NCBI GenBank assembly: GCA_016722945.1
Contig: JAEQMT010000010.1
Coordinates: forward strand, 327,765-391,764
Reading direction: 5' to 3'
DNA: 64,000 nucleotides
From: Desulfofustis sp. PB-SRB1
GTDB taxonomy: Bacteria > Desulfobacterota > Desulfobulbia > Desulfobulbales > Desulfocapsaceae
In this document: positions 1 to 64,000 of the stretch, piece after piece
Layout of the letters: every line of letters starts with the position of its first letter
How positions within the stretch are numbered: position 1 is the stretch's first letter
Position numbers and translations under genes: made by a program
Notes under the pieces: model-generated
Databases searched by the model: none
Seen by the model: only the letters and a program-made list of their open reading frames with translations
What the model was told of the DNA's origin: nothing

Positions 1-10
1 AGCAGGAAGG

Positions 11-319
11 CTATGTTGGTGTGCCGGTCAACTTGAGAGCGAGTAATAGGAGCCGGTGAAGGAAAGTATTGATGTTTGCACCGAGCAGTGCATAGCGATT
101 GACAAATATGGTTATATCGTTCTGCCGAGCCCACAAATGAATATCTGATACACGTACGGAATACATCTCACTATTGCGTACTGTCTGTTTTGCTACCCGC
201 CATGCATCACCCAAAGTATCAAATTCTAGTCGTATCGCCGAACCATTCCCCCTGATATAGAAGGTCGTGTTTTCGCACTGCACAGTGAGATCAGCGTTAA
301 CATCAAGTGGTGCGGCCAT
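11..319 (-). CDS. hypothetical protein, about 102 residues
   Basis: The reading frame runs open from an ATG at 319 to a TAG at 11 and is open further upstream, to 544. The protein is mixed alpha/beta in character, with segments such as IRGNGSAIRLEFDTLGDAW that look like real protein rather than a shadow frame. I see no strong ribosome binding site, no signal peptide and no recognisable domain. It lies downstream of another small minus-strand gene (393..600) and may be co-transcribed with it, or be the frameshifted remainder of a longer gene. Function unknown; existence as a gene is moderately uncertain. Confidence 0.35.
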   Translation of the reverse strand: MAAPLDVNADLTVQCENTTFYIRGNGSAIRLEFDTLGDAWRVAKQTVRNSEMYSVRVSDIHLWARQNDITIFVNRYALLGANINTFLHRLLLLALKLTGTPT

Positions 320-392
320 AGTTGTTACCAGATTCGCGAATATAGAAGAGTACGGCCCGAACGTGCTGCCCGGGCCGTTCCAAAGGTCTCTA

Positions 393-600
393 CTATTGGC
401 CGGTATCGCGCGTGGTGATGCGCAGTACCCCATTAAGCTTCCAGTGGGCGCGGCCGGAGCTTTCCGAAGTGCCGCTGGGTACATCGATTTCCAGGTTATC
501 GAATGAATAGGTGATCTCTGCATGTCTGCCGGTAAGCCTGTCATAAAGGCCGACGAACAGATCCGGCCAGTTGGTGGTTTCTCCTACTTCAGGTGACATG
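393..600 (-). CDS. small hypothetical protein, 68 residues
   Basis: The ATG at 600 is preceded by a good Shine-Dalgarno sequence (AGGGAGGAAAATC before the ATG), which decides this start over the longer frame beginning at 656. The product is small, soluble and acidic to neutral, with a central segment AEITYSFDNLEIDVPSGT and a C-terminal HWKLNG strand pattern suggesting a compact beta-rich domain. I do not recognise the family. It ends 73 bases before the ATG of the next minus-strand frame (11..319). Confidence 0.5.
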
Positions 601-860
601 ATTTTCCTCCCTAATGTTTGATTTGATAAGGTGGCATCTTTCAATAAATGCCCCAATTAAACGCTACAATAAGTAGTATGTTGCTCATGGCAATGGTAGG
701 GGACTCGTTTCTTGTTATACGTACCCTTTTATTTGGCCGCGCTATCGGGTATCTTTCCGGCAGACTGCAGATGATCACTACACACAGTGCGGCACGGCGG
801 ACTTTGGGACGTCGTGCCGCCTGAAACTCACCCTTTCATTGCTAACTGGTCGCCATCACC

Positions 861-1808
861 ATGCCACATGGAAAAATCAGCAAGACGATTATCATCGGCT
901 CCGGCCCGGCCGGCTATACCGCCGCCGTTTATGCCGCCCGGGCCAATCTGGAGCCGGTTCTGTTTACCGGCATCACCCCCGGCGGTCAGTTGATCAATAC
1001 CTCGGAGGTGGAAAATTTTCCGGGCTACCCCAATGGGGTGGAAGGCGCTCAGATGATGGAGGACTTTCGCATCCAGGCCGAGCGCTTCGGTACCCGTATG
1101 GTGCGGACGGTGGTGGAGCGGGTGGATTTTGCAACCGGGGAAAATTATCACTGCCTATGGACCGATGAGGGGCAGGAGTATCGCGCCTATACGGTAATCA
1201 TCGCTACCGGCGCCAGCGCCAGATACCTGGGACTGGAATCGGAGCAACGGTTGCTCAACAAGGGGGTCAGTGCCTGCGCCGTGTGTGACGGGTTCTTTTT
1301 CCGGGGCCTCGAGGTGGCGGTGGTGGGCGGCGGCGATACCGCATGTGAGGAGGTTACCTATCTGGCCAAGCTCTGCCCGCATGTTCACATGATCGTCCGC
1401 CGTGATGAACTGCGCGCCTCAAAAATCATGCAGCAGCGGCTCCTCAAGTCGACCAACGTTACTATCCACTGGAACAGCCAGGTGCAGGAGGTCCTGGGTG
1501 AAAATGAGGTCACCGGGGTGCGTCTGATTAATGGCAAAACGGGAACCACATCGGATCTCAGTTTACAGGGGCTCTTTGTCGCCATCGGCCATCAGCCCAA
1601 CACCGATATCTTCAAAGACTACGTGGATACCGATCAGAGAGGCTATATCATCACCATGGGATGTACCTCTCTTACCGGCACCCCCGGCATCTTTGCCTGC
1701 GGCGACGCCATGGATCATATCTACCGCCAAGCGGTGACCGCCGCCGGCACCGGCTGCCGCGCCGCCCTGGACGCCGAACGCTATCTCAATGAGCATGATC
1801 TCAATTAG
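861..1808 (+). CDS. trxB: thioredoxin-disulfide reductase
   Basis: Low-molecular-weight NADPH:thioredoxin reductase, 315 residues, the usual family length. It transfers electrons from NADPH through FAD and a redox disulfide to thioredoxin in the cytoplasm. The FAD-binding motif GSGPAG is at residues 13-18, the redox motif CAVCDG has its cysteines at 139 and 142, and the NADPH-binding motif GGGDTA is at 156-161. A GIFACGDAMD segment near the C-terminus is the conserved second FAD contact. The gene stands alone: a 260-base leader without a gene precedes it and a dispersed repeat follows. The ATG at 861 has only a weak ribosome binding site, but no better start keeps the FAD motif. The family call is secure. 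Confidence 0.95.
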   Translation: MPHGKISKTIIIGSGPAGYTAAVYAARANLEPVLFTGITPGGQLINTSEVENFPGYPNGVEGAQMMEDFRIQAERFGTRMVRTVVERVDFATGENYHCLWTDEGQEYRAYTVIIATGASARYLGLESEQRLLNKGVSACAVCDGFFFRGLEVAVVGGGDTACEEVTYLAKLCPHVHMIVRRDELRASKIMQQRLLKSTNVTIHWNSQVQEVLGENEVTGVRLINGKTGTTSDLSLQGLFVAIGHQPNTDIFKDYVDTDQRGYIITMGCTSLTGTPGIFACGDAMDHIYRQAVTAAGTGCRAALDAERYLNEHDLN

Positions 1809-1864
1809 TGGAGGCTCGGTTATTTTTGATGCTGCCGAAAACAAACTTGAAGGTGTTTTCTCCC

Positions 1865-1990
1865 GTCATTCCCGCCCTCGATAACAACACTCAAGGGCAG
1901 GCTGCAGCGAGGATCCAGTAACTTCGGGTAATTACCGGTGCTTACTAACTCCAGCGTGACGGAAACAGGGATTTTTTTGAGTTCATCATT
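1865..1990. repeat. dispersed intergenic repeat, dRS3-like, copy 1
   Basis: Begins with GTCATTCCCGCCCTCG, continues to GGATCCAGTAA and ends near GGGATTTTTTTGAGTTCATC. The same order of segments is seen at 9380, 14025 and 31193. This copy and the 31193 copy share an about 30-base insertion (CCCTCGAT...CAAGGGCAGG) inside the palindrome. The shorter copies carry the simple form ATTCCCGCGAAAGCGGGAAT. Confidence 0.7.
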
Positions 1991-2026
1991 TTAAATTTTC
2001 GTAAACAATATACGGAGGAGACGATC

Positions 2027-3481
2027 ATGACCTTACCGATTTTACAAAACTTTATCGATGGTGAGTGGTGCGAATCAAACACCGGGAATCACTTTGAGGT
2101 GTTTGACCCGGCAAAAGGGCAACCCATTGCCCTTGTTCCCGACGGCACCAGCGCCGACGTGGATGCGGCCGTCCGTGCCGCCTCTGAGGCCTTTGCTGGC
2201 TGGCGTGAGACCCCGCCCCTGAGCCGGGCCCGCTATCTGTTTCGCTTAAAAGAGGCCTTTGAGGACCAGTTCGATGAAATCGCCGAAGTCCTTACCACCG
2301 AACAGGGCAAGGCCATCGATGAGGCGCGCGGCGAGGTGCGGCGGATGATCGAAAATGTCGAGCACGCCACCGGGGTGACCACCCTGATGTGCGGCTACAC
2401 CCTGGAAGATATCGCCAAAAACATCGACTGTTACGGCCACCGCCAGCCCATCGGGGTGTTCGGCTGCATCGCTCCCTACAACTTTCCGGCCATGGTGCCC
2501 TGGTGGTTTCTGCCCTACGCCCTGGTGAGCGGCAACACCTTCATCCTCAAGCCCTCCGAGCAGGTGCCCATGACTCAGGGGCGCATCTTCGAGGTTATCG
2601 ATGAGATCGGTTTTCCCGAGGGCGTGGTGAATCTGGTCAACGGCTCCAGGGACGTGGTCAACGCGCTGCTGAATCACCCCGGCATCAGCGGCATCAGCTT
2701 CGTGGGCTCGTCTCCCACGGCCCGCTATATCTACCAGAAATGCGGCGAAACCGGTAAGCGCGTGCAGTCTCTGGGTGGCGCCAAGAATATCGTCGCGGTG
2801 ATGGCGGACGCCAATCTCGAAGCCGCCATGCCGTCTCTGCTCACCTCTTTTTACGGCTGCGCTGGACAGCGCTGCCTGTCCGGTTCGATCCTGGCGCCGG
2901 TGGGCGATATCGCTGATCGTCTCGTTGCTCAGTTCAGTGACGCCGCCAAAACAATCAGGGTCGGTAACGGGCTTGACGAGCAGACCTTCATGGGGCCGTT
3001 GATCAGCGGTGCCCACCGCGACCGGGTGGTGGGGTACATCGAACGTGGTATCGCCGAGGGCGCCGAGCTTGTTCTGGATGGTCGCGATATCTCGGTGGAT
3101 GGCTATGAAGATGGGTTTTTTGTGGGCCCTACTATTTTCGATAAGGTCAGTCCCGATATGGCACTGGCCAGTGAGGAGATCTTCGGGCCTGTGGTAAGCA
3201 TCGTCCGTACCGCCGACATGGACGAGGTGGTTGAACTGGTCAATTCCCGCGACTATGCCAATGCCGCCTGCATCTACACCGGTAGCGGCGCGGCGGCGCG
3301 GGAGTTCAAATACCGGGTGCTGCCGTCGATGATCGGGGTCAATATCGGGATTGCCGCACCCATGAGTTTCTTCCCCTTCGGCGGCGCCGGCAACTCGATG
3401 TTTGGTGATATCAAGGGTCACGGCCAGGAGATTTTTCAGTTCTTTACCGACACCAAGGTGGTGATCGAGCGCTGGTTCTGA
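2027..3481 (+). CDS. mmsA: CoA-acylating methylmalonate-semialdehyde dehydrogenase family protein
   Basis: Aldehyde dehydrogenase of 484 residues, close to MmsA enzymes, which oxidise methylmalonate or malonate semialdehyde with NAD and CoA to propionyl- or acetyl-CoA. The nucleophile is Cys283 in the motif GCAGQRCLSG (GQRC is typical of this subfamily). The NAD/aldehyde pocket motif PYNFPAMVP is at 150-158 and the C-terminal signature FFTDTKVVIERW is present. A GGAGGAG-type ribosome binding site precedes the ATG. The next gene (a ferritin-like protein) begins 65 bases downstream, so co-transcription is possible. The precise substrate cannot be fixed from sequence, and no valine or inositol catabolic genes lie beside it. 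Confidence 0.85.
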   Translation: MTLPILQNFIDGEWCESNTGNHFEVFDPAKGQPIALVPDGTSADVDAAVRAASEAFAGWRETPPLSRARYLFRLKEAFEDQFDEIAEVLTTEQGKAIDEARGEVRRMIENVEHATGVTTLMCGYTLEDIAKNIDCYGHRQPIGVFGCIAPYNFPAMVPWWFLPYALVSGNTFILKPSEQVPMTQGRIFEVIDEIGFPEGVVNLVNGSRDVVNALLNHPGISGISFVGSSPTARYIYQKCGETGKRVQSLGGAKNIVAVMADANLEAAMPSLLTSFYGCAGQRCLSGSILAPVGDIADRLVAQFSDAAKTIRVGNGLDEQTFMGPLISGAHRDRVVGYIERGIAEGAELVLDGRDISVDGYEDGFFVGPTIFDKVSPDMALASEEIFGPVVSIVRTADMDEVVELVNSRDYANAACIYTGSGAAAREFKYRVLPSMIGVNIGIAAPMSFFPFGGAGNSMFGDIKGHGQEIFQFFTDTKVVIERWF

Positions 3482-3546
3482 TGGGTGCCGCGAGGTGCGG
3501 GCAATAACGACATCCTACAGGGTGTACGGATAACAAGGAGTATGTC

Positions 3547-3978
3547 ATGGAATTGACTAATTTCGGCGCCATCTTGAGCTATGCCGATACCATCGAGCAG
3601 CAGGACGGCGCCTTTTACGAATGGGCGGCGGCGCATGGCTCCGCCGCTCTGGCCGATTTTTGCACAAAATCAGTCGCCGAAACAAAAAAGTTTCGATCCA
3701 CCGTGCAGCGGGTAAAGCGTGAGCAGGTTACCGAGATGATCCTCGAGTTTATCGATGATTTTGAAAGCAGCGGCTATGATTTTGCCCATAACCGCGAGAT
3801 TGATCACGATGAAGGTGTCTTGCGGGAACACCTGGCCGCCATGGAAGGCCGCGCGGTGAGTTACTACACCGATGCGGCGGCGAAACTTACCGGTCTGCCG
3901 GAAGTTGCCCGGGAACTGAAACGGCTGGCCACCAGACACGAAAAAAGACGTGCCGCACTGGCCCGACTTGCTCCATAG
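3547..3978 (+). CDS. ferritin-like / rubrerythrin-fold helical protein
   Basis: Soluble protein of 143 residues, almost entirely helical by composition, with glutamates and histidines spaced as in four-helix metal-binding bundles (ExxFYEW near residue 20, a REIDHDEGVLREHLAAMEGRA stretch in the second half). This pattern resembles ferritin-like proteins of sulfate reducers, but I cannot see a complete ExxH pair set, so a di-iron site is an inference. It has an AAGGAG ribosome binding site and follows the aldehyde dehydrogenase. Role unknown; possibly oxidative-stress related. Confidence 0.6.
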   Translation: MELTNFGAILSYADTIEQQDGAFYEWAAAHGSAALADFCTKSVAETKKFRSTVQRVKREQVTEMILEFIDDFESSGYDFAHNREIDHDEGVLREHLAAMEGRAVSYYTDAAAKLTGLPEVARELKRLATRHEKRRAALARLAP

Positions 3979-4032
3979 CCTGGCGCTCCGGGCACCCCGC
4001 AAAACGCCTCGTGGGGTTGCACCGAGTCCTTC

Positions 4033-4947
4033 ATGAATCCGGTCATTGAGACATTTTTTGATCCGATTCTGCCGGTTTTCGGGATTATGCTGGTGGGTAT
4101 CTTCTGTGCCAGAACCGGCTTTTTCGAGGTATCCGCTGCTCATGCCATCAACCGTTTCGTGTTTTACGTGGCGGTGCCGGCCCTGCTTTTCGATCTCTTG
4201 TCGCAGGCCGATCTTGGCCGCCTGCAGTGGTCGGTGCTGCTGAGCTACTTCGGCTCGGAGATGGTGCTGTTTGCCGGTGGAGCAATCCTCGCCCGCACCG
4301 TTTTACGGCGTGGCATGGGTGAGTCGCTGCTGCTGGGGATGGCGGCCTGTTTCGGCAACCACGTCTTTTTTGTGCTGCCCATTGCCGAGCGCATCTTCGG
4401 AAGCGGTGTGGTGGTTCCCATCACCGCCATTATCGTGGTGGATACCACCCTGATTTTCGGCACCACCATCATTGGTCTGGAAATATCGATGCACCGTGGT
4501 GAACCATGGTGGAAGGTGGCCCGATCTTTTCTGCACAGTCCGGTACTGCTGGTCATTGGCGCCGGGCTGGCAATAAATCTCAGCGCTGTTTCTCTACCGT
4601 CGGGCATTTCCACCTTTACCTCGTTTGCCGGCGGCGCCGCCGCTCCGGCCGCGCTGTTTGCCCTGGGGATCGTGCTGGCGGCCCCGGGGCGGGGCGCATA
4701 CGACGGTGCCGCCGGCGCCATTGCCGGTCTCAAGGTGATTGTCCATCCGCTGGTCGCCTGGATCCTGCTTGGCTGGGTAAGCGCTACCCAGACCTGGCAC
4801 GATGTGGCATTGTTGGTGGCGGCCGGCCCGTGCGGCGCCATGCCCTTTGTGCTGGCCACCAACTACCGGATCGAAGCGTCCACCATCGGCAAAGCAGTTC
4901 TCTATTCAACCATCGCCTCACTTATCAGTCTGGCGATTATTGCGTGA
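4033..4947 (+). CDS. AEC-family transporter (auxin efflux carrier type)
   Basis: Inner-membrane protein of 304 residues with about ten hydrophobic segments arranged as two repeats, the hallmark of the AEC/BART superfamily of secondary carriers that export or exchange organic acids. The N-terminal motif PVFGIMLVGIFCARTGFF and the internal AACFGNHVFFVLPIAERIFG segment match the family pattern, in which an asparagine in the discontinuous helix is conserved. The C-terminal GPCGAMPFVLATNY segment is likewise typical. No ribosome binding site is obvious. The substrate cannot be inferred; malate- or malonate-type acids are known for relatives. Confidence 0.8.
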   Translation: MNPVIETFFDPILPVFGIMLVGIFCARTGFFEVSAAHAINRFVFYVAVPALLFDLLSQADLGRLQWSVLLSYFGSEMVLFAGGAILARTVLRRGMGESLLLGMAACFGNHVFFVLPIAERIFGSGVVVPITAIIVVDTTLIFGTTIIGLEISMHRGEPWWKVARSFLHSPVLLVIGAGLAINLSAVSLPSGISTFTSFAGGAAAPAALFALGIVLAAPGRGAYDGAAGAIAGLKVIVHPLVAWILLGWVSATQTWHDVALLVAAGPCGAMPFVLATNYRIEASTIGKAVLYSTIASLISLAIIA

Positions 4948-5100
4948 AGCCAATGGGTTTTGCTCGACGCCTCCGTGAGCGGCATTCTCTGCTTGCAAAG
5001 GTATCTGTTTTCAGGTATCATCGCCTGATCCTAGGGTAAACCAGGCATCAATCAGCAAGGTTCCTCTCAATAGCAGTGTTATTTCAACAGGAGGGTAGTA

Positions 5101-6030
5101 ATGCGATCAACCATGCTCGGCGCCTTAGTCGCCTGTGCTCTTATCGGCGCTCATATCAGTGCCCACACCGCGGAACAAAAAAATGGACAACCGGAGGCGC
5201 CGCCGGACGGCTGGTCAACCAGTGTTGATGGCGGTGTCGTCTATCAATTTGATACCGACCTGGATGAAGGCGGTGATTACAACGCAACCAGAGCTGCCTT
5301 CCGGGTAACGAGCCGCTATCAGTGGGAGGGCGGCACCAGCCTTGGGCTGAGCCTTGAATATGGCTACGACGGCTATGATTTCAGCGGAGATGGGGGATTT
5401 GCCGGCCTTGACCCGTGGAGCGATATTCATAGATTCACGGTAGCCGCGCCGATGCGCTGGAGCATGGGGCAAAACTGGAGTGGTTTCTTCAACCCCGGCA
5501 TTCGCTCCACCGGAGAGAGCGGTGCTTCGTTCAGCGATACCATCACCGGCGGTGCCGGCATCGGTGCCGCCTACCGATTCAGCGACCGGTTGACCATCGG
5601 CCCCGGTATCGGAGTCATTTCGCAGATTGAGGACAGCGCCACGGTATTTCCAATCATCATCATCAACTGGAAGATGACCGAGCGCCTCAGTCTGGAAACC
5701 GGCGGCGGCCTGGGCGCCACCCTGGGACCCGGTTTAAGCCTGCATTATCAGGCCACCGATGCCTGGCGGTTGACCATGGGCGGACGGTATGAATCCCTGC
5801 GCTTCCGCCTTGACGAAGACGGCGCCGTAGCGGGTGGTGTTGGCAAGGACAAGTCCTACCCCCTCTTCATCGGCGCCGGTTATGAAAAAGGGCCGTTGGC
5901 GTTCGATGTTGTTGGTGGTTTCGAATTCGGCGGCGAACTCAGGCTCGAGGATTCGGATGGCAACAAGATCACCGAGGACTCATACAATACCGGCGGATTT
6001 CTGGGCCTTACCTTTTCCTACCGACTGTAG
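5101..6030 (+). CDS. secreted, probably outer-membrane beta-barrel protein
   Basis: 309 residues beginning with a Sec-type signal peptide (positive N-terminus, hydrophobic run, AHT-A cleavage around residue 23). The rest is rich in alternating beta strands and aromatic residues (TSRYQWEGGTSLGLSLEYGYDG, GAAYRFSDRLTIGPGIG, WRLTMGGRYESLRFRL), as in monomeric outer-membrane barrels or DUF6268-like proteins. It ends in YRL, not the classical terminal phenylalanine, though Phe-Ser-Tyr-Arg-Leu is still strand-like. An AGGAGG ribosome binding site lies before the ATG. Monocistronic, with a stem-loop 25 bases downstream. Ligand or function unknown. Confidence 0.65.
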   Translation: MRSTMLGALVACALIGAHISAHTAEQKNGQPEAPPDGWSTSVDGGVVYQFDTDLDEGGDYNATRAAFRVTSRYQWEGGTSLGLSLEYGYDGYDFSGDGGFAGLDPWSDIHRFTVAAPMRWSMGQNWSGFFNPGIRSTGESGASFSDTITGGAGIGAAYRFSDRLTIGPGIGVISQIEDSATVFPIIIINWKMTERLSLETGGGLGATLGPGLSLHYQATDAWRLTMGGRYESLRFRLDEDGAVAGGVGKDKSYPLFIGAGYEKGPLAFDVVGGFEFGGELRLEDSDGNKITEDSYNTGGFLGLTFSYRL

Positions 6031-6054
6031 TCGCCTCGCTCACTTTTGTCTGTT

Positions 6055-6076
6055 CAGCCCCGGTTTGCCGGGGCTG
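6055..6076 (+). terminator. stem-loop after the 5101..6030 gene
   Basis: A perfect 9-bp stem (CAGCCCCGG / CCGGGGCTG) closed by a TTTG loop, 24 bases past the stop codon. There is no T-run after it, so it may be a processing or stabilising hairpin and not an intrinsic terminator. Confidence 0.5.
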
Positions 6077-6142
6077 AGCACCAGTGTGCCCACCTTCATG
6101 CTCATATGTGTGGGCGTTAGCTGAGAAACCTGTGGTTATGAG

Positions 6143-6291
6143 TAGAGGGAACCTTGCAAAATGGCCTTTTCGCCCAACTTCATTGTTGTGCAAAACTTGG
6201 TATCCTGGCAATAGTAGGTCTATGGTTGCGTTACCATGTATCTCACGCCTTGAGCTTGAATGAACATTCTCAGATTGCAAGGCGCCCTCTA
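6143..6291. repeat. short element with 17-bp imperfect terminal inverted repeats
   Basis: Left end TAGAGGGAACCTTGCAA (6143-6159) and right end TTGCAAGGCGCCCTCTA (6275-6291) are inverted copies differing at two positions. The 149-base interval has no credible gene. A third, inverted copy of the left end (20 bases identical) lies at 9538-9557. This is the size and form of a miniature inverted-repeat element; no transposase in the window matches it. Confidence 0.45.
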
Positions 6292-6317
6292 TTGTGACTC
6301 GTTCGTTCAACTTCATA

Positions 6318-6521
6318 TCAGTCTGCATAGTCTTGCCTGAACCGCATTGGTGGAGCAGGTACTTTCTGAATGGTATTGACCATTGAATCGGCAAGGTTTG
6401 TGTTTTTATGAACAAGCACGCCGGCGGCGTAGGATTTTCCAAAAAACGCCAGAATCAGAAAAAAGACGGCGGCGGCCACGGCAGCAGTGGTCAGTGAACA
6501 TGATTTTTTTGAGGTTTCCAT
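6318..6521 (-). CDS. small membrane-anchored protein, 67 residues
   Basis: The ATG at 6521 is placed behind an ACGGAGGATTACC ribosome binding site, which decides this start over the longer frame from 6569. A short polar, lysine-rich N-terminus is followed by one hydrophobic segment (residues about 10-32, TTAAVAAAVFFLILAFFG) and then a small soluble tail containing two prolines and an MRFRQDYAD terminus. It could be a single-pass membrane protein or an exported peptide cleaved after SYAA. No family recognised. It is divergent from the sigma-54 activator gene at 6821. Confidence 0.55.
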   Translation of the reverse strand: METSKKSCSLTTAAVAAAVFFLILAFFGKSYAAGVLVHKNTNLADSMVNTIQKVPAPPMRFRQDYAD

Positions 6522-6820
6522 GGTAATCCTCCGTGTTTTAGTAGTGGTTTTAGGGATATAGTCGCACAATGGATGCCAGGACTGATGGTCTTTTCTAACT
6601 GCCTGTATTCAAATGATAAATTGCTTGGTATTGAAACCAACACTTGATGTATTTCGCAGGCCTTGGTCATTTTTTGTTTGCAATACGTACATGTGATGTA
6701 TGTTGAGACCGGAAGCATCCTTTTCGCCCGTGCCTGCCCTGCATGGGGAAATCGAGGGCGGCAATAACGGGAGAAAACAGCTGCGAGGTATTCAACATTT
6801 CATCATGGATAGGGAACGAC

Positions 6821-8281
6821 ATGAACGAATCTGAAAAAACATTGCTGCGCACTGTTCGGGACGCGATCTTCACCAACCCGTTCAGCCCGGAGCGGCTTGC
6901 TCTGGATTTATCCGCCACCGGCCTTGCCGAGCATTCCGCAAAAGATGAGGTCCTCGGTCGGTTGTTGGAAATGGTTGGCGGTGCTCTGGCATCGCTGCGC
7001 AGCCGGAGCGACTCAAGGTTGTCGAATACGGATAGGGACTTGATCAGATACGGTTCACTGTTTTATGTGTACCACACCTTCTGCGATGAATTTGACAATC
7101 ATATTGCCTCTCAGATAGAGGCGGGTGATGAACCGGTAGAAGTCCCGTTCAGCGCTGATATGCTGGGGCTCTTTCATGAACATGGAATTGTTGAGCAGGA
7201 GGCTATCCACTTTTTCAATCTTTCTTTTCAGCTGCGTCGCGCCTTTTTTTTCATCAATCAGATAGCCGGTGAAAGCCGCTGCGTCACCGAACTGCGCCGT
7301 GCCCTGTGGCGCAATATCTTCACCGGTGACCGAAGGCTTTACGAAACTCATCTGTGGAACCGGATGGAGGATTTTTCCACGATGATTCTTGGTGGCACCG
7401 GCACCGGTAAGACCATGGCGGCCGCCGCCATCGGCCGCTCCGGCTATATTCCTTTTGACCCGCGTCTAAAAAAATTCTCCGAGAGTTTCACCAGGGCCTT
7501 CGTGGCCATCAACCTTTCCCAGTTTTCCGAGCACCTCATCGAATCGGAATTGTTCGGCCACAAAAAAGGCGCTTTTACCGGGGCGATCGAAGCGCACCGG
7601 GGCATCTTCAGCCGCTGCAGCCCCTGCGGTGCGATATTTCTCGATGAAGTGGGGGAGGTATCAATCCCGGTCCAGATAAAACTGCTGCAGGTGCTGCAGG
7701 AGCGCACCTTCACGCCGGTGGGAAGCCATCGCCGGGAGAGTTTTTCCGGGCGGGTGATCGCCGCCACCAACAAGCCGCTGGAGGAGTCGCGCCGGGCCGG
7801 GCAGTTTCGCGATGACTTTTATTACCGGCTCTGCTCCGATATTATCGAGGTTCCCTCGCTCAGGCAGCGGATGGACGAACACCCCGGCGAGCTCGATACC
7901 CTGATTGATATTGTCATTGCCCGCATTTTAGGCGAGGCGCACGACAAGCTTGCCGGCCGGATTATCGCCGTGGTGCACGAGACCATGCCCGCCGGCTACC
8001 CGTGGCTCGGCAATATCAGAGAGCTGGAGCAGTGCGTCCGCCAGATTCTGCTCGACCGGCGCTATGTCTGGCAACAGCCACGGGCGGCAGGGGAAGAAGA
8101 TAGCCTGATTGGCGGAATACAGGCGGCTACCATGACTGCCGAGCAACTGCTGGCAGGCTATTGCCGACATCTCTACCGGCGGCTCGGCACTTACGAAGCG
8201 GTGGCCAGACAAGCCGACATCGACCGCCGCACCGCGAAAAAGTATATTGAGCTGCCGGCTGTAGATGGCCTTGAAACGTAG
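6821..8281 (+). CDS. sigma-54-dependent transcriptional activator
   Basis: Bacterial enhancer-binding protein, 486 residues from the ATG at 6821 (AGGGAACGAC upstream). An in-frame ATG at 6743 would add 26 residues of unlikely sequence. An unassigned helical N-terminal region of about 180 residues is followed by an AAA+ domain: Walker A GGTGTGKT at 191-198, the sigma-54 contact loop GAFTGA at 250-255 preceded by ESELFGHKKG, and Walker B IFLDEVGE. A C-terminal helix-turn-helix of Fis type (AVARQADIDRRTAKKY) follows. There is no phosphoacceptor receiver, PAS or GAF domain that I can see, so the signal is unknown. Its targets could include the consensus sigma-54 promoter at 19320, but nothing proves this. 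Confidence 0.85.
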   Translation: MNESEKTLLRTVRDAIFTNPFSPERLALDLSATGLAEHSAKDEVLGRLLEMVGGALASLRSRSDSRLSNTDRDLIRYGSLFYVYHTFCDEFDNHIASQIEAGDEPVEVPFSADMLGLFHEHGIVEQEAIHFFNLSFQLRRAFFFINQIAGESRCVTELRRALWRNIFTGDRRLYETHLWNRMEDFSTMILGGTGTGKTMAAAAIGRSGYIPFDPRLKKFSESFTRAFVAINLSQFSEHLIESELFGHKKGAFTGAIEAHRGIFSRCSPCGAIFLDEVGEVSIPVQIKLLQVLQERTFTPVGSHRRESFSGRVIAATNKPLEESRRAGQFRDDFYYRLCSDIIEVPSLRQRMDEHPGELDTLIDIVIARILGEAHDKLAGRIIAVVHETMPAGYPWLGNIRELEQCVRQILLDRRYVWQQPRAAGEEDSLIGGIQAATMTAEQLLAGYCRHLYRRLGTYEAVARQADIDRRTAKKYIELPAVDGLET

Positions 8282-8406
8282 GGCCTTCCGGGTTCACGGC
8301 AGGTATCACAGGTTTTTAATTACGATATATGTTTGTGGGTGTGGGGAGCCTTGAAAAATGGAGTGTCTGGCCAACCCACCCGCGCCGCCCCTGTTTTACA
8401 TACATC

Positions 8407-9080
8407 TCAAGAATATGCCGGCTCACCTTCGACAAGTGCGCCAATTGCCGCAAGGATTTGATTGTACCAGTAAAAAAACCAGGCCCCGTATTCGGCCATC
8501 AGCCAGCGGATCTGGCGGCCCTGTCGCCACCATGAGGCGGGGTCGAACGGGTCGCCCTCGGCTGCCGAGGTGTAAATGGTGAACCGCTCCGGATACATGG
8601 TTTTCCAGATATAGCCTGCCCGTCTGGTGTGAAATTTACTGGTGGTGATGATCAGCCTGGTCATTGTGGTCTGCTTGAGTGCTTCACCCACCACCTGCGC
8701 CTCGCTGATGGTGTCGTAGACGTTTTCGGCGCTGATACTCACCACGCTTTGGCGGGGCACTCCGTAGAGTTCGAGAATCCGCAGCGCTTCCTCATTCCAT
8801 GGGCAGCAGCCCTGGTAGCCGTCGGCCTCGATCTGGCGCAATACCTCTTTTTTCGATTGCCGTTAATCACTATGGAGTCGACAACCATGCTGCGATAGAG
8901 GTATGCGGCGTGTAACAGCCGTTCGTAATATTCCGCCCCGGTCGTCAGTACCACGGCCGCATCGCCGCGTTTGGGGGTGGTATCGTGGACCAGCCAGGAG
9001 CCGATTGCGGTAAGGATCTGAGCGTGCAGAACATAGCCCAATGATGAGAGCACCACTGCGATAATAAGGAATTTTTTCAC
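8407..9080 (-). pseudogene. DUF218/YdcF-type protein, split by a one-base frameshift at a slippery heptamer
   Basis: The upstream frame starts at a GTG at 9080 with a membrane anchor (KKFLIIAVVLSSLGYVL). It carries the family segments AAVVLTTGAEYYERLLHAAYLYR and SIVINGNRKK, then leaves the family. The continuation is in the -1 frame from about 8846 to 8407 (EVLRQIEADGYQG, YGVPRQSVVSISAENVYDT, LIITTSKFHTRRA). The switch falls exactly on A_AAA_AAG (minus strand, 8853-8847). This may be a true inactivating deletion, an assembly error in an A-run, or programmed -1 frameshifting. Family members are envelope-associated proteins of poorly known activity (SanA/ElyC/YdcF). Confidence 0.7.
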
Positions 9081-9379
9081 GAAAATGGACCGGATGTTTG
9101 GGGTGGAGCAATAAGAACTGTCAGTATGGCTGGTGGAGGGCCTTGTGAATAAAAATAACGAGTTACACTATCACCAGAATTTCTAACCTCATGAAGTATT
9201 TATCGCCACTGTTTTATTCATGGATGAATCCACCGGCACCCAAGCAACTCCAGAGGAGCCTCCGGGAGGGTCGATCTCCAGATCGACTACACTCCACTCA
9301 CCGTGAATGAATATTCCCATATTTCAAAAATCCCTCAAAAAATGATGATTTCGTAAAAACCTCAAAATTGCTTGCTATC
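9081..9379. other. intergenic stretch with one palindrome
   Basis: I find no convincing gene here. The only structure is a perfect palindrome at 9270-9287 (GTCGATCT-CC-AGATCGAC). The stretch runs into the dispersed repeat at 9380. Confidence 0.5.
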
Positions 9380-9475
9380 GTCATTCCCGCGAAAACGGGA
9401 ATCCAGTGATTTCTATTAATTATGGATGTCGGGTTAATTCCGTTATGAGAGGCATATGGGTTTTTTCGAACGCAT
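9380..9475. repeat. dispersed intergenic repeat, dRS3-like, copy 2
   Basis: Begins GTCATTCCCGCGAAAACGGG and carries AATCCAGTGAT, then an AATTATGGATGTCGGGTTAATTCC segment in two pieces, ending near GGGTTTTTTCGAACGC. The order of segments matches copies 1, 3 and 4. The preceding bases AAATTGCTTGCTATC are also shared with copy 4. Confidence 0.65.
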
Positions 9476-9537
9476 TAAAAATAACGAAACAAGAATATAT
9501 AAATATGCTGTCCCCAAAAAAAATGAGGGCGAGAAGC

Positions 9538-9557
9538 CCATTTTGCAAGGTTCCCTC
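9538..9557. repeat. inverted copy of the 6145-6164 repeat end
   Basis: The 20 bases CCATTTTGCAAGGTTCCCTC are the exact reverse complement of bases 6145-6164. They overlap the last codons of the downstream minus-strand thioesterase gene. No partner end is visible nearby. Confidence 0.6.
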
Positions 9558-9969
9558 AATAGAGGGAAAAATGCATTCGGGCCTGAAGGACGGTTCGTTT
9601 GTGGTGGTCATGGATGGTTGATTGGCCCAGAAACCTTCGTTCATCAAGGCGGGTAACGATGGCGGAGGCTTCTACCGAGCCCTGCATCACGGGGCGAAGA
9701 AAGGTACACTCAAGTGAGCGGGTGGCAAAATTGGTGCCGGGCGCAAGCAAAGATTTAATCGCTATCACCGCGGCCGTATCCGCCAGGCTGACCAGGGCGC
9801 CGCCGTGCATCAGGCCGGCGCCCTGAGCAAGATTTCTGGAAAAGGCCATGGTGAGCAGGGCCTCACCATGTTCGGCGAAGACAATGGTGATCCCGAGAAA
9901 ACGTTCAAACGGGGCACAGGATATCCATTCATCCAGTTCCACCTGGTGGGGGCCGTTGTCTGTACTCAC
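9556..9969 (-). CDS. PaaI-type hotdog-fold thioesterase
   Basis: 137 residues with the hotdog thioesterase signature: GLMHGGALVSLADTAAVIA, where HGG and the following helix with Asp form the active site of PaaI/YbgC-like acyl-CoA thioesterases. The following strands (NFATRSLECTFLRPVMQGSVEASA) are typical. It starts at a GTG at 9969 without a clear ribosome binding site, 24 bases after the MarR gene stop, so it is probably translated from the same transcript. Its acyl-CoA substrate is unknown. The stop codon falls inside a short repeat, so the C-terminus may have been altered by its insertion. Confidence 0.8.
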   Translation of the reverse strand: MSTDNGPHQVELDEWISCAPFERFLGITIVFAEHGEALLTMAFSRNLAQGAGLMHGGALVSLADTAAVIAIKSLLAPGTNFATRSLECTFLRPVMQGSVEASAIVTRLDERRFLGQSTIHDHHKRTVLQARMHFSLY

Positions 9970-9993
9970 CAGAGGGTAACCGGTATGGGAAGG

Positions 9994-10551
9994 TTATTCA
10001 CCTGAGATGGGAATCAGGCCCGCCCGGGAATCGTCAACATGCAGGGCGTTGCTTAAATCGGTCAATCCCGCATCCAGTCGCTCCAACTGTTCGTCGGAAA
10101 GGGCCTGCAGGGCGATATTCAACCGTCCCTGTGGCGGCGACGGCGCTTTGGCCAGAAGCTCTCGACCGGTCTCGGTGATATGAAGGTGCACCCTGCGCTG
10201 GTCGGTTTTGGAGCGATCACGGGTAACCAGATTCTTATCCTCGAGCTTGTCGAGCATGTTCGAGCAGGTTGACGGGTGAATCGACAGGGCCGCGGCCAGC
10301 CGCGACACCCTGATGCCCGGCTGGGCGGCAACCACGTGCAGCATCCAGAGCTTGGCACTGCTTAGACCACAGGCTTGCTCCACTTTTTTGGCATGAGCCT
10401 GGATGGCACGAAACATGATGCGCAGGTGCTGGAGCACCCCGTGTTCCCTGTTTAATCGATGTGAGTTGGAACAGGCAAGCGCAGCCTCGTCCACATGAGG
10501 GTCGGATGTCGCGGGAGTGGTTTCTAGGGTTGTATTTCGAGTCAGGTTCAT
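9994..10551 (-). CDS. MarR-family transcriptional regulator
   Basis: 185 residues. The winged helix-turn-helix spans about residues 65-130 (GLSSAKLWMLHVVAAQPGIRVSRLAAALSIHPSTCSNMLDKLEDKNLVTRDRSKTDQRRVHLHITETG), with the wing residues DQRRVHLHIT typical of MarR. The first 40 residues are extra and poorly family-like. The ATG at 10551 lacks a ribosome binding site and sits 8 bases after the proX terminator, so a start further in is possible. It follows proVWX on the same strand. MarR-type regulators of compatible-solute uptake (CosR, OpuAR, GbsR) are known, so control of proVWX is a reasonable inference. Confidence 0.85.
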   Translation of the reverse strand: MNLTRNTTLETTPATSDPHVDEAALACSNSHRLNREHGVLQHLRIMFRAIQAHAKKVEQACGLSSAKLWMLHVVAAQPGIRVSRLAAALSIHPSTCSNMLDKLEDKNLVTRDRSKTDQRRVHLHITETGRELLAKAPSPPQGRLNIALQALSDEQLERLDAGLTDLSNALHVDDSRAGLIPISGE

Positions 10552-10558
10552 GGCGGTT

Positions 10559-10591
10559 AAAAAGCCGGAAGACGTGGTGCATCTTCCGGCT
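10559..10591 (-). terminator. intrinsic terminator after proX
   Basis: On the minus strand a 10-bp perfect stem (AGCCGGAAGA / TCTTCCGGCT) with a 9-base loop is followed by TTTTT. It lies 26 bases beyond the proX stop and immediately before the MarR start codon. Confidence 0.85.
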
Positions 10592-10616
10592 CTTGCTTCT
10601 TAATTATAAAAACTTC

Positions 10617-11651
10617 TTACATAGCGGCCTTCTGGGCGGCTTCAAGCCAGCCGTTCCAGGTGTCCTGGTTGGCGGCGATCCAGTCATTCACATGGTTCTG
10701 AATGTCGGCCTCACTTTTTTCGCCTTCGTTCATCCGGGTATTCTGTTCGTTGATGTCGATCAGCGGCAACTCGAACAGTTCGATAAACTTAGCAGCCGCC
10801 GGATTTTTGGCAAGAAATTCTTTGTTGGCAACCGGCTGGATGTCGGCTACCACGAAACCGAGCATAACCGGATCGGTGACGGCGCCCTCGATGCCGCTGA
10901 CGGTCATCCGGTCTTCACTGACCGCCTGGGCTTCGGTGGGATTGATTTCCGGCACGTTGATCCACATCACGTCCTCGCCTGGCTTTAGTTTGAAGATTGT
11001 CCAGTTGGGCGCCCAGGTGTAGAAGAAAATCGGCTCACCGTTTTGGTACTCGGCCAGCGCCGAGGCCATACCCGCTTCATATGAGGCGGTTACCGGGTTG
11101 ATGTGGTCTTCCAGGCCATAGACGTCCATGTGATGGGTAATGACCTGCTCACATCCCCAGCCAGGAGGACAGGCGGTGAGATCGGCCTTGCCGTCGCCGT
11201 TTTTGTCAAAGGCTTTTTTCACCTCGTCGCGTTTGAAATCGTCCAGGGAGGTGATGCCGAATTTGTCTACGTCACGTTTTGATACCAGATAGCCCTGCAG
11301 GCCGCCCGCTTTGACAACATAGTCAACAGTAGTGGCGGTTTCGTTGAAGTTATCCGGCATCTGCGCGTTGTGCATGGGAAACCAGCCATTCATCCAGTAG
11401 TCCACATCGCCCAGGGCAACCGATTTATAAAAAATTGGGTTTGTCAGATCTTTTGGCGCGTTTACCTTGTAGCCCAGCTCTTCCAGCCCTCGCCGCACCA
11501 GGGCCTCCTGGAAAAAACCGGTATTCCAGGTGGCGCGGGCCGGGTTGACGGTAACGCCGTCGCCTGGTTTATGATTGTCCGCGCAGACCGAAGTGGCTCC
11601 GGTGGCGAGCAGTGCCGCACAGGCGGCGCCGAGCAGTGCTTGTTTCAGCAT
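10617..11651 (-). CDS. proX: glycine betaine/proline ABC transporter, substrate-binding protein
   Basis: 344 residues. The start is the ATG at 11651, behind AATTAAGGAGGAAACACCC. The signal peptide (LKQALLGAACAALLATGATSVCA) directs it to the periplasm. The mature protein has the ProX pattern: PGDGVTVNPARATWNTGFFQEALVRRGLEELGY, then DYWMNGWFPMHNAQ with the aromatic residues that cage the quaternary ammonium of betaine, and a C-terminal NDWIAANQDTWNGWL. A repeated aspartate-rich stretch (KAFDKNGDGKADLTACPPGWGCE) with a cysteine pair is typical of ProX. It is the last gene of proVWX and is followed by an intrinsic terminator. Confidence 0.95.
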   Translation of the reverse strand: MLKQALLGAACAALLATGATSVCADNHKPGDGVTVNPARATWNTGFFQEALVRRGLEELGYKVNAPKDLTNPIFYKSVALGDVDYWMNGWFPMHNAQMPDNFNETATTVDYVVKAGGLQGYLVSKRDVDKFGITSLDDFKRDEVKKAFDKNGDGKADLTACPPGWGCEQVITHHMDVYGLEDHINPVTASYEAGMASALAEYQNGEPIFFYTWAPNWTIFKLKPGEDVMWINVPEINPTEAQAVSEDRMTVSGIEGAVTDPVMLGFVVADIQPVANKEFLAKNPAAAKFIELFELPLIDINEQNTRMNEGEKSEADIQNHVNDWIAANQDTWNGWLEAAQKAAM

Positions 11652-11664
11652 GGGTGTTTCCTCC

Positions 11665-12510
11665 TTAATTATTTTGTTTGGTTTTCCCCAGGGACTGGGT
11701 GATTCGGTCCAGGACGATAGCGACCAGGACGATGGAGAGCCCGCCGATTGTCGCCAGGCCGATATCAAGTGAGTTAAGGCCGCGGATAACCGGTGCGCCG
11801 AGACCGCCGGCGCCGATTAAAGCGGCAATGACCACCATGGAAAGAGCCATCATGATGGTCTGGTTAAGCCCTGCCATAATGGTGGGCAGGGCAAGGGGAA
11901 TCTGCACCTTGCGCAGCACCTGCCAGTTGGTGGCGCCGAAGGCAAGGGCCGCTTCCACCAGCTCCGGATGCACCTGGCGGATGCCCAGGCTGGTCAGCCT
12001 GATAATCGGCGGCAGGGCAAAAACGATGGTGGCCAGAACCCCGGCCACGTTGCCGATGGAAAAGAGCATGACAATGGGTACCAGATAGACAAATGCCGGA
12101 GTCGTCTGCATGGCGTCCAGCACCGGCCGAAGTGCTGAATCGAAGCGGTTGCTGCGTCCGGCCAGGATACCCAGTGGAATGCCCACCACGGTGCAGAACA
12201 CCACCGCGCAGAGTACCATGGCAAGGGTAATCATGGTGGCCTGCCAGAGACCCAAAAGACCGATAAACACCAGGGTAACAAGGGTGAAAATGGACAGTTT
12301 CACCCCCGATAAACGCCACGCCACCAGCGTGAAAAATGCTATGACGATCAGCGGATGAATGGCCACCAACCCATGTTCAATGCCGGTTAACGTAAACTCC
12401 ACCGGCCACTTGATGCCTTGAAAGAACCAGCGGTACCCGGCCACCAGCCAATCGATAAAATCATTGATCCAGTTATCCAGGGGAATGTATTGTTTATCGA
12501 AATCAAGCAT
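11665..12510 (-). CDS. proW: glycine betaine/proline ABC transporter, permease
   Basis: 281 residues. The ATG at 12510 overlaps the proV stop codon by 8 bases, the usual translational coupling. Six or seven membrane segments are visible, with the ABC permease EAA loop in the segment ELVEAALAFGATNWQVLRKVQIPLALPTIMAGLNQTIMMALSMV, which contacts ProV. The N-terminus (LDNWINDFIDWLV) matches ProW of Gram-negative bacteria. It forms the inner-membrane channel for osmoprotectant import with ProV and ProX; proX follows 13 bases later. Confidence 0.95.
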   Translation of the reverse strand: MLDFDKQYIPLDNWINDFIDWLVAGYRWFFQGIKWPVEFTLTGIEHGLVAIHPLIVIAFFTLVAWRLSGVKLSIFTLVTLVFIGLLGLWQATMITLAMVLCAVVFCTVVGIPLGILAGRSNRFDSALRPVLDAMQTTPAFVYLVPIVMLFSIGNVAGVLATIVFALPPIIRLTSLGIRQVHPELVEAALAFGATNWQVLRKVQIPLALPTIMAGLNQTIMMALSMVVIAALIGAGGLGAPVIRGLNSLDIGLATIGGLSIVLVAIVLDRITQSLGKTKQNN

Positions 12511-13762
12511 GGGCGGGCTCCTGTTCAGGTTGCGGGTTGGCCTGACTCTCCTGGGTCTCAAAATGCGTGCCATCGCCGGCCCGTTGCAGGGTGCGCAGGA
12601 ACCGGTTTTTGGAGACCACTCCCTTATACACATTGTTCTCGTCAACCACCGGGATGGGCCAGGTGCGCGAGGCAACGTCTGGCAGTATATCCTGAAGGCT
12701 CTCGGTTACCTGCACCGCCTGGGCCTCGGTGATAAAGGCATCGTTGATCTTGGTGCTGCCTCGTTCCAGGGCTTCACGCAGGGTATCGGTGGAGACAATG
12801 CCGTAATACCGTTTTTCAGAATCCAGGACGTAGGCAAATTCCATATCGCGGGTATTGAGCAGCTCCAGAGTCGCCCGGATACTTCCCTGTGGAGTATGCC
12901 AGACAACGGTGGGCTGGGAATCCCGGGCAATGTCGCCGGCGGCGATGACGCCGGTGGGATCGACACCGCGGAAAAAGGCACGGACGTACTCGTCGGCCGG
13001 GTTTTGTAATATCTCTTCCGGGGTGCCTACCTGCACCACCCGGCCGCCTTCCATGATGGCGATGCGATCGCCGATGCGCAGTGCCTCGTCCAGATCGTGT
13101 GAGATGAAGACGATGGTGCGTTCGTCATGGTCCTGAATCTTCAGCAGCTCATCCTGCATTTCCGTGCGAATAAGGGGATCGAGGGCGGAAAATGCCTCGT
13201 CCATAAGCATGATGTCGGGATCAACCGCCAGCCCGCGTGCCAGCCCGACCCGTTGCTGCATGCCGCCGCTGAGCTGGTTGGGATAGGCATTCTCCCATCC
13301 CTCCAGCCCCACCTGCTTAAGGGCCGTGGCACATCGTTCATAGCGTTTTGCCTTGTCGGCGCCGGAGAGCTCCAGGCCAAAGGCGGCGTTGTCGATGACG
13401 GTGCGATGCGGCATCAGGGCAAATGACTGGAAGACCATGGAGGTCTTGCTCCGCCGAAAATCAACGAGTTCGGCGCGGTTCATGGTCAGGACGTTTTCGC
13501 CGTCCACCAGTACTTCACCGGCGGTGGGTTCAATCAACCGATTGAGCATGCGCACCAGGGTGGACTTACCGGATCCGGACAACCCCATGACCACGAAAAT
13601 CTCCCCCTTGTTGATGTCAAAGGTGGCGTCCTGGACACCGACGGTCAGCTTCTCCTGTTCATAGATCTCTTCCTTGGTTTTGCCCGACTTTATCATCTCA
13701 AGGCCCTTACGCGGGTCATCCCCGAATACCTTGAAGAGGTTTTTGACGGCTATCTTGACCAT
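12503..13762 (-). CDS. proV: glycine betaine/proline ABC transporter, ATP-binding protein
   Basis: 419 residues. The N-terminal ProV-specific KVFGDDPRKGLEMIKSG segment is followed by an ABC ATPase domain with Walker A GLSGSGKST (60-68), the signature LSGGMQQR (164-171) and Walker B IMLMDEA (184-190). Two CBS motifs occupy about residues 280-400 (TLELLNTRDMEFAYVLD, and SRTWPIPVVDENNVYKGVVS); in OpuA-type transporters such domains sense ionic strength or cyclic di-AMP. The C-terminal tail is acidic and proline-rich. First gene of proVWX, with a well-formed promoter about 115 bases upstream. Confidence 0.95.
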   Translation of the reverse strand: MVKIAVKNLFKVFGDDPRKGLEMIKSGKTKEEIYEQEKLTVGVQDATFDINKGEIFVVMGLSGSGKSTLVRMLNRLIEPTAGEVLVDGENVLTMNRAELVDFRRSKTSMVFQSFALMPHRTVIDNAAFGLELSGADKAKRYERCATALKQVGLEGWENAYPNQLSGGMQQRVGLARGLAVDPDIMLMDEAFSALDPLIRTEMQDELLKIQDHDERTIVFISHDLDEALRIGDRIAIMEGGRVVQVGTPEEILQNPADEYVRAFFRGVDPTGVIAAGDIARDSQPTVVWHTPQGSIRATLELLNTRDMEFAYVLDSEKRYYGIVSTDTLREALERGSTKINDAFITEAQAVQVTESLQDILPDVASRTWPIPVVDENNVYKGVVSKNRFLRTLQRAGDGTHFETQESQANPQPEQEPAHA

Positions 13763-13876
13763 GGCTCCTTCACGAGTTGCCGGATGATCTCGACACCATG
13801 GTCAAGATGCATCCTGATTCATTTGTATGCCCCGGCAAGGGGCGCGGGAATAACAATTACAGAAAAAATATTGGCA

Positions 13877-13905
13877 ATACTAATTTGCAAAAACAAATTC
13901 GTCAA
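13877..13905 (-). promoter_or_regulatory. sigma-70 promoter of proVWX with an internal dyad
   Basis: On the minus strand, -35 TTGACG (13905-13900), a 17-bp spacer and -10 TAGTAT (13882-13877). The spacer contains a perfect inverted repeat AATTTG-N6-CAAATT (13882-13899), the shape of a MarR-family operator. Binding there would block RNA polymerase; the MarR protein at 9994..10551 is the obvious candidate, by inference only. Confidence 0.6.
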
Positions 13906-13938
13906 GGGGGAACGGCGATATTTAAAGCGTTACAGGGT

Positions 13939-13995
13939 ACTAAGAGTGGTGGTCGTTTTGACCTCTCAGGTGTACAACTGTTACGTCTGATGAAC
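13939..13995. repeat. dispersed repeat A, copy 1
   Basis: The stretch ACTAAGAGTGGTGGTCG, then TTTTGACCTC and an AGGTGTACA segment, matches 52966-53020 with only scattered differences. It contains the small palindrome GGTC-GTTTT-GACC. It lies directly before dRS3-like copy 3. Confidence 0.6.
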
Positions 13996-14024
13996 TCATA
14001 AAAACCTTGAATTTGGTTGCTAAC

Positions 14025-14124
14025 GTCATTCCCGCGAAAGCGGGAATCCAGTAATATCGGATGATTAAGGATTTCGGTTCAACTCCACAATGACCGTAAT
14101 TGGGGTTTTTATGACGCCATCATG
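14025..14124. repeat. dispersed intergenic repeat, dRS3-like, copy 3
   Basis: Perfect palindrome core ATTCCCGCGAAAGCGGGAAT, then CCAGTAATATCGG, then an ATTTCGG...AACTCCACAATGACC segment and GTAATTGGGGTTTTTATGACG. The second half is nearly identical to that of copy 4. A small hairpin (GGCTGCC / GGCAGCC) follows at 14129-14152. Confidence 0.75.
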
Positions 14125-14181
14125 CCTGGCTGCCGTCATCCAGGCAGCCGTTGATATGCTGAACTCAATGAGGATGAGAAA

Positions 14182-15297
14182 GTGGGAAAACACGTTCTTC
14201 TTTTAGGTGGCGGACACGCGCATCTCACCCTGATCTCGAAGATCGGCGGGCTCGTGCAACGCGGCCATCGAGTCACCCTCGTGCAGCCCGCTGAGTATCA
14301 CTACTATTCGGGCATGGGGCCGGGCATGCTGGGAGGGACGTATCAACCGGGGGATATTCGCTTTGCCAGCCGGACCATGGTGGAGAATCAGGGAGGTGTT
14401 TTTATTCGCTCCCAGGCGGTGCACATCGATGGCGCCGCCGATACGGTGGTGCTGGATAGTGGCGAGGCCATCACCTACGATGTGCTCAGTTGTAATGTGG
14501 GCTCTATTGTGCCCACCGATCTGGCCGATCCAGCCAACGAATCGGTGTTCAGCGTCAAGCCCATTGAAAATCTCGCCACGGCCCGAGAGTTGGTGATATC
14601 GCTTTGTCGAACCCGGGCAATTACGGCGGCCATTATCGGTGGCGGTCCATCGGCGGTGGAGATTGCCGGCAATCTCCATCAACTGGGGAGCCGGCCCGGT
14701 CTGCATCGGCCCCGGATTGTTCTGTTGGCTGGAAAATCATTGATGAAGCAGGCGCCGCCCCGGGTTGCCGCAATGGTTTGGCGACGCCTGAACAGCTTAG
14801 CTGTAGAAGTTGTGACCGGCGCACGGGCGGATCATGTCGACCAACAGGTGATAGTGTTGACAGGCGGCGAATCTCTTCAGGCCGATGTGATCTTTCTGGC
14901 GATAGGGGTGAAGCCATCACCGCTTTTCGCTCAGTCTGGGATCGGCACGGCATCTGATGGTGGCCTGCCGGTCAATGAATATCTCCAGTCGATAGAATAT
15001 CCGAACATCTTCGGCGGCGGCGACTGCATCCACTTTACCCCCCGACCGCTGGCTAAGGTGGGAGTGTATGCGGTTCGCCAGAATAAGGTGTTGGCCCATA
15101 ATATCGCCGCCGCCGTTGATGGCGGACGATTGATACCCTTTGACCCGGGCGGCGATTACCTGCTGATCTATAACCTTGGCAATGGCCGGGGAGTGCTGGC
15201 CAAGTGGTCGGTGGTACTGGGCGGCAGGTTGGCTTTTATGATTAAGAATCTGATTGATCGAAGTTTTATGCGCAAATTTCAAGGGATGGCGGGTTGA
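14182..15297 (+). CDS. FAD-dependent pyridine nucleotide-disulfide oxidoreductase (SelD-associated type)
   Basis: 371 residues from a GTG at 14182 behind AGGATGAGA. The N-terminus LLLGGGHAHLTLI binds FAD, a second Rossmann motif IIGGGPSAVEIAGNL binds NAD(P)H, and NIFGGGDCIHF is the C-terminal FAD contact. The GGGHAH start and the GMGPGMLGGTY segment are features of the family found fused to or beside selenophosphate synthetase (the Nterm_to_SelD family), related to type II NADH dehydrogenases. No selD is in the window. No redox CxxC is present. The electron acceptor is unknown; a membrane quinone is plausible, since the C-terminus is moderately hydrophobic (GRLAFMIKNLIDRSFM). Confidence 0.75.
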   Translation: MGKHVLLLGGGHAHLTLISKIGGLVQRGHRVTLVQPAEYHYYSGMGPGMLGGTYQPGDIRFASRTMVENQGGVFIRSQAVHIDGAADTVVLDSGEAITYDVLSCNVGSIVPTDLADPANESVFSVKPIENLATARELVISLCRTRAITAAIIGGGPSAVEIAGNLHQLGSRPGLHRPRIVLLAGKSLMKQAPPRVAAMVWRRLNSLAVEVVTGARADHVDQQVIVLTGGESLQADVIFLAIGVKPSPLFAQSGIGTASDGGLPVNEYLQSIEYPNIFGGGDCIHFTPRPLAKVGVYAVRQNKVLAHNIAAAVDGGRLIPFDPGGDYLLIYNLGNGRGVLAKWSVVLGGRLAFMIKNLIDRSFMRKFQGMAG

Positions 15298-15454
15298 GCC
15301 GCGCACCCACGTGCGCGCAAACGGGTCAGCGACTCTCTTTTTTCGGCAAGCCATATGCGACTATCAGCTGAAATAATTTTTGATCGGACCCTATCATATC
15401 GACAACTGGAACTTATTATATCGAGCCGGGAGCGGGGTGAACAAAGGGTCTGTT

Positions 15455-15826
15455 ATGAAACTCATTTTCGTGTACAACGCGGACAGCGGCCTGGTCAACA
15501 CGATCAAGGACATGGGCCACAAGGTATTCAATCCGCGAACCTATGACTGTCTCTTATGCAGCCTCACCCATGGCACGTTTCGTGAGCTGCCCGAGTGGAA
15601 ACGGTTTCGGGAGCGCTCCACAATCCCCATGGAGTTCCTCCACCGTGATGAATTTGAGGCCAAATATGGCAAAAAAATGCAGTACCCCATCGTCTTGCAA
15701 GAGGCCGGCGATCTTGAAGTGGTTATCTCTCGTCGGGATATGGCATTATTTGCCTCTCTTGATGAATTAATGGCGGCGGTAGCCGCTGTGCAGGTTCGCG
15801 AACCAGGTGTCGTCGTACACGATTGA
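15455..15826 (+). CDS. hypothetical protein with a CxxC motif
   Basis: 123 residues from the ATG at 15455 (KLIFVYNADSG start); the frame is open from 15380, but the extra residues are unconvincing. The N-terminus MKLIFVYNADSGLVNTIKD and the motif YDCLLCSLTHG (CxxC) are the visible landmarks and resemble an uncharacterised family of short proteins in anaerobes. The C-terminal half is alpha/beta without known motifs. No signal peptide or membrane segment. It ends 31 bases before the cobalamin adenosyltransferase gene. Function unknown. Confidence 0.6.
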   Translation: MKLIFVYNADSGLVNTIKDMGHKVFNPRTYDCLLCSLTHGTFRELPEWKRFRERSTIPMEFLHRDEFEAKYGKKMQYPIVLQEAGDLEVVISRRDMALFASLDELMAAVAAVQVREPGVVVHD

Positions 15827-15857
15827 TGATGGGCATATCCGGGTAACGGGAAAAGGC

Positions 15858-16415
15858 ATGGAAATTACCAGACTTGTACCCACCAAAAAGCAGGGCTTGG
15901 TGGTGGTGCTCAGTGGGTACGGCAAGGGCAAAACCACCAGCGCCATGGGCATGGTGCTGCGGGCAGCCGGGCACGGTATGCGAAGCTGCATCATCCAGTT
16001 CATGAAAGGCGACATCTATACCGGCGAATGGGACGGCGTCAAGCACCTCGCCGGGCTTGTGGAACTCACCGCAACCGGTAAAGGTTTCTGCGGGATCCAG
16101 GGCAACCCCTACCCCCATGCCGAGCATCGGGAAAATGCCCAGGCCGCGATACAACTGGTGCATGAGAAGATGGAGTCAGATCAATTCGATCTCATGGTAC
16201 TCGATGAGATCAACAACGCATTGGATCTCAAGCTGGTGGATCTCGAGCAGGTCCTGGCGATTCTGAAAGCGAGACCGGAGCGTCTTCACCTCATTATGAC
16301 CGGCCGCGACGTTCACCAGGAAATTGTCGATCTGGCCGATACGGTGAGCTCCGTCAATGAGATCAAACACGCCTACCGCAAAGATATCGAGCCGCAGCCG
16401 GGAGTCGATTACTGA
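15858..16415 (+). CDS. cobO: cob(I)yrinic acid a,c-diamide adenosyltransferase
   Basis: 185 residues from the ATG at 15858 (GGGAAAAGGC upstream). The P-loop GYGKGKTTSAMG near residue 21 and the segments IIQFMKGD, DLMVLDEINNALD and HLIMTGRD are the classic CobO/BtuR/CobA signatures. The enzyme adds the 5'-deoxyadenosyl group of ATP to the cobalt of corrinoids in the cytoplasm. Here it is a stand-alone gene without other cobalamin genes, which suggests corrinoid salvage or supply for adenosylcobalamin enzymes elsewhere. Its 3' end overlaps the convergent EamA gene by 7 bases. Confidence 0.93.
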   Translation: MEITRLVPTKKQGLVVVLSGYGKGKTTSAMGMVLRAAGHGMRSCIIQFMKGDIYTGEWDGVKHLAGLVELTATGKGFCGIQGNPYPHAEHRENAQAAIQLVHEKMESDQFDLMVLDEINNALDLKLVDLEQVLAILKARPERLHLIMTGRDVHQEIVDLADTVSSVNEIKHAYRKDIEPQPGVDY

Positions 16416-17311
16416 GTTGTGGCGTTGGCGCCGTCAAGTCGGCGCGGCCTCCTCTGAGAGATATATACCCCGGCAAAGACCAGCAGCGAGGCGCCATACT
16501 GGGCCCCGGTGAACGACTCACCTAATATCATAAAACCAAGAATAACGGTAAATACCGGAATGAGGTTGACGTAGGCCGAGGCCTTGGAGGCGGGAATCTT
16601 GCTGACCCCGAAATTGTAGAGCAGATATGCTCCCAGGGTGATGAAACTGCCGAGATAGATGACCGCAAGGGTCGGTACCAGAACAAATTCAGTGGGCAGA
16701 TTGATCTCTGGTGAGAGCAGGAAAAAGCCGAAGAACAGCGCCCCTATCCACGATTGAAAAGCGGTGAGAAACAAAGGTGAGTACCGTGCACTCAGGTGCT
16801 TGAGTGCCAGGGTGTAGCCGGTGGCCGAAACCATGGCGAGAAATTCCATGAAATTTCCCAGCAATGGGTTGGGCGCGTATGCCGAGCGCTCCCCGGCCAG
16901 GCTCAGCCAGCAGGCCCCGGCAATTGCCAGGGTAAAGCCCGCCAGGGTAGTCCGGGTAACCCGTTCGCCCAGAAAAACAATCGCCCCCACCGCTACCAGC
17001 AGCGGCAGCATGGCGGTGATAAGGCCGGCCTGCGAGGCGGTGGTCAATTCCAGTGCCTTGGCCTCGAATATAAAATAGAGACACGGTTCACACAGGGCCA
17101 TGAAGAGCAGATATTTAATATCCGCGCGATAAAGCCGCACCCGCATGATATGGGGTAGAAAGAGGAGAAAACAGAGGCTGCCCACCATCATCCGTCCCCA
17201 GATCACCACCATCGGATCGAACCCCTGGAAGGCGATTTTCAGAGCGATAAACGAGCTGGACCAGAGCAGCATGGCGCTGGTCAAACTGATGGCCGGTATG
17301 TACTTAGACAT
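16409..17311 (-). CDS. EamA/DMT-superfamily transporter
   Basis: 300 residues with ten predicted membrane segments forming two EamA repeats, the drug/metabolite exporter architecture. Recognisable pieces are ISLTSAMLLWSSSFIALKIAFQGFDPM at the N-terminus, the ELTTASQAGLITAMLPLLVAVGAIVFLGERV repeat end and its second copy SKIPASKASAYVNLIPVFTVILGFMILGES. Inner membrane. The substrate (metabolite, amino acid or drug) cannot be told. Monocistronic, with a REP-like palindrome starting 8 bases upstream of its start codon, so that element sits in its leader or promoter. Confidence 0.88.
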   Translation of the reverse strand: MSKYIPAISLTSAMLLWSSSFIALKIAFQGFDPMVVIWGRMMVGSLCFLLFLPHIMRVRLYRADIKYLLFMALCEPCLYFIFEAKALELTTASQAGLITAMLPLLVAVGAIVFLGERVTRTTLAGFTLAIAGACWLSLAGERSAYAPNPLLGNFMEFLAMVSATGYTLALKHLSARYSPLFLTAFQSWIGALFFGFFLLSPEINLPTEFVLVPTLAVIYLGSFITLGAYLLYNFGVSKIPASKASAYVNLIPVFTVILGFMILGESFTGAQYGASLLVFAGVYISQRRPRRLDGANATTQ

Positions 17312-17318
17312 AAGTTGA

Positions 17319-17412
17319 TGGGGTCAGGTCTTTTATTTTGGTGTTTTTGCCAAACTGTTGACCTGCCAATCGATGCGGTGATAAAAACACCAAAATAAAA
17401 GACCTGACCCCA
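17319..17412. repeat. REP-like palindromic element: perfect 30-bp inverted repeat, 34-base spacer
   Basis: The left arm TGGGGTCAGGTCTTTTATTT... (17319-17348) is the exact reverse complement of the right arm (17383-17412). Transcribed, it would form a very stable hairpin. GGGGTCAGGTCTT-type ends resemble elements mobilised by REP-associated Y1 (RAYT) transposases, but no such transposase is in the window. Confidence 0.8.
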
Positions 17413-17669
17413 CACATCCAATTTTTCTTGACCTTGAGGGTTGACTAGGGTACATTAAGTTTCAGCATTTAGTTAATAATTTAAGTGATCTGTTTCGGTG
17501 CCCAGCAACAAGCCTTTCGTCTATGCCGTGCCACTATCTGGTTGCGGTTTTTCCCTCAGTACGCTAAAAAATGTGGGTTTTTGATGGATGGATGCACCAT
17601 TTTAATGAGCCGTTGCAACCAGTTTCGGCTGGCAGACGGCGTACGCTAATCAGTTATTGAGAGTTATCC

Positions 17670-18422
17670 ATGAAGATTTCAGAAATTGAGAAACTGCAAC
17701 CCGAATCGCCGGACGTTCTGCCGTCACAGGAACGCCGGACGCTGCTTAAAATCGGTCTGGCGGTGACCGGCGTCTATCTGGGCGGCAAAGTGCTGTCGTT
17801 GACCTCGGCCACTAATGCCTTTGCCTCAGGCGTCGTCCCCCGTCTCGGTGAATATCCCTACAGCCCGCACTACAGCATGGTCATCCGGGAACACCTGTGT
17901 ATTGACTGTGAATTGTGCATGGAGGCATGCGTCGAGACCAACGATGTTCCCGAATACGGGTATCGTACCAAGATTTTAGAGAGGCGGCGCGATATCATCG
18001 GCGGCGACCAGGAGACCATATTCATGCCGGTGCTCTGCAATCATTGCAATCGCCCCCCCTGTGTACGCGTCTGTCCCACCACCGCCACCTGGAAGGATAA
18101 GGCCACCGGCATTGTCGTTATGAAGAACAGCCGCTGTATCGGCTGTAAAACCTGCATGGCCGCCTGTCCCTATAACGCCCGTTATTTTCATGAGGAGCGG
18201 CGGGCCGTAGACAAATGCAACTTCTGCTGGGATACGAGGCTCTCCAAGGGTGATACCAATACCGCCTGCGCCGAGGCGTGTCCCGCCGATGTGAGGGTAT
18301 TCGGCGACCTCAGTGACCCCAATAGCCGGGTCTTTTCCCTGCTCCACACCCCGGAAACGATTGTCTGGGTCTTGCGACCGGAATCAGGCGCCCTGCCTAA
18401 TATATATTATATCAATAAGTAG
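17670..18422 (+). CDS. Tat-exported 4Fe-4S ferredoxin subunit (NrfC/DsrO-like)
   Basis: 250 residues with a twin-arginine signal (ERRTLLKIGLAVTG, arginines 22-23) ahead of a hydrophobic run, so the folded protein is likely exported. It holds cysteine clusters CIDCELCMEAC, CNHCNRPPCVRVCP, CIGCKTCMAACP and CNFC...ACAEACP, enough for four cubane clusters, the pattern of the electron-transfer subunit of molybdopterin and NrfCD-type complexes. It is followed by a triheme cytochrome and then two NrfD proteins, so it likely passes electrons between the periplasmic cytochrome and a membrane quinone site. No catalytic molybdopterin subunit is adjacent. A 250-base AT-rich leader precedes it. Confidence 0.88.
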   Translation: MKISEIEKLQPESPDVLPSQERRTLLKIGLAVTGVYLGGKVLSLTSATNAFASGVVPRLGEYPYSPHYSMVIREHLCIDCELCMEACVETNDVPEYGYRTKILERRRDIIGGDQETIFMPVLCNHCNRPPCVRVCPTTATWKDKATGIVVMKNSRCIGCKTCMAACPYNARYFHEERRAVDKCNFCWDTRLSKGDTNTACAEACPADVRVFGDLSDPNSRVFSLLHTPETIVWVLRPESGALPNIYYINK

Positions 18423-18452
18423 AATGTTCGGATTAAACCGCGAGGAGATGTT

Positions 18453-18878
18453 ATGAAAAAGCTGTTGCTGCTTCTTGTTTGCGCAGGCGCTTTTATGTTC
18501 GGTGGCCATGTTGTGCTCAATGCCTCCGACAGCGCCCAGGAGGAAGAAGAGTATTATGATGAGGACGAGTTCGGTCCGGAGGCGCTCATCATCTGGGAGA
18601 GCCCGGTGCGAGGCGTGGTATTCTCTCATAAGACCCACACCTACGAGATGGGGCTTTCCTGTGAAGATTGCCATGACGAGATTTTCGAAATGGAAGCGGG
18701 ATACGCCGAAACCGAAGATGACTTTAACATGGAAGCCATGTATGAGGGCAAATATTGCGGCGCCTGCCATGACGGTGATATGGCCTTTGCCGCCAACACC
18801 AGATGCACCACCTGCCATATCGGCGTGCGCGGCGTTGCCCGTCTGACCGGCGAGTCCGAAGAGTCTTCCCACCACTAA
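18453..18878 (+). CDS. periplasmic triheme cytochrome c (c7/nanowire-3heme type)
   Basis: 141 residues with a Sec signal peptide (KKLLLLLVCAGAFMFGG) and an unusually acidic segment (EEEEYYDEDEF, 30-40). There are three CxxCH haem sites at 70-74, 102-106 and 118-122, with distal histidines in the motif GVVFSHKTHTYEMGLSCEDCH, as in c(7)-type triheme domains. Spacing to the upstream ferredoxin gene is 30 bases and the ribosome binding site is GAGGAG, so the two are co-transcribed. It probably acts as the soluble electron partner of the FeS/NrfD complex. A strong hairpin follows. Confidence 0.92.
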   Translation: MKKLLLLLVCAGAFMFGGHVVLNASDSAQEEEEYYDEDEFGPEALIIWESPVRGVVFSHKTHTYEMGLSCEDCHDEIFEMEAGYAETEDDFNMEAMYEGKYCGACHDGDMAFAANTRCTTCHIGVRGVARLTGESEESSHH

Positions 18879-18888
18879 GCCCCTCTTT

Positions 18889-18933
18889 GGTACCGGCTGC
18901 CTGAGCGTGTCGCTCGCTCAGGTGGCCGGTACC
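18889..18933 (+). terminator. long hairpin closing the ferredoxin-cytochrome transcript
   Basis: GGTACCGGC and CCTGAGCG pair with CGCTCAGG and GCCGGTACC, giving a 17-bp stem interrupted by a symmetric TG/TG internal loop, with a 7-base apical loop. The following bases ATTTCTCC make only a weak T-run, so it may attenuate rather than terminate. Confidence 0.65.
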
Positions 18934-18967
18934 ATTTCTCCCCATCCAGATTTCCTCCCTCCCACCC

Positions 18968-18982
18968 GGCGCATTTCGCGCC
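18968..18982. promoter_or_regulatory. GCGCC-type dyad, site 1
   Basis: GGCGC-ATTTC-GCGCC, with 5-bp arms and a 5-base centre. Same geometry as the sites at 19141, 19173 and 21588. Candidate operator or upstream activating site. Confidence 0.45.
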
Positions 18983-19140
18983 CACTTGTAAAGTTGTTCT
19001 TAATGTATCGAATTCATTTGTAAAAAATGCTGCTTGCCAAGCTGTTATAGTAATTCATGGCAAACTTAAATAGCATGTTCTCTTTTTTCCACCTCGCTAA
19101 GATATTGTAATTAATTGATATTTTTGCCGAACAGCGGGGT

Positions 19141-19157
19141 GGGCGCGGAATGCGTCC
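19141..19157. promoter_or_regulatory. GCGCCC-type dyad, site 2
   Basis: GGGCGC-GGAAT-GCGTCC: one mismatch from the consensus GGGCGC-N5-GCGCCC. It lies about 180 bases upstream of the sigma-54 promoter. Confidence 0.45.
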
Positions 19158-19172
19158 CGCGTTTCCGCTGGT

Positions 19173-19189
19173 GGGCGCACATCGCGCCC
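19173..19189. promoter_or_regulatory. GCGCCC-type dyad, site 3 (perfect)
   Basis: GGGCGC-ACATC-GCGCCC, a perfect 6-bp dyad about 145 bases upstream of the sigma-54 promoter. That spacing suits an enhancer-binding site. Confidence 0.5.
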
Positions 19190-19310
19190 GGCGGGGTAAG
19201 AATTATTGGAAAAATGTGGCTGTCTGCTTCCCGCCACGGTGTGCCGAAAAGGAGATTTATCATTTAATATCAATTATTTAAATATTTTATTTAGGGTTGA
19301 CAACAGTTTG

Positions 19311-19338
19311 TAAAGCAAATGGCACGCCCTTTGCTTTA
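19311..19338 (+). promoter_or_regulatory. sigma-54 promoter overlapped by a TAAAGCAAA dyad
   Basis: TGGCACGCCCTTTGCT (19320-19335) has GG and GC separated by exactly ten bases and matches the -24/-12 consensus at every informative position, giving a start near 19346 and a leader of about 37 bases. The perfect 9-bp inverted repeat TAAAGCAAA-N10-TTTGCTTTA spans it, a second likely protein-binding site. It drives the small membrane protein and the first NrfD gene. Confidence 0.75.
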
Positions 19339-19383
19339 TGGGATACCAAAGCATATTCATCACCCCATGCAAAGGAGACTATC

Positions 19384-19611
19384 ATGGCTGCCACCTACGC
19401 CCGAACCCACAACGAGTTGCATGTAGCCAACGTACGAATCACCCATGCACGACTCCAGAAGATCAGCGAATACTTCTGGTTTTCCCTCTGCTTCGTCCTT
19501 TTCTTAGTGCTTGGCCCATTTGCCGCGCCCATCGCGCTCTGCTTCCTGTTCAGCAAGCAGGTGCTCGGGGTCGACATGCGGGAACCTGAATCGATCGAAT
19601 CACATTCATAG
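19384..19611 (+). CDS. small membrane protein ahead of NrfD 1
   Basis: 75 residues from the ATG at 19384 behind AAAGGAGACTATC; this start follows the sigma-54 leader, so longer frames are excluded. One or two hydrophobic segments lie at about residues 28-60 (EYFWFSLCFVLFLVLGPFAAPIALCFLFSK). No family recognised. It precedes the first nrfD gene by 33 bases, and the second nrfD is likewise preceded by a small hydrophobic protein (21854..21997). It may be a small subunit or assembly partner of the NrfD protein. Confidence 0.7.
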   Translation: MAATYARTHNELHVANVRITHARLQKISEYFWFSLCFVLFLVLGPFAAPIALCFLFSKQVLGVDMREPESIESHS

Positions 19612-19644
19612 ATAACTAACCACGTAACCATCAAGGAGGAATCA

Positions 19645-20823
19645 ATGTCTATCCAATCACACGCCGCGGTAATTCAGGAGCAATCGTTTCGCCGGCCACA
19701 GTTTCATGCGCTGTTCTGGGCCATGTTGGGCCTTGTCGTCGTCGGTATCGGCGCCGGCATCTATGCCCTCTATTTCGGTCACCATCAGACCCTGGGCGTT
19801 ACCCGCGAGGTGCCCTGGGGGATCGCTATCTCAACCTATGCCTATCTGGCAATAATCTCTACCGGGCTGTGCGCCCTGGCGGCGATCTCGCATCTGTTTG
19901 GCGGCAATTCGCTCGCACCGCTGGCCAACCGGATGGTCTGGCTGTCGGTGGCGGCGATTCTCGGCGCCTTTCTGGTTATCGGCCTCGAGTTGGAGAATGT
20001 CTGGCGCATGCCGCTGGGGGTCATTCTCTACCCGAATCCGACCTCTAATATCTGGTGGATGGGTACCCTGTACGGCATGGCGGTTGGTATCATGATGGCC
20101 GAGCTCTTCTTGATCATCACCAGGCGGTATAAGATTGCCGTCATTCTCGGGGTTGCCGCGGCGGTTACCGAGCTTTTGGCCAACTCCAATCTTGGTTCGG
20201 TGTTCGCATCTCTTAATGCCCGTCCATTCTGGTACGGCTCGCAACTGCCCATTTTCTTCCTGGCCTCGGCGTTTCTTTCCGGAGCCGCGGCGATCGTATT
20301 GTTCACCAATGTTGCCGGCAGGCTGCGCAGTGAGAAACCCAGTGCGCAAACCATGAAGGCGATGCAGTCAGCCGGCAAAGTGATGATGCTCATGATGTTT
20401 CTGATCACCATCGCCACCGCCTGGAAATTCATCAATGCCTATACCGGTTCCGAACAGACCCTGGTGGCTGCCCAGACCCTGGTCTCCGGACCGTTGTCAT
20501 CGAGCTTCTGGGTTTTTGAGATTACCATCGGCCTGGCTCTGCCCTTTGCCATCCTGCTGATCTCCAGGCTCCAGTCCACCCAGGCGATGACCGCCGCCGC
20601 CCTGATGATTCTGGTAGGCCAGTTCTTCTCCCGCCTCAATATGGTGGTTGCCGGCCAACTGGTGCCCCAGTTCTCCGGTTATGAAGGAATTCCGCAGCTC
20701 AACCACTACGCTCCCACCGCACCGGAAATCATGATCGCCGTCAGCGGCATCGGTGTACTCGGCCTCTGCTTTCTTATCGGCGAGTACTTTCTGGGCGAAA
20801 GATTCCGGCACGATCATGAGTAG
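19645..20823 (+). CDS. nrfD: NrfD-family membrane protein, copy 1
   Basis: 392 residues with about ten membrane segments. Landmarks are GVTREVPWGIAISTYAYLAIISTGLC, LELENVWRMPLG, SNIWWMGTLYG and NSNLGSVFASLNARPFWYG, which place it with the polysulfide-reductase/NrfD family of quinone-reactive membrane subunits without haem. It should exchange electrons and protons between the quinone pool and the FeS protein (17670..18422). It shares long stretches with the second copy at 22023..23216. AAGGAGGAATC precedes the ATG. Gene symbol by family, not by proven function. Confidence 0.88.
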   Translation: MSIQSHAAVIQEQSFRRPQFHALFWAMLGLVVVGIGAGIYALYFGHHQTLGVTREVPWGIAISTYAYLAIISTGLCALAAISHLFGGNSLAPLANRMVWLSVAAILGAFLVIGLELENVWRMPLGVILYPNPTSNIWWMGTLYGMAVGIMMAELFLIITRRYKIAVILGVAAAVTELLANSNLGSVFASLNARPFWYGSQLPIFFLASAFLSGAAAIVLFTNVAGRLRSEKPSAQTMKAMQSAGKVMMLMMFLITIATAWKFINAYTGSEQTLVAAQTLVSGPLSSSFWVFEITIGLALPFAILLISRLQSTQAMTAAALMILVGQFFSRLNMVVAGQLVPQFSGYEGIPQLNHYAPTAPEIMIAVSGIGVLGLCFLIGEYFLGERFRHDHE

Positions 20824-20869
20824 GCATATCAATTACCGCGGCGAATCGACCAGGGACAAGGAGGATATG

Positions 20870-21238
20870 ATGATCTCTCAAGACGAAGCAATCTTCACCA
20901 TCGGCATGGCCGCCAAAATGCTGGGAGTTCACCAGCGTACGCTGCGGAACTACGAAGACAGCGGCCTGGTAAAGCCGATGCGAAGGGGCAAGTGGCGCTA
21001 CTACTCCATGCGCGACGTCCAGTGGATCGAATGCCTGCGCACCATGATTCATGAGCAGGGCATCAGCATCAACGCGGTTAAAAAACTGCTGAGCTACACC
21101 CCGTGCTGGAACATTGTGGACTGTCCCTTTGAAAAACGCAAACAGTGCAGTGCCTTCTTCTCAAATGCTCTGGTGCCGCGCAAGGTCACCCGGCTGGAGC
21201 CGCTTGAGCGACGCCGGAAAAAGGTGGTGGCCGGCTGA
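20870..21238 (+). CDS. MerR-family regulator with C-terminal cysteine motif, copy 1
   Basis: About 122 residues from the second of two adjacent ATGs (20867, 20870), which suits the AAGGAGGAT ribosome binding site best. The MerR winged helix is clear: FTIGMAAKMLGVHQRTLRNYEDSGLVKP and RYYSMRDVQWIECL. The C-terminal end has the motif TPCWNIVDCPFEKRKQC, with three cysteines that could bind metal, FeS or act as a thiol switch. The tail is basic. It follows nrfD by 46 bases and ends at an intrinsic terminator. Probably regulates this locus; effector unknown. Confidence 0.88.
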   Translation: MISQDEAIFTIGMAAKMLGVHQRTLRNYEDSGLVKPMRRGKWRYYSMRDVQWIECLRTMIHEQGISINAVKKLLSYTPCWNIVDCPFEKRKQCSAFFSNALVPRKVTRLEPLERRRKKVVAG

Positions 21239-21263
21239 TCACCAGCAACTTCCTTCGCACCAC

Positions 21264-21297
21264 AAGCCCACTCCGGTTTTCCGGGGTGGGCTTTTTT
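21264..21297 (+). terminator. intrinsic terminator after MerR 1
   Basis: Stem AAGCCCACTCCGG / CCGGGGTGGGCTT (one non-canonical pair), loop TTTT, then TTTTTT. It separates the first module from the second. Confidence 0.88.
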
Positions 21298-21587
21298 GTT
21301 TGTCTTACGCGAAAGAATATTTTCAGTCTTTCATCGGCTGTTTTCCACCACTTCATCTGCCGTAAAGCCCAAGCAGATCGAGGTATAGTGCTCCATACAC
21401 TCACGCCATACTCATGGTGAAACATCCAGATCTTGTTGATTGAGACTGTTTGCCCCTGATGGTTCTGCTTGTCCGGGATTATCAGGCGCAAAAAAGAAGC
21501 AAGACACCCGCTGCCGGCCTTTTATTCTTCCAGCGAAATTGATGATCCGTCCAGGAAGCGATATGCGCCCGGCCCACAAACTGAAAT

Positions 21588-21604
21588 GGGCGAATTTTGC
21601 GCCC
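21588..21604. promoter_or_regulatory. GCGCCC-type dyad, site 4
   Basis: GGGCGA-ATTTT-GCGCCC; one mismatch from the consensus seen upstream of the first module. Three more half-sites of the form ATGCGCC lie at about 21564, 21614 and 21635. The 21300-21760 stretch around it holds no gene. Confidence 0.45.
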
Positions 21605-21759
21605 AGGATAAAAATGCGCCTGGCGGGAAGAAAAATGCGCCGCCAATAGAATATTTTTTTCATTTTTTAAATTATTGTAATAATTGAATATATTTAAATA
21701 TTTTGGGAAAATATGAGTTATGGTTGGAATGTAAAGCAAATAAAATGGATATAAATAAC

Positions 21760-21788
21760 TTGACAACGCCTATTGGCACATATACCAT
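21760..21788 (+). promoter_or_regulatory. probable promoter of the second NrfD module
   Basis: TTGACA (21760-21765), a 17-base spacer and TACCAT (21783-21788). The TTGACAAC start is shared with the region just before the sigma-54 promoter of module 1, as is a GTAAAGCAAA segment 20 bases upstream. A TTGGCACA resembling a -24 element is present, but the matching -12 GC is not at the right distance. Confidence 0.4.
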
Positions 21789-21853
21789 CGCATCAAACCT
21801 TGGCTGAGTGATTTTGCCATGGCTCGGCTGGACTCATTAACGCGAAAGGGAGA

Positions 21854-21997
21854 ATGGCAATGGAAGGAATGATTTTTTTGGTCGCGTGGATCGGTTGCGC
21901 AGCGCTGCATACGTTGTGCGAACTGAAGCTGAACAAGGTTCGCCGAGTTCGTCAATCTCAACAAAGCGTGCCCTGGTACGAGCGCTCTCGTAACTAA
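21854..21997 (+). CDS. small membrane protein ahead of NrfD 2 (45-47 residues)
   Basis: Starts at the ATG at 21854 or, better spaced from the AAGGGAGA ribosome binding site, at 21860. The N-terminal half is hydrophobic with two cysteines (EGMIFLVAWIGCAALHTLCELK), the C-terminal half basic and polar, ending in PWYERSRN. Topology suggests a single-pass inner-membrane peptide with a cytoplasmic tail. It precedes the second nrfD by 25 bases, repeating the order of the first module, although sequence similarity with the 75-residue protein is not obvious. Function unknown. Confidence 0.65.
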   Translation: MAMEGMIFLVAWIGCAALHTLCELKLNKVRRVRQSQQSVPWYERSRN

Positions 21998-22022
21998 TCA
22001 CCCTCTTGTAAGGAGCTTACAA

Positions 22023-23216
22023 ATGAACAATCTATTGGCTGGCGTATTGCCGCAGGAAGGTGGACTGCAGGCGACTACCTCGTGGAAGTATACGGCTGCT
22101 CTGTTTGCCATGGGAATTCTCACCCTGCTTGGGGTTGCGGCCGGTGTCCATTCACTGGTCATCGGTCATGAACATACCTTCGGTGTCACCCGTGAGGTGC
22201 CGTGGGGAATGCTCATTGCCGCCTATGTATTTTTCGTGGTTACCTCCACGGGACTGTGCATCGTCTCCTCCATCGGCCACGTGTTCGGCTTTGAGAATTT
22301 CAACCCCATCGCCAAACGGGCGGTGTTTCTCTCCATTGCAACCATCGTTGCCGGTTTTCTGGTAATCGCCTTCGAGATCGAGAACTCCTGGCGGATGCCG
22401 GTAAACAACGTGATCGGCACCAACCTGGCCTCCAACATATGGTGGATGGGTACCCTGTACGGCGCCTATCTTTTTTTTATGATGATCGAATTTGTCATGC
22501 TGCAGAAAGATCAGCATAAGATGGCCATGTCATTCGGCCTCGCCGGTCTGCTTACCGGTGTGGTTGCGCACTCCAACCTGGGCGCCGTGTTCGGGCTGCT
22601 CAACGCCCGTGAGTTCTGGCACGGACCCTACATGCCCATCTATTTTATCGTCTCAGCGGCCATGTCCGGCTGCGTTGCCATCATCTTTTTCAGCTATCTC
22701 GCCTACAAGGCAAACGGCTGGAAAATGAGTGACAAGATGAAGCACTCCCTGGAATCGGTGGCAAAGCTTGCCGCCCTGATGATGGCGATCATTTTGTTCT
22801 TCACCAGCTGGAAGATGATCGCCGGTATCACCGACGGTCCTCCGGGTAAATATCCGGCTATGATGGCCCTGCTTTCCGGCCCCTATGCCATCAACTTCTG
22901 GGTCGGTGAGATCGCCCTAGGCATGGTGCTGCCCTTTATTCTGATTCTGGCGGTGCGCGGCAAAAATATGCCGGTGCTGTTTGTCGCCTCGCTTGCCGGT
23001 ATGATTGGTATCTTCTTCATGCGCTACGACCTGGTAATCGTCGGTCAACTGGTGCCGCACTACCATGGTCTGGGCCTAGTTGATTATCCCAGCCTGTTCA
23101 CCTACAGCCCAACCCTGCATGAGTGGCTGGTAACCATCGGCGGTTTCGCCTTCTGCGGTTTTCTGTTCCTGGCTGGTGAGCAATTGTTCCGCGGCCATGT
23201 GGCCGAAGACCATTGA
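22023..23216 (+). CDS. nrfD: NrfD-family membrane protein, copy 2
   Basis: 397 residues with about ten membrane segments, a paralogue of 19645..20823. Shared blocks include GVTREVPWGM, STGLCIVSSIGHVFGF, FEIENSWRMPVN, SNIWWMGTLYGAY, AHSNLGAVFGLLNAREFW, and VIVGQLVPHYHG near the end. It is a predicted quinone-interacting membrane subunit. The preceding small gene and following MerR gene repeat the layout of the first copy, which points to duplication of the whole module rather than of the gene alone. It has no dedicated FeS partner, so it may share the ferredoxin at 17670..18422. Ribosome binding site GTAAGGAGC. Confidence 0.88.
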   Translation: MNNLLAGVLPQEGGLQATTSWKYTAALFAMGILTLLGVAAGVHSLVIGHEHTFGVTREVPWGMLIAAYVFFVVTSTGLCIVSSIGHVFGFENFNPIAKRAVFLSIATIVAGFLVIAFEIENSWRMPVNNVIGTNLASNIWWMGTLYGAYLFFMMIEFVMLQKDQHKMAMSFGLAGLLTGVVAHSNLGAVFGLLNAREFWHGPYMPIYFIVSAAMSGCVAIIFFSYLAYKANGWKMSDKMKHSLESVAKLAALMMAIILFFTSWKMIAGITDGPPGKYPAMMALLSGPYAINFWVGEIALGMVLPFILILAVRGKNMPVLFVASLAGMIGIFFMRYDLVIVGQLVPHYHGLGLVDYPSLFTYSPTLHEWLVTIGGFAFCGFLFLAGEQLFRGHVAEDH

Positions 23217-23256
23217 GCCGGATCATGGATACCCATGGCTTGGATTTTACTGAGAT

Positions 23257-23282
23257 CTCCCGCACCCTCGGCGGTGCGGGAG
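23257..23282 (+). promoter_or_regulatory. strong hairpin between NrfD 2 and MerR 2
   Basis: A perfect 10-bp stem CTCCCGCACC / GGTGCGGGAG with loop CTCGGC and no T-run. It probably stabilises or processes the mRNA, or limits read-through into the regulator. Confidence 0.55.
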
Positions 23283-23341
23283 GTGGATCGGCAACCGATT
23301 GGTCGCTTATCTCTCAGCTCCTACTGCTGCATGAGGACCAG

Positions 23342-23791
23342 ATGAAGACCGGAAAAAAACCAGAAGTTCAGCCAATCAGTCCGGAAACCCCGGTCTACTC
23401 CATCGGCGTCGCCGCTCAACTCCTCGATGTGCATCCGCGTACCCTGCGCATCTACGAGGATGAGGGGTTGATTAAGCCGTCCCGCAAGGGCAACCGGCGT
23501 TTTTTCTCTCAAAATGACCTGATCTGGATCAATTGTATTCGGAAGATGATTCATGAGGAAGGCATCTCAATTCCCGGCATAAAGAAGCTTCTGCGCTACG
23601 CGCCATGCTGGGAGATCGCTAACTGCCCGCCTGAAGTGTGCACCGGCTGCACTGCTCAGGTCGATGTTGCGGTACCACGCACCCTGCGGATAGCGGGTGA
23701 TAGAGAGGCCGAGCGACGTGCCAAGGAGCGCGAGGTGGCGGCCCGGCGCAAGGCCGAACAGGAGCGGGTGAACCGCAGCAAAACCAACTGA
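23342..23791 (+). CDS. MerR-family regulator with C-terminal cysteine motif, copy 2
   Basis: 149 residues from the ATG at 23342 (GAGGACC upstream). Longer starts exist at 23225 (ATG) and 23213 (TTG, overlapping the nrfD stop), but they would place the 23257 hairpin inside the coding region. The winged-helix part YSIGVAAQLLDVHPRTLRIYEDEGLIKP closely matches the first MerR protein. It is followed by the shared motif APCWEIANCPPEVCTGC with four cysteines and a basic, highly charged C-terminal helix (EREVAARRKAEQERV). Closed by an intrinsic terminator at 23823. Confidence 0.85.
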   Translation: MKTGKKPEVQPISPETPVYSIGVAAQLLDVHPRTLRIYEDEGLIKPSRKGNRRFFSQNDLIWINCIRKMIHEEGISIPGIKKLLRYAPCWEIANCPPEVCTGCTAQVDVAVPRTLRIAGDREAERRAKEREVAARRKAEQERVNRSKTN

Positions 23792-23822
23792 TACAACACG
23801 TTTTCACAAGCGGGCTAATTAC

Positions 23823-23855
23823 AACCGTCCGGCCTCTGGCCGGGCGGTTTTTTTG
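23823..23855 (+). terminator. intrinsic terminator after MerR 2
   Basis: Stem ACCGTCCGGCC / GGCCGGGCGGT (one G-T pair) with a TCT loop, then TTTTTTT. It ends the redox locus. Confidence 0.9.
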
Positions 23856-23982
23856 TTTCGTATAGAGCAGACAAACCAAGGAAAACGGGGTTTACGCGTA
23901 GACCGCGGATGTGCTACACTCGGCTCTTGATAGCAGTTGAAGACAATAACAGATGTCACCAAGAAGCGATGGAGACGGGGTC

Positions 23983-24519
23983 ATGGGCGAGCAGGATTTT
24001 ATCATCACCATGCTGGTTGCCAACAAGCCGGGGGTAACCTCGCGTATTACCGGTCTGTTTTCCGGACGGGGCTACAACCTGGAATCAATCTGCGGAGCGC
24101 CCACCCACCAGAAGGGCGTCTCGCGCATCACCATCAAAACACGCTCAACCCCATCGCAATATCTGGAAATTCAAAAACATCTCAACCGGTTGATCGATGT
24201 TATCAAGTTGCGCGATATGACCCAGGAAGACAAGGCGATCAAGCGGGAGATGGCCTTGATCAGCGTGGCGGTGACGTCTGCCACCCGTACCGAACTTATT
24301 CAGGTGGTGGAAATTTTCGAGGCAAAAATCGTCAACGCCGGCAGCGAATCATACATCGTCGAGGTAACGGGCAGCGAAGAGAAGATCGACGCCATCATCA
24401 AACTCCTCACCCCGCTCGGCATCAAGAAGGTGACCAGATCGGGGGTTCTGGCCTTGTACCGGGAGCTGGAAGATTCACACCGGGGATTGTCTTCACCCAA
24501 GGCGGTCAATCTCGTCTGA
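23983..24519 (+). CDS. ilvN: acetolactate synthase small (regulatory) subunit
   Basis: 178 residues from the ATG at 23983; an ATG at 23953 in frame would add ten residues. The N-terminal ACT domain reads FIITMLVANKPGVTSRITGLFSGRGYNLESI, with the Val/Leu feedback-binding turn NKPGV. The second half is the IlvH/IlvN C-terminal domain (REMALISVAVTSATRTELIQVVEIFEAKI, SYIVEVTGSEEKIDAIIKLL). It binds branched-chain amino acids and tunes acetolactate synthase. The catalytic ilvB and reductoisomerase ilvC, usually adjacent, are not in the window, so the gene is an orphan. The convergent ABC cluster ends 9 bases away. Confidence 0.92.
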   Translation: MGEQDFIITMLVANKPGVTSRITGLFSGRGYNLESICGAPTHQKGVSRITIKTRSTPSQYLEIQKHLNRLIDVIKLRDMTQEDKAIKREMALISVAVTSATRTELIQVVEIFEAKIVNAGSESYIVEVTGSEEKIDAIIKLLTPLGIKKVTRSGVLALYRELEDSHRGLSSPKAVNLV

Positions 24520-24527
24520 GGGCGGCG

Positions 24528-25316
24528 CTACATCATTCCACGCTTACGATAGGCGTTGTAGACGATTCGGTCGATCAGGATAAATAACGCAATCGGTACC
24601 ACCAGAAAGAGCAGGGTCAAGAGCGAGGCTACTGATTTATCCGATGAATTGAGCAGCGGAAAGATGTAGCCGGCATAGGACGGTACCGTTCCGCCGCCGA
24701 TGAGAAATACCAGAAAATACTCGGAAAACGACACCAGAAAGACAATGGTGCCGCCGGCCACGATGGCTGGCAGCAACAGCGGCAGTTCGATAGTGGTCAG
24801 GATCCGCCAGCTCGAGGCCCCCATATTGCGGGCGCACAACTCGATATCGCGACTGTAGGTCTGATAGCCGCTGCTCAAGGCCCGGAGCATGTAGGGATAG
24901 CTGTACATACTCAGGATGAGCACTACGCCAAGGCCGGTATCGGCGATACCCACCCGTAAAAAGAGATAGTGCGCGCCCATCGCAAAGGCCATGGGGGGGA
25001 TCAGCGCGGGGGCGAGAAACAGCCCTTCCAGAACCGTTTTGCCGTAAAAATCAAGACGGGCAAATTGTTTGGCGGGCAGCACCGTCATGATCAGGGTGAC
25101 CGCCACCGCCGCAAGAGAATAGAGGGTGGAGGAGAGCAGGCTGAGGGCAATGTCGAGCCGATGCTGCACCAAGTAAGAAAAACTTCTGGTATCGAACCGA
25201 GCCGGGACCAGCTCCGGAAAGAACCAGCTTGACGAGAGTGCATACAGCGCCAGCACCGCCACCGGCGCGAGAAACATCAGGGTAAACAGCCCCAGCAATC
25301 CCCACACCCGTATCAT
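24528..25316 (-). CDS. ABC transporter permease (YnjC-like, second permease)
   Basis: 262 residues with six membrane segments and the cytoplasmic EAA loop LCARNMGASSWRILTTIELPLLLPAIVAGG of binding-protein-dependent permeases. It overlaps the upstream permease gene by 4 bases (ATGA-type coupling), so the two are likely a heterodimer. It is the last gene of the five-gene minus-strand operon 29296 to 24528. Similarity to the YnjBCD, thiamine and spermidine importers is at the level of fold; the substrate is unknown. Confidence 0.85.
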   Translation of the reverse strand: MIRVWGLLGLFTLMFLAPVAVLALYALSSSWFFPELVPARFDTRSFSYLVQHRLDIALSLLSSTLYSLAAVAVTLIMTVLPAKQFARLDFYGKTVLEGLFLAPALIPPMAFAMGAHYLFLRVGIADTGLGVVLILSMYSYPYMLRALSSGYQTYSRDIELCARNMGASSWRILTTIELPLLLPAIVAGGTIVFLVSFSEYFLVFLIGGGTVPSYAGYIFPLLNSSDKSVASLLTLLFLVVPIALFILIDRIVYNAYRKRGMM

Positions 25317-26182
25317 AATTTCCGTGCCGCCGGCATCATTTTTCCGGCAATTTTAAGATAGGCTATAATAAAACCCAGACTCATGAGAAAGATAAGGGTC
25401 AGCATCGCCATGGCCACCGGCCTGAGGGCCAGGTCTTTATGAAAGAAATAGTCGTAGATGCGAATCGAGATCATCCCCGGGTATGAGTCGCCCAGCACGA
25501 AGGGAAGGTCGAACCCGCCAAAGGAAAAAATAAAGAGGATAATGAAGCTGGTGTTGATCGCCGGCATCAGAAACGGCAGGATCAGGGTGAAAAAGATGCG
25601 GGTCGGTGAGGCGCCCAGCATCTTCGCGCAATCCATAAGGCGGCTCTCGAAACGGCTCAGCATGGCGTATACCAAAACCATAACGAAGGGGGTTTCCTTG
25701 TAGACATAAGCGCCGATGATATCGATGCCCGATGCGCGGTAGAGCAGATCGGGGAACTGGGTAAACGAGTCAATCAGGCCGAGCTGGTAACTCAGTGCCG
25801 CCAGCACTCCGGTTTTGGCGAGCAGAATAACCGCCATGAAACCAACGGCGATGTGCGGCAGGATGAGCGGCACCTTATAGATCACCGTGCGGCCGTGATA
25901 GCGGTGGGGCAGACGCCAGATCAAATAGGCGAACAGGGTGCCGAAGATGATGGCAATGGTGGTGGCGGTGGCCGCCACGTAGAGCGAAAAGAGGGCGGAT
26001 TCCACGAACCAGCGGTCGGCCAGCAGTTCCCGATAGCCGAAGAATATATCATCGTAGTGATAGGAAAACATCAGGATGCCCAATGACTGCAGCACGGTGA
26101 TGATGATTCCGCCGAGAAAGATTGCCGCAAAGGGAATCAGCAGCGGCAGCAGACTCAGTAGTACCCTCGGATGTCGCATCAT
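25313..26182 (-). CDS. ABC transporter permease (YnjC-like, first permease)
   Basis: 289 residues, six to seven membrane segments, EAA loop MDCAKMLGASPTRIFFTLILPFLMPAINTSF. The first helix region (VLLSLLPLLIPFAAIFLGGIIITVLQSLG) and the following periplasmic loop are typical of permeases in the POPT/thiamine/sulfate ABC group. The start lies 11 bases after the substrate-binding gene. Part of the same inner-membrane complex as 24528..25316. Confidence 0.85.
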   Translation of the reverse strand: MMRHPRVLLSLLPLLIPFAAIFLGGIIITVLQSLGILMFSYHYDDIFFGYRELLADRWFVESALFSLYVAATATTIAIIFGTLFAYLIWRLPHRYHGRTVIYKVPLILPHIAVGFMAVILLAKTGVLAALSYQLGLIDSFTQFPDLLYRASGIDIIGAYVYKETPFVMVLVYAMLSRFESRLMDCAKMLGASPTRIFFTLILPFLMPAINTSFIILFIFSFGGFDLPFVLGDSYPGMISIRIYDYFFHKDLALRPVAMAMLTLIFLMSLGFIIAYLKIAGKMMPAARKL

Positions 26183-26193
26183 CTACCATCTAC

Positions 26194-27405
26194 CTAACGA
26201 CCGCGCAGGACAAAGCGTTCCCAGTCGCGCTCCAGCCACTCCAGATACCCCGAAGGTATCTCCGGCACGGCGGCGGCGGCCAGCTCCGCCAGCTCCAGGG
26301 TGGCCTCGCCCAGGTTAAGTGTGGCAAATGCGGTACGTTCCTTTTCATCCAGGCGGCTGAGGTCGAGTACGGTAAAATCGCCCCAGTTCTCCGGGTTGTT
26401 CTTGTGCAATTGTGCTTCCGGCGACAATAGAAAATTCGCCACCACCATGGCGCCCGCTTTGTTCGGTGCATTAAAGGGGATGGCGGTGAAATGGGTGTTG
26501 AAGATGGAACCCTTATCCATGACAAAGGTGCGTACCGTGTGGCGGTAGCGCCCCTGGATGATGCGCGACTGGGCGCTGGCCTGATGGTAGCTCATGTTGA
26601 GCAATACCTCGCCCCGTTCGAACAGGGTATCCAGGGCGCCGATGTCCTTGGGATAGGTGCGTCCCTGTTGCCAGAGATAGGGTTTGAGACTGTTGAGATA
26701 GGCCCATAATTTCGGCGCCTTTTCCTGGTAAAGCGTTTCATCGAGCCCGTTCATGTATTGCTCATGGCCGCCGGTGAGCGCGTAAAAGGCCTGGCGGATA
26801 AAGGCCGAGCCGGTGAAATCGGGCGGTTTGGGATAGGTGAAGCGACCGGGATTTGCCTGCACCCACTCCGCCAGTTCGGCAAATGAGCGGGGCGGGGTGG
26901 TGGCGGCGCTGTCATACTCAAAGACAAATTGGGCGCGACCATAGGGGATCTCATACTCCTCCACGGGATAGCCGAAATCAAAGGTCACGGTAGCGGGATC
27001 AACCAGGGTGAAATTGGGCAATTGCCCGGCCACCGGGCCATAGAGCAGGTCGTTTTCCCGCGCGTTTTTGAAATTCTCGCCGTTGATCCAGAGCAGATCC
27101 ATGCTGCCGGTGGCCTTACCCACCTGTTTTTCGGTAAGCAGCTTGTTGACGAAGACGGCGGCATCAGCCGGCACCCGCTGCAGGGTGATGTTATAGCGCT
27201 GCTTCACCCGCGGTGCGACAAACCCGTCAACCCAGTTGTTGATGGTGGGGGAGCCACCCCACATGAACCATTTCACGGTGGTTCCCTCGCTCTGTCTGAG
27301 TTTCTCGGCAAAGGAGTCTTCGGCCGAGCCGCGGGAAGATGGCAAAAAAACGGCAAGGAAACAGAACCCGATCAGGGCAAAGGTGAGGCGAAGATTGTTC
27401 ATCAA
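26194..27405 (-). CDS. ABC transporter substrate-binding protein (YnjB-like)
   Basis: 403 residues with a Sec signal peptide (LTFALIGFCFLAVFLPSSRGSA). The mature part reads VKWFMWGGSPTINNWVDGFVAPRVKQRYNITLQRVP, EKQVGKATGSMDLLWINGENFKNA and PYGRAQFVFEYDSAA, the pattern of the YnjB family of periplasmic proteins whose ligand is unproven. GGxxxINxW and LWINGENF are the strongest landmarks. It is translationally coupled to the ATP-binding gene (start at 27405, upstream stop at 27402). Confidence 0.85.
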   Translation of the reverse strand: MMNNLRLTFALIGFCFLAVFLPSSRGSAEDSFAEKLRQSEGTTVKWFMWGGSPTINNWVDGFVAPRVKQRYNITLQRVPADAAVFVNKLLTEKQVGKATGSMDLLWINGENFKNARENDLLYGPVAGQLPNFTLVDPATVTFDFGYPVEEYEIPYGRAQFVFEYDSAATTPPRSFAELAEWVQANPGRFTYPKPPDFTGSAFIRQAFYALTGGHEQYMNGLDETLYQEKAPKLWAYLNSLKPYLWQQGRTYPKDIGALDTLFERGEVLLNMSYHQASAQSRIIQGRYRHTVRTFVMDKGSIFNTHFTAIPFNAPNKAGAMVVANFLLSPEAQLHKNNPENWGDFTVLDLSRLDEKERTAFATLNLGEATLELAELAAAAVPEIPSGYLEWLERDWERFVLRGR

Positions 27406-28358
27406 TGATCTCCATTGGCAATGGTGTGGGTAATGGTGATATCCACTCGTTCTTCCCGGCTGAATCCGGGGTCGAGGCTGTATACCGTGAGGACAAGTTC
27501 CTTCACCCGTACCCGATAGATAACGTGATGGCCGGCAAACTGGACTTCGGTGATTTCCCCTACGCCGTTTTCATGGTGCGCCAGAGTGATGGCCTCGGCC
27601 CGCACGGTAACCGCACCATTGTGCTGATCGAGGCCAAGCAGCGGGAAGTAGGATGCCGGAATATGGTTGACGTGACCAAGAAAAGCGGCCACCCGGCCCG
27701 AGGCCGGATAGTTGTAAACGTTTTTCACGGTGTCAAACTGGTGGAGCCTGCCGTCGAGCATGATGCCGATTTTGTCGGACATGATGAAGGCCTCTTGCAG
27801 GTCGTGGGTGACGCTGATTGCGGTAATCCCATATTCCTTCTGAAAAGTTTTGATGAATTCGGCTGTTTCCGCTTTGAGGTTTCGATCCAGATTGGCAAAT
27901 GGTTCATCCAGCAGGAGCAGAGAGGGATTTACCACCATGGCCCGGGCCAGAGCGACGCGCTGCTGCTGACCGGCGGAGAGCTGCCGGGGATAGTGTCTGC
28001 TCTTGTCGGTGAGCTGGAAATAGGCAAGCATCGCTGATACCTTTTCGGTGAGCGCGGTGCCCTTCACGCCCCGGCATTTGAGTCCGTAGGCGACATTGTT
28101 GAACACCGTCATGGCGGGAAAGAGCAGATAATCCTGAAAAACCAGAATGGCCGGATTGGCACAAAGATCGGCGGTGGATTTCACCGATCCGCTGTCGGGG
28201 AGTTCCAGACCGGCGATTATTTTCAACAAGGTGGTCTTGCCGGCCCCGGACGGGCCGATGAGCGACACCAACTCACCCTGACGTACCGGGAAACTGATAT
28301 CGTCCAGCACCTTCTGGCCCCGGTATTGTTTACTGACCGAGGCTACCCTAAGAAACAT
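27402..28358 (-). CDS. ABC transporter ATP-binding protein (YnjD-like)
   Basis: 318 residues. Walker A GPSGAGKTTL near residue 36, signature LSAGQQQRVALARAM (an A for G variant of LSGGQ), Walker B LLLLDEPFANLD, and the switch histidine in ISVTHDLQEA. A C-terminal region of about 90 residues contains a TOBE-like beta domain (VTVRAEAITLAHHENGVGEITEVQFAGHHVIYRVRV) found in POPT-type importers, where it may bind regulators or ligand. It overlaps the kinase-like gene by 16 bases and powers the two permeases downstream. Confidence 0.9.
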   Translation of the reverse strand: MFLRVASVSKQYRGQKVLDDISFPVRQGELVSLIGPSGAGKTTLLKIIAGLELPDSGSVKSTADLCANPAILVFQDYLLFPAMTVFNNVAYGLKCRGVKGTALTEKVSAMLAYFQLTDKSRHYPRQLSAGQQQRVALARAMVVNPSLLLLDEPFANLDRNLKAETAEFIKTFQKEYGITAISVTHDLQEAFIMSDKIGIMLDGRLHQFDTVKNVYNYPASGRVAAFLGHVNHIPASYFPLLGLDQHNGAVTVRAEAITLAHHENGVGEITEVQFAGHHVIYRVRVKELVLTVYSLDPGFSREERVDITITHTIANGDH

Positions 28359-29296
28359 TGCATCTCGTCCAGGTAGGTCGTTATGGTGCGCATGGTATCG
28401 TCGTGGGTAAGCGGTTTGTCGGCGGCGCGGTACTCATGATAGGCCATAAAACACCAGCTCAAGGCTCGCAGCAGGACAACGCGCTCCATCCGCCTGGTTT
28501 TTTCGTACACCTCGTCAAGACTGAGGGTAAATGCACCGGCTGCCAGGTAGTGGCGCAGGAAATCACGCACCTCGGTATCGCTTAATCGATAGTCGCGTTT
28601 CCACAAGGTGGTGGTGGGCGCCACGAAGTGGGCCAGATCCTGATAGCGACACGAGACCACCGCCTTCTCCCAGTCCACCAGGCGGGGACGGTGGGCATTG
28701 ATGAGAAAATTGCCGGAATTGACCTCGGTGTTGACGATACACATCCCTTCATCAAGACCAAGTGCGGCGGGGTCGCTGAACTGCTCGATGATCTCGTCGT
28801 GGTAGCGCAGCAGCCGACCATGGGCTTTATGATAATAGCACACCGGATGGCGGCTGAGTAACCCATAAGATTCTGCGGCAAGATCACGAGCCGGGTTATC
28901 CTGTACCAGCAGTGTTTCATCCGGGATAAGGGCATGAATTCGGGCAAAGATGTCAGCCGCGGCGGGTAGATCGTGACGGTAATCAAGCGGCTGCCCCTCA
29001 ATATACTCCATCAGCATCACGCCGTTGCCCAGAGCAGCGTCAGGGTCGCACCGGTAGGGCAGCGGCGTCACCGCTGAGGCGGCCACCGCGCCAAGCACGG
29101 CGAACTCGTATTCGATCTGATTGGTAATGCCGAGCTGGGTGCCGTGGTTGATGCGCAGCACAAAGCGGTCATCATCAACGGTGATCAGGTGATTTTCGTT
29201 ATACTCCCCCGCCGCCAGAAAGCGGCAGTGTGGCTTGCCTTCAAACCAGCCGGTCTGCTCCAGGTAGGCAAGGATATGCGATGGGGAATAGACCAT
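28343..29296 (-). CDS. aminoglycoside phosphotransferase-fold protein with altered catalytic motif
   Basis: 317 residues from the ATG at 29296; an upstream TTG/ATG pair (29362/29359) would add 21-22 non-conserved residues. The fold is of the APH/choline-kinase type: nucleotide lysine region RFVLRINHG, hinge VMLMEYIEGQPL, catalytic loop IVNTEVNSGNFLIN and metal-binding RLVDWEKA. In active APH kinases the catalytic loop reads HxDxxxxN. Here the histidine is N and the aspartate is E, so activity may be lost or altered. Being first in a YnjBCD-like ABC operon, it may phosphorylate (trap) or bind the imported compound. Thiamine or choline-like substrates are possible, none proven. Confidence 0.75.
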   Translation of the reverse strand: MVYSPSHILAYLEQTGWFEGKPHCRFLAAGEYNENHLITVDDDRFVLRINHGTQLGITNQIEYEFAVLGAVAASAVTPLPYRCDPDAALGNGVMLMEYIEGQPLDYRHDLPAAADIFARIHALIPDETLLVQDNPARDLAAESYGLLSRHPVCYYHKAHGRLLRYHDEIIEQFSDPAALGLDEGMCIVNTEVNSGNFLINAHRPRLVDWEKAVVSCRYQDLAHFVAPTTTLWKRDYRLSDTEVRDFLRHYLAAGAFTLSLDEVYEKTRRMERVVLLRALSWCFMAYHEYRAADKPLTHDDTMRTITTYLDEMQCFLG

Positions 29297-29505
29297 GGTT
29301 GTGGTGGCGGAGGTAATGGAAAGGGTCGACGGCCTGGTTCGGCCCAACGCCGCCGGCATCAACGAACCATTACCTACCTGTTTTGTTCACGCCTTTCAAG
29401 GTTTCCCCATGCAGATAGCCGCGTCTTCCCGCCGATGCACAGGTGGCTCTGCGTTTTATGGCCCATACAGTAAATAGGGATGTCAATGGTGGCATTAACG
29501 AAACC

Positions 29506-30570
29506 TCACTTTGCCATGCAGCCTCGCAGGGTACCGGGAACGTCCATGGACGAGTGATCACCCAGACAGGCAAAATGCTCCTGAAGAAATTTCTCGGCCG
29601 CGTTATAGCCAAGATCATGGAGATGTGTGAGAAAATCCCATTCGGTGTTGAGTTTGCTCGACGCGTTGAGCGGCGCAAACCCCTTTTCATCGGAGATCAT
29701 ATGGATGAACATCTTTTTATAGCGGACGGGATCCAGGCTTCCCTCGTCTAATAGCCGGGCAACAAATTCAATGGCCCGCAGTTCATGCAGGAGGCTGCTG
29801 TTAAAGGTGATTTCATTGACCCGGTTTAATATTTCACGGGCCGTTTTCGGGGTGCTTTGACACGACAGCGGGTTGATCTGCACGATCACGATATCTCGTG
29901 CCTCACTGTGGTAGGCAAATGGATAGAGAATCGGATTGCCGGCATACCCGCCATCCCAGTAATCGTCCCCCTCCACCTCAAGCGCTTTGAACAAAAAGGG
30001 CAGACACGCCGACGCCATGATATGGTCAGCAGTCAACTGTTTGCGATCAAACCGTTTGACCATGCCGTTGCGCACACTGGTAGCGCTGATAAACAGTTTA
30101 AGCTTATCACATGAGCGGACCCGCTCAAAATCCACCTGCTTTTCCAGTACCTCCCGCAGGGGGTTGATATCCAGTGGATTTAGCTCATATGGCGACATCA
30201 GTCTGGAAAACAGATCAAGTGCGATGAAACCGGGGAGATGATCCAGATTGTACGAGTGTGACATCTTTTTCAGCGGCAGCAGTTGATAAGGACTCAACCG
30301 TGCGGCTTCATGCACGGCCCGCCAGAATGCGGCCAGCGCCTTTTGTGCCCCCTGCCTGCCACCGGCCATCATCCCATCGGCCAGCACCACCGCATTCATG
30401 GCGCCGGCACTGGTGCCGCTGATGGCGGCGATATCAAGCTGCTCCGACTCCAGAAGCCGATCCAGCACGCCCCAGGTAAATGCCCCATGGGCACCGCCGC
30501 CCTGCAGGGCGAGATTAATCGATTTTTTTTCGGGAGCCAATGTTTCAGGCAGTGTTCCGTTGGCAGCCAT
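29506..30570 (-). CDS. patatin-like phospholipase
   Basis: 354 residues. Oxyanion motif LQGGGAHGAF (22-31), nucleophile elbow GTSAG with Ser54, and the catalytic Asp in DGGYAGN near residue 214 form the Ser-Asp dyad of patatin lipid acyl hydrolases. The C-terminal part (VNEITFNSSLLHELRAIEFVARLL) matches the bacterial DUF3336-like tail of cytoplasmic patatins. No signal peptide. Monocistronic on the minus strand. Relatives act in membrane lipid or polyhydroxyalkanoate metabolism; the actual substrate is unknown. Confidence 0.9.
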   Translation of the reverse strand: MAANGTLPETLAPEKKSINLALQGGGAHGAFTWGVLDRLLESEQLDIAAISGTSAGAMNAVVLADGMMAGGRQGAQKALAAFWRAVHEAARLSPYQLLPLKKMSHSYNLDHLPGFIALDLFSRLMSPYELNPLDINPLREVLEKQVDFERVRSCDKLKLFISATSVRNGMVKRFDRKQLTADHIMASACLPFLFKALEVEGDDYWDGGYAGNPILYPFAYHSEARDIVIVQINPLSCQSTPKTAREILNRVNEITFNSSLLHELRAIEFVARLLDEGSLDPVRYKKMFIHMISDEKGFAPLNASSKLNTEWDFLTHLHDLGYNAAEKFLQEHFACLGDHSSMDVPGTLRGCMAK

Positions 30571-30639
30571 CTGTTTATTTCTCCTTGCGAGCCAGGGGTA
30601 AAAATGTTCCGGTGGCGCGGTCCTGGTCTTTTATCATTA

Positions 30640-31122
30640 TCAGGGGTTCCCGGCAGCCAGGCTTTCCCATTGTTCGTCGGCTTGATCGAGCAGCGTTGCC
30701 TCCCCCTCTTTTTCCGCCAATGTATTCCACTCTTTTAAGGTGTCGACAAAAAAGGTGTGGTAGTAAAGCAGGGTCTTACCGTCGACGATCTTAAACGTCT
30801 CGGGGTCGACTTTTACCTTTTCGCCGTCAAGCATTGCCCAGGCGCACCAGCCACCGTAGGCGGGCTCGTAAGTGGCGGGGTCGGCCGTAAAAGTCGCCAG
30901 GTTGCCGGCGTTGGTAAAGAGGTAACGAGCGCCGTTATACTCAAAGACGAAATCTTCCGAACCTTTCCTGGGTTCACCCTGATGATAGCTCACGGGGTCA
31001 TAGCCGTCCATGGCAATGCCCTTGTTATCGATGTTTACCATTGGTTCAGAAGCGATGATATGGCCCGCCTGAAGCATCAGAATCAGGACTAGGACTGACA
31101 GAAGTGGTATGCAGGTTTTCAT
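30640..31122 (-). CDS. secreted YHS-domain protein
   Basis: 160 residues with a Sec signal (CIPLLSVLVLILMLQAGHIIA). The YHS-type motif GIAMDGYDPVSYHQGEPRKGSEDFVFEYNGARYLFTNAGNLATFTADPATYEPAYGGWCAWAML fills residues 35-100. Proteins of this type are small periplasmic domains implicated in metal binding, with the cysteine and tyrosines as possible ligands. It is preceded by a GGAGACATACC ribosome binding site and lies alone between the patatin gene and the dispersed repeat at 31193. No partner evident. Confidence 0.85.
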   Translation of the reverse strand: MKTCIPLLSVLVLILMLQAGHIIASEPMVNIDNKGIAMDGYDPVSYHQGEPRKGSEDFVFEYNGARYLFTNAGNLATFTADPATYEPAYGGWCAWAMLDGEKVKVDPETFKIVDGKTLLYYHTFFVDTLKEWNTLAEKEGEATLLDQADEQWESLAAGNP

Positions 31123-31192
31123 GGTATGTCTCCTTATGTTTTCGACATTGTTCTTTGATTAATTCTTAGAAACCCTGATATTGCTTGCTTTC

Positions 31193-31316
31193 GTCATTCC
31201 CGCCCTCGATTACACCCTTCAAGGGCAGGATTCAGCGGGAATCCAGTAATTTCAATTAATTACGGATTTCGGGTCAACTCCACCATGGCGGTAATTGGGG
31301 TTTTTACGATTCCATC
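31193..31316. repeat. dispersed intergenic repeat, dRS3-like, copy 4
   Basis: Long form: GTCATTCCCGCCCTCGATTA, then CAAGGGCAGG, GGGAATCCAGTAATTTC, ATTTCGGGTCAACTCCACCA and GTAATTGGGGTTTTTACG. It shares the internal insertion with copy 1 and the second half with copy 3. Confidence 0.75.
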
Positions 31317-31367
31317 TTCTTTTGTTCATGTATGATATTTTGCTGGGGGATAACGCCTAGGCTATGG

Positions 31368-33509
31368 TTATCCCCGCATCCAGCCGTGGTACCGTTCTAC
31401 CCATTTCAGCAGTTTTTCAGGTTTGTGGGCTTTTTTCCACGCCCCGGCGGCGTACTTGTTCGCCTCAGCCATGGTCGGGTAGATGTGGATGGTGCCCAGC
31501 ACTTTACTCAGCTTGAGGCCATGGGTCATGGCCAGCACGTATTCGGTAATCAGATCACCGGCATGGGCGCCGACGATGGTCACCCCGAGGATCTTGTCCG
31601 TTCCCGGTTTGGTCAGCACTTTAACGAATCCGTGATCCTCCGAATCGGCTATGGCCCGGTCCAGGTCGTTTAGCTCATATACGGTTTTTTCATAGGTGAT
31701 GTTTTGCTCAGTGGCCTCACGCTCGTTCAGACCAACCCGCGCTACTTCCGGGTCGGTAAACGTCGCCCACGGAATCACCTTGTAATTCGCCTTGAATTTC
31801 TTGAACGTCCCGAACAATGCATTGACCGATGCGTACCAGGCCTGATGAGCGGCGATATGGGTAAACTGATACGGCCCGACCACATCACCGGCGCAGTAAA
31901 TATTGGGGAAATTCGTCTGCAAGAGTTCATTGGTGGCAATGGTACGTCGCGGCGATATCTCAACGCCGATTTCTTCCAGGCCGAACCCGGTGGTGTTGGC
32001 GATGCGTCCCACCGCCACAAGGATTTCGTCGAAATCGATCCTAATTTCTTGCCCCTTATGTTCACAGATAAGGGTTTTCGTGCCGTTCTCACTGCGTATC
32101 TCGGTGGCGCGATGATCGGTAAGTACGGTAACGCCGTCGGCGATAAAGGCTTCTTTCATCAGGGCGGAAATCTCCTCATCCTCCCGTACCATGATCCGCG
32201 TACCCCTTTGCACCAGGGTCACTTGCGAGCCGAGCCGGGCGAAGACCTGGGTCATCTCGCAGCCGATGGGACCGCCGCCGAGCACCACCAGACGCTTGGG
32301 CAACTCCCGCAAATCCCAGATGTTGTCGGAGGTCAAATAGGAAATGGCGTCAAGACCGGCAATAGGCGGCACAAACGGACGGGCGCCGCTGGCTACGATA
32401 ATGCTTCTAGTGGTTAATGTCCGGCCGTTCACTTCCACGGTAAAAGGAGAGGTTATGGTGGCATACCCGCTGATACACTCCACCCCGAGACTGCTGTAGC
32501 GCTCCACGGAGTCATGCGGTTCAACCTTTTTGATTACCGTCTGCACCCGCTCCATCACGGTGGCAAAATTAAAATCTACCGTGGCTGAGTTGAGGCCGAA
32601 GTCCTGGGCTCGTTTGGCATAGGCGAGCATCTTGGCGGAGCGGATCAGTGCCTTACTGGGCACACACCCGGTGTTGAGGCAGTCACCGCCCATCTTATGG
32701 GCCTCGATCAGGGCAACTTTGGCCTTTACCATCGCAGCGATATAGGCCGACACCAGCCCGGCCGAACCGGCGCCGATAACCACCAGGTTGTAGTCAAAGG
32801 AGGGTGGCCGGGTAAACGGCTTGTAGACTTTGCGTGCCTTGATGATGGTGATGATCTTCTTGGCAATCAACGGGAAAATACCCAGAAGCACAAACGAAAA
32901 AAGAATGGTGGGTGATACAATACCGCGTAACGACTCCAGCTTGCCGATCTGGGTGCCGGCATTGATAAAGACGAAGGTGGCGGGCAACATTCCCACCTGG
33001 CTGACCAGGTAAAAAACAATGGTCTTGATGGGGGTGAGTCCCATGGCCAGGTTGATCACAAAGAAGGGAAAAATGGGCACAAGTCTGAGGGTGAACAGGT
33101 AGAAGGCGCCGTCTTTTTCGATTCCCTGGTTGATGGCCTTGAGCTTGTCGCCAAATTTTGACTGGACGTAATCCTTGAGCAGAAACCTCGACACCAGAAA
33201 AGCCAGGGTGGCGCCGATACTACTGGCAAATGATACCGTGATCAGGCCGACCATGGTGCCGAACAGGGCGCCGGCGACTAGCGTCATCACCGCGGCGCCG
33301 GGCAGCGACAGCGCGGTAACGGTGATGTAGACCCAGAAAAATATGGAGATCGTCAGGACGGGCTTGGCGCTATAGTAGTTCTGAAAACCCTGCTGCTGCG
33401 CCTTGAAGTAATCAATGGTGAAAAGACGACCCAGATCAAAATAGAAAAAACAGACAATAAAAACCGCGATCAGCCCAATAACCGCCAATCGCGTTTGTTT
33501 TCGGGTCAT
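31368..33509 (-). CDS. TVP38/TMEM64 membrane domain fused to a mercuric-reductase-like flavoprotein
   Basis: 713 residues. Residues about 1-220 are a membrane domain of the TVP38/DedA type (five to six helices, segments FFWVYITVTALSLPGAAVMTLVAGALFG and FYLFTLRLVPIFPFFVINLAMGLTPI). Residues about 235-713 are a dihydrolipoamide/mercuric reductase-type oxidoreductase: FAD motif VIGAGSAGLVSAYIAA, redox disulfide GGDCLNTGCVPSKAL, NAD motif LGGGPIGCEMTQVFARLG and dimer domain TVYELNDLDRAIADSEDHGFVKVL. The paired C-terminal cysteines of true MerA are absent, so mercury reduction is unlikely. Such fusions place a disulfide reductase at the inner membrane; the substrate is unknown. Confidence 0.9.
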   Translation of the reverse strand: MTRKQTRLAVIGLIAVFIVCFFYFDLGRLFTIDYFKAQQQGFQNYYSAKPVLTISIFFWVYITVTALSLPGAAVMTLVAGALFGTMVGLITVSFASSIGATLAFLVSRFLLKDYVQSKFGDKLKAINQGIEKDGAFYLFTLRLVPIFPFFVINLAMGLTPIKTIVFYLVSQVGMLPATFVFINAGTQIGKLESLRGIVSPTILFSFVLLGIFPLIAKKIITIIKARKVYKPFTRPPSFDYNLVVIGAGSAGLVSAYIAAMVKAKVALIEAHKMGGDCLNTGCVPSKALIRSAKMLAYAKRAQDFGLNSATVDFNFATVMERVQTVIKKVEPHDSVERYSSLGVECISGYATITSPFTVEVNGRTLTTRSIIVASGARPFVPPIAGLDAISYLTSDNIWDLRELPKRLVVLGGGPIGCEMTQVFARLGSQVTLVQRGTRIMVREDEEISALMKEAFIADGVTVLTDHRATEIRSENGTKTLICEHKGQEIRIDFDEILVAVGRIANTTGFGLEEIGVEISPRRTIATNELLQTNFPNIYCAGDVVGPYQFTHIAAHQAWYASVNALFGTFKKFKANYKVIPWATFTDPEVARVGLNEREATEQNITYEKTVYELNDLDRAIADSEDHGFVKVLTKPGTDKILGVTIVGAHAGDLITEYVLAMTHGLKLSKVLGTIHIYPTMAEANKYAAGAWKKAHKPEKLLKWVERYHGWMRG

Positions 33510-33701
33510 GGTGGATACCTCTGTTTTTCATGTGTGGTATATGTGAACCTTGAAATTGTCTGGATATTGTATCATAAAGCTAAATTGAAAAACCGTTTTT
33601 GTTTTTTATAATAATATTGATTGCTTAGCTGTTAGGTCATTTGTGCGAGTTTGGTGATGATTGGACGCATACATATCTTTAGGTGAACCGGTGAAGTCTG
33701 C

Positions 33702-34028
33702 ATGAAAAAGTGTCCGTTTTGCGCCGAAGAGATTCAGGATGAGGCGATCAAATGCAGGTATTGCGGGGAATATATCGATCCCGCCGGTCTCGCCACAAGG
33801 ATCCGGGGAGATATCCCCTGGTATTTCAGGACATCCACCATCATTATTGCCCTGGCCATGGTGGGGCCCTTGGCTCTGCCGCTTATCTGGTGGCGGCCAC
33901 GCACCTCCGCTGCCGTCAAAATCGGGCTGACGGCTGTAATCGTGGTGTTGAGCTGGATGTTGCTGCAGCTGACCATAGAGTCCATCAACACCCTGCGCGA
34001 CTATTACCAGATACTGAATGAAATATGA
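33702..34028 (+). CDS. zinc-ribbon membrane protein, 108 residues
   Basis: The N-terminal zinc ribbon has the motif [24 protein letters not shown], two CxxC pairs. A linker follows, then two or three hydrophobic segments ([44 protein letters not shown]). The layout is that of small membrane proteins that often accompany Pmp3/YqaE proteolipids, and a decayed Pmp3 relic does follow 18 bases downstream. Function unknown; zinc binding is inferred from the cysteines. Confidence 0.75.
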
Positions 34029-34046
34029 GAAAGGAGCGACACGCCA

Positions 34047-34295
34047 ATGAAGCAAACCGCGATAAATCTGGCAGAAAAATTCACTAAATTTGACGAATAC
34101 TGGTCTCCCAGAGTCATTGCCGAGATGAATGACTACCAGTTCAAGCTGGTCAAGGTTCCTTTTAAATTCCCGCCGTTGTTAGCGTTCCCGTAGGTGGGAT
34201 TCGGCAAACATTTCTGGATCAATATCGTCCTGACGATACTTGGGTTTATTCCCGGCCTGGTCCACGCGGTGTGGATCATTGCAAAAGACAAATAG
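34047..34295 (+). pseudogene. chimeric relic: cupin N-terminus joined to a Pmp3/YqaE C-terminus, with an in-frame TAG
   Basis: From the ATG at 34047 the frame reads FTKFDEYWSPRVIAEMNDYQ then FKLVKV, the usual start of small cupin proteins. It passes without a frame change into FPPLLAFP-stop-VGFGKHFWINIVLTILGFIPGLVHAVWIIAKDK, the C-terminal two-thirds of a Pmp3 membrane proteolipid. The TAG (34191-34193) sits where Pmp3 proteins have Gln in FLQVG, so a CAG to TAG change would explain it. The junction and the stop both argue for a dead gene. The final stop is at 34293. Confidence 0.75.
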
Positions 34296-34326
34296 CCGGT
34301 ACTATCGGTTGCACGTGATGGACCCC

Positions 34327-34356
34327 TTGACAAATAGAGCCGTATCTAGTTAGTTT
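34327..34356 (+). promoter_or_regulatory. promoter of the tRNA-Gly gene
   Basis: TTGACA (34327-34332), an 18-base spacer and TAGTTT (34351-34356). It lies 20 bases ahead of the mature tRNA 5' end and may also feed the downstream rimP operon if the terminator at 34533 is leaky. Confidence 0.55.
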
Positions 34357-34376
34357 CTATGTTGGTTTTAAGTGTG

Positions 34377-34452
34377 GCGGGCATAGCTCAGTTGGTAGAG
34401 CGCGAGCTTCCCAAGCTTGAGGTCGCGAGTTCGAGCCTCGTTGCCCGCTCCA
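34377..34452 (+). tRNA. tRNA-Gly (anticodon CCC)
   Basis: Complete cloverleaf of 76 bases including encoded CCA. Acceptor GCGGGCA / TGCCCGC, D-arm GCTC-AGTTGGTA-GAGC, anticodon arm CGAGC-TTCCCAA-GCTTG with anticodon CCC, and T-arm GCGAG-TTCGAGC-CTCGT. It reads GGG glycine codons. Confidence 0.97.
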
Positions 34453-34532
34453 GTGTTTGCCGGACGCCTTATGGGCAGTGCGGCGGACACCATACCTGAC
34501 GGGGGAAAAGGTAGTCCTCGGCAGGCGTGAAA

Positions 34533-34557
34533 AGTGGGCTTAAGCCCGCTTTTTTTT
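34533..34557 (+). terminator. intrinsic terminator between tRNA-Gly and rimP
   Basis: Stem AGTGGGC / GCCCGCT with loop TTAA and eight Ts. It ends 25 bases before the rimP start codon, so the rimP operon either has a very close promoter or depends on read-through or antitermination. Confidence 0.85.
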
Positions 34558-34582
34558 ATGGCCCAAAGAGATCGCGGATGAG

Positions 34583-35050
34583 ATGATTGACGGCAATCCC
34601 ATCATTGAACAGGTTCGTGCCTATGTCGAGCCGGTGCTGGACTCGTACGGTCTTATTCTCCACGATGTGCAGTTCCGGCGGGAAACCAACGGCTGGGTAT
34701 TGCGGGTGGTGATTGATCGGGAAGCGGGGGTCACCCTGGAGGATTGTTCTCGGGTGAGCAGGGAGATAAGCGATTTTCTCGATGTGGAGGATGCAATCGA
34801 ACATCAGTATCAGCTCGAGATCTCCTCCCCCGGGGCTGAACGGGAACTGCGTTCACCGTCGGAGTGTCTGCGTTTCGTGGGCGCCATGGTGCGGCTCAAG
34901 CTGCACCATGACCATGAGGGGAGGAAGGTATTTGTCGGCACCCTTACCGCCGTTGAGGATGAAATCATTACCGTGGATACCAGAGAGGGCGGGGTGCTTC
35001 GGATGCAGTTTAATGATATCAATAAAATCAGATTAACCTTAGAAACGTAG
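34583..35050 (+). CDS. rimP: ribosome maturation factor RimP
   Basis: 155 residues. RimP binds the nascent 30S subunit and helps late assembly around S12. The N-terminal domain has VEPVLDSYGLILHDVQFRRETNGWVLRVVIDREAGVTLEDCSRVSREISDFLD, and the C-terminal Sm-like domain begins after the hallmark EISSPGAERELRSP. First gene of the conserved operon with nusA and infB; nusA begins 57 bases later. No clear ribosome binding site is visible before the ATG. Confidence 0.95.
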   Translation: MIDGNPIIEQVRAYVEPVLDSYGLILHDVQFRRETNGWVLRVVIDREAGVTLEDCSRVSREISDFLDVEDAIEHQYQLEISSPGAERELRSPSECLRFVGAMVRLKLHHDHEGRKVFVGTLTAVEDEIITVDTREGGVLRMQFNDINKIRLTLET

Positions 35051-35106
35051 CGATGGGCGCAGCTCGCCGATCGGCATGAGGCGGATGGCGGGTATGAGGA
35101 AAAAAT

Positions 35107-36477
35107 ATGTTATCTGAACTGAAACGAATGATCGACCAGATCAGCAGGGATCGCGGCTTTGACAAGAAACTGCTGATTGAGGCCATAGAAGAAGCGGTGG
35201 CATCCGCGGCCCGAAAAAAATACGGAAGCAGGCGCGACATTGAGGTGCATTACAACGAAGAGCTGGGCGAGGTGGAGGTGTTTCAATTTCGCAGCGTCGT
35301 AGAGGAGGCCGAGGACGAGCAGACTCAGATCGACCTGGCGGCCGCCCAGAAACTCGACCCTGATGTGCAGCTGGGCGATGATCTTGGTGAGCGCATGGAT
35401 AATATCGCCGAGCTGGGACGTATCGCCGCCCAATCGGCCAAACAGGTGATCATCCACCGCATGAAAGATGCCGAACGCGACGTCATCTACGATATGTTCA
35501 AGGATCGGCAGGGTGAGGTGGTGAGCGGTATCGTCCAGCGCTTTGAGCGGGGCAATATGGTCATCAACCTGGGCCGTACCGATGCAATTCTTCCCAAGGA
35601 ACATCAGATTCCCAAGCGCTCCTTCAAACAGGGTGACCGAATTCGCGCCCTGCTGATCGAGGTTCGCCAGAACAGCCGGGATTCCCAGCTCGTTTTATCA
35701 CGTACCGCCGATGATTTTCTGGCCAAGCTCTTTCAGATGGAGGTGCCTGAAATTACCGAGGGAATTGTCACCATCATGGGGGTCAGCCGGGAACCCGGCT
35801 TCCGCGCCAAGATCGCGGTCAGTTCCACCGAGTCCGACGTCGATCCGGTGGGGGCATGCGTCGGCATGAAAGGCTCACGGGTGCAGAATGTGGTGCAGGA
35901 GCTCCAGGGTGAACGGATTGATATCGTTACCTGGAATCCGGATCCGGCCAAATATGTCTACAACGCGCTGGCACCCGCCCATGTCAGTATGGTTATGGTT
36001 GATGAGGACGCCCACTCACTGCTGGTGGTGGTGCCGAACGACCAATTGTCGCTTGCCATCGGCCGCCAGGGGCAAAACGTTCGTCTTGCCTCGAAACTGA
36101 TGAGCTGGCGAATCGATGTGAAGAGCGAGCAGCGCTGGCATAACCTGGAGGATGAGGGATATCAGAGCCTGCTGCGGGTTAACGGCGGTGATGAGGGGTT
36201 GGCGGATCAATTCTTTGCCAAGGGGATGTACAACGCCGCCTATTTGTCGGTGGCGGCGGTGGAAGATCTGACCATTATTCGCGCCATTGACGAAGAACTT
36301 GCCGGGCAGCTGATTGCGCGAGCGGCGGAGGTAGCCGCTGAGTTGGGGTTAACGGTGGATGAAAGGGACAAAGAGCTCGTCGGACAGCAGGGGCAAGACC
36401 AGGTGGAACCTCTCTCCGGGCCGGAGCAGTCCGGGCCGAACGAGGAACCGGCCCTAGGCGAGCACGATGAACAGTGA
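35107..36477 (+). CDS. nusA: transcription termination/antitermination factor NusA
   Basis: 456 residues. In order: the N-terminal RNA polymerase-binding domain (to about 125), the S1 domain (RQGEVVSGIVQRFERGNMVINLGRTDAILPKEHQ), KH1 with DPVGACVGMKGSRVQNVVQELQGERID, and KH2 with DDQLSLAIGRQGQNVRLASKL-type residues. An acidic C-terminal region contains a helix-hairpin-helix-like repeat (DEGLADQFFAKGMYNAAYLSVAAVEDLTII), ending in a proline/glutamate-rich tail. It controls pausing, intrinsic termination and rRNA antitermination. GAGGAAAAAAT precedes the start. The ylxR gene that often follows nusA is missing. Confidence 0.97.
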   Translation: MLSELKRMIDQISRDRGFDKKLLIEAIEEAVASAARKKYGSRRDIEVHYNEELGEVEVFQFRSVVEEAEDEQTQIDLAAAQKLDPDVQLGDDLGERMDNIAELGRIAAQSAKQVIIHRMKDAERDVIYDMFKDRQGEVVSGIVQRFERGNMVINLGRTDAILPKEHQIPKRSFKQGDRIRALLIEVRQNSRDSQLVLSRTADDFLAKLFQMEVPEITEGIVTIMGVSREPGFRAKIAVSSTESDVDPVGACVGMKGSRVQNVVQELQGERIDIVTWNPDPAKYVYNALAPAHVSMVMVDEDAHSLLVVVPNDQLSLAIGRQGQNVRLASKLMSWRIDVKSEQRWHNLEDEGYQSLLRVNGGDEGLADQFFAKGMYNAAYLSVAAVEDLTIIRAIDEELAGQLIARAAEVAAELGLTVDERDKELVGQQGQDQVEPLSGPEQSGPNEEPALGEHDEQ

Positions 36478-36591
36478 TGAGCGGTGGGTATGGGGTGTCC
36501 AGCGATAGTGGTGAAACGGTGCTTACACGGCACAAGATGGATCATATTTGGATATATACCTGAGAGACAGGGTTCGGGTGAGGTTTGATTG

Positions 36592-39300
36592 ATGGCTAAA
36601 GTCAGGATTTACGAGTTGGCAAAAGAGGCCGGCATGGGCAGTAAGGCGCTGGCCGATATTTTGATTGCCAAGGGATACGATATCAAAGGGCACAGTTCCA
36701 CCGTCGATGAGGATATTGCCCGTCAGATTCGCCGCAAGGTGCTCAAGAGCATGGTCGGTCCCGTCGACACACAGGAGGAAACCGAGGAGCAGGCGCCCCG
36801 CCGACGAACCACCATCATCCGTCGGCGACCCCGCCAAGATGATGTGGAGATGCCTGCCGAAGCCGATGATGAGCCCCTGGCGGATGCGGCTCAGTCGGAG
36901 ACTTTGACCCCACCACAGGCACAGGAATCGGCCGCCCCCACCGTAGCTGATGATGCGGATATCGGCACGGGTGAAGAACCAGAGGATGCCGCGGTAGTCG
37001 AAGGCGAGCCTGATTCGCCCGCACCGGAGCCACCGGCAGCCGAAGTTGATGAGTCTGCTGAGCAGCCCGCTCCTCCCGCCGAAGTGGCTGCTGAGGCGGC
37101 CGAAATTGAAGCGCCGGTTGCCGAAACCGAAGAAACAGAGAAAGAAGTCATAACAAAACCGAAAATCCATACCCGTGCGCCGGCCGCCCGGGTGGTGGGC
37201 ACCATCGAGCTCCCCGCTGAACAGACCGAGACCTCACCGGCGCGCCAGCGTTCCAAAAAAAGCACCAAAGCCGAACCAAAAGGTGTTGGGAAAACTGAAA
37301 AACCTGCCGTTGCCGCCGAGCCTCCGGCTGGGGGGGGCGGCCGGGGCCGCAAAAAAGGAAAACGCGGCGGCGGTGATGGTGATAATGATGAGCGTGCCGG
37401 CAAGGGCGCCAGGCGCGGCAAGAAGGGGGTGAAATTTACCCACTTTGAACCCGATTATCAGCCGCGCAGCACCAGGAGAGTGAAACGAGGCAAGGGGGCG
37501 GCGGTGAAAAAGAATGTGCCTTCCACCGTCGAGATGAAGGCCAGCAAGCGCAAAATCACTATCTTTGAAACCATGTCGGTGGGTGATCTGGCCGCCAACA
37601 TGAAAATCAAATCAAATGAGGTAATCGCCAAACTTATGGGGTTGGGGGTGATGGCAACCGTTAACCAGGCGGTTGATGTGGACACAGCCACCCTGATCGC
37701 CGCTGATTTCGGATATGAAATTGAACAGGGCATCACCGAGGAGATCGGTGTGCAGATGCTGGAGGAGCGTGAAGAAGGAGGCAAGACCGAACCGCGATCA
37801 CCGGTGGTGACGGTAATGGGCCATGTCGATCACGGCAAGACCTCGATTCTCGACGCCATCCGCAAGACTGATGTGGCGGCCGGTGAGGCGGGCGGCATCA
37901 CCCAGCATATCGGCGCCTATCATGTCCGTTCCAAGGCCGGCGATGTCACCTTCGTGGATACCCCCGGCCATGCCGCTTTTACTGAAATGCGTTCGCGCGG
38001 CGCCCAGGTGACCGATCTCGTCATCCTGGTGGTGGCCGCGGATGACGGGGTGATGGATCAGACCCGCGAGGCGATCAATCATGCCCAGGCGGCGGGCGTG
38101 CCGATTCTGGTTGCGGTCAACAAAATAGATAAGGACAACGCCGATCCGGATCGGGTCAAGCGTGAACTGGCCGAGTTGGAGCTGATTCCGGAGGAGTGGG
38201 GCGGCCAGACCATCTATTGCGAGACCTCGGCCAAACAAAACGTCGGTATCGACGATCTCATGGAAAATATCCAGCTCATGTCTGAAATACTTGAACTTGG
38301 CGCCGACCGCACCCGCAAGGCCAAGGGGCGGGTGCTGGAGGCCAAGCTTGACAAGGGAAGAGGGCCGGTGGCCACCATTTTGGTGCAGGACGGCACCCTG
38401 AAAAGCGGCGAGAATTTCATCGCCGGCCAGCACAGCGGCAAGGTCCGGGCCATGCGTGATGACCGCAACAGGCCGGTCAAAGAGGCCGGCCCTTCGATGC
38501 CGGTGGAGGTACAGGGTCTTTCCGGCGTGCCTCAGGCCGGCGATGAGTTTATCGTGGTCACCGATGAGAAAATGGCTAAGAACGTGAGTCAGGCGCGAAC
38601 CATGAAGGCGCGCGAGACCGAGCTTGTCGCCGGCAGTAAGATATCGCTGGATAACCTGTTCGAGGCCCTCAGCGAGGGCGATGTCATCGAGCTTCGCATC
38701 GTCATTCGCGCCGATGTGCAGGGAACTCTGGAGGCCTTTGCCAAGGCGGCGGCCGACCTGTCCACCGATGAGGTGAAGGTGCGTGTTCTGCACGAGGGAA
38801 CCGGGGCCATCACCGACTCCGATATCTTGCTGGCCTCAGCGTCTGATGCCATTGTTATCGGGTTTAACGTGCGGCCTACCGGCAAGATAAAGGATCTGGC
38901 CGAGAAAGAGAGTGTCGATTTGCGCTCCTATGATGTCATCTACCATGCCATGGACGATATCAGAAACGCCATGCTGGGAATGCTGGCGCCGACCTTTGCC
39001 GAAGAGGTGATCGGCAGTGCCGAGATCCGCGATGTCTTCAGCGTTCCCAAGGTCGGCAAAATTGCCGGCTGCGCGGTCACCGAAGGGGTGATCAGGAGAA
39101 ACGCCGGGGTTCGCGTGGTGCGCGATGGAGTGGTGGCCTACACCGGCAAAATCAGTTCACTGAAACGGTTCAAAGATGATGTCAGAGAGGTCTCTTCCGG
39201 CTATGAATGCGGTATCGGGGTGGAAAATTTCAATGACATCAAGGTGGGTGATCGTCTCGAGGCCTTTGTCATGCAGGAAGTTGAGGCAACCCTGGAATAG
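36592..39300 (+). CDS. infB: translation initiation factor IF-2
   Basis: 902 residues from the ATG at 36592 (GAGG 8 bases upstream; a TTG precedes it). The N-terminal IF2N domain ([31 protein letters not shown]) leads into about 250 residues of low-complexity acidic, proline/alanine- and then lysine-rich sequence, with a [14 protein letters not shown] stretch. The GTPase domain has GHVDHGKTS (G1), FVDTPGH (G3) and NKID (G4). Domains II-IV follow to the end. It places initiator tRNA on the 30S subunit and promotes subunit joining. The long charged linker is length-variable in the family. Confidence 0.97.
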
Positions 39301-39312
39301 GGTTGACGGTCG

Positions 39313-39738
39313 ATGACCCAATCCTGGCATCCGAAACAGGAACTGGCGAAGCTTGGGCTCGTTAAAAACAAGCCGCCGAAGCGGGCGACCCGGGTCGCCG
39401 ACACCATCCGGGTGGAATTGGCATCGCTGCTGGTGAGCAAGGCCCGTGACCCAATGCTCAGAGAGGTATCGATCAGCAGGGTTGAGCTTTCCGATGATCT
39501 GCGTCATGCCAAAGTATATTTCACCACCCTGAGTGGGCGTGAGAACCTTGGCCGGGTGCGGGCCGGGCTTGACCGTGCCACCGGATTTCTGCGCAGCCAG
39601 CTGGCCGGTAGTCTGAATTTGCGGTTTACCCCTCAACTGAAGTTTCACTACGACGATAAGTACGAGAAAGTGGAAAAAATCGAACGGCTGCTCAATGAAA
39701 TCGCCACTGAAAGCGAACCGCGCGATAATGATTCCTGA
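39313..39738 (+). CDS. rbfA: 30S ribosome-binding factor RbfA
   Basis: 141 residues of the single KH-like fold of RbfA: RVADTIRVELASLLVSKARDPMLREVSISRVELSDDLRHAKVYFTTL and the C-terminal LRFTPQLKFHYDDKYEKVEKIERLL. It matures the 5' end of 16S rRNA and aids cold adaptation. It starts 12 bases after infB and overlaps the nrnA start by 11 bases. The N-terminus has about 20 extra basic residues (SWHPKQELAKLGLVKNKPPK) compared with E. coli. Confidence 0.95.
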   Translation: MTQSWHPKQELAKLGLVKNKPPKRATRVADTIRVELASLLVSKARDPMLREVSISRVELSDDLRHAKVYFTTLSGRENLGRVRAGLDRATGFLRSQLAGSLNLRFTPQLKFHYDDKYEKVEKIERLLNEIATESEPRDNDS

Positions 39739-40717
39739 AGAGATCCTGCAAACATTCAGGGAGAAAACCCATTTTGTGGTAGCCACCCACATGCACCCTG
39801 ATGGCGATGCCCTGGGGTCATTGCTCGGGCTTATCGAGATACTCAAACAGATGGACAAAAAGGTGTTCGGCCTGGTGGAAGAGCCGGTCCCTGATTTCTA
39901 CCGGTTTTTCCCACAGAGCGCCCAGCTGAACACCAGCCGTGCCGATCTGCACGATTTTCTTCGTGCCGGCGGCTCTGATGCAGCGGCGGTGGCGCTTGAT
40001 TGCGGGGAGATAGAGCGCTTGGGCAGCCTGCAGGTGGCGTTGGCGGCAATCAAACCGCTGGTGGTCATCGACCACCATCAGACCCACCAGAACTACGGCG
40101 ACTACCGCTGGATCGAGCCTGCCTCGAGTTCAACCGGGGAGATGATTTACGAGGTATGCGAGGCGCTGGGGCAAACGCCAACGCTGCGCTGCGCCTTTGA
40201 TCTCTACGTGGCAATTGTCTCTGATACCGGCTCCTTTCGCTACGAGTGCACCGGGGCGCGCACCCTGGAGATCGCCGCCAGGCTGGTGGGGGCGGGGGTC
40301 AACCCGCAGGAGGTGGCAAGCCATCTCTATGATAATTACAAGGTTGCCCGTCTCAAGTTGATGGAAATGGTGCTGGGTACCCTGCGGCTTCACGAGGAGA
40401 ACAGTATCGCATTTATCCATGTAACCCGCGAGATGTTTGCCAAAAGCGGCGCCCTGGCCGAGGATGCGGAGGGGTTTATCGACTATCCGCGGGCGCTTGC
40501 CGGGGTGAAGGTATCCGCCTTTCTCAAGGAGATGCCTGATGATACGATCTCGGTAAGCCTGCGAGCAAAAGGGGCGTGCGATGTCTCCGAGGTCGCCAAA
40601 CGGTTTGGCGGCGGCGGTCACCGCAATGCCGCCGGCTGCCGTTTCAACGGTATCGGGTTGGAGGACGTCCATAATCGCCTGCATCGTGCCATCAGCAGTG
40701 CTCTTCAGGGTGGCTAG
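39728..40717 (+). CDS. nrnA: bifunctional oligoribonuclease / pAp phosphatase NrnA
   Basis: 329 residues from the ATG at 39728 inside the end of rbfA. The DHH domain shows ATHMHPDGDALGSLLGL, ALDCGEIERLG and VVIDHHQTHQNYGDYRWI (DHH metal site), and the DHHA1 domain ends with VAKRFGGGGHRNAAGCRF. It degrades nanoRNAs and dephosphorylates 3'-phosphoadenosine 5'-phosphate, a by-product of sulfur assimilation. Placement between rbfA and truB is the usual order in this phylum. Confidence 0.93.
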   Translation: MIPEEILQTFREKTHFVVATHMHPDGDALGSLLGLIEILKQMDKKVFGLVEEPVPDFYRFFPQSAQLNTSRADLHDFLRAGGSDAAAVALDCGEIERLGSLQVALAAIKPLVVIDHHQTHQNYGDYRWIEPASSSTGEMIYEVCEALGQTPTLRCAFDLYVAIVSDTGSFRYECTGARTLEIAARLVGAGVNPQEVASHLYDNYKVARLKLMEMVLGTLRLHEENSIAFIHVTREMFAKSGALAEDAEGFIDYPRALAGVKVSAFLKEMPDDTISVSLRAKGACDVSEVAKRFGGGGHRNAAGCRFNGIGLEDVHNRLHRAISSALQGG

Positions 40718-40731
40718 GCTCGTTTTTGACG

Positions 40732-41508
40732 ATGACGATCGGTGCACTTGAACCCGGTGTTCTGCTGGTGGATAAAGCGGCCGGCCGGACTTCGTTCAGT
40801 GTGGTCAGGGACCTGCGAAAGCTGACCGGTGTAAAAAAAATCGGCCATGCCGGTACCCTGGATCCCTTTGCCACCGGCCTGCTGGTCATGTGTCTGGGAC
40901 GTCAGGCGACGCGGTTAAGCGGGGTGTTGATGGAGGGCAGTAAAGAGTATCATGCCACCATCACACTGGGCAGTGTCTCCACCACCCTCGACCCGGAAGG
41001 TGAGGTTTCCAGAACCTCCGGGTTTGAACCATTGCCTGCCGGACGTGTTACAGCGGTACTTACCGGCTTCACCGGCACGATTATGCAGAAACCGCCGCTC
41101 TATTCCGCACTCAAGCATAAGGGTCGGCCCCTGTACAAATATGCCCGACGCGGTGAACCGGTGGAAAAACCGCCGCGCCCGGTATCCATTGAGTCTCTGC
41201 AATGGCTCAATCCGCGGCCTGTAATTGGTGATGATGATCGCTCCCTGGTGCTGCGCGTTCGCTGCGGAAAAGGGACGTATATCAGAAGCCTGGCGGCTGA
41301 TATTGGTGAAAAACTGGGCACCGGCGGTTATCTGGCGGCGCTGCGTCGGGAACGCAGTGGCCCGTTCTCGGTGAACGAAAGTGTGGCCACGGCCCGTTTA
41401 CAGGCAGCTGACTCCATTGAAACGGTTCGGGCCGCGATGATCGGCTTGGCTGAGCTACGGAAAATCTTGCGTATTTCAGATAAAGTGGCTACACTACAAA
41501 ATTCTTAG
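40732..41508 (+). CDS. truB: tRNA pseudouridine(55) synthase
   Basis: 258 residues from the ATG at 40732; a TTG at 40726 in frame is a possible start with a better-spaced AGG. The catalytic motif KKIGHAGTLDPFATGLL contains the nucleophilic Asp. Downstream are YSALKHKGRPLYKYARRGEPVE and the RCGKGTYIRSLAADIGEKLG motif of the PUA-linked region. It makes pseudouridine 55 in the T-loop of tRNAs. The protein has no full PUA domain at the C-terminus, ending soon after ESVATARLQAADSIETV as in shorter TruB forms. Confidence 0.95.
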   Translation: MTIGALEPGVLLVDKAAGRTSFSVVRDLRKLTGVKKIGHAGTLDPFATGLLVMCLGRQATRLSGVLMEGSKEYHATITLGSVSTTLDPEGEVSRTSGFEPLPAGRVTAVLTGFTGTIMQKPPLYSALKHKGRPLYKYARRGEPVEKPPRPVSIESLQWLNPRPVIGDDDRSLVLRVRCGKGTYIRSLAADIGEKLGTGGYLAALRRERSGPFSVNESVATARLQAADSIETVRAAMIGLAELRKILRISDKVATLQNS

Positions 41509-41683
41509 TGCTATGGCTGAAACCTAACGAGGTGGCGGCGGAGTAGTTGTTGGTTTTTTTCGGCGGCGTGGTGGCAAGAGGCGGCGATAATGTTGACCCT
41601 GCCAGGCAGAGAAACGGATATATATGGAAGGTTTGTAATTTTTGATAGGATTTTTGCAAGCAGAACAGCGAAGGAGGTTCGCG

Positions 41684-41953
41684 GTGGCACAGTCAGCGGC
41701 GAGAAAAAACGAGGTTATTGAAAAGTTCAAGATTCATTCATCCGATACTGGTTCCTCGGAGGTGCAGATTGCCCTTCTGACCGACCGGATTACCTATTTG
41801 ACCGAGCATTTCAAGGTTCACACCAAGGATCATCATTCCCGCCAGGGCTTGCTCAAGCTGGTGGGGCAGCGGCGCAGCCTGCTTGATTATCTCAAGAAGA
41901 AAGATATTGGCAAGTACCGCAGTCTGATCAAGGAACTGGGCATTCGGAAATAG
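41684..41953 (+). CDS. rpsO: 30S ribosomal protein S15
   Basis: 89 residues, the standard length, from a GTG at 41684 with an AAGGAGG ribosome binding site six bases upstream; the longer frame from 41642 is excluded by that. Recognised by [58 protein letters not shown]. It is a primary binder of the 16S rRNA central domain. It precedes pnp, as in most bacteria; a 175-base leader separates it from truB and may hold the S15 autoregulatory site. Confidence 0.97.
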
Positions 41954-42069
41954 TTCCTTTCTCCCTTATGGGCCGATGAGGCCTATACGTTCCGGAAGAC
42001 GCCGGCATGCGCAAACGAGCAGGAAAATTTTTTCCGGCCGCGATTCCGTCTGCCGACGCCCCCTCTTTT

Positions 42070-42096
42070 CCGTGTGATCAAGATTGTATCACACGG
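42070..42096 (+). promoter_or_regulatory. rpsO-pnp intercistronic hairpin
   Basis: A perfect 9-bp stem CCGTGTGAT / ATCACACGG with a 9-base loop. Two more small hairpins (GATCGGC / GCCGATC and GGCATCA / TGATGCC) lie between it and pnp. In E. coli the equivalent region is cut by RNase III and mediates pnp autoregulation; the same role is inferred. Confidence 0.5.
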
Positions 42097-42229
42097 TGAT
42101 GTGAAGCGTAGTTTAGATCAGCAAAAGCATAACAATCCTAACTTAATAAAGTGTTTATTAATTTATGATCGGCATGGGGCCGATCGTGTATCGGCGGCAT
42201 CATTGTGATGCCGCGTTTATGGAGTGACA

Positions 42230-44302
42230 ATGATTAACAGTGTAGAAGCGATTATTGGACAGCAGTCCATCTCAATTGAAACCGGCAAACTGGCCAAACA
42301 GGCGTCAGGATCGGTTCTGATTCGTTCGGGTGAAACGGTGGTTTTGGTTACCGCGGTTGGTGAAAAGGTACATCGCCCGGAGCTGGGATTTCTTCCCCTT
42401 ACCATTGAGTATCAGGAAAAACTTGCCTCGGTGGGCAAAATTCCGGGCAACTATTTTCGCCGTGAAATTGGCCGGCCCAGCGAGCAGGAAGTGCTTACCT
42501 GCCGAATTATCGACCGGCCGCTGCGTCCCCTGTTTGCCCCGGGCTACCGGGCGGAAACTCAGGTAATTGCCTCGGTACTTTCAGCCGACCAGCACCACCC
42601 GCCCGACATTCTCGCCCTGACCGGGGCCAGTTGTGCCCTGAGTTTATCCGATATTCCCTTTGCCGGGCCGGTGGCCGGTGGACGGGTTGGGTGTATTGAT
42701 GGAGAATTTATTATCAATCCGACCTTCCCGCAGCTTGAACGCTCAACCATGGATATCGTTGTTGCCTGCACCAAGAATGCCATCGTCATGGTGGAGGGCC
42801 AGGCGGACGAGCTTGGCGAGCAGCAGGTGCTCGATGCGATTTTCTTCGGGTTCGAACAGTTGCAACCCCTGATCGATCTGCAGGAGAAGTTGCAGGCGGT
42901 CAGTGGCAAGCCCAAACGGGAAGTCGATGAAGTGGTGGTTGATGAGGATTTGCGGCAACAGGTGTATGAATTTGCCAAAGGTTCGCTTGAGCAGATTATC
43001 ACCACCGCCGACAAACTTGAGCGGGGCCTCGCATATGACGCCTTAAAAACCAATGTTCGTGAAACATTTGACCCCGAATCTGAACGTGGCGATGAACTCG
43101 ATGAATTGTTGAGCGGATTGCGCAAACAGATGATGCGGGCCAGAATTGCCGGCTCAGGCCAGCGCATCGACGGCAGGGAACTGGATCAGGTCCGTCCCAT
43201 CAGTTGCGAGGCAGGGTATCTGCCCCGCACCCATGGCTCGGCCCTGTTTACCCGGGGTGAGACCCAGGCCCTGGTGACCGCTACCCTGGGCAGTGAGCGC
43301 GATCAGCAGCGCATTGAAACCCTGGGCGGCGAGGAGAATAAACGGTTTATGCTGCACTATAATTTCCCGCCGTTCTGCGTGGGTGAGGTGCGGCGGCTCA
43401 GCGGCCCGTCCCGCCGTGATATCGGCCATGGCACCCTGGCCCGGCGCGGTATTGAACCGGTACTTCCCGATGATGACAGCTTTCCCTATTCCATTCGGGT
43501 GGTGTCCGAGGTGCTCGAATCAAACGGCTCCTCATCCATGGCCACGGTGTGCGGCGGCAGTATGGCGCTGATGGATGCCGGCGTACCCATCAAGACGCCG
43601 GTGGCCGGTATTGCCATGGGGCTGATCAAGGAAGATGATCAGGTGGCGGTTCTCTCAGATATTCTCGGTGATGAGGACCACCTGGGCGATATGGACTTCA
43701 AGGTAGTGGGTACTGGGGCGGGAGTCACCTCTCTGCAGATGGATATCAAGATCGAAGGGGTCGATAAAGGTATCATGGGCAGGGCTCTGGAGCAGGCAAA
43801 GGCGGGTCGCCTGCATATTCTGGCGGAGATGAACAAATCCATTGCCGAAGCACGTGCCGAGATCTCTTCATACGCGCCAAAATATCATGTCCACAAGATC
43901 AACCCCGATAAGATTCGCGACATCATCGGTCCGGGCGGCAAGATCATCAAGGAGCTTTCCGCTGAGTATGACGCCAAGATAGAGGTTGAGGACAGCGGTC
44001 TGGTGAAGATTTTCACCGGCAACGGCTCCAATTTTGACGGACTGTTGGCCCGGATCAAGGAACTTACCGCCGAACCCGAGGTGGGTGCCGTATATCAGGG
44101 AGTGGTGAAAACAATCAAGGATTTCGGGGCCTTCGTGGAGATCATGCCAGGCACCGATGGGCTGGTGCACATTTCCGAGCTGGACAAAAGCCGGGTCGGC
44201 AAGGTCACCGATATCGTCCAGGAAGGTGATGAGATCGAGGTAAAGGTTCTTGAGATCGACAGCCGCGGCAGGATCCGGCTGAGCCGCAAGGCGCTGCTTT
44301 AG
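42230..44302 (+). CDS. pnp: polyribonucleotide nucleotidyltransferase (PNPase)
   Basis: 690 residues from the ATG at 42230 (GGAG six bases upstream). Two RNase PH-like domains are present: the first up to about 210, the second with ISCEAGYLPRTHGSALFTRGETQALV and the active-site DILGDEDHLGDMDFKVVGT. They are joined by a helical linker. The KH domain (INPDKIRDIIGPGGKIIKELSAEYDAKIEVED) and the S1 domain (GAVYQGVVKTIKDFGAFVEIMPGTDGLVHISEL) follow. It performs phosphorolytic 3'-5' mRNA decay and can work in a degradosome. The protein ends directly after the S1 domain, without the tail of the E. coli enzyme. Confidence 0.97.
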   Translation: MINSVEAIIGQQSISIETGKLAKQASGSVLIRSGETVVLVTAVGEKVHRPELGFLPLTIEYQEKLASVGKIPGNYFRREIGRPSEQEVLTCRIIDRPLRPLFAPGYRAETQVIASVLSADQHHPPDILALTGASCALSLSDIPFAGPVAGGRVGCIDGEFIINPTFPQLERSTMDIVVACTKNAIVMVEGQADELGEQQVLDAIFFGFEQLQPLIDLQEKLQAVSGKPKREVDEVVVDEDLRQQVYEFAKGSLEQIITTADKLERGLAYDALKTNVRETFDPESERGDELDELLSGLRKQMMRARIAGSGQRIDGRELDQVRPISCEAGYLPRTHGSALFTRGETQALVTATLGSERDQQRIETLGGEENKRFMLHYNFPPFCVGEVRRLSGPSRRDIGHGTLARRGIEPVLPDDDSFPYSIRVVSEVLESNGSSSMATVCGGSMALMDAGVPIKTPVAGIAMGLIKEDDQVAVLSDILGDEDHLGDMDFKVVGTGAGVTSLQMDIKIEGVDKGIMGRALEQAKAGRLHILAEMNKSIAEARAEISSYAPKYHVHKINPDKIRDIIGPGGKIIKELSAEYDAKIEVEDSGLVKIFTGNGSNFDGLLARIKELTAEPEVGAVYQGVVKTIKDFGAFVEIMPGTDGLVHISELDKSRVGKVTDIVQEGDEIEVKVLEIDSRGRIRLSRKALL

Positions 44303-44359
44303 GTTATTGTTAAGCCGGGTCTCTTTTTTGGGGACGAGCCTTTTCTGAGTGGACAAAGC

Positions 44360-44818
44360 ATGGGTGATTCCCCGAAGATATTCATTACCCGAATAGAGGC
44401 CGGCAGCGACTTCCCACCACTGCCGGCCTACAAGACCGATGGCTCCGCCGGTCTCGACGTGGCCGCGGCGCTGCCTCACGAGTTTCTGTTGCGCCCGCTG
44501 CAGCGCTACCTCGTTCCCACCGGTTTCGCCGTGGCCATCGAGCCTGGATTTGAGATTCAGGTTCGGCCGCGTTCCGGGCTGGCGGTCAAGCACGGCATCA
44601 CCCTGGTCAACGCACCGGGAACCATCGATGCCGATTATCGTGGTGAGGTTAAGATTGCTTTGATCAATCTCGGCGACGAACCGTATCTGATCAGGCCGGG
44701 TGATCGGATTGCCCAATTGGTGGTGGCGCCGGTTGCCAGGGCAAGGCTGCATCTCGTTGACAGCCTCGATGAAACGAGGCGGGGCCGGGGCGGGTTTGGT
44801 CATACCGGTATGCGTTGA
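44360..44818 (+). CDS. dut: deoxyuridine 5'-triphosphate nucleotidohydrolase
   Basis: 152 residues. All five trimeric dUTPase motifs are visible: [10 protein letters not shown] (1), [12 protein letters not shown] (2), [18 protein letters not shown] (3), [11 protein letters not shown] (4) and [10 protein letters not shown] (5). The enzyme splits dUTP to dUMP and PPi, limiting uracil in DNA and supplying dTMP synthesis. Its stop codon overlaps the start of the next gene (TGATG), so the two are coupled. Confidence 0.97.
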
Positions 44819-45597
44819 TGCGATTTTCGGTACTAGGCAGCGGCAGCAGGGGCAACGCTGTTTTCGTTGAGGCCTCAGAAACGGCGATTCTCATCGACTG
44901 CGGATTTTCCGGACGCGAAATCAGCACGCGGCTGGAGTCAATCGGGGTGGGTATGGATGATTTGAACGCCATCTTCATCACCCATGAGCATCACGACCAC
45001 ACAAGCGGCGCGGGAGTTGTTTCCAGGCGCTGCCGCATACCGCTGTTTGCCAACCGGCAGACGTATGAAAACGGCGGCAAACGACTGCATAAGCCCCATC
45101 AACACCGTGAGTTCGACACGGGTGAGTCGATTGTCTTTCGTGATCTTATCATCCGGTCGTTTTCCCTCTCCCACGACGCCGCCGATCCGGTCGGGTTTAT
45201 CGTCAGTGACGGGGATGTTTCCCTGGGTGTCTGTACCGATACCGGTATCATTTCCAAGCTTCTCAGACATCGATTACAGGGTTGCAACGGACTTATCCTG
45301 GAGTTCAATCACGATGCCTGGATGCTGCAAAGCGGCCCCTATCCCTTACCCCTCAAGCAGCGTGTGCAATCCAACAAGGGCCATCTCGCCAACCATGACG
45401 GCGCCGCCCTGCTTGAGGCGTTGATCCATCCGCGCTTGCAATGGGTGGTTGCTGCTCATCTGAGCGAAATCAACAATGTGCCGGATCTCGTTCATCAGGC
45501 AACCAGTTCCATTTTTAATGATCAGTCCACCGATGCACGATTCCGCGTATCCGGGCAACACCGCCCCACCGAAGTATTCAAGCTGCATAACCGCTGA
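44818..45597 (+). CDS. MBL-fold metallohydrolase, YycJ-like
   Basis: 259 residues from the ATG at 44818. The metallo-beta-lactamase motif HEHHDH lies near residue 55, preceded by the typical VLGSGSRGNAVFVEASETAILIDCGFSGREI start. Later ligands are in SLSHDAADPVGF, CTDTG and AAHLSEINN. YycJ-type proteins are putative 5'-3' exonucleases in mismatch repair of bacteria without MutH, which would suit a gene coupled to dut, but nuclease activity here is an inference. Confidence 0.88.
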   Translation: MRFSVLGSGSRGNAVFVEASETAILIDCGFSGREISTRLESIGVGMDDLNAIFITHEHHDHTSGAGVVSRRCRIPLFANRQTYENGGKRLHKPHQHREFDTGESIVFRDLIIRSFSLSHDAADPVGFIVSDGDVSLGVCTDTGIISKLLRHRLQGCNGLILEFNHDAWMLQSGPYPLPLKQRVQSNKGHLANHDGAALLEALIHPRLQWVVAAHLSEINNVPDLVHQATSSIFNDQSTDARFRVSGQHRPTEVFKLHNR

Positions 45598-45690
45598 CAA
45601 GATCTCCCGCCACGGTTGGAAATATCATCTTTTCCCGTTAAAAGGACGCAGAGATACTGGGCACGCAGGTCAGCACGGTACGGCTGTCTC

Positions 45691-45710
45691 ATTTCCCTAT
45701 AAATGGGAAT
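45691..45710. repeat. degenerate dRS3-like palindrome
   Basis: ATTTCCCTATAAATGGGAAT matches the ATTCCC-N8-GGGAAT pattern with one change, without the rest of the longer repeat. Confidence 0.4.
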
Positions 45711-45760
45711 GACATAGTCGCCGGTGGACCTTATTAGGTAATGATCCCGAGGGAAAAGAA

Positions 45761-46981
45761 ATGAATCGTTTCATGATTATCGGCGGCATGGCCTGCTTCT
45801 GGCTGTTTTCACCCGAAGCGCTCACTCTCATCGGCGTCAGCGCCGGAAGAGGCGGGTATCCAGCTGTATCAGCTCTGCTCGGATGGGCGCTGATTATCGC
45901 CGTTTGCCTCTCTATCATGATTGTTTCGTCGCGGCTGACAGCGGCTGGCGGGGAAGACTCCGCCCGCTTCGGCGGCGATGAACCATTGCTGCTCAGGGTG
46001 CTGCTCTTTGCCGGCATCTACGGGGTTGCCATCCTTGCCTCCACCGGTATGCTGGTGACGGCCGGGTTCGCCTTCAACGAGATATTTTTCTACCGCTTTC
46101 CCAACTTCGGCTTTGCCGCGTTACTCCTCGCCGGTGTCGTTGTCCTGCAGCAGGCCCCGGAACGTGTTCAATATACCATTCAGTATGGGGCGACCTTGAC
46201 CTGCGCCGTTGGCCTTCTGGTGCTCATCGTGGCGGGGCTGATGGGAGAGAGACCGGTTGTGGAATCACTACAATCACCAAGCGGTCACGGAGTGCTCCCC
46301 TATGTAACTCTGGTGGTGGTATTTCTGGGTTTTGACCAGATTGCTCTTCAGGCCGATGAAGGTGATGGCTGGCCGCTTCTTCCCGTAGTGTTTGTGGGTT
46401 CCTCGATGGTGCTGGCGATATGGCTGCTGCTCAGCATTCAGTATGTGAATGGTGATCGCCTTGCCGACACCTCAATCCCCTATCTGATTGCCGCCCGTGA
46501 AATACTGGGGCAAGCGGGCCGCTCCATAATGGGGTTAATCGTCATCGCCGGCGCCTTCGCCGCCTCGCACGGCCTTTTTATTCTTGCCCGCATCTATCTT
46601 ACCGCTCGTTATCCATCCGCCCGCACGCCAGTGGTGCGGCGGGGTCTGCCATTGATTATGGGGTTGGTCATCGGCCTGTTGATGGTAATGGGGCTGGCCG
46701 GCTCCGCCAACCTGGAGACATATATTCGAGGCACCGTGCTGATCTGGCTGAGCGGTGCGGCGCTGGCTGTTTTGAGAGGCGTGAGATTTCTTAATCAAGG
46801 TAATAGTGTCATCTCAGTTGCCGGCTACGTGGGAGGGGCGCTGATGCTGGTAAGCGTGTTTTTTATGGCGTCTCACGCCTCTCAGCCATATCTTATGGGG
46901 TACTATATGGGTGTGATTTTTGTTATTTCAGCTTTCTGCATAACCTTACTTGAGGTGATGCGGAAAAAAAGCGCATCATGA
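45761..46981 (+). CDS. multi-pass membrane protein, amino acid permease-like
   Basis: 406 residues with about eleven hydrophobic segments and few charged loops. Segments such as GVSAGRGGYPAVSALLGWALI, TAGFAFNEIFFYRFPNFGFAA and AREILGQAGRSIMGLIVIAGAFAASHGLFILARIYL recall APC-superfamily carriers (the last resembles the sixth to eighth helices), but the family consensus motifs are weak. It has an AGGGAAAAG ribosome binding site and is followed 41 bases later by the rhodanese gene. Transport function is an inference; substrate unknown. Confidence 0.65.
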   Translation: MNRFMIIGGMACFWLFSPEALTLIGVSAGRGGYPAVSALLGWALIIAVCLSIMIVSSRLTAAGGEDSARFGGDEPLLLRVLLFAGIYGVAILASTGMLVTAGFAFNEIFFYRFPNFGFAALLLAGVVVLQQAPERVQYTIQYGATLTCAVGLLVLIVAGLMGERPVVESLQSPSGHGVLPYVTLVVVFLGFDQIALQADEGDGWPLLPVVFVGSSMVLAIWLLLSIQYVNGDRLADTSIPYLIAAREILGQAGRSIMGLIVIAGAFAASHGLFILARIYLTARYPSARTPVVRRGLPLIMGLVIGLLMVMGLAGSANLETYIRGTVLIWLSGAALAVLRGVRFLNQGNSVISVAGYVGGALMLVSVFFMASHASQPYLMGYYMGVIFVISAFCITLLEVMRKKSAS

Positions 46982-47022
46982 GATGCATACCATACATGAA
47001 AACCCCTAACTAGAGGAAAACC

Positions 47023-47418
47023 ATGAGAATACTGATAGCGGCACTTATTATAGCGTTGGTGGGAGCGTTTTCGCCGGTTCTGGCGGCCGATGTTCCCATT
47101 ATGACCAAAGAGGAACTAAACGAAAAATTGGATTCCGCCGATGTGGTGGTAATCGATGTTCGCCAGGGGCGGGACTGGAGCTCCAGCGAATTTAAAATCA
47201 AAGGAGCGGTACGGGGTGAGAACGGTGGAATCGATTCACTGATGGCATCACTTGACAAGAGCAAGACCTATGTTCTCTATTGTTCCTGACCCAATGAGTA
47301 TACCAGTGCCCGGGCGGCACAAAAGATGATGGATCAGGGTTTTACCAATGTGTATGCCCTGCAGGGTGGCTGGCGCGACTGGTTTCGAGCCCAATACCCC
47401 ACTGAAGAGAAATCGTAA
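47023..47418 (+). CDS. periplasmic rhodanese-domain protein, probable selenoprotein (in-frame TGA at 47287)
   Basis: 131 residues if TGA is read as selenocysteine (Sec89). The signal peptide (RILIAALIIALVGAFSPVLAAD) is followed by a rhodanese domain with DVVVIDVRQGRDW, then the active-site region YVLYCS-U-PNEYTSARAAQKMM, and the C-terminal rhodanese strand GFTNVYALQGGWRDWF. Reading stops at 47289 otherwise, yet the downstream frame is fully rhodanese-like up to a TAA at 47416-47418. Relatives carry Cys at this position in YC(A/S)CPNE-type motifs. A SECIS-like hairpin starts 17 bases after the TGA. A nonsense mutation is the alternative. The domain transfers sulfane sulfur, outside the cytoplasm. 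Confidence 0.75.
47306..47320 (+). promoter_or_regulatory. candidate bacterial SECIS element
   Basis: A 5-bp stem GTGCC / GGCAC closed by the pentaloop CGGGC. The apical loop begins 22 bases after the TGA, and a G is the second loop base. This fits the bacterial rule of a short hairpin whose loop lies about 16-37 bases after UGA with a G in the first two loop positions. Confidence 0.55.
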
Positions 47419-47456
47419 CCGATGAGCTGATAACCCGTATTCTCCAAGACGTTGTT

Positions 47457-47494
47457 CACAAGAGCGGCGCCGCACCAGCGGCGCCGCTCTTGTG
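47457..47494 (+). terminator. very stable 17-bp hairpin after the rhodanese gene
   Basis: CACAAGAGCGGCGCCGC pairs perfectly with GCGGCGCCGCTCTTGTG around the loop ACCA. It is followed by CTTTGC, so the T-run is poor. It probably terminates or protects the transcript. Confidence 0.65.
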
Positions 47495-47642
47495 CTTTGC
47501 GGGGTAGTGATAGTATACTATGATCAAAACGGGCCCGGAGCATCGCCAGGATGTTTCGCTTCATCTGCCCCTCTTATTACATTCCCGGCCAGCAGGACTG
47601 GGACGCATTCTAATGATGCGGTAGCGTTGCAACGAGTCATTC

Positions 47643-48803
47643 ATGGCAGAAAAAACACTTCCTGAAAACATCGCTCCCGGCACAATCTGTGTGCACAGCG
47701 GCACCTTTCATGACGGCGTCACCGGCGGGGTCAACAGCCCCATCTTCACTTCCTCTTCCTATGAGTATCTGGATCGTGAGGATACCTGTTATCCACGCTA
47801 TTTCAACACCCCGAATCAGGAAGTGGTGGTGGCCAAACTGAGTAATCTGGAACACGCCGAGGCCGGAGTGCTGTTCAGTTCGGGAATGGCCGCAATCAGC
47901 ACCACGATACTCTCTTTTGCCGGCCGAGGCGACCACGTGGTGCTGCTGGATGAACTGTATGGCGGAACGCACGCCTTTGTCACCGACTGCTTCGATCGTC
48001 TGGGAATCGGCTACACCTTCGTAAAAACCTCGGTGGACGCGGTGGCACGGGCAATCACCGCCGAGACCAGGGTGATCGTCATCGAATCTCCCACTAATCC
48101 CTTGATGAACATCATCGATATCGAGGCGGTGGCCGGGCTCGGCATCGCCCACGGCATCGTTACCGTCATGGATAACACCTTCGCCACTCCCATCAATCAG
48201 AAACCCCTGGCCCTGGGAATCGATGTGGTGGTGCACTCCGGCACCAAATATCTGGGGGGACATAGTGATCTCTGTTGCGGGGTGGCGCTTGGTTCACGCG
48301 AACACACCCAGACAATACTCGCTATGGCCCGCCATCTGGGCGGCAGCCTCAATGGTATCACCTGCTATCTGCTGGAGCGCAGCCTGAAAACCCTGGCGCT
48401 GCGGGTTGAGCGCCACTGCCTCAATGCCCGGCGCATTGGCGCGGAACTCGCCGCCCATGATGCGGTCCGACGGGTTTATTACCCCGGCCTGCCCGGATGC
48501 AGTGGGTATGAAACGGCGCTGAAGCAGATGAAGGGGTTTGGCGGGATGCTTTCCTTTGAGTTGGCGAATGGTGGGGTAGGCCCGGATGCGTTTCTCAAGC
48601 GTCTGCGATTGGTTCGTCCAGCCGTGAGCCTGGGTGGGGTGGAAAGTCTGATCTGTGCGCCGGCGCATACCTCCCATGCGAAATTGTCTGCCACGGAACG
48701 CCACAGACTGGGCATCACTGATGGACTGTTGCGCCTCTCAGTGGGGATTGAAGAGGTTGACGATATCCTGGCCGATTTGGATCAGGCACTAAGTACCCTG
48801 TAA
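47643..48803 (+). CDS. Cys/Met metabolism PLP-dependent enzyme (cystathionine gamma-synthase/lyase type)
   Basis: 386 residues of the trans-sulfuration family. The PLP lysine is in VVHSGTKYLGGHSDLCCG, the cofactor-binding Asp in VTVMDNTFATPINQKPLALG, and the Tyr/Arg tetramer contacts in CYPRYFNTPNQEVV. The C-terminal SLGGVESLICAPAHTSHAKLSATERHRLGITDGLLRLSVGIEEVDDIL matches MetB, MetC and gamma-lyases alike, so the reaction (synthase, beta-lyase or gamma-lyase) cannot be fixed. Some members release H2S from cysteine, which may matter next to a rhodanese gene. Monocistronic, after the 47457 hairpin. Confidence 0.88.
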   Translation: MAEKTLPENIAPGTICVHSGTFHDGVTGGVNSPIFTSSSYEYLDREDTCYPRYFNTPNQEVVVAKLSNLEHAEAGVLFSSGMAAISTTILSFAGRGDHVVLLDELYGGTHAFVTDCFDRLGIGYTFVKTSVDAVARAITAETRVIVIESPTNPLMNIIDIEAVAGLGIAHGIVTVMDNTFATPINQKPLALGIDVVVHSGTKYLGGHSDLCCGVALGSREHTQTILAMARHLGGSLNGITCYLLERSLKTLALRVERHCLNARRIGAELAAHDAVRRVYYPGLPGCSGYETALKQMKGFGGMLSFELANGGVGPDAFLKRLRLVRPAVSLGGVESLICAPAHTSHAKLSATERHRLGITDGLLRLSVGIEEVDDILADLDQALSTL

Positions 48804-48867
48804 TGCTTTCAATATCGCCTATAGCTTGCTCTTTTCATGTTCTATGCTTCGCTATTCTTTCAGTCAC

Positions 48868-48929
48868 AGAGCGCTGCTATGCTCCCTCGGTCGTGCTATC
48901 CGTACCTAAAACAAAAATAGCGGCGCTCT
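48868..48929. other. imperfect hairpin in the 48.8-49.1 kb intergenic region
   Basis: AGAGCGCTGCTAT (48868-48880) pairs with ATAGCGGCGCTCT (48917-48929) with one mismatch, enclosing a 36-base loop. A small RNA or an old element end is possible. No promoter of good quality is seen. Confidence 0.3.
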
Positions 48930-48965
48930 ATTGCGACATTTCAAACTTTACATGGTGCTAAGATA

Positions 48966-49091
48966 ATGATTGATTTTGTCGCCACCATCGTCTTTTTCTT
49001 CGCGGTGATCGATCTCAAAGGCACTGTTGCTCTTTTTATTTTTGCAACCAGAAATGATGCATTACTGACCGCAGGCATTGATAGGGATTAG
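48966..49091 (+). pseudogene. remnant of a MarC-family membrane protein
   Basis: A 41-residue frame beginning IDFVATIVFFFAVIDLKGTVALFIFAT, which resembles the first helix of MarC/YhgN proteins (a consensus of the form FFAVIDPIGTVPVF). It then loses similarity and stops at a TAG. Normal members exceed 190 residues. The following 90 bases contain no continuation. Best read as a gene start left after deletion. Confidence 0.5.
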
Positions 49092-49182
49092 AAGTTATTT
49101 CGGCCTCGGATGACCACCACCGTTGATGGTGATAAACCGATCAAGCAACTGCTGCTGATTAAGACCTTGTCGCCAAAAAAGC

Positions 49183-50529
49183 ATGATAATGCATACCAGT
49201 GCCCGCAAATCCCAACCCGTGGTTATTATCGGTGCCGGCATGGCGGGTTTGAGCGCCGCCTACAACCTCAAGCAGCAGGGCATCGAGGCACTGGTGCTGG
49301 AGGCCTCAGGCCGGGTCGGCGGCCGGATGACATCAGATGTACTGAGTGGTCACATCGTTGATCGGGGTGCTCAATTCATATCCTCTGAATATCCGCTGAT
49401 AGTTGATCTGTTCTCACGGCTTCGCATCGGTTCCGGAGAACTTCGCACTACCGCGCCCCGCGCTGCGATAGTGCGGGGCGATACACCCCGTGTTGTTCGC
49501 TTTGATCGACCATTGAGCATGCGCAAACTCATCAACCTGTCTGTTCTCCTCACATACTGGCGCACCATGCGTGAGCGCCTGGAAAATCTGCCGGCACGAT
49601 CACCGAGCGATCTCAGCCAGTGGGTTGATTTTGACACCGAAACCCTCGATTCCTGGTGCACTCGTGAGGTTGATCAGTCCATCATTGACTATATTTATGA
49701 GCCATTGCTGCAGGGGCGTTACTTTCAAACACCGGACAAGACCTCACGTGTTATTGGTGCCGTTCTGGAATTACTGGTTCTGCGCGAGGCAAAGATGTTA
49801 TCACTGTCACATGGTCTTGGTTCATTTCCCGAGATGCTTGCCGCTCAACTGGATGTTTCGCTCAATACGCCGGTACAGGCTATTGAGGTGACAGATAAAA
49901 GAGTTCATATTGAAACCTCCGGTCGTACCATCAATGCCGGTCAGGTTATTTGCGCGACCCCGGCGCCGGTGGCCAGGAGGCTGATTGCGCAGCCGTCCAG
50001 CAGGCAGCAGGAGTGGATTCTCTCCACCCAGTACAGCTCAAGCATCGTCGTCTCCTGCATCACCACCGCTGATTTCAGGCTGCCGCGACGATTGCGGCGG
50101 GTGTATGGGGTCTTGATTCCCGCTCGGGAGCGGGGTGCGGTGGCGGCGATCAGCATTGAACGCAACAAAAGAAAACCCGCCAAAGGGGTTGTCGGCCAGG
50201 CCGTCAATCTGCTCTTTTCACACGAGGCCGCACTGCATCTTCAGCAGGGTGATGATGATGAGGTGGTCGCCTCGGCAATGGCCTCCGTTAATGACTATCT
50301 GCCGACTCTCTCGTCTCAGCTGGACACATACCGGGTCTATCGCTGGCCCATGGCGGTACCGTTGACTCCGCTGGGACGGGCCGTGGAATTGCAGGCCTAC
50401 CGCAAACACTGCAAGAAACACGTTTCGCCGATTATCCTGGCAGGCGACTATCTCAGCATGCCCAACGGAGAGGGGGCGGTGGAGTCGGGGATGTGGGCGG
50501 CACGACTGGCCGCTGCCCGGGCCGTGTAA
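49183..50529 (+). CDS. FAD-dependent amine oxidase / protoporphyrinogen oxidase-like protein
   Basis: 448 residues from tandem ATGs (49183, 49189). The N-terminus VVIIGAGMAGLSAAYNLKQQGIEALVLEASGRVGGRM is the dinucleotide motif plus the RxGGR signature of flavin monoamine oxidases and HemG/PDS-like enzymes. GHIVDRGAQFISSEYP follows, and the C-terminal FAD contact IILAGDYLSMPNGEGAVESGMWAA is present. The substrate could be an amine, a carotenoid or a porphyrinogen; nothing nearby decides. It lacks a signal peptide. No clear ribosome binding site. Confidence 0.85.
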   Translation: MIMHTSARKSQPVVIIGAGMAGLSAAYNLKQQGIEALVLEASGRVGGRMTSDVLSGHIVDRGAQFISSEYPLIVDLFSRLRIGSGELRTTAPRAAIVRGDTPRVVRFDRPLSMRKLINLSVLLTYWRTMRERLENLPARSPSDLSQWVDFDTETLDSWCTREVDQSIIDYIYEPLLQGRYFQTPDKTSRVIGAVLELLVLREAKMLSLSHGLGSFPEMLAAQLDVSLNTPVQAIEVTDKRVHIETSGRTINAGQVICATPAPVARRLIAQPSSRQQEWILSTQYSSSIVVSCITTADFRLPRRLRRVYGVLIPARERGAVAAISIERNKRKPAKGVVGQAVNLLFSHEAALHLQQGDDDEVVASAMASVNDYLPTLSSQLDTYRVYRWPMAVPLTPLGRAVELQAYRKHCKKHVSPIILAGDYLSMPNGEGAVESGMWAARLAAARAV

Positions 50530-50647
50530 TCCATTGTAGCGATGACCACTATTGATTTTTTTCAGGATTCTGGTTGTCCTGATGTCCGGCATATCATCGA
50601 CCCGGTCTTACGGGCCCGGGAGAACTACGCCGGTGAATCTGCGGGCG

Positions 50648-51250
50648 ATGAGTGATTTTACGACTTTGCTGCAGCAGGTTCGTGACTGCACCCTCTGTGA
50701 GCCGGATCTTCCTCTGGGCGCCCGGCCGGTGTTGCGGATCGACTCGCGGGCGGCAATTCTCATTGCCGGTCAGGCGCCGGGCAGAAAGGTTCATGACACC
50801 GGTATCCCGTTTAATGATCCCAGTGGCGAGAGGCTGCGCCTCTGGCTGGGGGTTTCTCGCGATTGTTTCTACGATGCGGCTATTTTTGCCCTTGTCCCCA
50901 TGGGGTTCTGCTATCCGGGCACCGGCCCCTCGGGAGATCTGCCGCCGCCGCCCCAATGTGCCCTGACGTGGCGGCAGATGCTGCTTGCCCGGCTGCCGCG
51001 TCTTGAGTTGACCGTGGCCCTGGGAAAACATGCACTGAGTTATCATTGTGGGCGCCCATCTCACTCGGTGACCCAGATAGTAAAGGCATGGCGTGAATAC
51101 TGGCCGTCGCTGGTACCGATGGCGCATCCCAGCCCGCGCAACAATCTCTGGCTCAAACAGAACCCCTGGTTCGAGCAGGAACTGGTACCGGCCCTGCGGA
51201 GCCGGGTTGCGGAAATTATCGACCGGAACAAAAAGATGGTGGACAAGTAA
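50648..51250 (+). CDS. uracil-DNA glycosylase family protein
   Basis: 200 residues from the ATG at 50648; the frame is open from 50552, but the early residues are not family-like. The motifs LIAGQAPGRKVHDTGIPFNDPSGERLRLWLG (motif 1), VALGKHALSYH, and AHPSPRNNLWLKQNPWF (motif 2 with catalytic-site His) are those of small bacterial UDG-superfamily enzymes. An early CTLCE could form part of a cluster, but only two cysteines are present there. Presumed to remove uracil from DNA, which complements dut in this window. It follows the amine oxidase-like gene by 118 bases. Confidence 0.87.
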   Translation: MSDFTTLLQQVRDCTLCEPDLPLGARPVLRIDSRAAILIAGQAPGRKVHDTGIPFNDPSGERLRLWLGVSRDCFYDAAIFALVPMGFCYPGTGPSGDLPPPPQCALTWRQMLLARLPRLELTVALGKHALSYHCGRPSHSVTQIVKAWREYWPSLVPMAHPSPRNNLWLKQNPWFEQELVPALRSRVAEIIDRNKKMVDK

Positions 51251-51277
51251 CGCAACACTGAAACTGGGATCTACCGC

Positions 51278-51305
51278 CATTATCGTGAAAGCGGATAACC
51301 AGTAA
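51278..51305. repeat. degenerate dRS3-like palindrome with the CCAGTAAT tail
   Basis: CATTATCGTGAAAGCGGATA followed by ACCAGTAATG aligns to the core and tail of copy 3 with several differences. Confidence 0.4.
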
Positions 51306-51378
51306 TGCTTATTGGTTCTGAATGGCGAATCAAAATCCGCATAACTGACTGAGCTGTTTTTACAAGCTCCGAAAACAG

Positions 51379-51672
51379 ATGAAACAAGATCAAACTCCTC
51401 TTTCCATGAAGACACTTTTTCAGCCGGAAAATGAAGCCGAGGCCTATGCGGTCAGGGCAATGCTCGCCGAACAGGGTATTGGTGCGGTTATTCACTCATT
51501 TCACGATTCCGCCTTTGACGGGCTGTTCCAGAGCCAGTATGGATGGGGGGCCGTCAAGGTGGCGGAGGGTGATCTGCAAAAGGCCACGGAACTTCTTGCC
51601 GAGTGGCGGGATGCGGCGCCGGAGATAGTGCCCGGCGACTCCGGTGAACAAGCAGATCCAGATGATAGATAA
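51379..51672 (+). CDS. DUF2007-type small protein
   Basis: 97 residues. SMKTLFQPENEAEAYAVRAMLAEQGIGAVIHSFHDSAFDGLFQSQYGWGAVKVAEGDLQKATELLAEW fits the DUF2007 (putative signal-transducing, ferredoxin-like fold) family, which is widespread and uncharacterised. A second ATG nine codons in (MKTLF) could be the real start. The tail is acidic. It lies between the uracil-DNA glycosylase gene and the convergent exchanger-like gene. Confidence 0.75.
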   Translation: MKQDQTPLSMKTLFQPENEAEAYAVRAMLAEQGIGAVIHSFHDSAFDGLFQSQYGWGAVKVAEGDLQKATELLAEWRDAAPEIVPGDSGEQADPDDR

Positions 51673-51715
51673 GCGGCGCGGTTCCACCGGATCCCCGGAC
51701 CACCCACAGGGTAGT

Positions 51716-52558
51716 CTAGCGCAACAGGAGGTATACGAAGAGCCCGCTGACGGCCAGCCAGATATTGGTAATGTTGGAAACGGTGATATTGAGCATTGCC
51801 GCGGTCACCGAATTGCGGCCAAGCAATGACAGGCAGGACTTGAATTCCGGCCAGCTGGTCAGCGTTGCCAGCACGAAAAAGCCGATCACCCCTTTCGGGG
51901 TTTTTGAGTGTTCCGCGGTAAAGTCGACAATCGGATCAAGCAGATAGCCGGCGCCGATGAGCAGGATTATAGCCGGCAACAACCATTTGCCCGCATCTTT
52001 GTGGACATCCTCGGGCTGATCCGGCACGGTTTCCGTGGGCCTTAACACAAACAATGCGATGGTGGCGATCAGGGCCACGGCCAGCCACCAGGGATACAGT
52101 GTTTGCGGCAGGGCATAGAAACCGCCCGCCAGCAATGCGGTGGAACCGATGGCCAGCACACTGTAGAACGGCGAGCATTTCATCAGGGCAACCACCGAGC
52201 CGGTGAGCAGCGCCGCAACCAGCATCAGCAGGGGGTTCATGAAATTGGAGCCCAGCGGCGTCGAGGCGGCGAACAAGATATCGCCCACCGCCAATCCCAC
52301 GATCAAACAGAGCGCTTCCGGGCCGTTGGTGATAAAGCCGGTGATGGTGCCGATTCCTTTTTTATTTTTCAGGGCCTCGATGATTACCTCGATACAGAAC
52401 CCGATGAGCGTCATCTCCACGATAATGGCGATGGCGCCGAGAATGGAAAAAAAGAGCGTTCCGCCAAAGAGCAGACTGCTGCCGCAAAAAAATAAGATAA
52501 CCAGGACCGCGATCACCAGATCAATGGTGCCGACGGAATTGATCAGCAGTCGGGTCAT
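51716..52558 (-). CDS. sodium/calcium exchanger-like membrane protein
   Basis: 280 residues with about nine hydrophobic segments. Two regions resemble the alpha repeats of cation/Ca exchangers: GFITNGPEALCLIVGLAVGDILFAASTPLGSNFMNPLL and FFVLATLTSWPEFKSCLSLLGRNSVTAAMLNITVSNITNIW, where the acidic residue followed by a GN-like motif lines the ion path. The second repeat is degenerate. Inner-membrane cation antiport is an inference. Monocistronic, with a repeat-filled intergenic region upstream. Confidence 0.7.
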   Translation of the reverse strand: MTRLLINSVGTIDLVIAVLVILFFCGSSLLFGGTLFFSILGAIAIIVEMTLIGFCIEVIIEALKNKKGIGTITGFITNGPEALCLIVGLAVGDILFAASTPLGSNFMNPLLMLVAALLTGSVVALMKCSPFYSVLAIGSTALLAGGFYALPQTLYPWWLAVALIATIALFVLRPTETVPDQPEDVHKDAGKWLLPAIILLIGAGYLLDPIVDFTAEHSKTPKGVIGFFVLATLTSWPEFKSCLSLLGRNSVTAAMLNITVSNITNIWLAVSGLFVYLLLR

Positions 52559-52865
52559 CGTGGCTCCCCACGTATCTCGGTTACAATGCGCCGCGCCATG
52601 CCCATCACTGGCCGAGGAGATGAAGGCGGGTGTTTTGACGAGTTCACCATGGTATTGTGTTTTTGTGGGCTCATTCCTATAATGGTTGCGCGGTAAAGAA
52701 AGTTATGTGTGCGTATTTGCGCCAATTGTACTATTAGCTGAGGCGGCGTGTAAAAGTAGTTATGGACATAGGGCGGGTAGGGGCTAAGGCCACGGCCGCG
52801 GACAACGCTACCATGGTGTCCATCGGGTCTGCTGTCAATACGAACGACTAAGCTCGATTAACTGC

Positions 52866-53081
52866 TCAAAAGTCAAAACGATCCCCAATGATGTAGGGGG
52901 AAGTTTGATGAAATCTTATGAAGTTGAACTTGCAGCGAAAGATGGCTAAGTAAAAACACAGCTATACTAGGAGTGGTGGTCATTTTGACCTCGCAGGCGT
53001 ACAGGTGGTACGTCGAGAAGTCAAAATGATCCCACGACGACGTAGAGCGAAGTTTTGACGACGCCATCAAGTTTTACAACG
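52866..53081. repeat. repeat A copy 2 flanked by two copies of a TCAAAA-type repeat B
   Basis: Repeat A (52966-53020, ACTAGGAGTGGTGGTCATTT...) matches 13939-13995. Repeat B appears before it (AGTCAAAACGATCC at 52871) and after it (AGTCAAAATGATCC at 53019), each followed by a GTAG...GAAGTTT segment. No gene fits the 52559-53105 stretch; its remaining part shows nothing recognisable. Confidence 0.55.
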
Positions 53082-53105
53082 CAATCAATATTACCAGGTG
53101 ATGCT

Positions 53106-53750
53106 ATGTTTATAGCCGACTACATGACCTCCGAGGTGGTCACCATCTCCCCGGATATGTCGGTTTCCCAGGCGAGAAAGCTGTTGGACAACCACCATTT
53201 TCGCCATTTGCCGGTGGTTGATGAACAGAAACGGCTGATTGGCATGGTGTCGGATCGTGACCTGCGCTCGGCGTATCCTTCCAGCATATTGGATGATGAG
53301 CGGAGGCGGGAGGCAATGGGTTTGGTTGATACCGCGATGGTACGCGATATTATGTCGCACCCCTGTTCATGTCTGGGCAAAGATGCAACCTTAGATGATG
53401 CATTGATGGTTTTTGACCGCGATAAGGTCGGTGCCCTGCCGGTTGTTGCCGATGATGACGTGGTGGTGGGGATGTTCTCCATACGCGATCTGACCGCCGC
53501 CTACAAGAGACTCTTTGGTGCAGCCGAGAAAGGCTCGGCGCTGATTGCCATCCTCGATGATTCAAAATCCACCAAATCCATGAGCCGTGTTGCCGCCCTG
53601 ATGGATGAGAACGCGATTCAGTGCACGCGTATTATCCGGATCAATTATGAAAGCGGTTTTCCCCGCATTTATCTGCGCGTCAACACCGGGAACGTCGAGC
53701 GCGTCCATACCCTGCTTCAGGACAGCGGTTTCAGCCTGCTGCATCCCTGA
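53106..53750 (+). CDS. tandem CBS-domain protein with C-terminal ACT-like domain
   Basis: 214 residues from the ATG at 53106. Two CBS motifs: MFIADYMTSEVVTISPDMSVSQARKLLDNHHFRHLPVVDEQKRLIGMVSDRDLR and MVRDIMSHPCSCLGKDATLDDALMVFDRDKVGALPVVADDDVVVGMFSIRDL. A C-terminal region ALIAILDDSKSTKSMSRVAALMDENAIQCTRIIRINYESGFPRIYLRVNT looks like an ACT fold. AcuB-like proteins share this layout. It likely binds adenosine nucleotides. The YkgJ-type gene begins on the base after its stop. Confidence 0.85.
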   Translation: MFIADYMTSEVVTISPDMSVSQARKLLDNHHFRHLPVVDEQKRLIGMVSDRDLRSAYPSSILDDERRREAMGLVDTAMVRDIMSHPCSCLGKDATLDDALMVFDRDKVGALPVVADDDVVVGMFSIRDLTAAYKRLFGAAEKGSALIAILDDSKSTKSMSRVAALMDENAIQCTRIIRINYESGFPRIYLRVNTGNVERVHTLLQDSGFSLLHP

Positions 53751-54428
53751 ATGGTCGTGCCCGCATCGGATACACATCTCCCTCGACCAGCCGATGCTCC
53801 CGGCTGTCGCCGCTGCGGCATCTGCTGTATCAAGGGCGGGCCGGTGCTTCACGGCGAAGACAGATGGCTGGTTAAAAGCGGGTTGCTGCCGCCGGCGGCG
53901 CTGGTCACCATCCGTATCGGTGAGCTGGTGCACCAGCCGCTCACCGACACGGTTGTTCCCACCACTCATGAAATGCTCAAGATAAGCGGCGTGAAAGGCG
54001 GCTGGCAGTGCCGTTTTTATCGTGCCGATGAGGGCGGCTGCACCATCTATGAGCATCGCCCCTCAGCCTGCCGGGCCATGAAATGCTGGGATATCACCGA
54101 GATCTCGGCACTTATGGGCACGGATCTGCTCACCAGATTCGAGCTGATTGAAAAAACCCACCCGATGTATGGGTATGTACAGGAACATGAACAGCGATTT
54201 CCCTGCCCCGATCTTATCGATCTGCAATCGAGGGGGATAAGCAGTCACCGGCAGGCCCTTGAAAAACTGATCAACGATGAGCTTGGTTTTCGCGGCGAGA
54301 TTATCGCAAAGCATAAACTCAGCCTTGGCGAAGAGCTCTTTTATTTCGGCCGTCCCCTGTTTCACCTACTCAGCGGGATCGGCATCAACCTCCGCGAGAT
54401 TGACAACAGGCTGGTAATCAATAGTTAG
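53751..54428 (+). CDS. YkgJ-family cysteine-cluster protein
   Basis: 225 residues. The N-terminal CRRCGICC motif, then CRFYRADEGGCTIYEHRPSACRAMKCW, form the zinc- or iron-binding cysteine cluster of the YkgJ/CxxCxxCC family. The rest is helical and unassigned. It begins immediately after the stop of the CBS gene, so the two are a transcription unit. Biochemical role unknown in the family. Confidence 0.85.
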   Translation: MVVPASDTHLPRPADAPGCRRCGICCIKGGPVLHGEDRWLVKSGLLPPAALVTIRIGELVHQPLTDTVVPTTHEMLKISGVKGGWQCRFYRADEGGCTIYEHRPSACRAMKCWDITEISALMGTDLLTRFELIEKTHPMYGYVQEHEQRFPCPDLIDLQSRGISSHRQALEKLINDELGFRGEIIAKHKLSLGEELFYFGRPLFHLLSGIGINLREIDNRLVINS

Positions 54429-54458
54429 GTGGCTGGTGCCACCCTCTTGACGAAACCA

Positions 54459-55202
54459 TCATAGTTGGGTGCCGTTAATACCAATGGTGATCTGCTCCAC
54501 CGGTACCGATGCGGCGGCCCGGTTCATCGCCTGATCCACAATGCTGGTCATTGCCGAACAGCAGGGCACTTCCATGATCAGCACGGTTATTGATCTGAGG
54601 GTGTTGGCGGCGATGATCTCAGCCAGCCGCTGGACGTAGAACGATCCATCATCAAATTTCGGACAGCCCATGAGCAGTACCCGGTCGCCCAGATAACGGG
54701 CGTGAAAATCGGCGACGGCGGCAAGGCAGCAATCCGCGGCCAGCACGATATCCGCGTCTTTCAGAAAAGGAGCGTTGGGCGACACCAGGCGGAGTTGGAT
54801 GGGCCAGTGATTAAGCGGTGAGCCGGCTTGCAAAGCTGGTACCCCTCGCACCTGGCCGGTATTTAACCCGCCGGCGGGGACGATCTGCCTGATGGTGGTG
54901 GTGGACGGGCAGCGGCCTACGGCCGGTGCTGTGTCATTTTCGGGATGGCCTGCTTTTTGCTGAGCGAGATATCGTTCCACCGCCTCTTCATCAAACTCAT
55001 CGGCCTCCCGCTCGATGATGGTGAGCGCCCCGGTGGGACAGGCCCCCAGACAGGCGCCCAGCCCGTCGCAGAGATTATCAGCAGCCAGCCGCGCCTTGCC
55101 GTCAACGATCCGCAGGGATCCTTCGGCACAATCGGGTACGCACTGGCCGCACCCATCGCATAATTCTTCGTCTATTTTTAGTATCTTACGCATCCGTTTC
55201 AT
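54459..55202 (-). CDS. ferredoxin-like protein, two 4Fe-4S clusters plus C-terminal cysteine domain
   Basis: 247 residues. The dicluster ferredoxin part has CDGCGQCVPDCAEG and CDGLGACLGACPTGALTI (14-60). A proline- and glycine-rich linker is followed by a second domain with DIVLAADCCLAAVADFHARYLGDRVLLMGCPKFDD and IMEVPCCSAMTSIVDQAM, whose CC pairs could hold metal or a persulfide. It is the last gene of the minus-strand operon from the flavodiiron protein and overlaps the methyltransferase gene by 17 bases. It may carry electrons for that operon. Confidence 0.85.
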   Translation of the reverse strand: MKRMRKILKIDEELCDGCGQCVPDCAEGSLRIVDGKARLAADNLCDGLGACLGACPTGALTIIEREADEFDEEAVERYLAQQKAGHPENDTAPAVGRCPSTTTIRQIVPAGGLNTGQVRGVPALQAGSPLNHWPIQLRLVSPNAPFLKDADIVLAADCCLAAVADFHARYLGDRVLLMGCPKFDDGSFYVQRLAEIIAANTLRSITVLIMEVPCCSAMTSIVDQAMNRAAASVPVEQITIGINGTQL

Positions 55203-56043
55203 GGCGTTTCCCAGTTGTAGTGTTTTTCTTGGGAGGTGCGGCCCGCGCCGCTATATACAAGGTGGTGCAGTTGCCTTCGAAAAATGGGGTTGCCGCCCTG
55301 CCGCCATGGCGGCTGAGTATCGTGAATCCGGCGTCTGCGAGCAGGTTGAACCAGGTTTGTGGTGAGAAGGCGGCAAGCGTCTGCTGCTGGTGATAATTGA
55401 TGTTCTGTTCAGGGGCCTTGGTGTATCTGAGCTTGTAGCGTTCCGTATAGAGTAGATCCGGCTGGGCGGGGCGGTAGGTGCGGATGACTTCTTTGACCAG
55501 CTTGCCGCCGTCACCCATATCATGCACGCTTGCCTGAAAAAACCCCGTCTCCGGATTGTGCAAGAGTAGCCGGTCTGGGACAAAAAGCTGTAGGAGCAGC
55601 AGGGCCGGCCCTGTCAGTATCTTGTAAACCTGTGATAAACACAAACCGATCTGCTCTTTGGTGACTAACAAATTAAGGGTATTGCAGCCGATAATAGCCG
55701 CCTCAAAAGAGCGGGTAAAGCCCAACGCCCGCATGTCCATGGCTACCACGGTGGAGGGGCGGTGACGGGGATGGGCAAGCATTGGGCGGCAGATATCGAC
55801 TCCCACCACAGTGAGTTCTTTTGCAACCAGATGCGAGCTGATTCTGCCGGTGCCGCAGCCGAGTTCGAGGACGTGGCGGCAGCCGTTGAAGCGGAGCTGA
55901 TCGTAAAAATAGCAGACGTCGCTGGTGTCGGCGGACGAGCAGAGGTCATAGTATAGAGGGGCCAGGTGCTCCGGTAGGGGAGAAAAGTACTCCCTCGGCT
56001 CATCTTCATAGCCATGGGAGTCTTCGGAGCGGGTGGCGTCCAT
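55186..56043 (-). CDS. class I SAM-dependent methyltransferase
   Basis: 285 residues from the ATG at 56043; a longer frame to 56169 would overlap the upstream gene by 83 bases and adds a basic low-complexity stretch. The SAM-binding motif I is HVLELGCGTGRISSHLVAKELTVVGVDICRPML, with motif IV-like AAIIGCNTLNLL. Acceptor unknown. It sits between the persulfide dioxygenase-like gene and the ferredoxin, which hints at a small-molecule or thiol target, but that is speculation. No ribosome binding site is visible. Confidence 0.75.
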   Translation of the reverse strand: MDATRSEDSHGYEDEPREYFSPLPEHLAPLYYDLCSSADTSDVCYFYDQLRFNGCRHVLELGCGTGRISSHLVAKELTVVGVDICRPMLAHPRHRPSTVVAMDMRALGFTRSFEAAIIGCNTLNLLVTKEQIGLCLSQVYKILTGPALLLLQLFVPDRLLLHNPETGFFQASVHDMGDGGKLVKEVIRTYRPAQPDLLYTERYKLRYTKAPEQNINYHQQQTLAAFSPQTWFNLLADAGFTILSRHGGRAATPFFEGNCTTLYIAARAAPPKKNTTTGKRHETDA

Positions 56044-56086
56044 CGACGCGGCGGCGGTGCGGGAGGCGCTCTGTCGATATGTGCCG

Positions 56087-57247
56087 TCAGGCTGCCTGCT
56101 GCGCCGCGTAGGCCGACGCGGCGCATTCGTTTTTGCCGAGATCGAGGATTTCCGCCTCTTCGTCGTCAACCTGTTCGATATTGGCGTTCACCCGTCTGAT
56201 CTTGGCGTATTCAGGGGGCTGCTCGCGCATGTTCTGTTTGATGAAGGCGAGAAAATCCTCACCATTGTCGATCTGATAGATACTCTGATTGGCGCGCCGT
56301 ATATTTTCCAGCGAGTCGGCGAAACTGAGCTGCTCATTGGCCTCGTCCCAGCCGATAAAATGGCCCGGCAGGATGATGATGGAGCCATCGTAGTCGCCGA
56401 TGTTTCTGATCGTCTCAAACAGGGTGTCGGACCATTCATCAACCATGCCGCCGAGATCCGGCCGGCCGATGGATTTAATGAAGATGATGTCGCCGGTGAT
56501 CAGATAACGCTCATCGATCAGATACATGGTTGAGCCGGGGGTATGACCCGGGGAACAGACAACCGTAACCTGTGGAGCGCCATCGCCAAAACCGATATCC
56601 TGCTTGTCGGCTACGGCAACGTACTCGAATTGGGCCCCGGAAAAGTCGTCTTTATTGGCGTACAATGAGGCGCCGGTCTGCTCGGCGATCATCCTGCTGC
56701 CGGCGATATAGTCGGCCTGCAGATGGGTTTCCGCCGTGGCTGTAATGGTGCACCCCTGGTCACGGGCAAAATCCAGGTAAAAATCGAGGTTTCGGGTAGG
56801 GTCAAAGAGCATCATCGAATTCTGGTAGATCAGACCGTAACTGCACGAGCCCTTACCCGGTCTGATGAACTGGTAGAGCTGGTAGCCGTCGTCGCCATGC
56901 AGCAGGGTCGGCACCAGCAGGTTACCCCACGATTTGATACCGCCGGCCAGGTAGCCCACATCGGTGAACCCGTGCTTCTCCAGAATTTCGGCGACAAACT
57001 GGGCGGAGCCCTCCTTGGCGCAGACAATTCGAATGGCCTGATCTTTGGCCGGCATCCTGGCAATGCATTGGTCTTCGATCTCCATGAAATCGAAGTAGGA
57101 GACGTTCAGCATCGTGATCGGGTGCGGTCCTTCCACCTTGAAACGGCCGAAATCCTTGCTGTTTCGCACGTCCAGCAGGACAAAATCTGCCTGGTCGGCC
57201 ACCCATCGGTACAATTTATCCGCCTCGAACTTAAAAATAGCCATCAT
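56087..57247 (-). CDS. rhodanese - persulfide dioxygenase-like (ETHE1 type) fusion
   Basis: 386 residues from the first of tandem ATGs at 57247/57244 (TGGAGAAAC upstream). The rhodanese-like domain is residues 1-115, with Cys76 in IRIVCAKEGS. The MBL domain follows: ETHLQADYIAG places His175 where the canonical THxHxDH has its first His, with Gln177 and Tyr180 replacing the second and last His. His235 (SPGHTPGST) and Asp253 (TGDI) are retained. ETHE1 enzymes use just the His-His-Asp triad for mononuclear iron, so persulfide dioxygenase activity is possible. A C-terminal 100-residue helical tail is extra. Upstream neighbour: 160-residue protein; downstream: methyltransferase. Confidence 0.82.
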   Translation of the reverse strand: MMAIFKFEADKLYRWVADQADFVLLDVRNSKDFGRFKVEGPHPITMLNVSYFDFMEIEDQCIARMPAKDQAIRIVCAKEGSAQFVAEILEKHGFTDVGYLAGGIKSWGNLLVPTLLHGDDGYQLYQFIRPGKGSCSYGLIYQNSMMLFDPTRNLDFYLDFARDQGCTITATAETHLQADYIAGSRMIAEQTGASLYANKDDFSGAQFEYVAVADKQDIGFGDGAPQVTVVCSPGHTPGSTMYLIDERYLITGDIIFIKSIGRPDLGGMVDEWSDTLFETIRNIGDYDGSIIILPGHFIGWDEANEQLSFADSLENIRRANQSIYQIDNGEDFLAFIKQNMREQPPEYAKIRRVNANIEQVDDEEAEILDLGKNECAASAYAAQQAA

Positions 57248-57330
57248 GTTTCTCCATAGGTACATGTAATCAACTACTTACATTACGACCGCCGTCGGGA
57301 CTGTCAAGCTCGCTGGCCCGCCGGGTTGCA

Positions 57331-57813
57331 CTACATACGCAGGATAGAGGCCTCTTTCGGGCTCAGGGCGAAACACTCCAGGGAGAACAGCCAGTAGTGC
57401 CCCGGATGTTCCGCGATAGCCTCGGCGGTGTCATCGGAGAGCCAGTGACTGTCGTCAACCAGGTTATAAAACGCCGAGTCGATGCCGATAAAGCCGTCCA
57501 GAAAGTGGGCGATGATATGCAGCACCTTGCTGGGATACCCCTGATCGATGCGGCTGAGCTCGATGCAGCTATGATACCCGGTATCACCCAGCTCTTCGAT
57601 GAATCCCGCCAGGATCTGTTTGTTTTGAGCCACCGAATCGGCAAGGGCGGCGCTGAACCCATCCTCACTTCCGCATCTGGTGCGCTCGTCCTGAAAGCTG
57701 ATTTTATCGTAACGCACCAGCGGGGTTGAGTCGAAAAAACGGCTCACTTGAGAGCGCGCCTCTTCTGCGTTGGCGCCGTTTGCAAGTACCACGTGACGGG
57801 CGAGGATTTTCAT
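57331..57813 (-). CDS. hypothetical protein, 160 residues
   Basis: A soluble protein between the flavodiiron protein gene (20 bases upstream) and the persulfide dioxygenase-like gene (83 bases downstream). The sequence KILARHVVLANGANAEEARSQVSRFFDSTPLVRYDKISF and the aromatic C-terminus (FYNLVDDSHWLSDDTAEAIAEHPGHYWLFSLECF) are distinctive, but I do not recognise the family. No signal peptide or cysteine motif. The position suggests an accessory role in oxygen or sulfur handling. Confidence 0.7.
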   Translation of the reverse strand: MKILARHVVLANGANAEEARSQVSRFFDSTPLVRYDKISFQDERTRCGSEDGFSAALADSVAQNKQILAGFIEELGDTGYHSCIELSRIDQGYPSKVLHIIAHFLDGFIGIDSAFYNLVDDSHWLSDDTAEAIAEHPGHYWLFSLECFALSPKEASILRM

Positions 57814-57833
57814 AAGCGGCGGTCTCAGATTGT

Positions 57834-59039
57834 TTAAGAGGTTGTCGGGTTATCGGCCAGAACCGCCGCACCGATACGTTTGCCCAGCTCGACGCAGCCG
57901 GCCAGATCATCGTGGGTTGGGACGAATTTAACGCGGATACCCTCATCGATGATATCGAGTTTCATCTCGCTCATCGCCTCGTTCAGCATCTTTACCGATT
58001 CGCCGCTCCACCCGTAGGAACCGAAGGCGGCGCCGATCTTGTTCTGCGGTTTCAATCCCCGCATATAGGAGAGAAAACCCGCCATATAGGGCAACAACCC
58101 GTTGTTGAGGGTAGAACTGCCCAGCACCAGGGCCCTCGCGGTGAGCACCCTGGTCATGATATCGGAGTGGTGGTTCACCTTCAGATTGATCAGATCCACC
58201 GGTACCCCGCACGATTCGATGCCCGAGGCAACCGCCTTTGCCATGGCCTCGGTGGAGCGCCACATGGTCTCGTAGATGACCAGGGCCCGTTGCTCGCTCT
58301 CATGGCTGCTCCACGACTCATAGCTGGCAATGATCTTGTCGATATGAGAGCGCCAGATAACCCCGTGATCCGGGGCCACCATCTTGATGTCCAGATCCAT
58401 CTGCTGTATCTGGGCAAGGAGTTTTTTCACCAATGGGGAATAGAGATAGAGGATATTGGCGTAATACTTCGCCGCCTGGGTCATGACCCGGCCAAGATCC
58501 ACCTGATCGTCGAATCGCTCACTGGTCGCCAGGTGCTGGCCAAAGGCGTCGCTGGTGAAGAGGATCCCGTCTTCCTTGCAGAAGGTGAACATGGAGTCGG
58601 GCCAGTGCAGCATGCGTGTTTCGATAAAGCTCAAGGTGCGCTCGCCCAGTGATATTTCATCGCCGGTTTTGACCACCTCGTAGGGCCAGTCGGTATGATG
58701 AAAATGGTCCATCAGCGACTTTTTGCCCATGGCTGAGCAGATCAGTTTTTCCGGTTTGATGATCTCCATGGCCGCGGCCAGTGAGCCGGAGTGATCGAAT
58801 TCGGCATGGTTGACCACGATGTAGTCGATCTTCGCCGGATCGATGAGGCGGCGAATCCGGTGCATCATATCGTGCTGATGGGTATGCTTGACCGTGTCCA
58901 CCAGAGTTATCTTTTCATCGATGATAAGAAAGGCGTTGTAACTGGTTCCTTCCAGGGTCGAATAGCCGTGAAAATCGCGGACGTCCCAATCCACCGCGCC
59001 CACCCAGTGGATGCCCTGAGCTATTTCATGCATGTTCAT
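57834..59039 (-). CDS. A-type flavoprotein / flavodiiron protein
   Basis: 401 residues. The N-terminal metallo-beta-lactamase-like domain carries the di-iron motif NHAEFDHSG (His78, Glu80, Asp82, His83), with further ligands in MLHWPDSM and TSDAFGQH. The C-terminal flavodoxin domain (from about 250) has IYETMWRSTEAMAKAVASGI, the FMN phosphate loop, and GSSTLNNGLLP. Such proteins reduce O2 to water or NO to N2O with electrons from rubredoxin or ferredoxin. First gene of a minus-strand operon with good ribosome binding site (TTGGAGCAGAA). Confidence 0.93.
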   Translation of the reverse strand: MNMHEIAQGIHWVGAVDWDVRDFHGYSTLEGTSYNAFLIIDEKITLVDTVKHTHQHDMMHRIRRLIDPAKIDYIVVNHAEFDHSGSLAAAMEIIKPEKLICSAMGKKSLMDHFHHTDWPYEVVKTGDEISLGERTLSFIETRMLHWPDSMFTFCKEDGILFTSDAFGQHLATSERFDDQVDLGRVMTQAAKYYANILYLYSPLVKKLLAQIQQMDLDIKMVAPDHGVIWRSHIDKIIASYESWSSHESEQRALVIYETMWRSTEAMAKAVASGIESCGVPVDLINLKVNHHSDIMTRVLTARALVLGSSTLNNGLLPYMAGFLSYMRGLKPQNKIGAAFGSYGWSGESVKMLNEAMSEMKLDIIDEGIRVKFVPTHDDLAGCVELGKRIGAAVLADNPTTS

Positions 59040-59267
59040 TTCTGCTCCAATGCTGATGTGTGGTAAAATTGTCCGTCACGAATTACAAGTTCTGCTGAGC
59101 GCGGCAAATGGTTGTATAATGCCGCGGACTCGATACCCTTATAACTATAATGCGGTTTTTCACCATGGCGCAAGGAATTAGCTGATCCTGATCGGTCCAT
59201 CGAAATACAATGACCCATAATTGCAAGCTGATAAAGGTGCAGTCAAAACAGATGGAAAGTAAGAACG

Positions 59268-59480
59268 GTGACACAAAAAACTAAGCGGTGGCCGGTGATC
59301 GATCTGGGCGCCTGCGTCAAATGCGGCGGCTGTATCGAAGTTGCGCCGGAGGTGTTTTTTTACAACGAGGCGGGCGACTATTTTGAGGTGGCCGAGCTTC
59401 GCTCTTACGATATCGAGCTGGTGGATGAGGCCATCAAGCTGTGTCCCGCTGATTGCATCGGGTGGGAGGGAGAACCATGA
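59268..59480 (+). CDS. single-cluster 4Fe-4S ferredoxin
   Basis: 70 residues from a GTG at 59268. The cluster cysteines are in ACVKCGGCIEVAPEV and the distant LCPADCIGW. The spacing CxxCGxC...CP is that of Desulfovibrio/Thermotoga-type one-cluster ferredoxins, although one expected cysteine of the first motif is replaced (IEVAP rather than CxxxCP is also usual in this subtype). It overlaps the DUF547 start by the ATGA arrangement. Confidence 0.85.
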   Translation: MTQKTKRWPVIDLGACVKCGGCIEVAPEVFFYNEAGDYFEVAELRSYDIELVDEAIKLCPADCIGWEGEP

Positions 59481-60232
59481 ACCGAATGCTGCTCTGGATA
59501 TGTTTGGCGGCATCTGTGGTCGGTGCCTCCATCGCCTTCGGCAGCGAGCTTCATGATGGATGGGATCGACTGCTCGGCAAACACGTGCGGGGAGGTCTTG
59601 TGGATTACCAGGGGTTCAAGGCGGATGAAGCGATGCTTGACACCTATTTGGAATTGCTCGACCGGACCGATCCGCACACCCTGAGCAGTGACGGCCGGCT
59701 GGCTCTGTATTTAAACGCTTACAACGCCTATACCGTCAAACTGATCCTCGATCACTTTAAAGAGGGGGTACCACCACCCTCTATCCGCGATATCGGCGGG
59801 TTATTCAAAGGCCCGTGGGATATGGAAATTGTTCATATCGGCGGCAGGACCTATACCCTGGACAACATAGAGCATGATATCATCCGGGTGGAATTTGATG
59901 AACCGCGCATTCATATGGCAGTCAACTGCGCCTCCATCAGTTGCCCGCCGCTGCTTGCTCAGGCATATCGGGAAGAATATCTTGAAAGCCAGCTCGAAGA
60001 AGCGACTCGCGCGTTTTTAGATGATCCCGACCGTAACTATCTTGCCGGCGACACCCTGTATGTAAGCAGGATATTTAAGTGGTACGGGGAGGATTTTGCG
60101 GACGATCCCGTCCAGTTCTTCAGAAAACATGCGGGTGAAGATCTGCGCCGCGGACTTGAAGCCGGCAAAGAGCAGATCACGGTCAAGTATCTCAGCTATG
60201 ATTGGTCCCTTAATGATATTAGCACGCAATAG
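59477..60232 (+). CDS. DUF547-domain secreted protein
   Basis: 251 residues from the ATG at 59477, overlapping the ferredoxin stop codon. The Sec signal is [23 protein letters not shown]. The DUF547 core includes [45 protein letters not shown] and [21 protein letters not shown], the most conserved part of the family. Function unknown; the N-cys-C segment suggests a cysteine-dependent hydrolase or transpeptidase fold. Located in the periplasm by its signal peptide. Confidence 0.88.
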
Positions 60233-60237
60233 GCATA

Positions 60238-61182
60238 ATGGCCGATAAGACACGCACACAAAGCGGGAACACGGCTGCCTCACTTCCCGCTATCACCATT
60301 TACACCGATGGCGCCTGCAGCCCCAACCCCGGCCCCGGCGGTTGGGGCGCGGTGCTCCTGCAACACAATAAAAAGATCAAGGAACTATCGGGTTCAGCAC
60401 CGCAATCCACCAATAACAAAATGGAGCTTACCGCCGCCATCAAGGCTCTGGCGTACCTCGATCAAGGCCATGCGGTTGCCCTCTATACCGATTCACAATA
60501 TCTGCGCAACGGCATCACCCGCTGGATCAGCGGGTGGCTGCGCAACGGCTGGCGAACCGCGGACCGCACCCCGGTGAAAAACGCTGAATTGTGGCAGGAG
60601 CTGCTCATCGAGATTGAGCGGCATGAGATCCAGTGGCATTGGGTGCGCGGTCACGGTGCCGACAAATGGAACAACCGTGCCGATGAACTGGCGGTGGCCG
60701 CCCGCGGACGGGTGCATGCACCACCTGCTTCGGGCAATGATTCCGTGCCGACCGATGCGATCCATCTCTACACCGGGGTGAGTTGCCGGCAGAGTGCCGG
60801 CAGCGGGGGTTGGGCATCCATCTTATCCTGGCGCGATCATGTTAAACTGATGGGAGAGCATCGCGATGATCACACCGCCAATCAGCTCTACCTGTGCTCT
60901 GTTATTGCCGGTCTGCAATCGCTGCGAAGGCGGGCGCCGGTTCTGGTTCATACCTTTTCCGGCTATCTGTACGACGGCGCCACTACCTGGCTGGCCGGCT
61001 GGCGGGAACGCAAGTGGCGGACAAAAGAGGGGACTCCGGTCAGCAACCGGGAATTGTGGCAACAGATCGCTCAGTTCAAGAACGAGATGGATATTTACTT
61101 TGTCCGGGAATCACGGGACGACCCACCCTGTTTGTTGCTGGAAGCCAAGGAACTGGCCCGTGAATATGAACGGGAGCAATAG
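60238..61182 (+). CDS. rnhA: ribonuclease HI with a second, degenerate RNase H domain
   Basis: 314 residues, about twice the usual RNase HI. Domain 1 (18-155) is complete, with catalytic acids Asp24, Glu63, Asp85 and Asp149 and His139 in VRGHGA. Domain 2 (about 173-300) repeats the pattern: [73 protein letters not shown]. Gly180, Tyr218 and Phe240 replace the first three catalytic acids, so it should be inactive and may bind nucleic acid or proteins. Six bases separate it from uvrB, so it is co-expressed with repair functions. Symbol given for the active N-terminal domain. Confidence 0.88.
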
Positions 61183-61187
61183 GTAGG

Positions 61188-63206
61188 ATGGCCGAGCGAG
61201 CCTTTACCATGGTCAGCCCGTATCAACCGGCCGGTGACCAGCCCGCGGCTATTGAGAAACTTTCGGAGGCTATCGAGCGCGGCGAGCACAGCCAGATTCT
61301 GCTTGGCGTCACCGGCTCCGGGAAGACATTCACGATGGCCGGCGTTGTCCAGCAGGTGCAGCGTCCTACCCTGGTTATTGCCCCCAACAAGATTCTCGCC
61401 GCCCAGCTCTTTGCCGAATTCAAGGAGCTGTTTCCCGACAATGCGGTGGAATATTTCGTCTCATATTATGACTACTACCAGCCTGAGGCTTATATCCCGC
61501 AGTCAGATACCTACATCGAAAAAGATTCCTCCATCAACGACGCCATCGACAAGATGCGCCACTCCGCCACCCGGTCTCTGCTGACCAGGCGCGACGTGCT
61601 CATCGTCGCCTCGGTTTCCTGCATCTACGGGCTGGGTTCACCGGACGAGTATCGCAACATGCATCTTTTTTTACGGCGCGGTGAAGACTACCCGCTGGAA
61701 GAGGTGCAGCGGCGCCTGGTTTTCATGCAGTATGAGCGCAACGATATGTCGTTTCACCGCTCCACCTTTCGGGTGCGCGGCGATGTGATAGACATCTTCC
61801 CAGCCCATGAGGAGGAGCGTGCCGTCCGCGTCGAGTTTTTCGGTGATACGGTGGAGTCGATCACGGTCATCGATTCCCTGCGCGGGGTGGTGCTGGAAAC
61901 CCTCGATGAATATACGGTATTTCCCGGCTCCCACTTTGTTACTTCGAAGGAACGGATGCATATTGCCCAGCGCACCATCAAGGAAGAACTGCGCCACCGT
62001 CTGGAGCTGCTCTTCTCCGAGAACCGGCTTCTCGAGCATCAGCGGCTGGAACAGCGCACCATGTTTGATCTGGAAATGATGCAGGAACTGGGCTATTGTA
62101 ACGGCATCGAAAATTACAGCCGTCACCTGACCGGCAAGGCGCCGGGCATGCCGCCTCCCAACCTGCTCGATTATTTTCCCGATGATTACCTGCTCTTTAT
62201 CGATGAGAGTCATATCGGCGTCCCCCAGCTCAACGGGATGTACAACGGTGATCGCTCCCGCAAACAGACCCTGGTGAATTACGGTTTTCGGCTACCCTCG
62301 GCGCTGGACAACCGGCCGCTGCGGTTCGATGAATTTGAGCAGCGTATCAATCAGGTGGTATACGTCTCGGCAACGCCCGGCCCCTATGAGCTGGAAAAGG
62401 CCGATGGGCGTATCGTCGAGCAGGTGATCCGGCCCACCGGGCTGGTGGACCCGCGGATCGAGGTGCGGCCGGCGTCCAACCAGGTGGATGATCTGCTCCA
62501 TGAGATCAGGGTAAGAACGGAGCGCGACGAGGCGGTGCTGGTGACGACGCTCACCAAACGCATGGCGGAAGATCTGACCGAGTATTATGAAAGCCTTGGC
62601 GTCAAGGTCCGCTACCTCCACTCAGATATCAAGACCCTGGAGCGGGTTGAACTGGTTCGGGATCTGCGAAACGGTGAGTTCAACGTGCTCATCGGCATCA
62701 ATCTGCTGCGTGAGGGGCTCGATATTCCCGAGGTGTCACTGGTGGCCGTGCTCGATGCCGACAAGGAAGGGTTTTTGCGCTCGGAGCGCTCCCTTATCCA
62801 GACCTGCGGCCGGGCCGCCCGCAATGTCGGGGGCATGGTGATCATGTATGCCGATGAAATCACCGGCTCCATGCAGCGTACCATCGATGAAACCGAGCGG
62901 CGGCGAACCCTGCAGGAGCAATTCAACAGGGAACACGGGGTAGTGCCGCAGACGGTCAATTCCCCGGTCAAGGATACCCTGCGCCGCTACCTCAAAGATG
63001 TCGGCTACCAGTTCAAGGATGAGGAAGCGGTCCCGATTGTCGCCGAGATCGAGCAGCAGTACGGCTCGGTGGCCGAACTGGAAAAAGCCATCAAGAAACT
63101 TGAGAAAGAGATGCACGCCGCTGCCCGGGAGCTGGCCTTTGAACACGCCGCCGAGCTTCGCGACCGAATCAAGGCGATGCGGAGGCTGGAGATCGAACTG
63201 GGATGA
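61188..63206 (+). CDS. uvrB: UvrABC excinuclease subunit B
   Basis: 672 residues, full length. Walker [14 protein letters not shown] near residue 40, the beta-hairpin [26 protein letters not shown] that opens DNA, helicase motifs with [33 protein letters not shown] and [43 protein letters not shown], and the C-terminal UvrC-binding coiled coil ([33 protein letters not shown]). It loads on DNA lesions with UvrA and positions UvrC. It overlaps the acyltransferase gene by 4 bases. Confidence 0.97.
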
Positions 63207-63877
63207 AGCACGGCGGGCTCAGTCACCGGATAGCCATTGGCGTGGTGCCGTTGGTCATGGCCTGGCTGATGCGGGCATGGTTTGTTACCTGTCGCGTCAC
63301 CGAACATGGCGGTGAGCATCGCCCCCGTATCGAGGCCTCCGGCAATCCGGCGATTGCCCTGTTCTGGCACTACAGCCTGGTGTATGTGTTTTACTATCTG
63401 CGTCGTTATTCGGCGGCTGTTTTAGTGAGTGCCAGCGAGGATGGTGATTATATCGCCGAACTGGCCCACCATCTTGATTTCGAGACCGTGCGCGGATCGC
63501 GCAATCGTGGCGGTCTAAGCGCCCTCAGGGGGCTGATTCGCGTCATGCGGAGTGGCAAGCATGCGGGTATCGTGGCCGACGGCTCGCAGGGGCCGCCTCG
63601 AATCCTGCAGGCCGGCGCGGTAATGCTGGCCTCCCAAACCGGGGCGCCGATTGTGCCCATGGCGTGGTCGGCCTCGCGCTGTCTGGTCTTTTCATCCTGG
63701 GATCGAACCGCCATCCCCCTGCCGTTTTCCCGTATATCGTTTTTCTTCGGTGAACCACTTTTTGTACCGCCCAATCTCGACGCCGAGGGCATCGAGCAAT
63801 ACCGCATTACCATCGAACATGCCCTCAATACCCTATACGAAGAGGCATGGCGAGAGCAGGGCAAAGAAGCTCATTAG
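63203..63877 (+). CDS. DUF374/LpxL-like lysophospholipid acyltransferase family protein
   Basis: 224 residues overlapping the uvrB stop codon. The N-terminal hydrophobic segment ([20 protein letters not shown]) anchors it. The acyltransferase site is [10 protein letters not shown] with a His, followed by [21 protein letters not shown](R)NRGG and [33 protein letters not shown], the conserved DUF374 pattern of a glycerol-3-phosphate/lysophospholipid acyltransferase fold. Its job in lipid A or phospholipid synthesis is inferred. The 3' end overlaps the convergent gene by 4 bases. Confidence 0.87.
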
Positions 63878-64000
63878 AGGGAGATGATGATATCGTCAAG
63901 CGACCGCTTCGGCACATGATGGGTCTGCTTTTCATCACGCCAATAGCGGATATCGTTGTTACTGATTGTTTCGATGACCACCGTTTCGACCGGATATCCC
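63874..64000 (-). CDS. C-terminal part of a probable nitroreductase-family flavoprotein (cut by the window end)
   Basis: From the window end the minus strand reads GYPVETVVIETI, then YWRDEKQTHHVPKR and SLDDIIISL, then TAA at 63874-63876. A GYP motif followed by a variable linker and an H-x-PKR-x-LDDII terminus is what I know from nitroreductases of anaerobic Deltaproteobacteria. Only about 41 residues are visible and no flavin-binding motif is included, so the family call is tentative. Confidence 0.55.
   Translation of the reverse strand, partial: GYPVETVVIETISNNDIRYWRDEKQTHHVPKRSLDDIIISL

Follow-up and report, generated by a model that had tools for sequence, protein, structure and literature searches.

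A putative selenocysteine-containing rhodanese and its neighboring APC-fold permease in Desulfofustis sp. PB-SRB1

Does the single in-frame TGA in a rhodanese reading frame of Desulfofustis sp. PB-SRB1 end the protein, or is it read as selenocysteine (Sec), and what might the resulting protein do? We addressed these questions by computational analysis of the window, that is, the whole stretch of 64,000 nucleotides in which the gene lies (G000:C1:327765-391764, G000 being the source genome). The translated frame reads MRILIAAL...YVLYCS-U-PNEYTSARAAQ...VYALQGGWRDWFRAQYPTEEKS: an N-terminal part (MRILIAALIIALVGAFSPVLAADVPIM... to YVLYCS) is followed by the TGA and then by PNEYTSARAAQKMMDQGFTNVYALQGGWRDWFRAQYPTEEKS, before a TAA (47416-47418). 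An earlier note on this DNA had pointed out that the frame runs into the TGA and then continues as rhodanese, which our re-translation confirmed, and that an ordinary gene call would stop at 88 residues, which is the length of the ORF call; reading the TGA as Sec89 extends the protein to 131 residues.

The features of the locus are collected in Table 1. The rhodanese is probably exported, judging by eye from a putative signal peptide, and an inverted repeat downstream of the gene may mark the end of the transcription unit; a terminator scan made no call at this repeat. Another rhodanese domain in the window (56924-57223, minus strand) lies inside a 396-aa open frame.

Table 1. Features of the rhodanese locus, in window coordinates
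Feature	Position	Strand	Basis
Divergent membrane permease, predicted APC fold, 406 aa, first gene of the pair	45761..46981	+	AlphaFold2 model, VIA-align, neighbor conservation
Predicted Sec rhodanese, 131 aa, Sec89, NF041203 family	47023..47418	+	translation, profile matches
Putative export signal peptide, residues 1-22 (...SPVLAA)	47023..47088	+	by-eye reading of translation
Cys87 codon TGT; TGA in Sec-x-Sec relatives	47281..47283	+	sequence, relatives' rows
TGA codon, very probably read as Sec89	47287..47289	+	sequence, relatives, SECIS pairing
Predicted SECIS hairpin GTGCC/CGGGC/GGCAC, inside coding region	47306..47320	+	pairing conservation, folding
Perfect inverted repeat, 17 bp, 4-nt loop, 3' of rhodanese	47457..47494	+	repeat search; weak T-tract

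Decoding of the in-frame TGA

By its profile matches, the rhodanese is a member of an already catalogued selenoprotein family. Scored with C in place of U, the protein matched NCBIfam NF041203 (rhodanese_LYCAU, '(seleno)protein') at 178.5 bits (cut-off 115; residues 10-130 on profile positions 5-126 of 126) and Pfam Rhodanese PF00581 at 50 bits (gathering cut-off 22.2), and Foldseek matched it to solved rhodaneses. The family and the window protein have in common the LYC-x-U motif and a single rhodanese domain, whereas the middle residue of the motif is Ala in the family and Ser in the window protein (LYCSU); the Cys-x-Sec relatives that we read have YC[AST]U. In the available part of a 2026 review (PMC13188914), NF041203 appears under the name 'Rhodanese-like domain-containing protein form 3', with CxU, one Sec and the example TKB26178.1, and the available part of PMC9312934 enters it as the CxU form of COG0607. 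A different selenium-containing rhodanese, the rhodanese/DsbD fusion-like selenoprotein TsoB (NF045694), has a fused DsbD-like part, going by its name, and a UxxxxU motif in the available part of PMC13188914; the window protein scores 29.3 bits against it, far below the cut-off of 805.

The TGA is a regular feature of this family. Copies over the NF041203 cut-off were found in 20 of the 58 genomes in a set of relatives (the source genome included) and in 61 of the 395 genomes in a set from the phylum, with named loci that include Desulfobacula, Desulfocapsa and Desulfogranum. Among cultivated relatives, Desulfogranum mediterraneum DSM 13871 has the copy in L087. All 21 rows from the relatives carry one TGA. 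At least one TGA is present in 75 of the 84 phylum rows (one in 64, of which one also has a TAA, and two in 11); eight rows have no stop and one has a TAA only. Because the TGA is common to many genomes, a read error does not explain it. We read 73 rows and, after dropping two repeats and one outsider, retained 70: Cys-x-Sec 50, Sec-x-Sec 8, Cys-x-Cys 3, Cys-x-Ser 7, Ser-x-Ser 1 and Cys-x-Ala 1. Most were the best-scoring rows, together with picks that had two or no TGA, and their proportions are no census.

Downstream of the TGA, at the 17th to 31st base, is the hairpin GTGCC-CGGGC-GGCAC, positioned as the earlier note had stated (5 bp, CGGGC loop, 17 bases past the TGA). Its minimum free energy (MFE) is -7.9 kcal/mol in 25- and 42-nt pieces and -6.4 as the bare 15 nt. 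Our yardstick was the set of bacterial SECIS constraints printed in the available part of PMC13188914. The hairpin agrees with them: its loop is 5 nt and its stem 5 bp, loop position 2 is a G followed by another G, the UGA-to-loop spacing is 21 nt and the MFE with flanks is below the limit of -7.5, which bears out the earlier claim that the loop falls within the bacterial SECIS window; the bases at N1 and N2 are both C and do not form the optional loop-closing pair. Compared with dinucleotide shuffles, the lone hairpin is not significant (z -0.25 to -1.28; -0.48 for 59 nt), and single-sequence folding was left out as evidence for this reason. Rfam gave no match at the gathering threshold in window positions 45000-48000.

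Conservation of hairpin pairing across the family, as judged from the aligned sequences, gives the strongest support for reading the TGA as Sec. In the 70 rows, we scored pairs at fixed positions, between bases 17-21 and 27-31 after the TGA, against a control that redraws synonymous codons and preserves each protein sequence. The full set of five pairs is present in 48 of the 50 Cys-x-Sec copies and in each of the 8 Sec-x-Sec copies (56 of the 58 TGA-bearing rows), whereas the expectation from random synonymous codons is 1.85 of 50 (at most 8 in any of 400 draws) and 0.36 of 8, respectively. Counted singly, 288 of 290 cells are paired, and the number falls to 62-174 when the partner is shifted by 1 to 3 bases; these rows are related, and the paired cells are not independent events. 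Bases are exchanged within the pairs: pair 18-30 is T-A in 46, C-G in 10, T-G in 1 and C-A in 1, and pair 17-31 is G-C in 56 and C-G in 2. The G at loop position 2 is present in 58 of 58 TGA-bearing rows, and of the 57 copies with serine in the stem, 56 use an AGY codon, whereas AGY accounts for 153 of the 398 serine codons further upstream in these genes. The two incomplete TGA-bearing copies (L039 and L077) each miss one of the five pairs, and four further TGA copies (L153, L154, L155 and L157) keep all five. We adopted the fixed-position test in place of a generic best-hairpin search, which stepped lengths by two and therefore passed over the 15-nt hairpin in the window gene; with that search, only 10 of the 50 Cys-x-Sec rows had reached 0.05 against synonymous controls.

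The hairpin is complete in only 2 of the 12 rows with Cys, Ser or Ala at the Sec position, L084 (Cys-x-Cys) and L090 (Cys-x-Ser), which may be recent conversions that retain a fossil SECIS. Cys-x-Ser or Ser-x-Ser copies that do not have the full hairpin are found in G351 (L094, L095, L099), G268 (L093) and G423 (L091, L092). G351 and G268 also have Sec copies, and G423 has none over the cut-off.

The source genome has the machinery to make and insert Sec. Profile searches found selA (611.5 bits), selB (371.6 bits) and selD (361.8 bits), the last of which itself has an in-frame TGA, as part of a CGU motif; tRNA-Sec scored 71.4 bits, above the gathering score, and was called tRNA-SeC with anticodon tca by ARAGORN. 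Thus all four genes that the earlier note had proposed to look for (selA, selB, selC and selD) are present. The selD gene (G000:C1:254885-255808, L051) is itself a selenoprotein gene by its CGU motif. A selB match occurs in 60 of the 61 phylum genomes with an over-cut-off NF041203 copy (counted from lists), the exception being G227, in which none was found. This co-occurrence is uninformative as a test because 353 of the 395 phylum genomes have a selB match overall.

We conclude from these comparisons that the rhodanese is very probably a selenoprotein in which Sec89 is inserted by the standard bacterial UGA/SECIS/SelB route, as the earlier note had proposed; its homologues carry TGA (58 rows) or Cys (L084, L088, L089) at the Sec column. 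This degree of confidence applies to the identity of the selenoprotein, and not to the redox relay or the permease role considered below. That the TGA is a true stop, leaving an 88-aa truncated protein or a decaying pseudogene, is hardly credible: the ordinary ORF call does end there and the hairpin taken alone is unexceptional, but the frame 3' of the TGA is conserved in the 58 TGA-bearing rows read, synonymous codon choice keeps the hairpin with exchanges on both sides, and the Sec machinery is present in the genome.

Active site, double-Sec forms and cytochrome fusions

Two residues of the window protein, Cys87 and Sec89, are candidates for the catalytic position. In known rhodaneses, the catalytic Cys directly follows a strand. 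A predicted model of the window protein (58 sequences, pLDDT 89.3) has a strand at 82-86, a loop at 87-92 and a helix at 93-104, and it places Cys87 directly after the strand. In phmmer and profile alignments, residue 89 falls on the Cys of 6mxv (both domains), GlpE and 1yt8 domain 2, and residue 87 falls on the Cys of 1qxn, each of which we take to be catalytic. Counted on the alignments, residue 89 and the GG motif are 26 residues apart, a spacing shared by the Cys of GlpE and that of 6mxv. The earlier note had placed Sec next to the catalytic Cys; the position of Cys87 after the strand in the model agrees with this, but most alignments favor residue 89 itself. By alignment, the family differs from GlpE in having what are probably two extra residues between the strand and the active-site helix. 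Among the Cys and Sec rows, the invariant columns include Y86, C87, residue 89, E92, T94 and S95. E. coli GlpE (1gmx) and the Wolinella polysulfide-sulfur transferase Sud (1qxn) have the rhodanese fold (phmmer E 2.3e-05 and 8.2e-05). Both have one catalytic Cys and are not known to contain Sec.

Some relatives appear to have Sec at both positions. The 11 Sec-x-Sec copies (L061, L067, L070, L101, L102, L103, L104, L105, L153, L154 and L157, with L101 being a shorter stretch of L158) are all of the two-TGA rows over the cut-off in the phylum set, and the hairpin is intact in every one. We built a tree of 64 rows, 10 of the Sec-x-Sec copies among them, with the motif masked; on it, at least seven changes of the Sec-x-Sec label are required, four of them forced by starred branches. 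The tree has few columns, 35 of its 61 inner branches are open, and gain and loss are indistinguishable on it. For example, L104 (Sec-x-Sec) pairs with L075 (Cys-x-Sec) with a support of 98. The Sec-x-Sec and Cys-x-Cys forms suggest that both positions matter.

In four relatives (L153, L154, L155 and L158), the rhodanese continues in frame into a C-terminal multihaem domain. These fusions are 535-539 aa long with eight CxxCH motifs each (coordinates, for example, 739-2346 in L153 and 2537-4153 in L158); three are Sec-x-Sec and one is Cys-x-Sec, and the hairpin is kept in all four. Multi-haem_cyto, Cytochrome_C554 and Cytochrome_C7 were matched by Pfam in the two that were scanned, L153 and L158. 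By taxon, three of the fusions belong to a single genus (code g39), and the fourth belongs to a different family. Other long open frames, such as those of G337 and L106, were rejected as fusions; in these the rhodanese ends at its TGA and the search had read through. Together with the Sec-x-Sec relatives, the octahaem fusions suggest that both positions have a redox role.

We postulate that Cys87 and Sec89 form a redox pair outside the cytoplasm. Polysulfide, thiosulfate or a persulfide would donate sulfane sulfur to one residue, the partner residue would resolve it as a selenenylsulfide, and an electron carrier, which in the fused relatives would be the multihaem cytochrome, would re-reduce the pair. 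We give this sulfane-sulfur relay nearly an even chance. The proposed sulfur chemistry leans on the rhodanese fold and on the established biochemistry of rhodaneses.

A selenoprotein of this kind need not be a sulfurtransferase. It could be a thiol-disulfide or peroxide reductase, or an enzyme that handles oxyanions, built on a rhodanese scaffold. The Cys-x-Sec, Sec-x-Sec and Cys-x-Cys states do resemble a dithiol or diselenol redox pair, and an octahaem cytochrome is fused in four relatives. Furthermore, a different rhodanese, ExtH, clusters with cytochromes and with ExtI, which is implicated in selenite and tellurite reduction (available part of PMC5877670). Against this, the fold and the nearest solved relatives, among them the sulfurtransferase GlpE and the polysulfide-sulfur transferase Sud of Wolinella, argue for sulfur transfer, and we regard a role other than sulfur transfer as a minority possibility to be taken seriously.

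The upstream permease and a possible sulfur pathway

The ORF directly upstream ends 41 bases 5' of the rhodanese start. It has no Pfam family at E 0.001 and no NCBIfam match, and no solved structure was matched by the permease profile at E 0.001; two of eight permease relatives matched AA_permease_2 (65.7 and 68.1 bits, cut-off 27). Because its AlphaFold2 model (pLDDT 85.7, pTM 0.87, built from 15 sequences) matches AdiC at Z 33.7 in VIA-align (rmsd 3.5, 385 residues aligned), we conclude that the modeled protein has the LeuT/APC fold; Foldseek also matches. KimA and BasC score similarly (Z 33.5 and 31.8, with 380 to 385 residues aligned for the three), although their identity to the upstream permease, like that of AdiC, is only 10 to 12%.

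The permease recurs beside the rhodanese. Clustering of neighboring ORFs placed a permease homologue directly upstream in 16 of 23 loci, one of which (L127) has a broken frame and was excluded from the permease alignment; L123 (G032), missed by clustering, adds another by profile, and L084 starts too close to the contig end to judge. A Cys/Met PLP enzyme gene at 47643 was not among the neighbor clusters common to at least three of the 23 loci. Searched with the permease profile, the 58 relatives gave 14 of 16 matches over 300 bits, and the 395 phylum genomes (four candidates scored per genome) gave 12 of 17 over 180 bits. Two genomes are in both sets, leaving 24, and in all 24 the permease lies just upstream of an over-cut-off rhodanese on the same strand, with gaps (by profile bounds) of under 200 bases except for 536 in G262. 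This count omits the match in G008 (200 bits), which is cut by a contig end. Weaker matches lie elsewhere: in G029 (124 bits) not adjacent to the rhodanese, in G103 (105 bits) about 800 bases away in the opposite orientation, and in G197 as a second copy (104 bits). Those in G284, G113 and G321, at about 50 bits, are probably ordinary permeases.

Could the permease be a chance or ancestral neighbor with no functional link? The profile was built from rhodanese neighbors, and there is no adjacent match for 7 of 21 rhodanese copies in the relatives (in G029 only about 1 kb of contig lies upstream) and no strong match directly upstream of 72 of 84 in the phylum set, where four candidates were scored per genome. 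However, 12 of the 24 genomes gave no row to the profile (G032 and G348 are among the clustered loci), and in these, 12 of 12 strong matches are just upstream on the same strand. Furthermore, the 24 genomes span 10 family codes (f1, f12, f21, f22, f24, f48, f63, f84, f103 and f118). We therefore consider a chance association quite unlikely. Taken together, the Sec codon, the SECIS, the family membership and the permease linkage are supported by the comparisons made here.

The permease might move a small sulfur-bearing amino acid or thiol that serves as the acceptor or the product of the rhodanese sulfur chemistry, a proposal that we consider rather less likely than not. More broadly, we speculate that the NF041203 selenorhodaneses are the redox part of an uncharacterised extracytoplasmic sulfur pathway that has two modes. 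In one, the rhodanese would have a dedicated but unnamed APC-fold permease as its partner, through which a sulfur-bearing amino acid or thiol would be taken up or released; in the other, a fused octahaem cytochrome would link the Sec center to an extracytoplasmic electron chain. Both residues of C-x-U would be catalytic, and because of this either could become Sec and some lineages could be Sec-x-Sec. This two-mode scheme is tentative, and we put it at somewhat below even.

The comparison adds a permease linkage, a Sec-x-Sec form and octahaem fusions to what is recorded for the family. The available part of PMC13188914 mentions none of the three for NF041203, and the term UxU does not occur in it. 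Similarly, none of the three was found among the literature matches listed, which covered titles and the starts of abstracts, with subscription papers and preprints outside. A family tabulated only as 'rhodanese form 3' would thus gain a membrane partner, a double-Sec form and electron-transfer fusions. For a family of unknown function, this yields testable predictions: co-transcription of the pair, redox coupling of residues 87 and 89, and electron exchange with the haems. The upstream permease, whose window copy fits no existing model, merits a family model of its own.

The source genome has a second TGA rhodanese near a TGA-bearing multihaem cytochrome (G000:C61, L159 8267-9643 (-) and 10727-12067 (-)). 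This rhodanese has three rhodanese stretches and the motif ...YCGGYT-U-GMTS, and the neighboring cytochrome matches NF040886 ExtKL at 451.3 bits. The arrangement resembles the Geobacter ExtH-ExtKL neighborhood described in the available part of PMC5877670.
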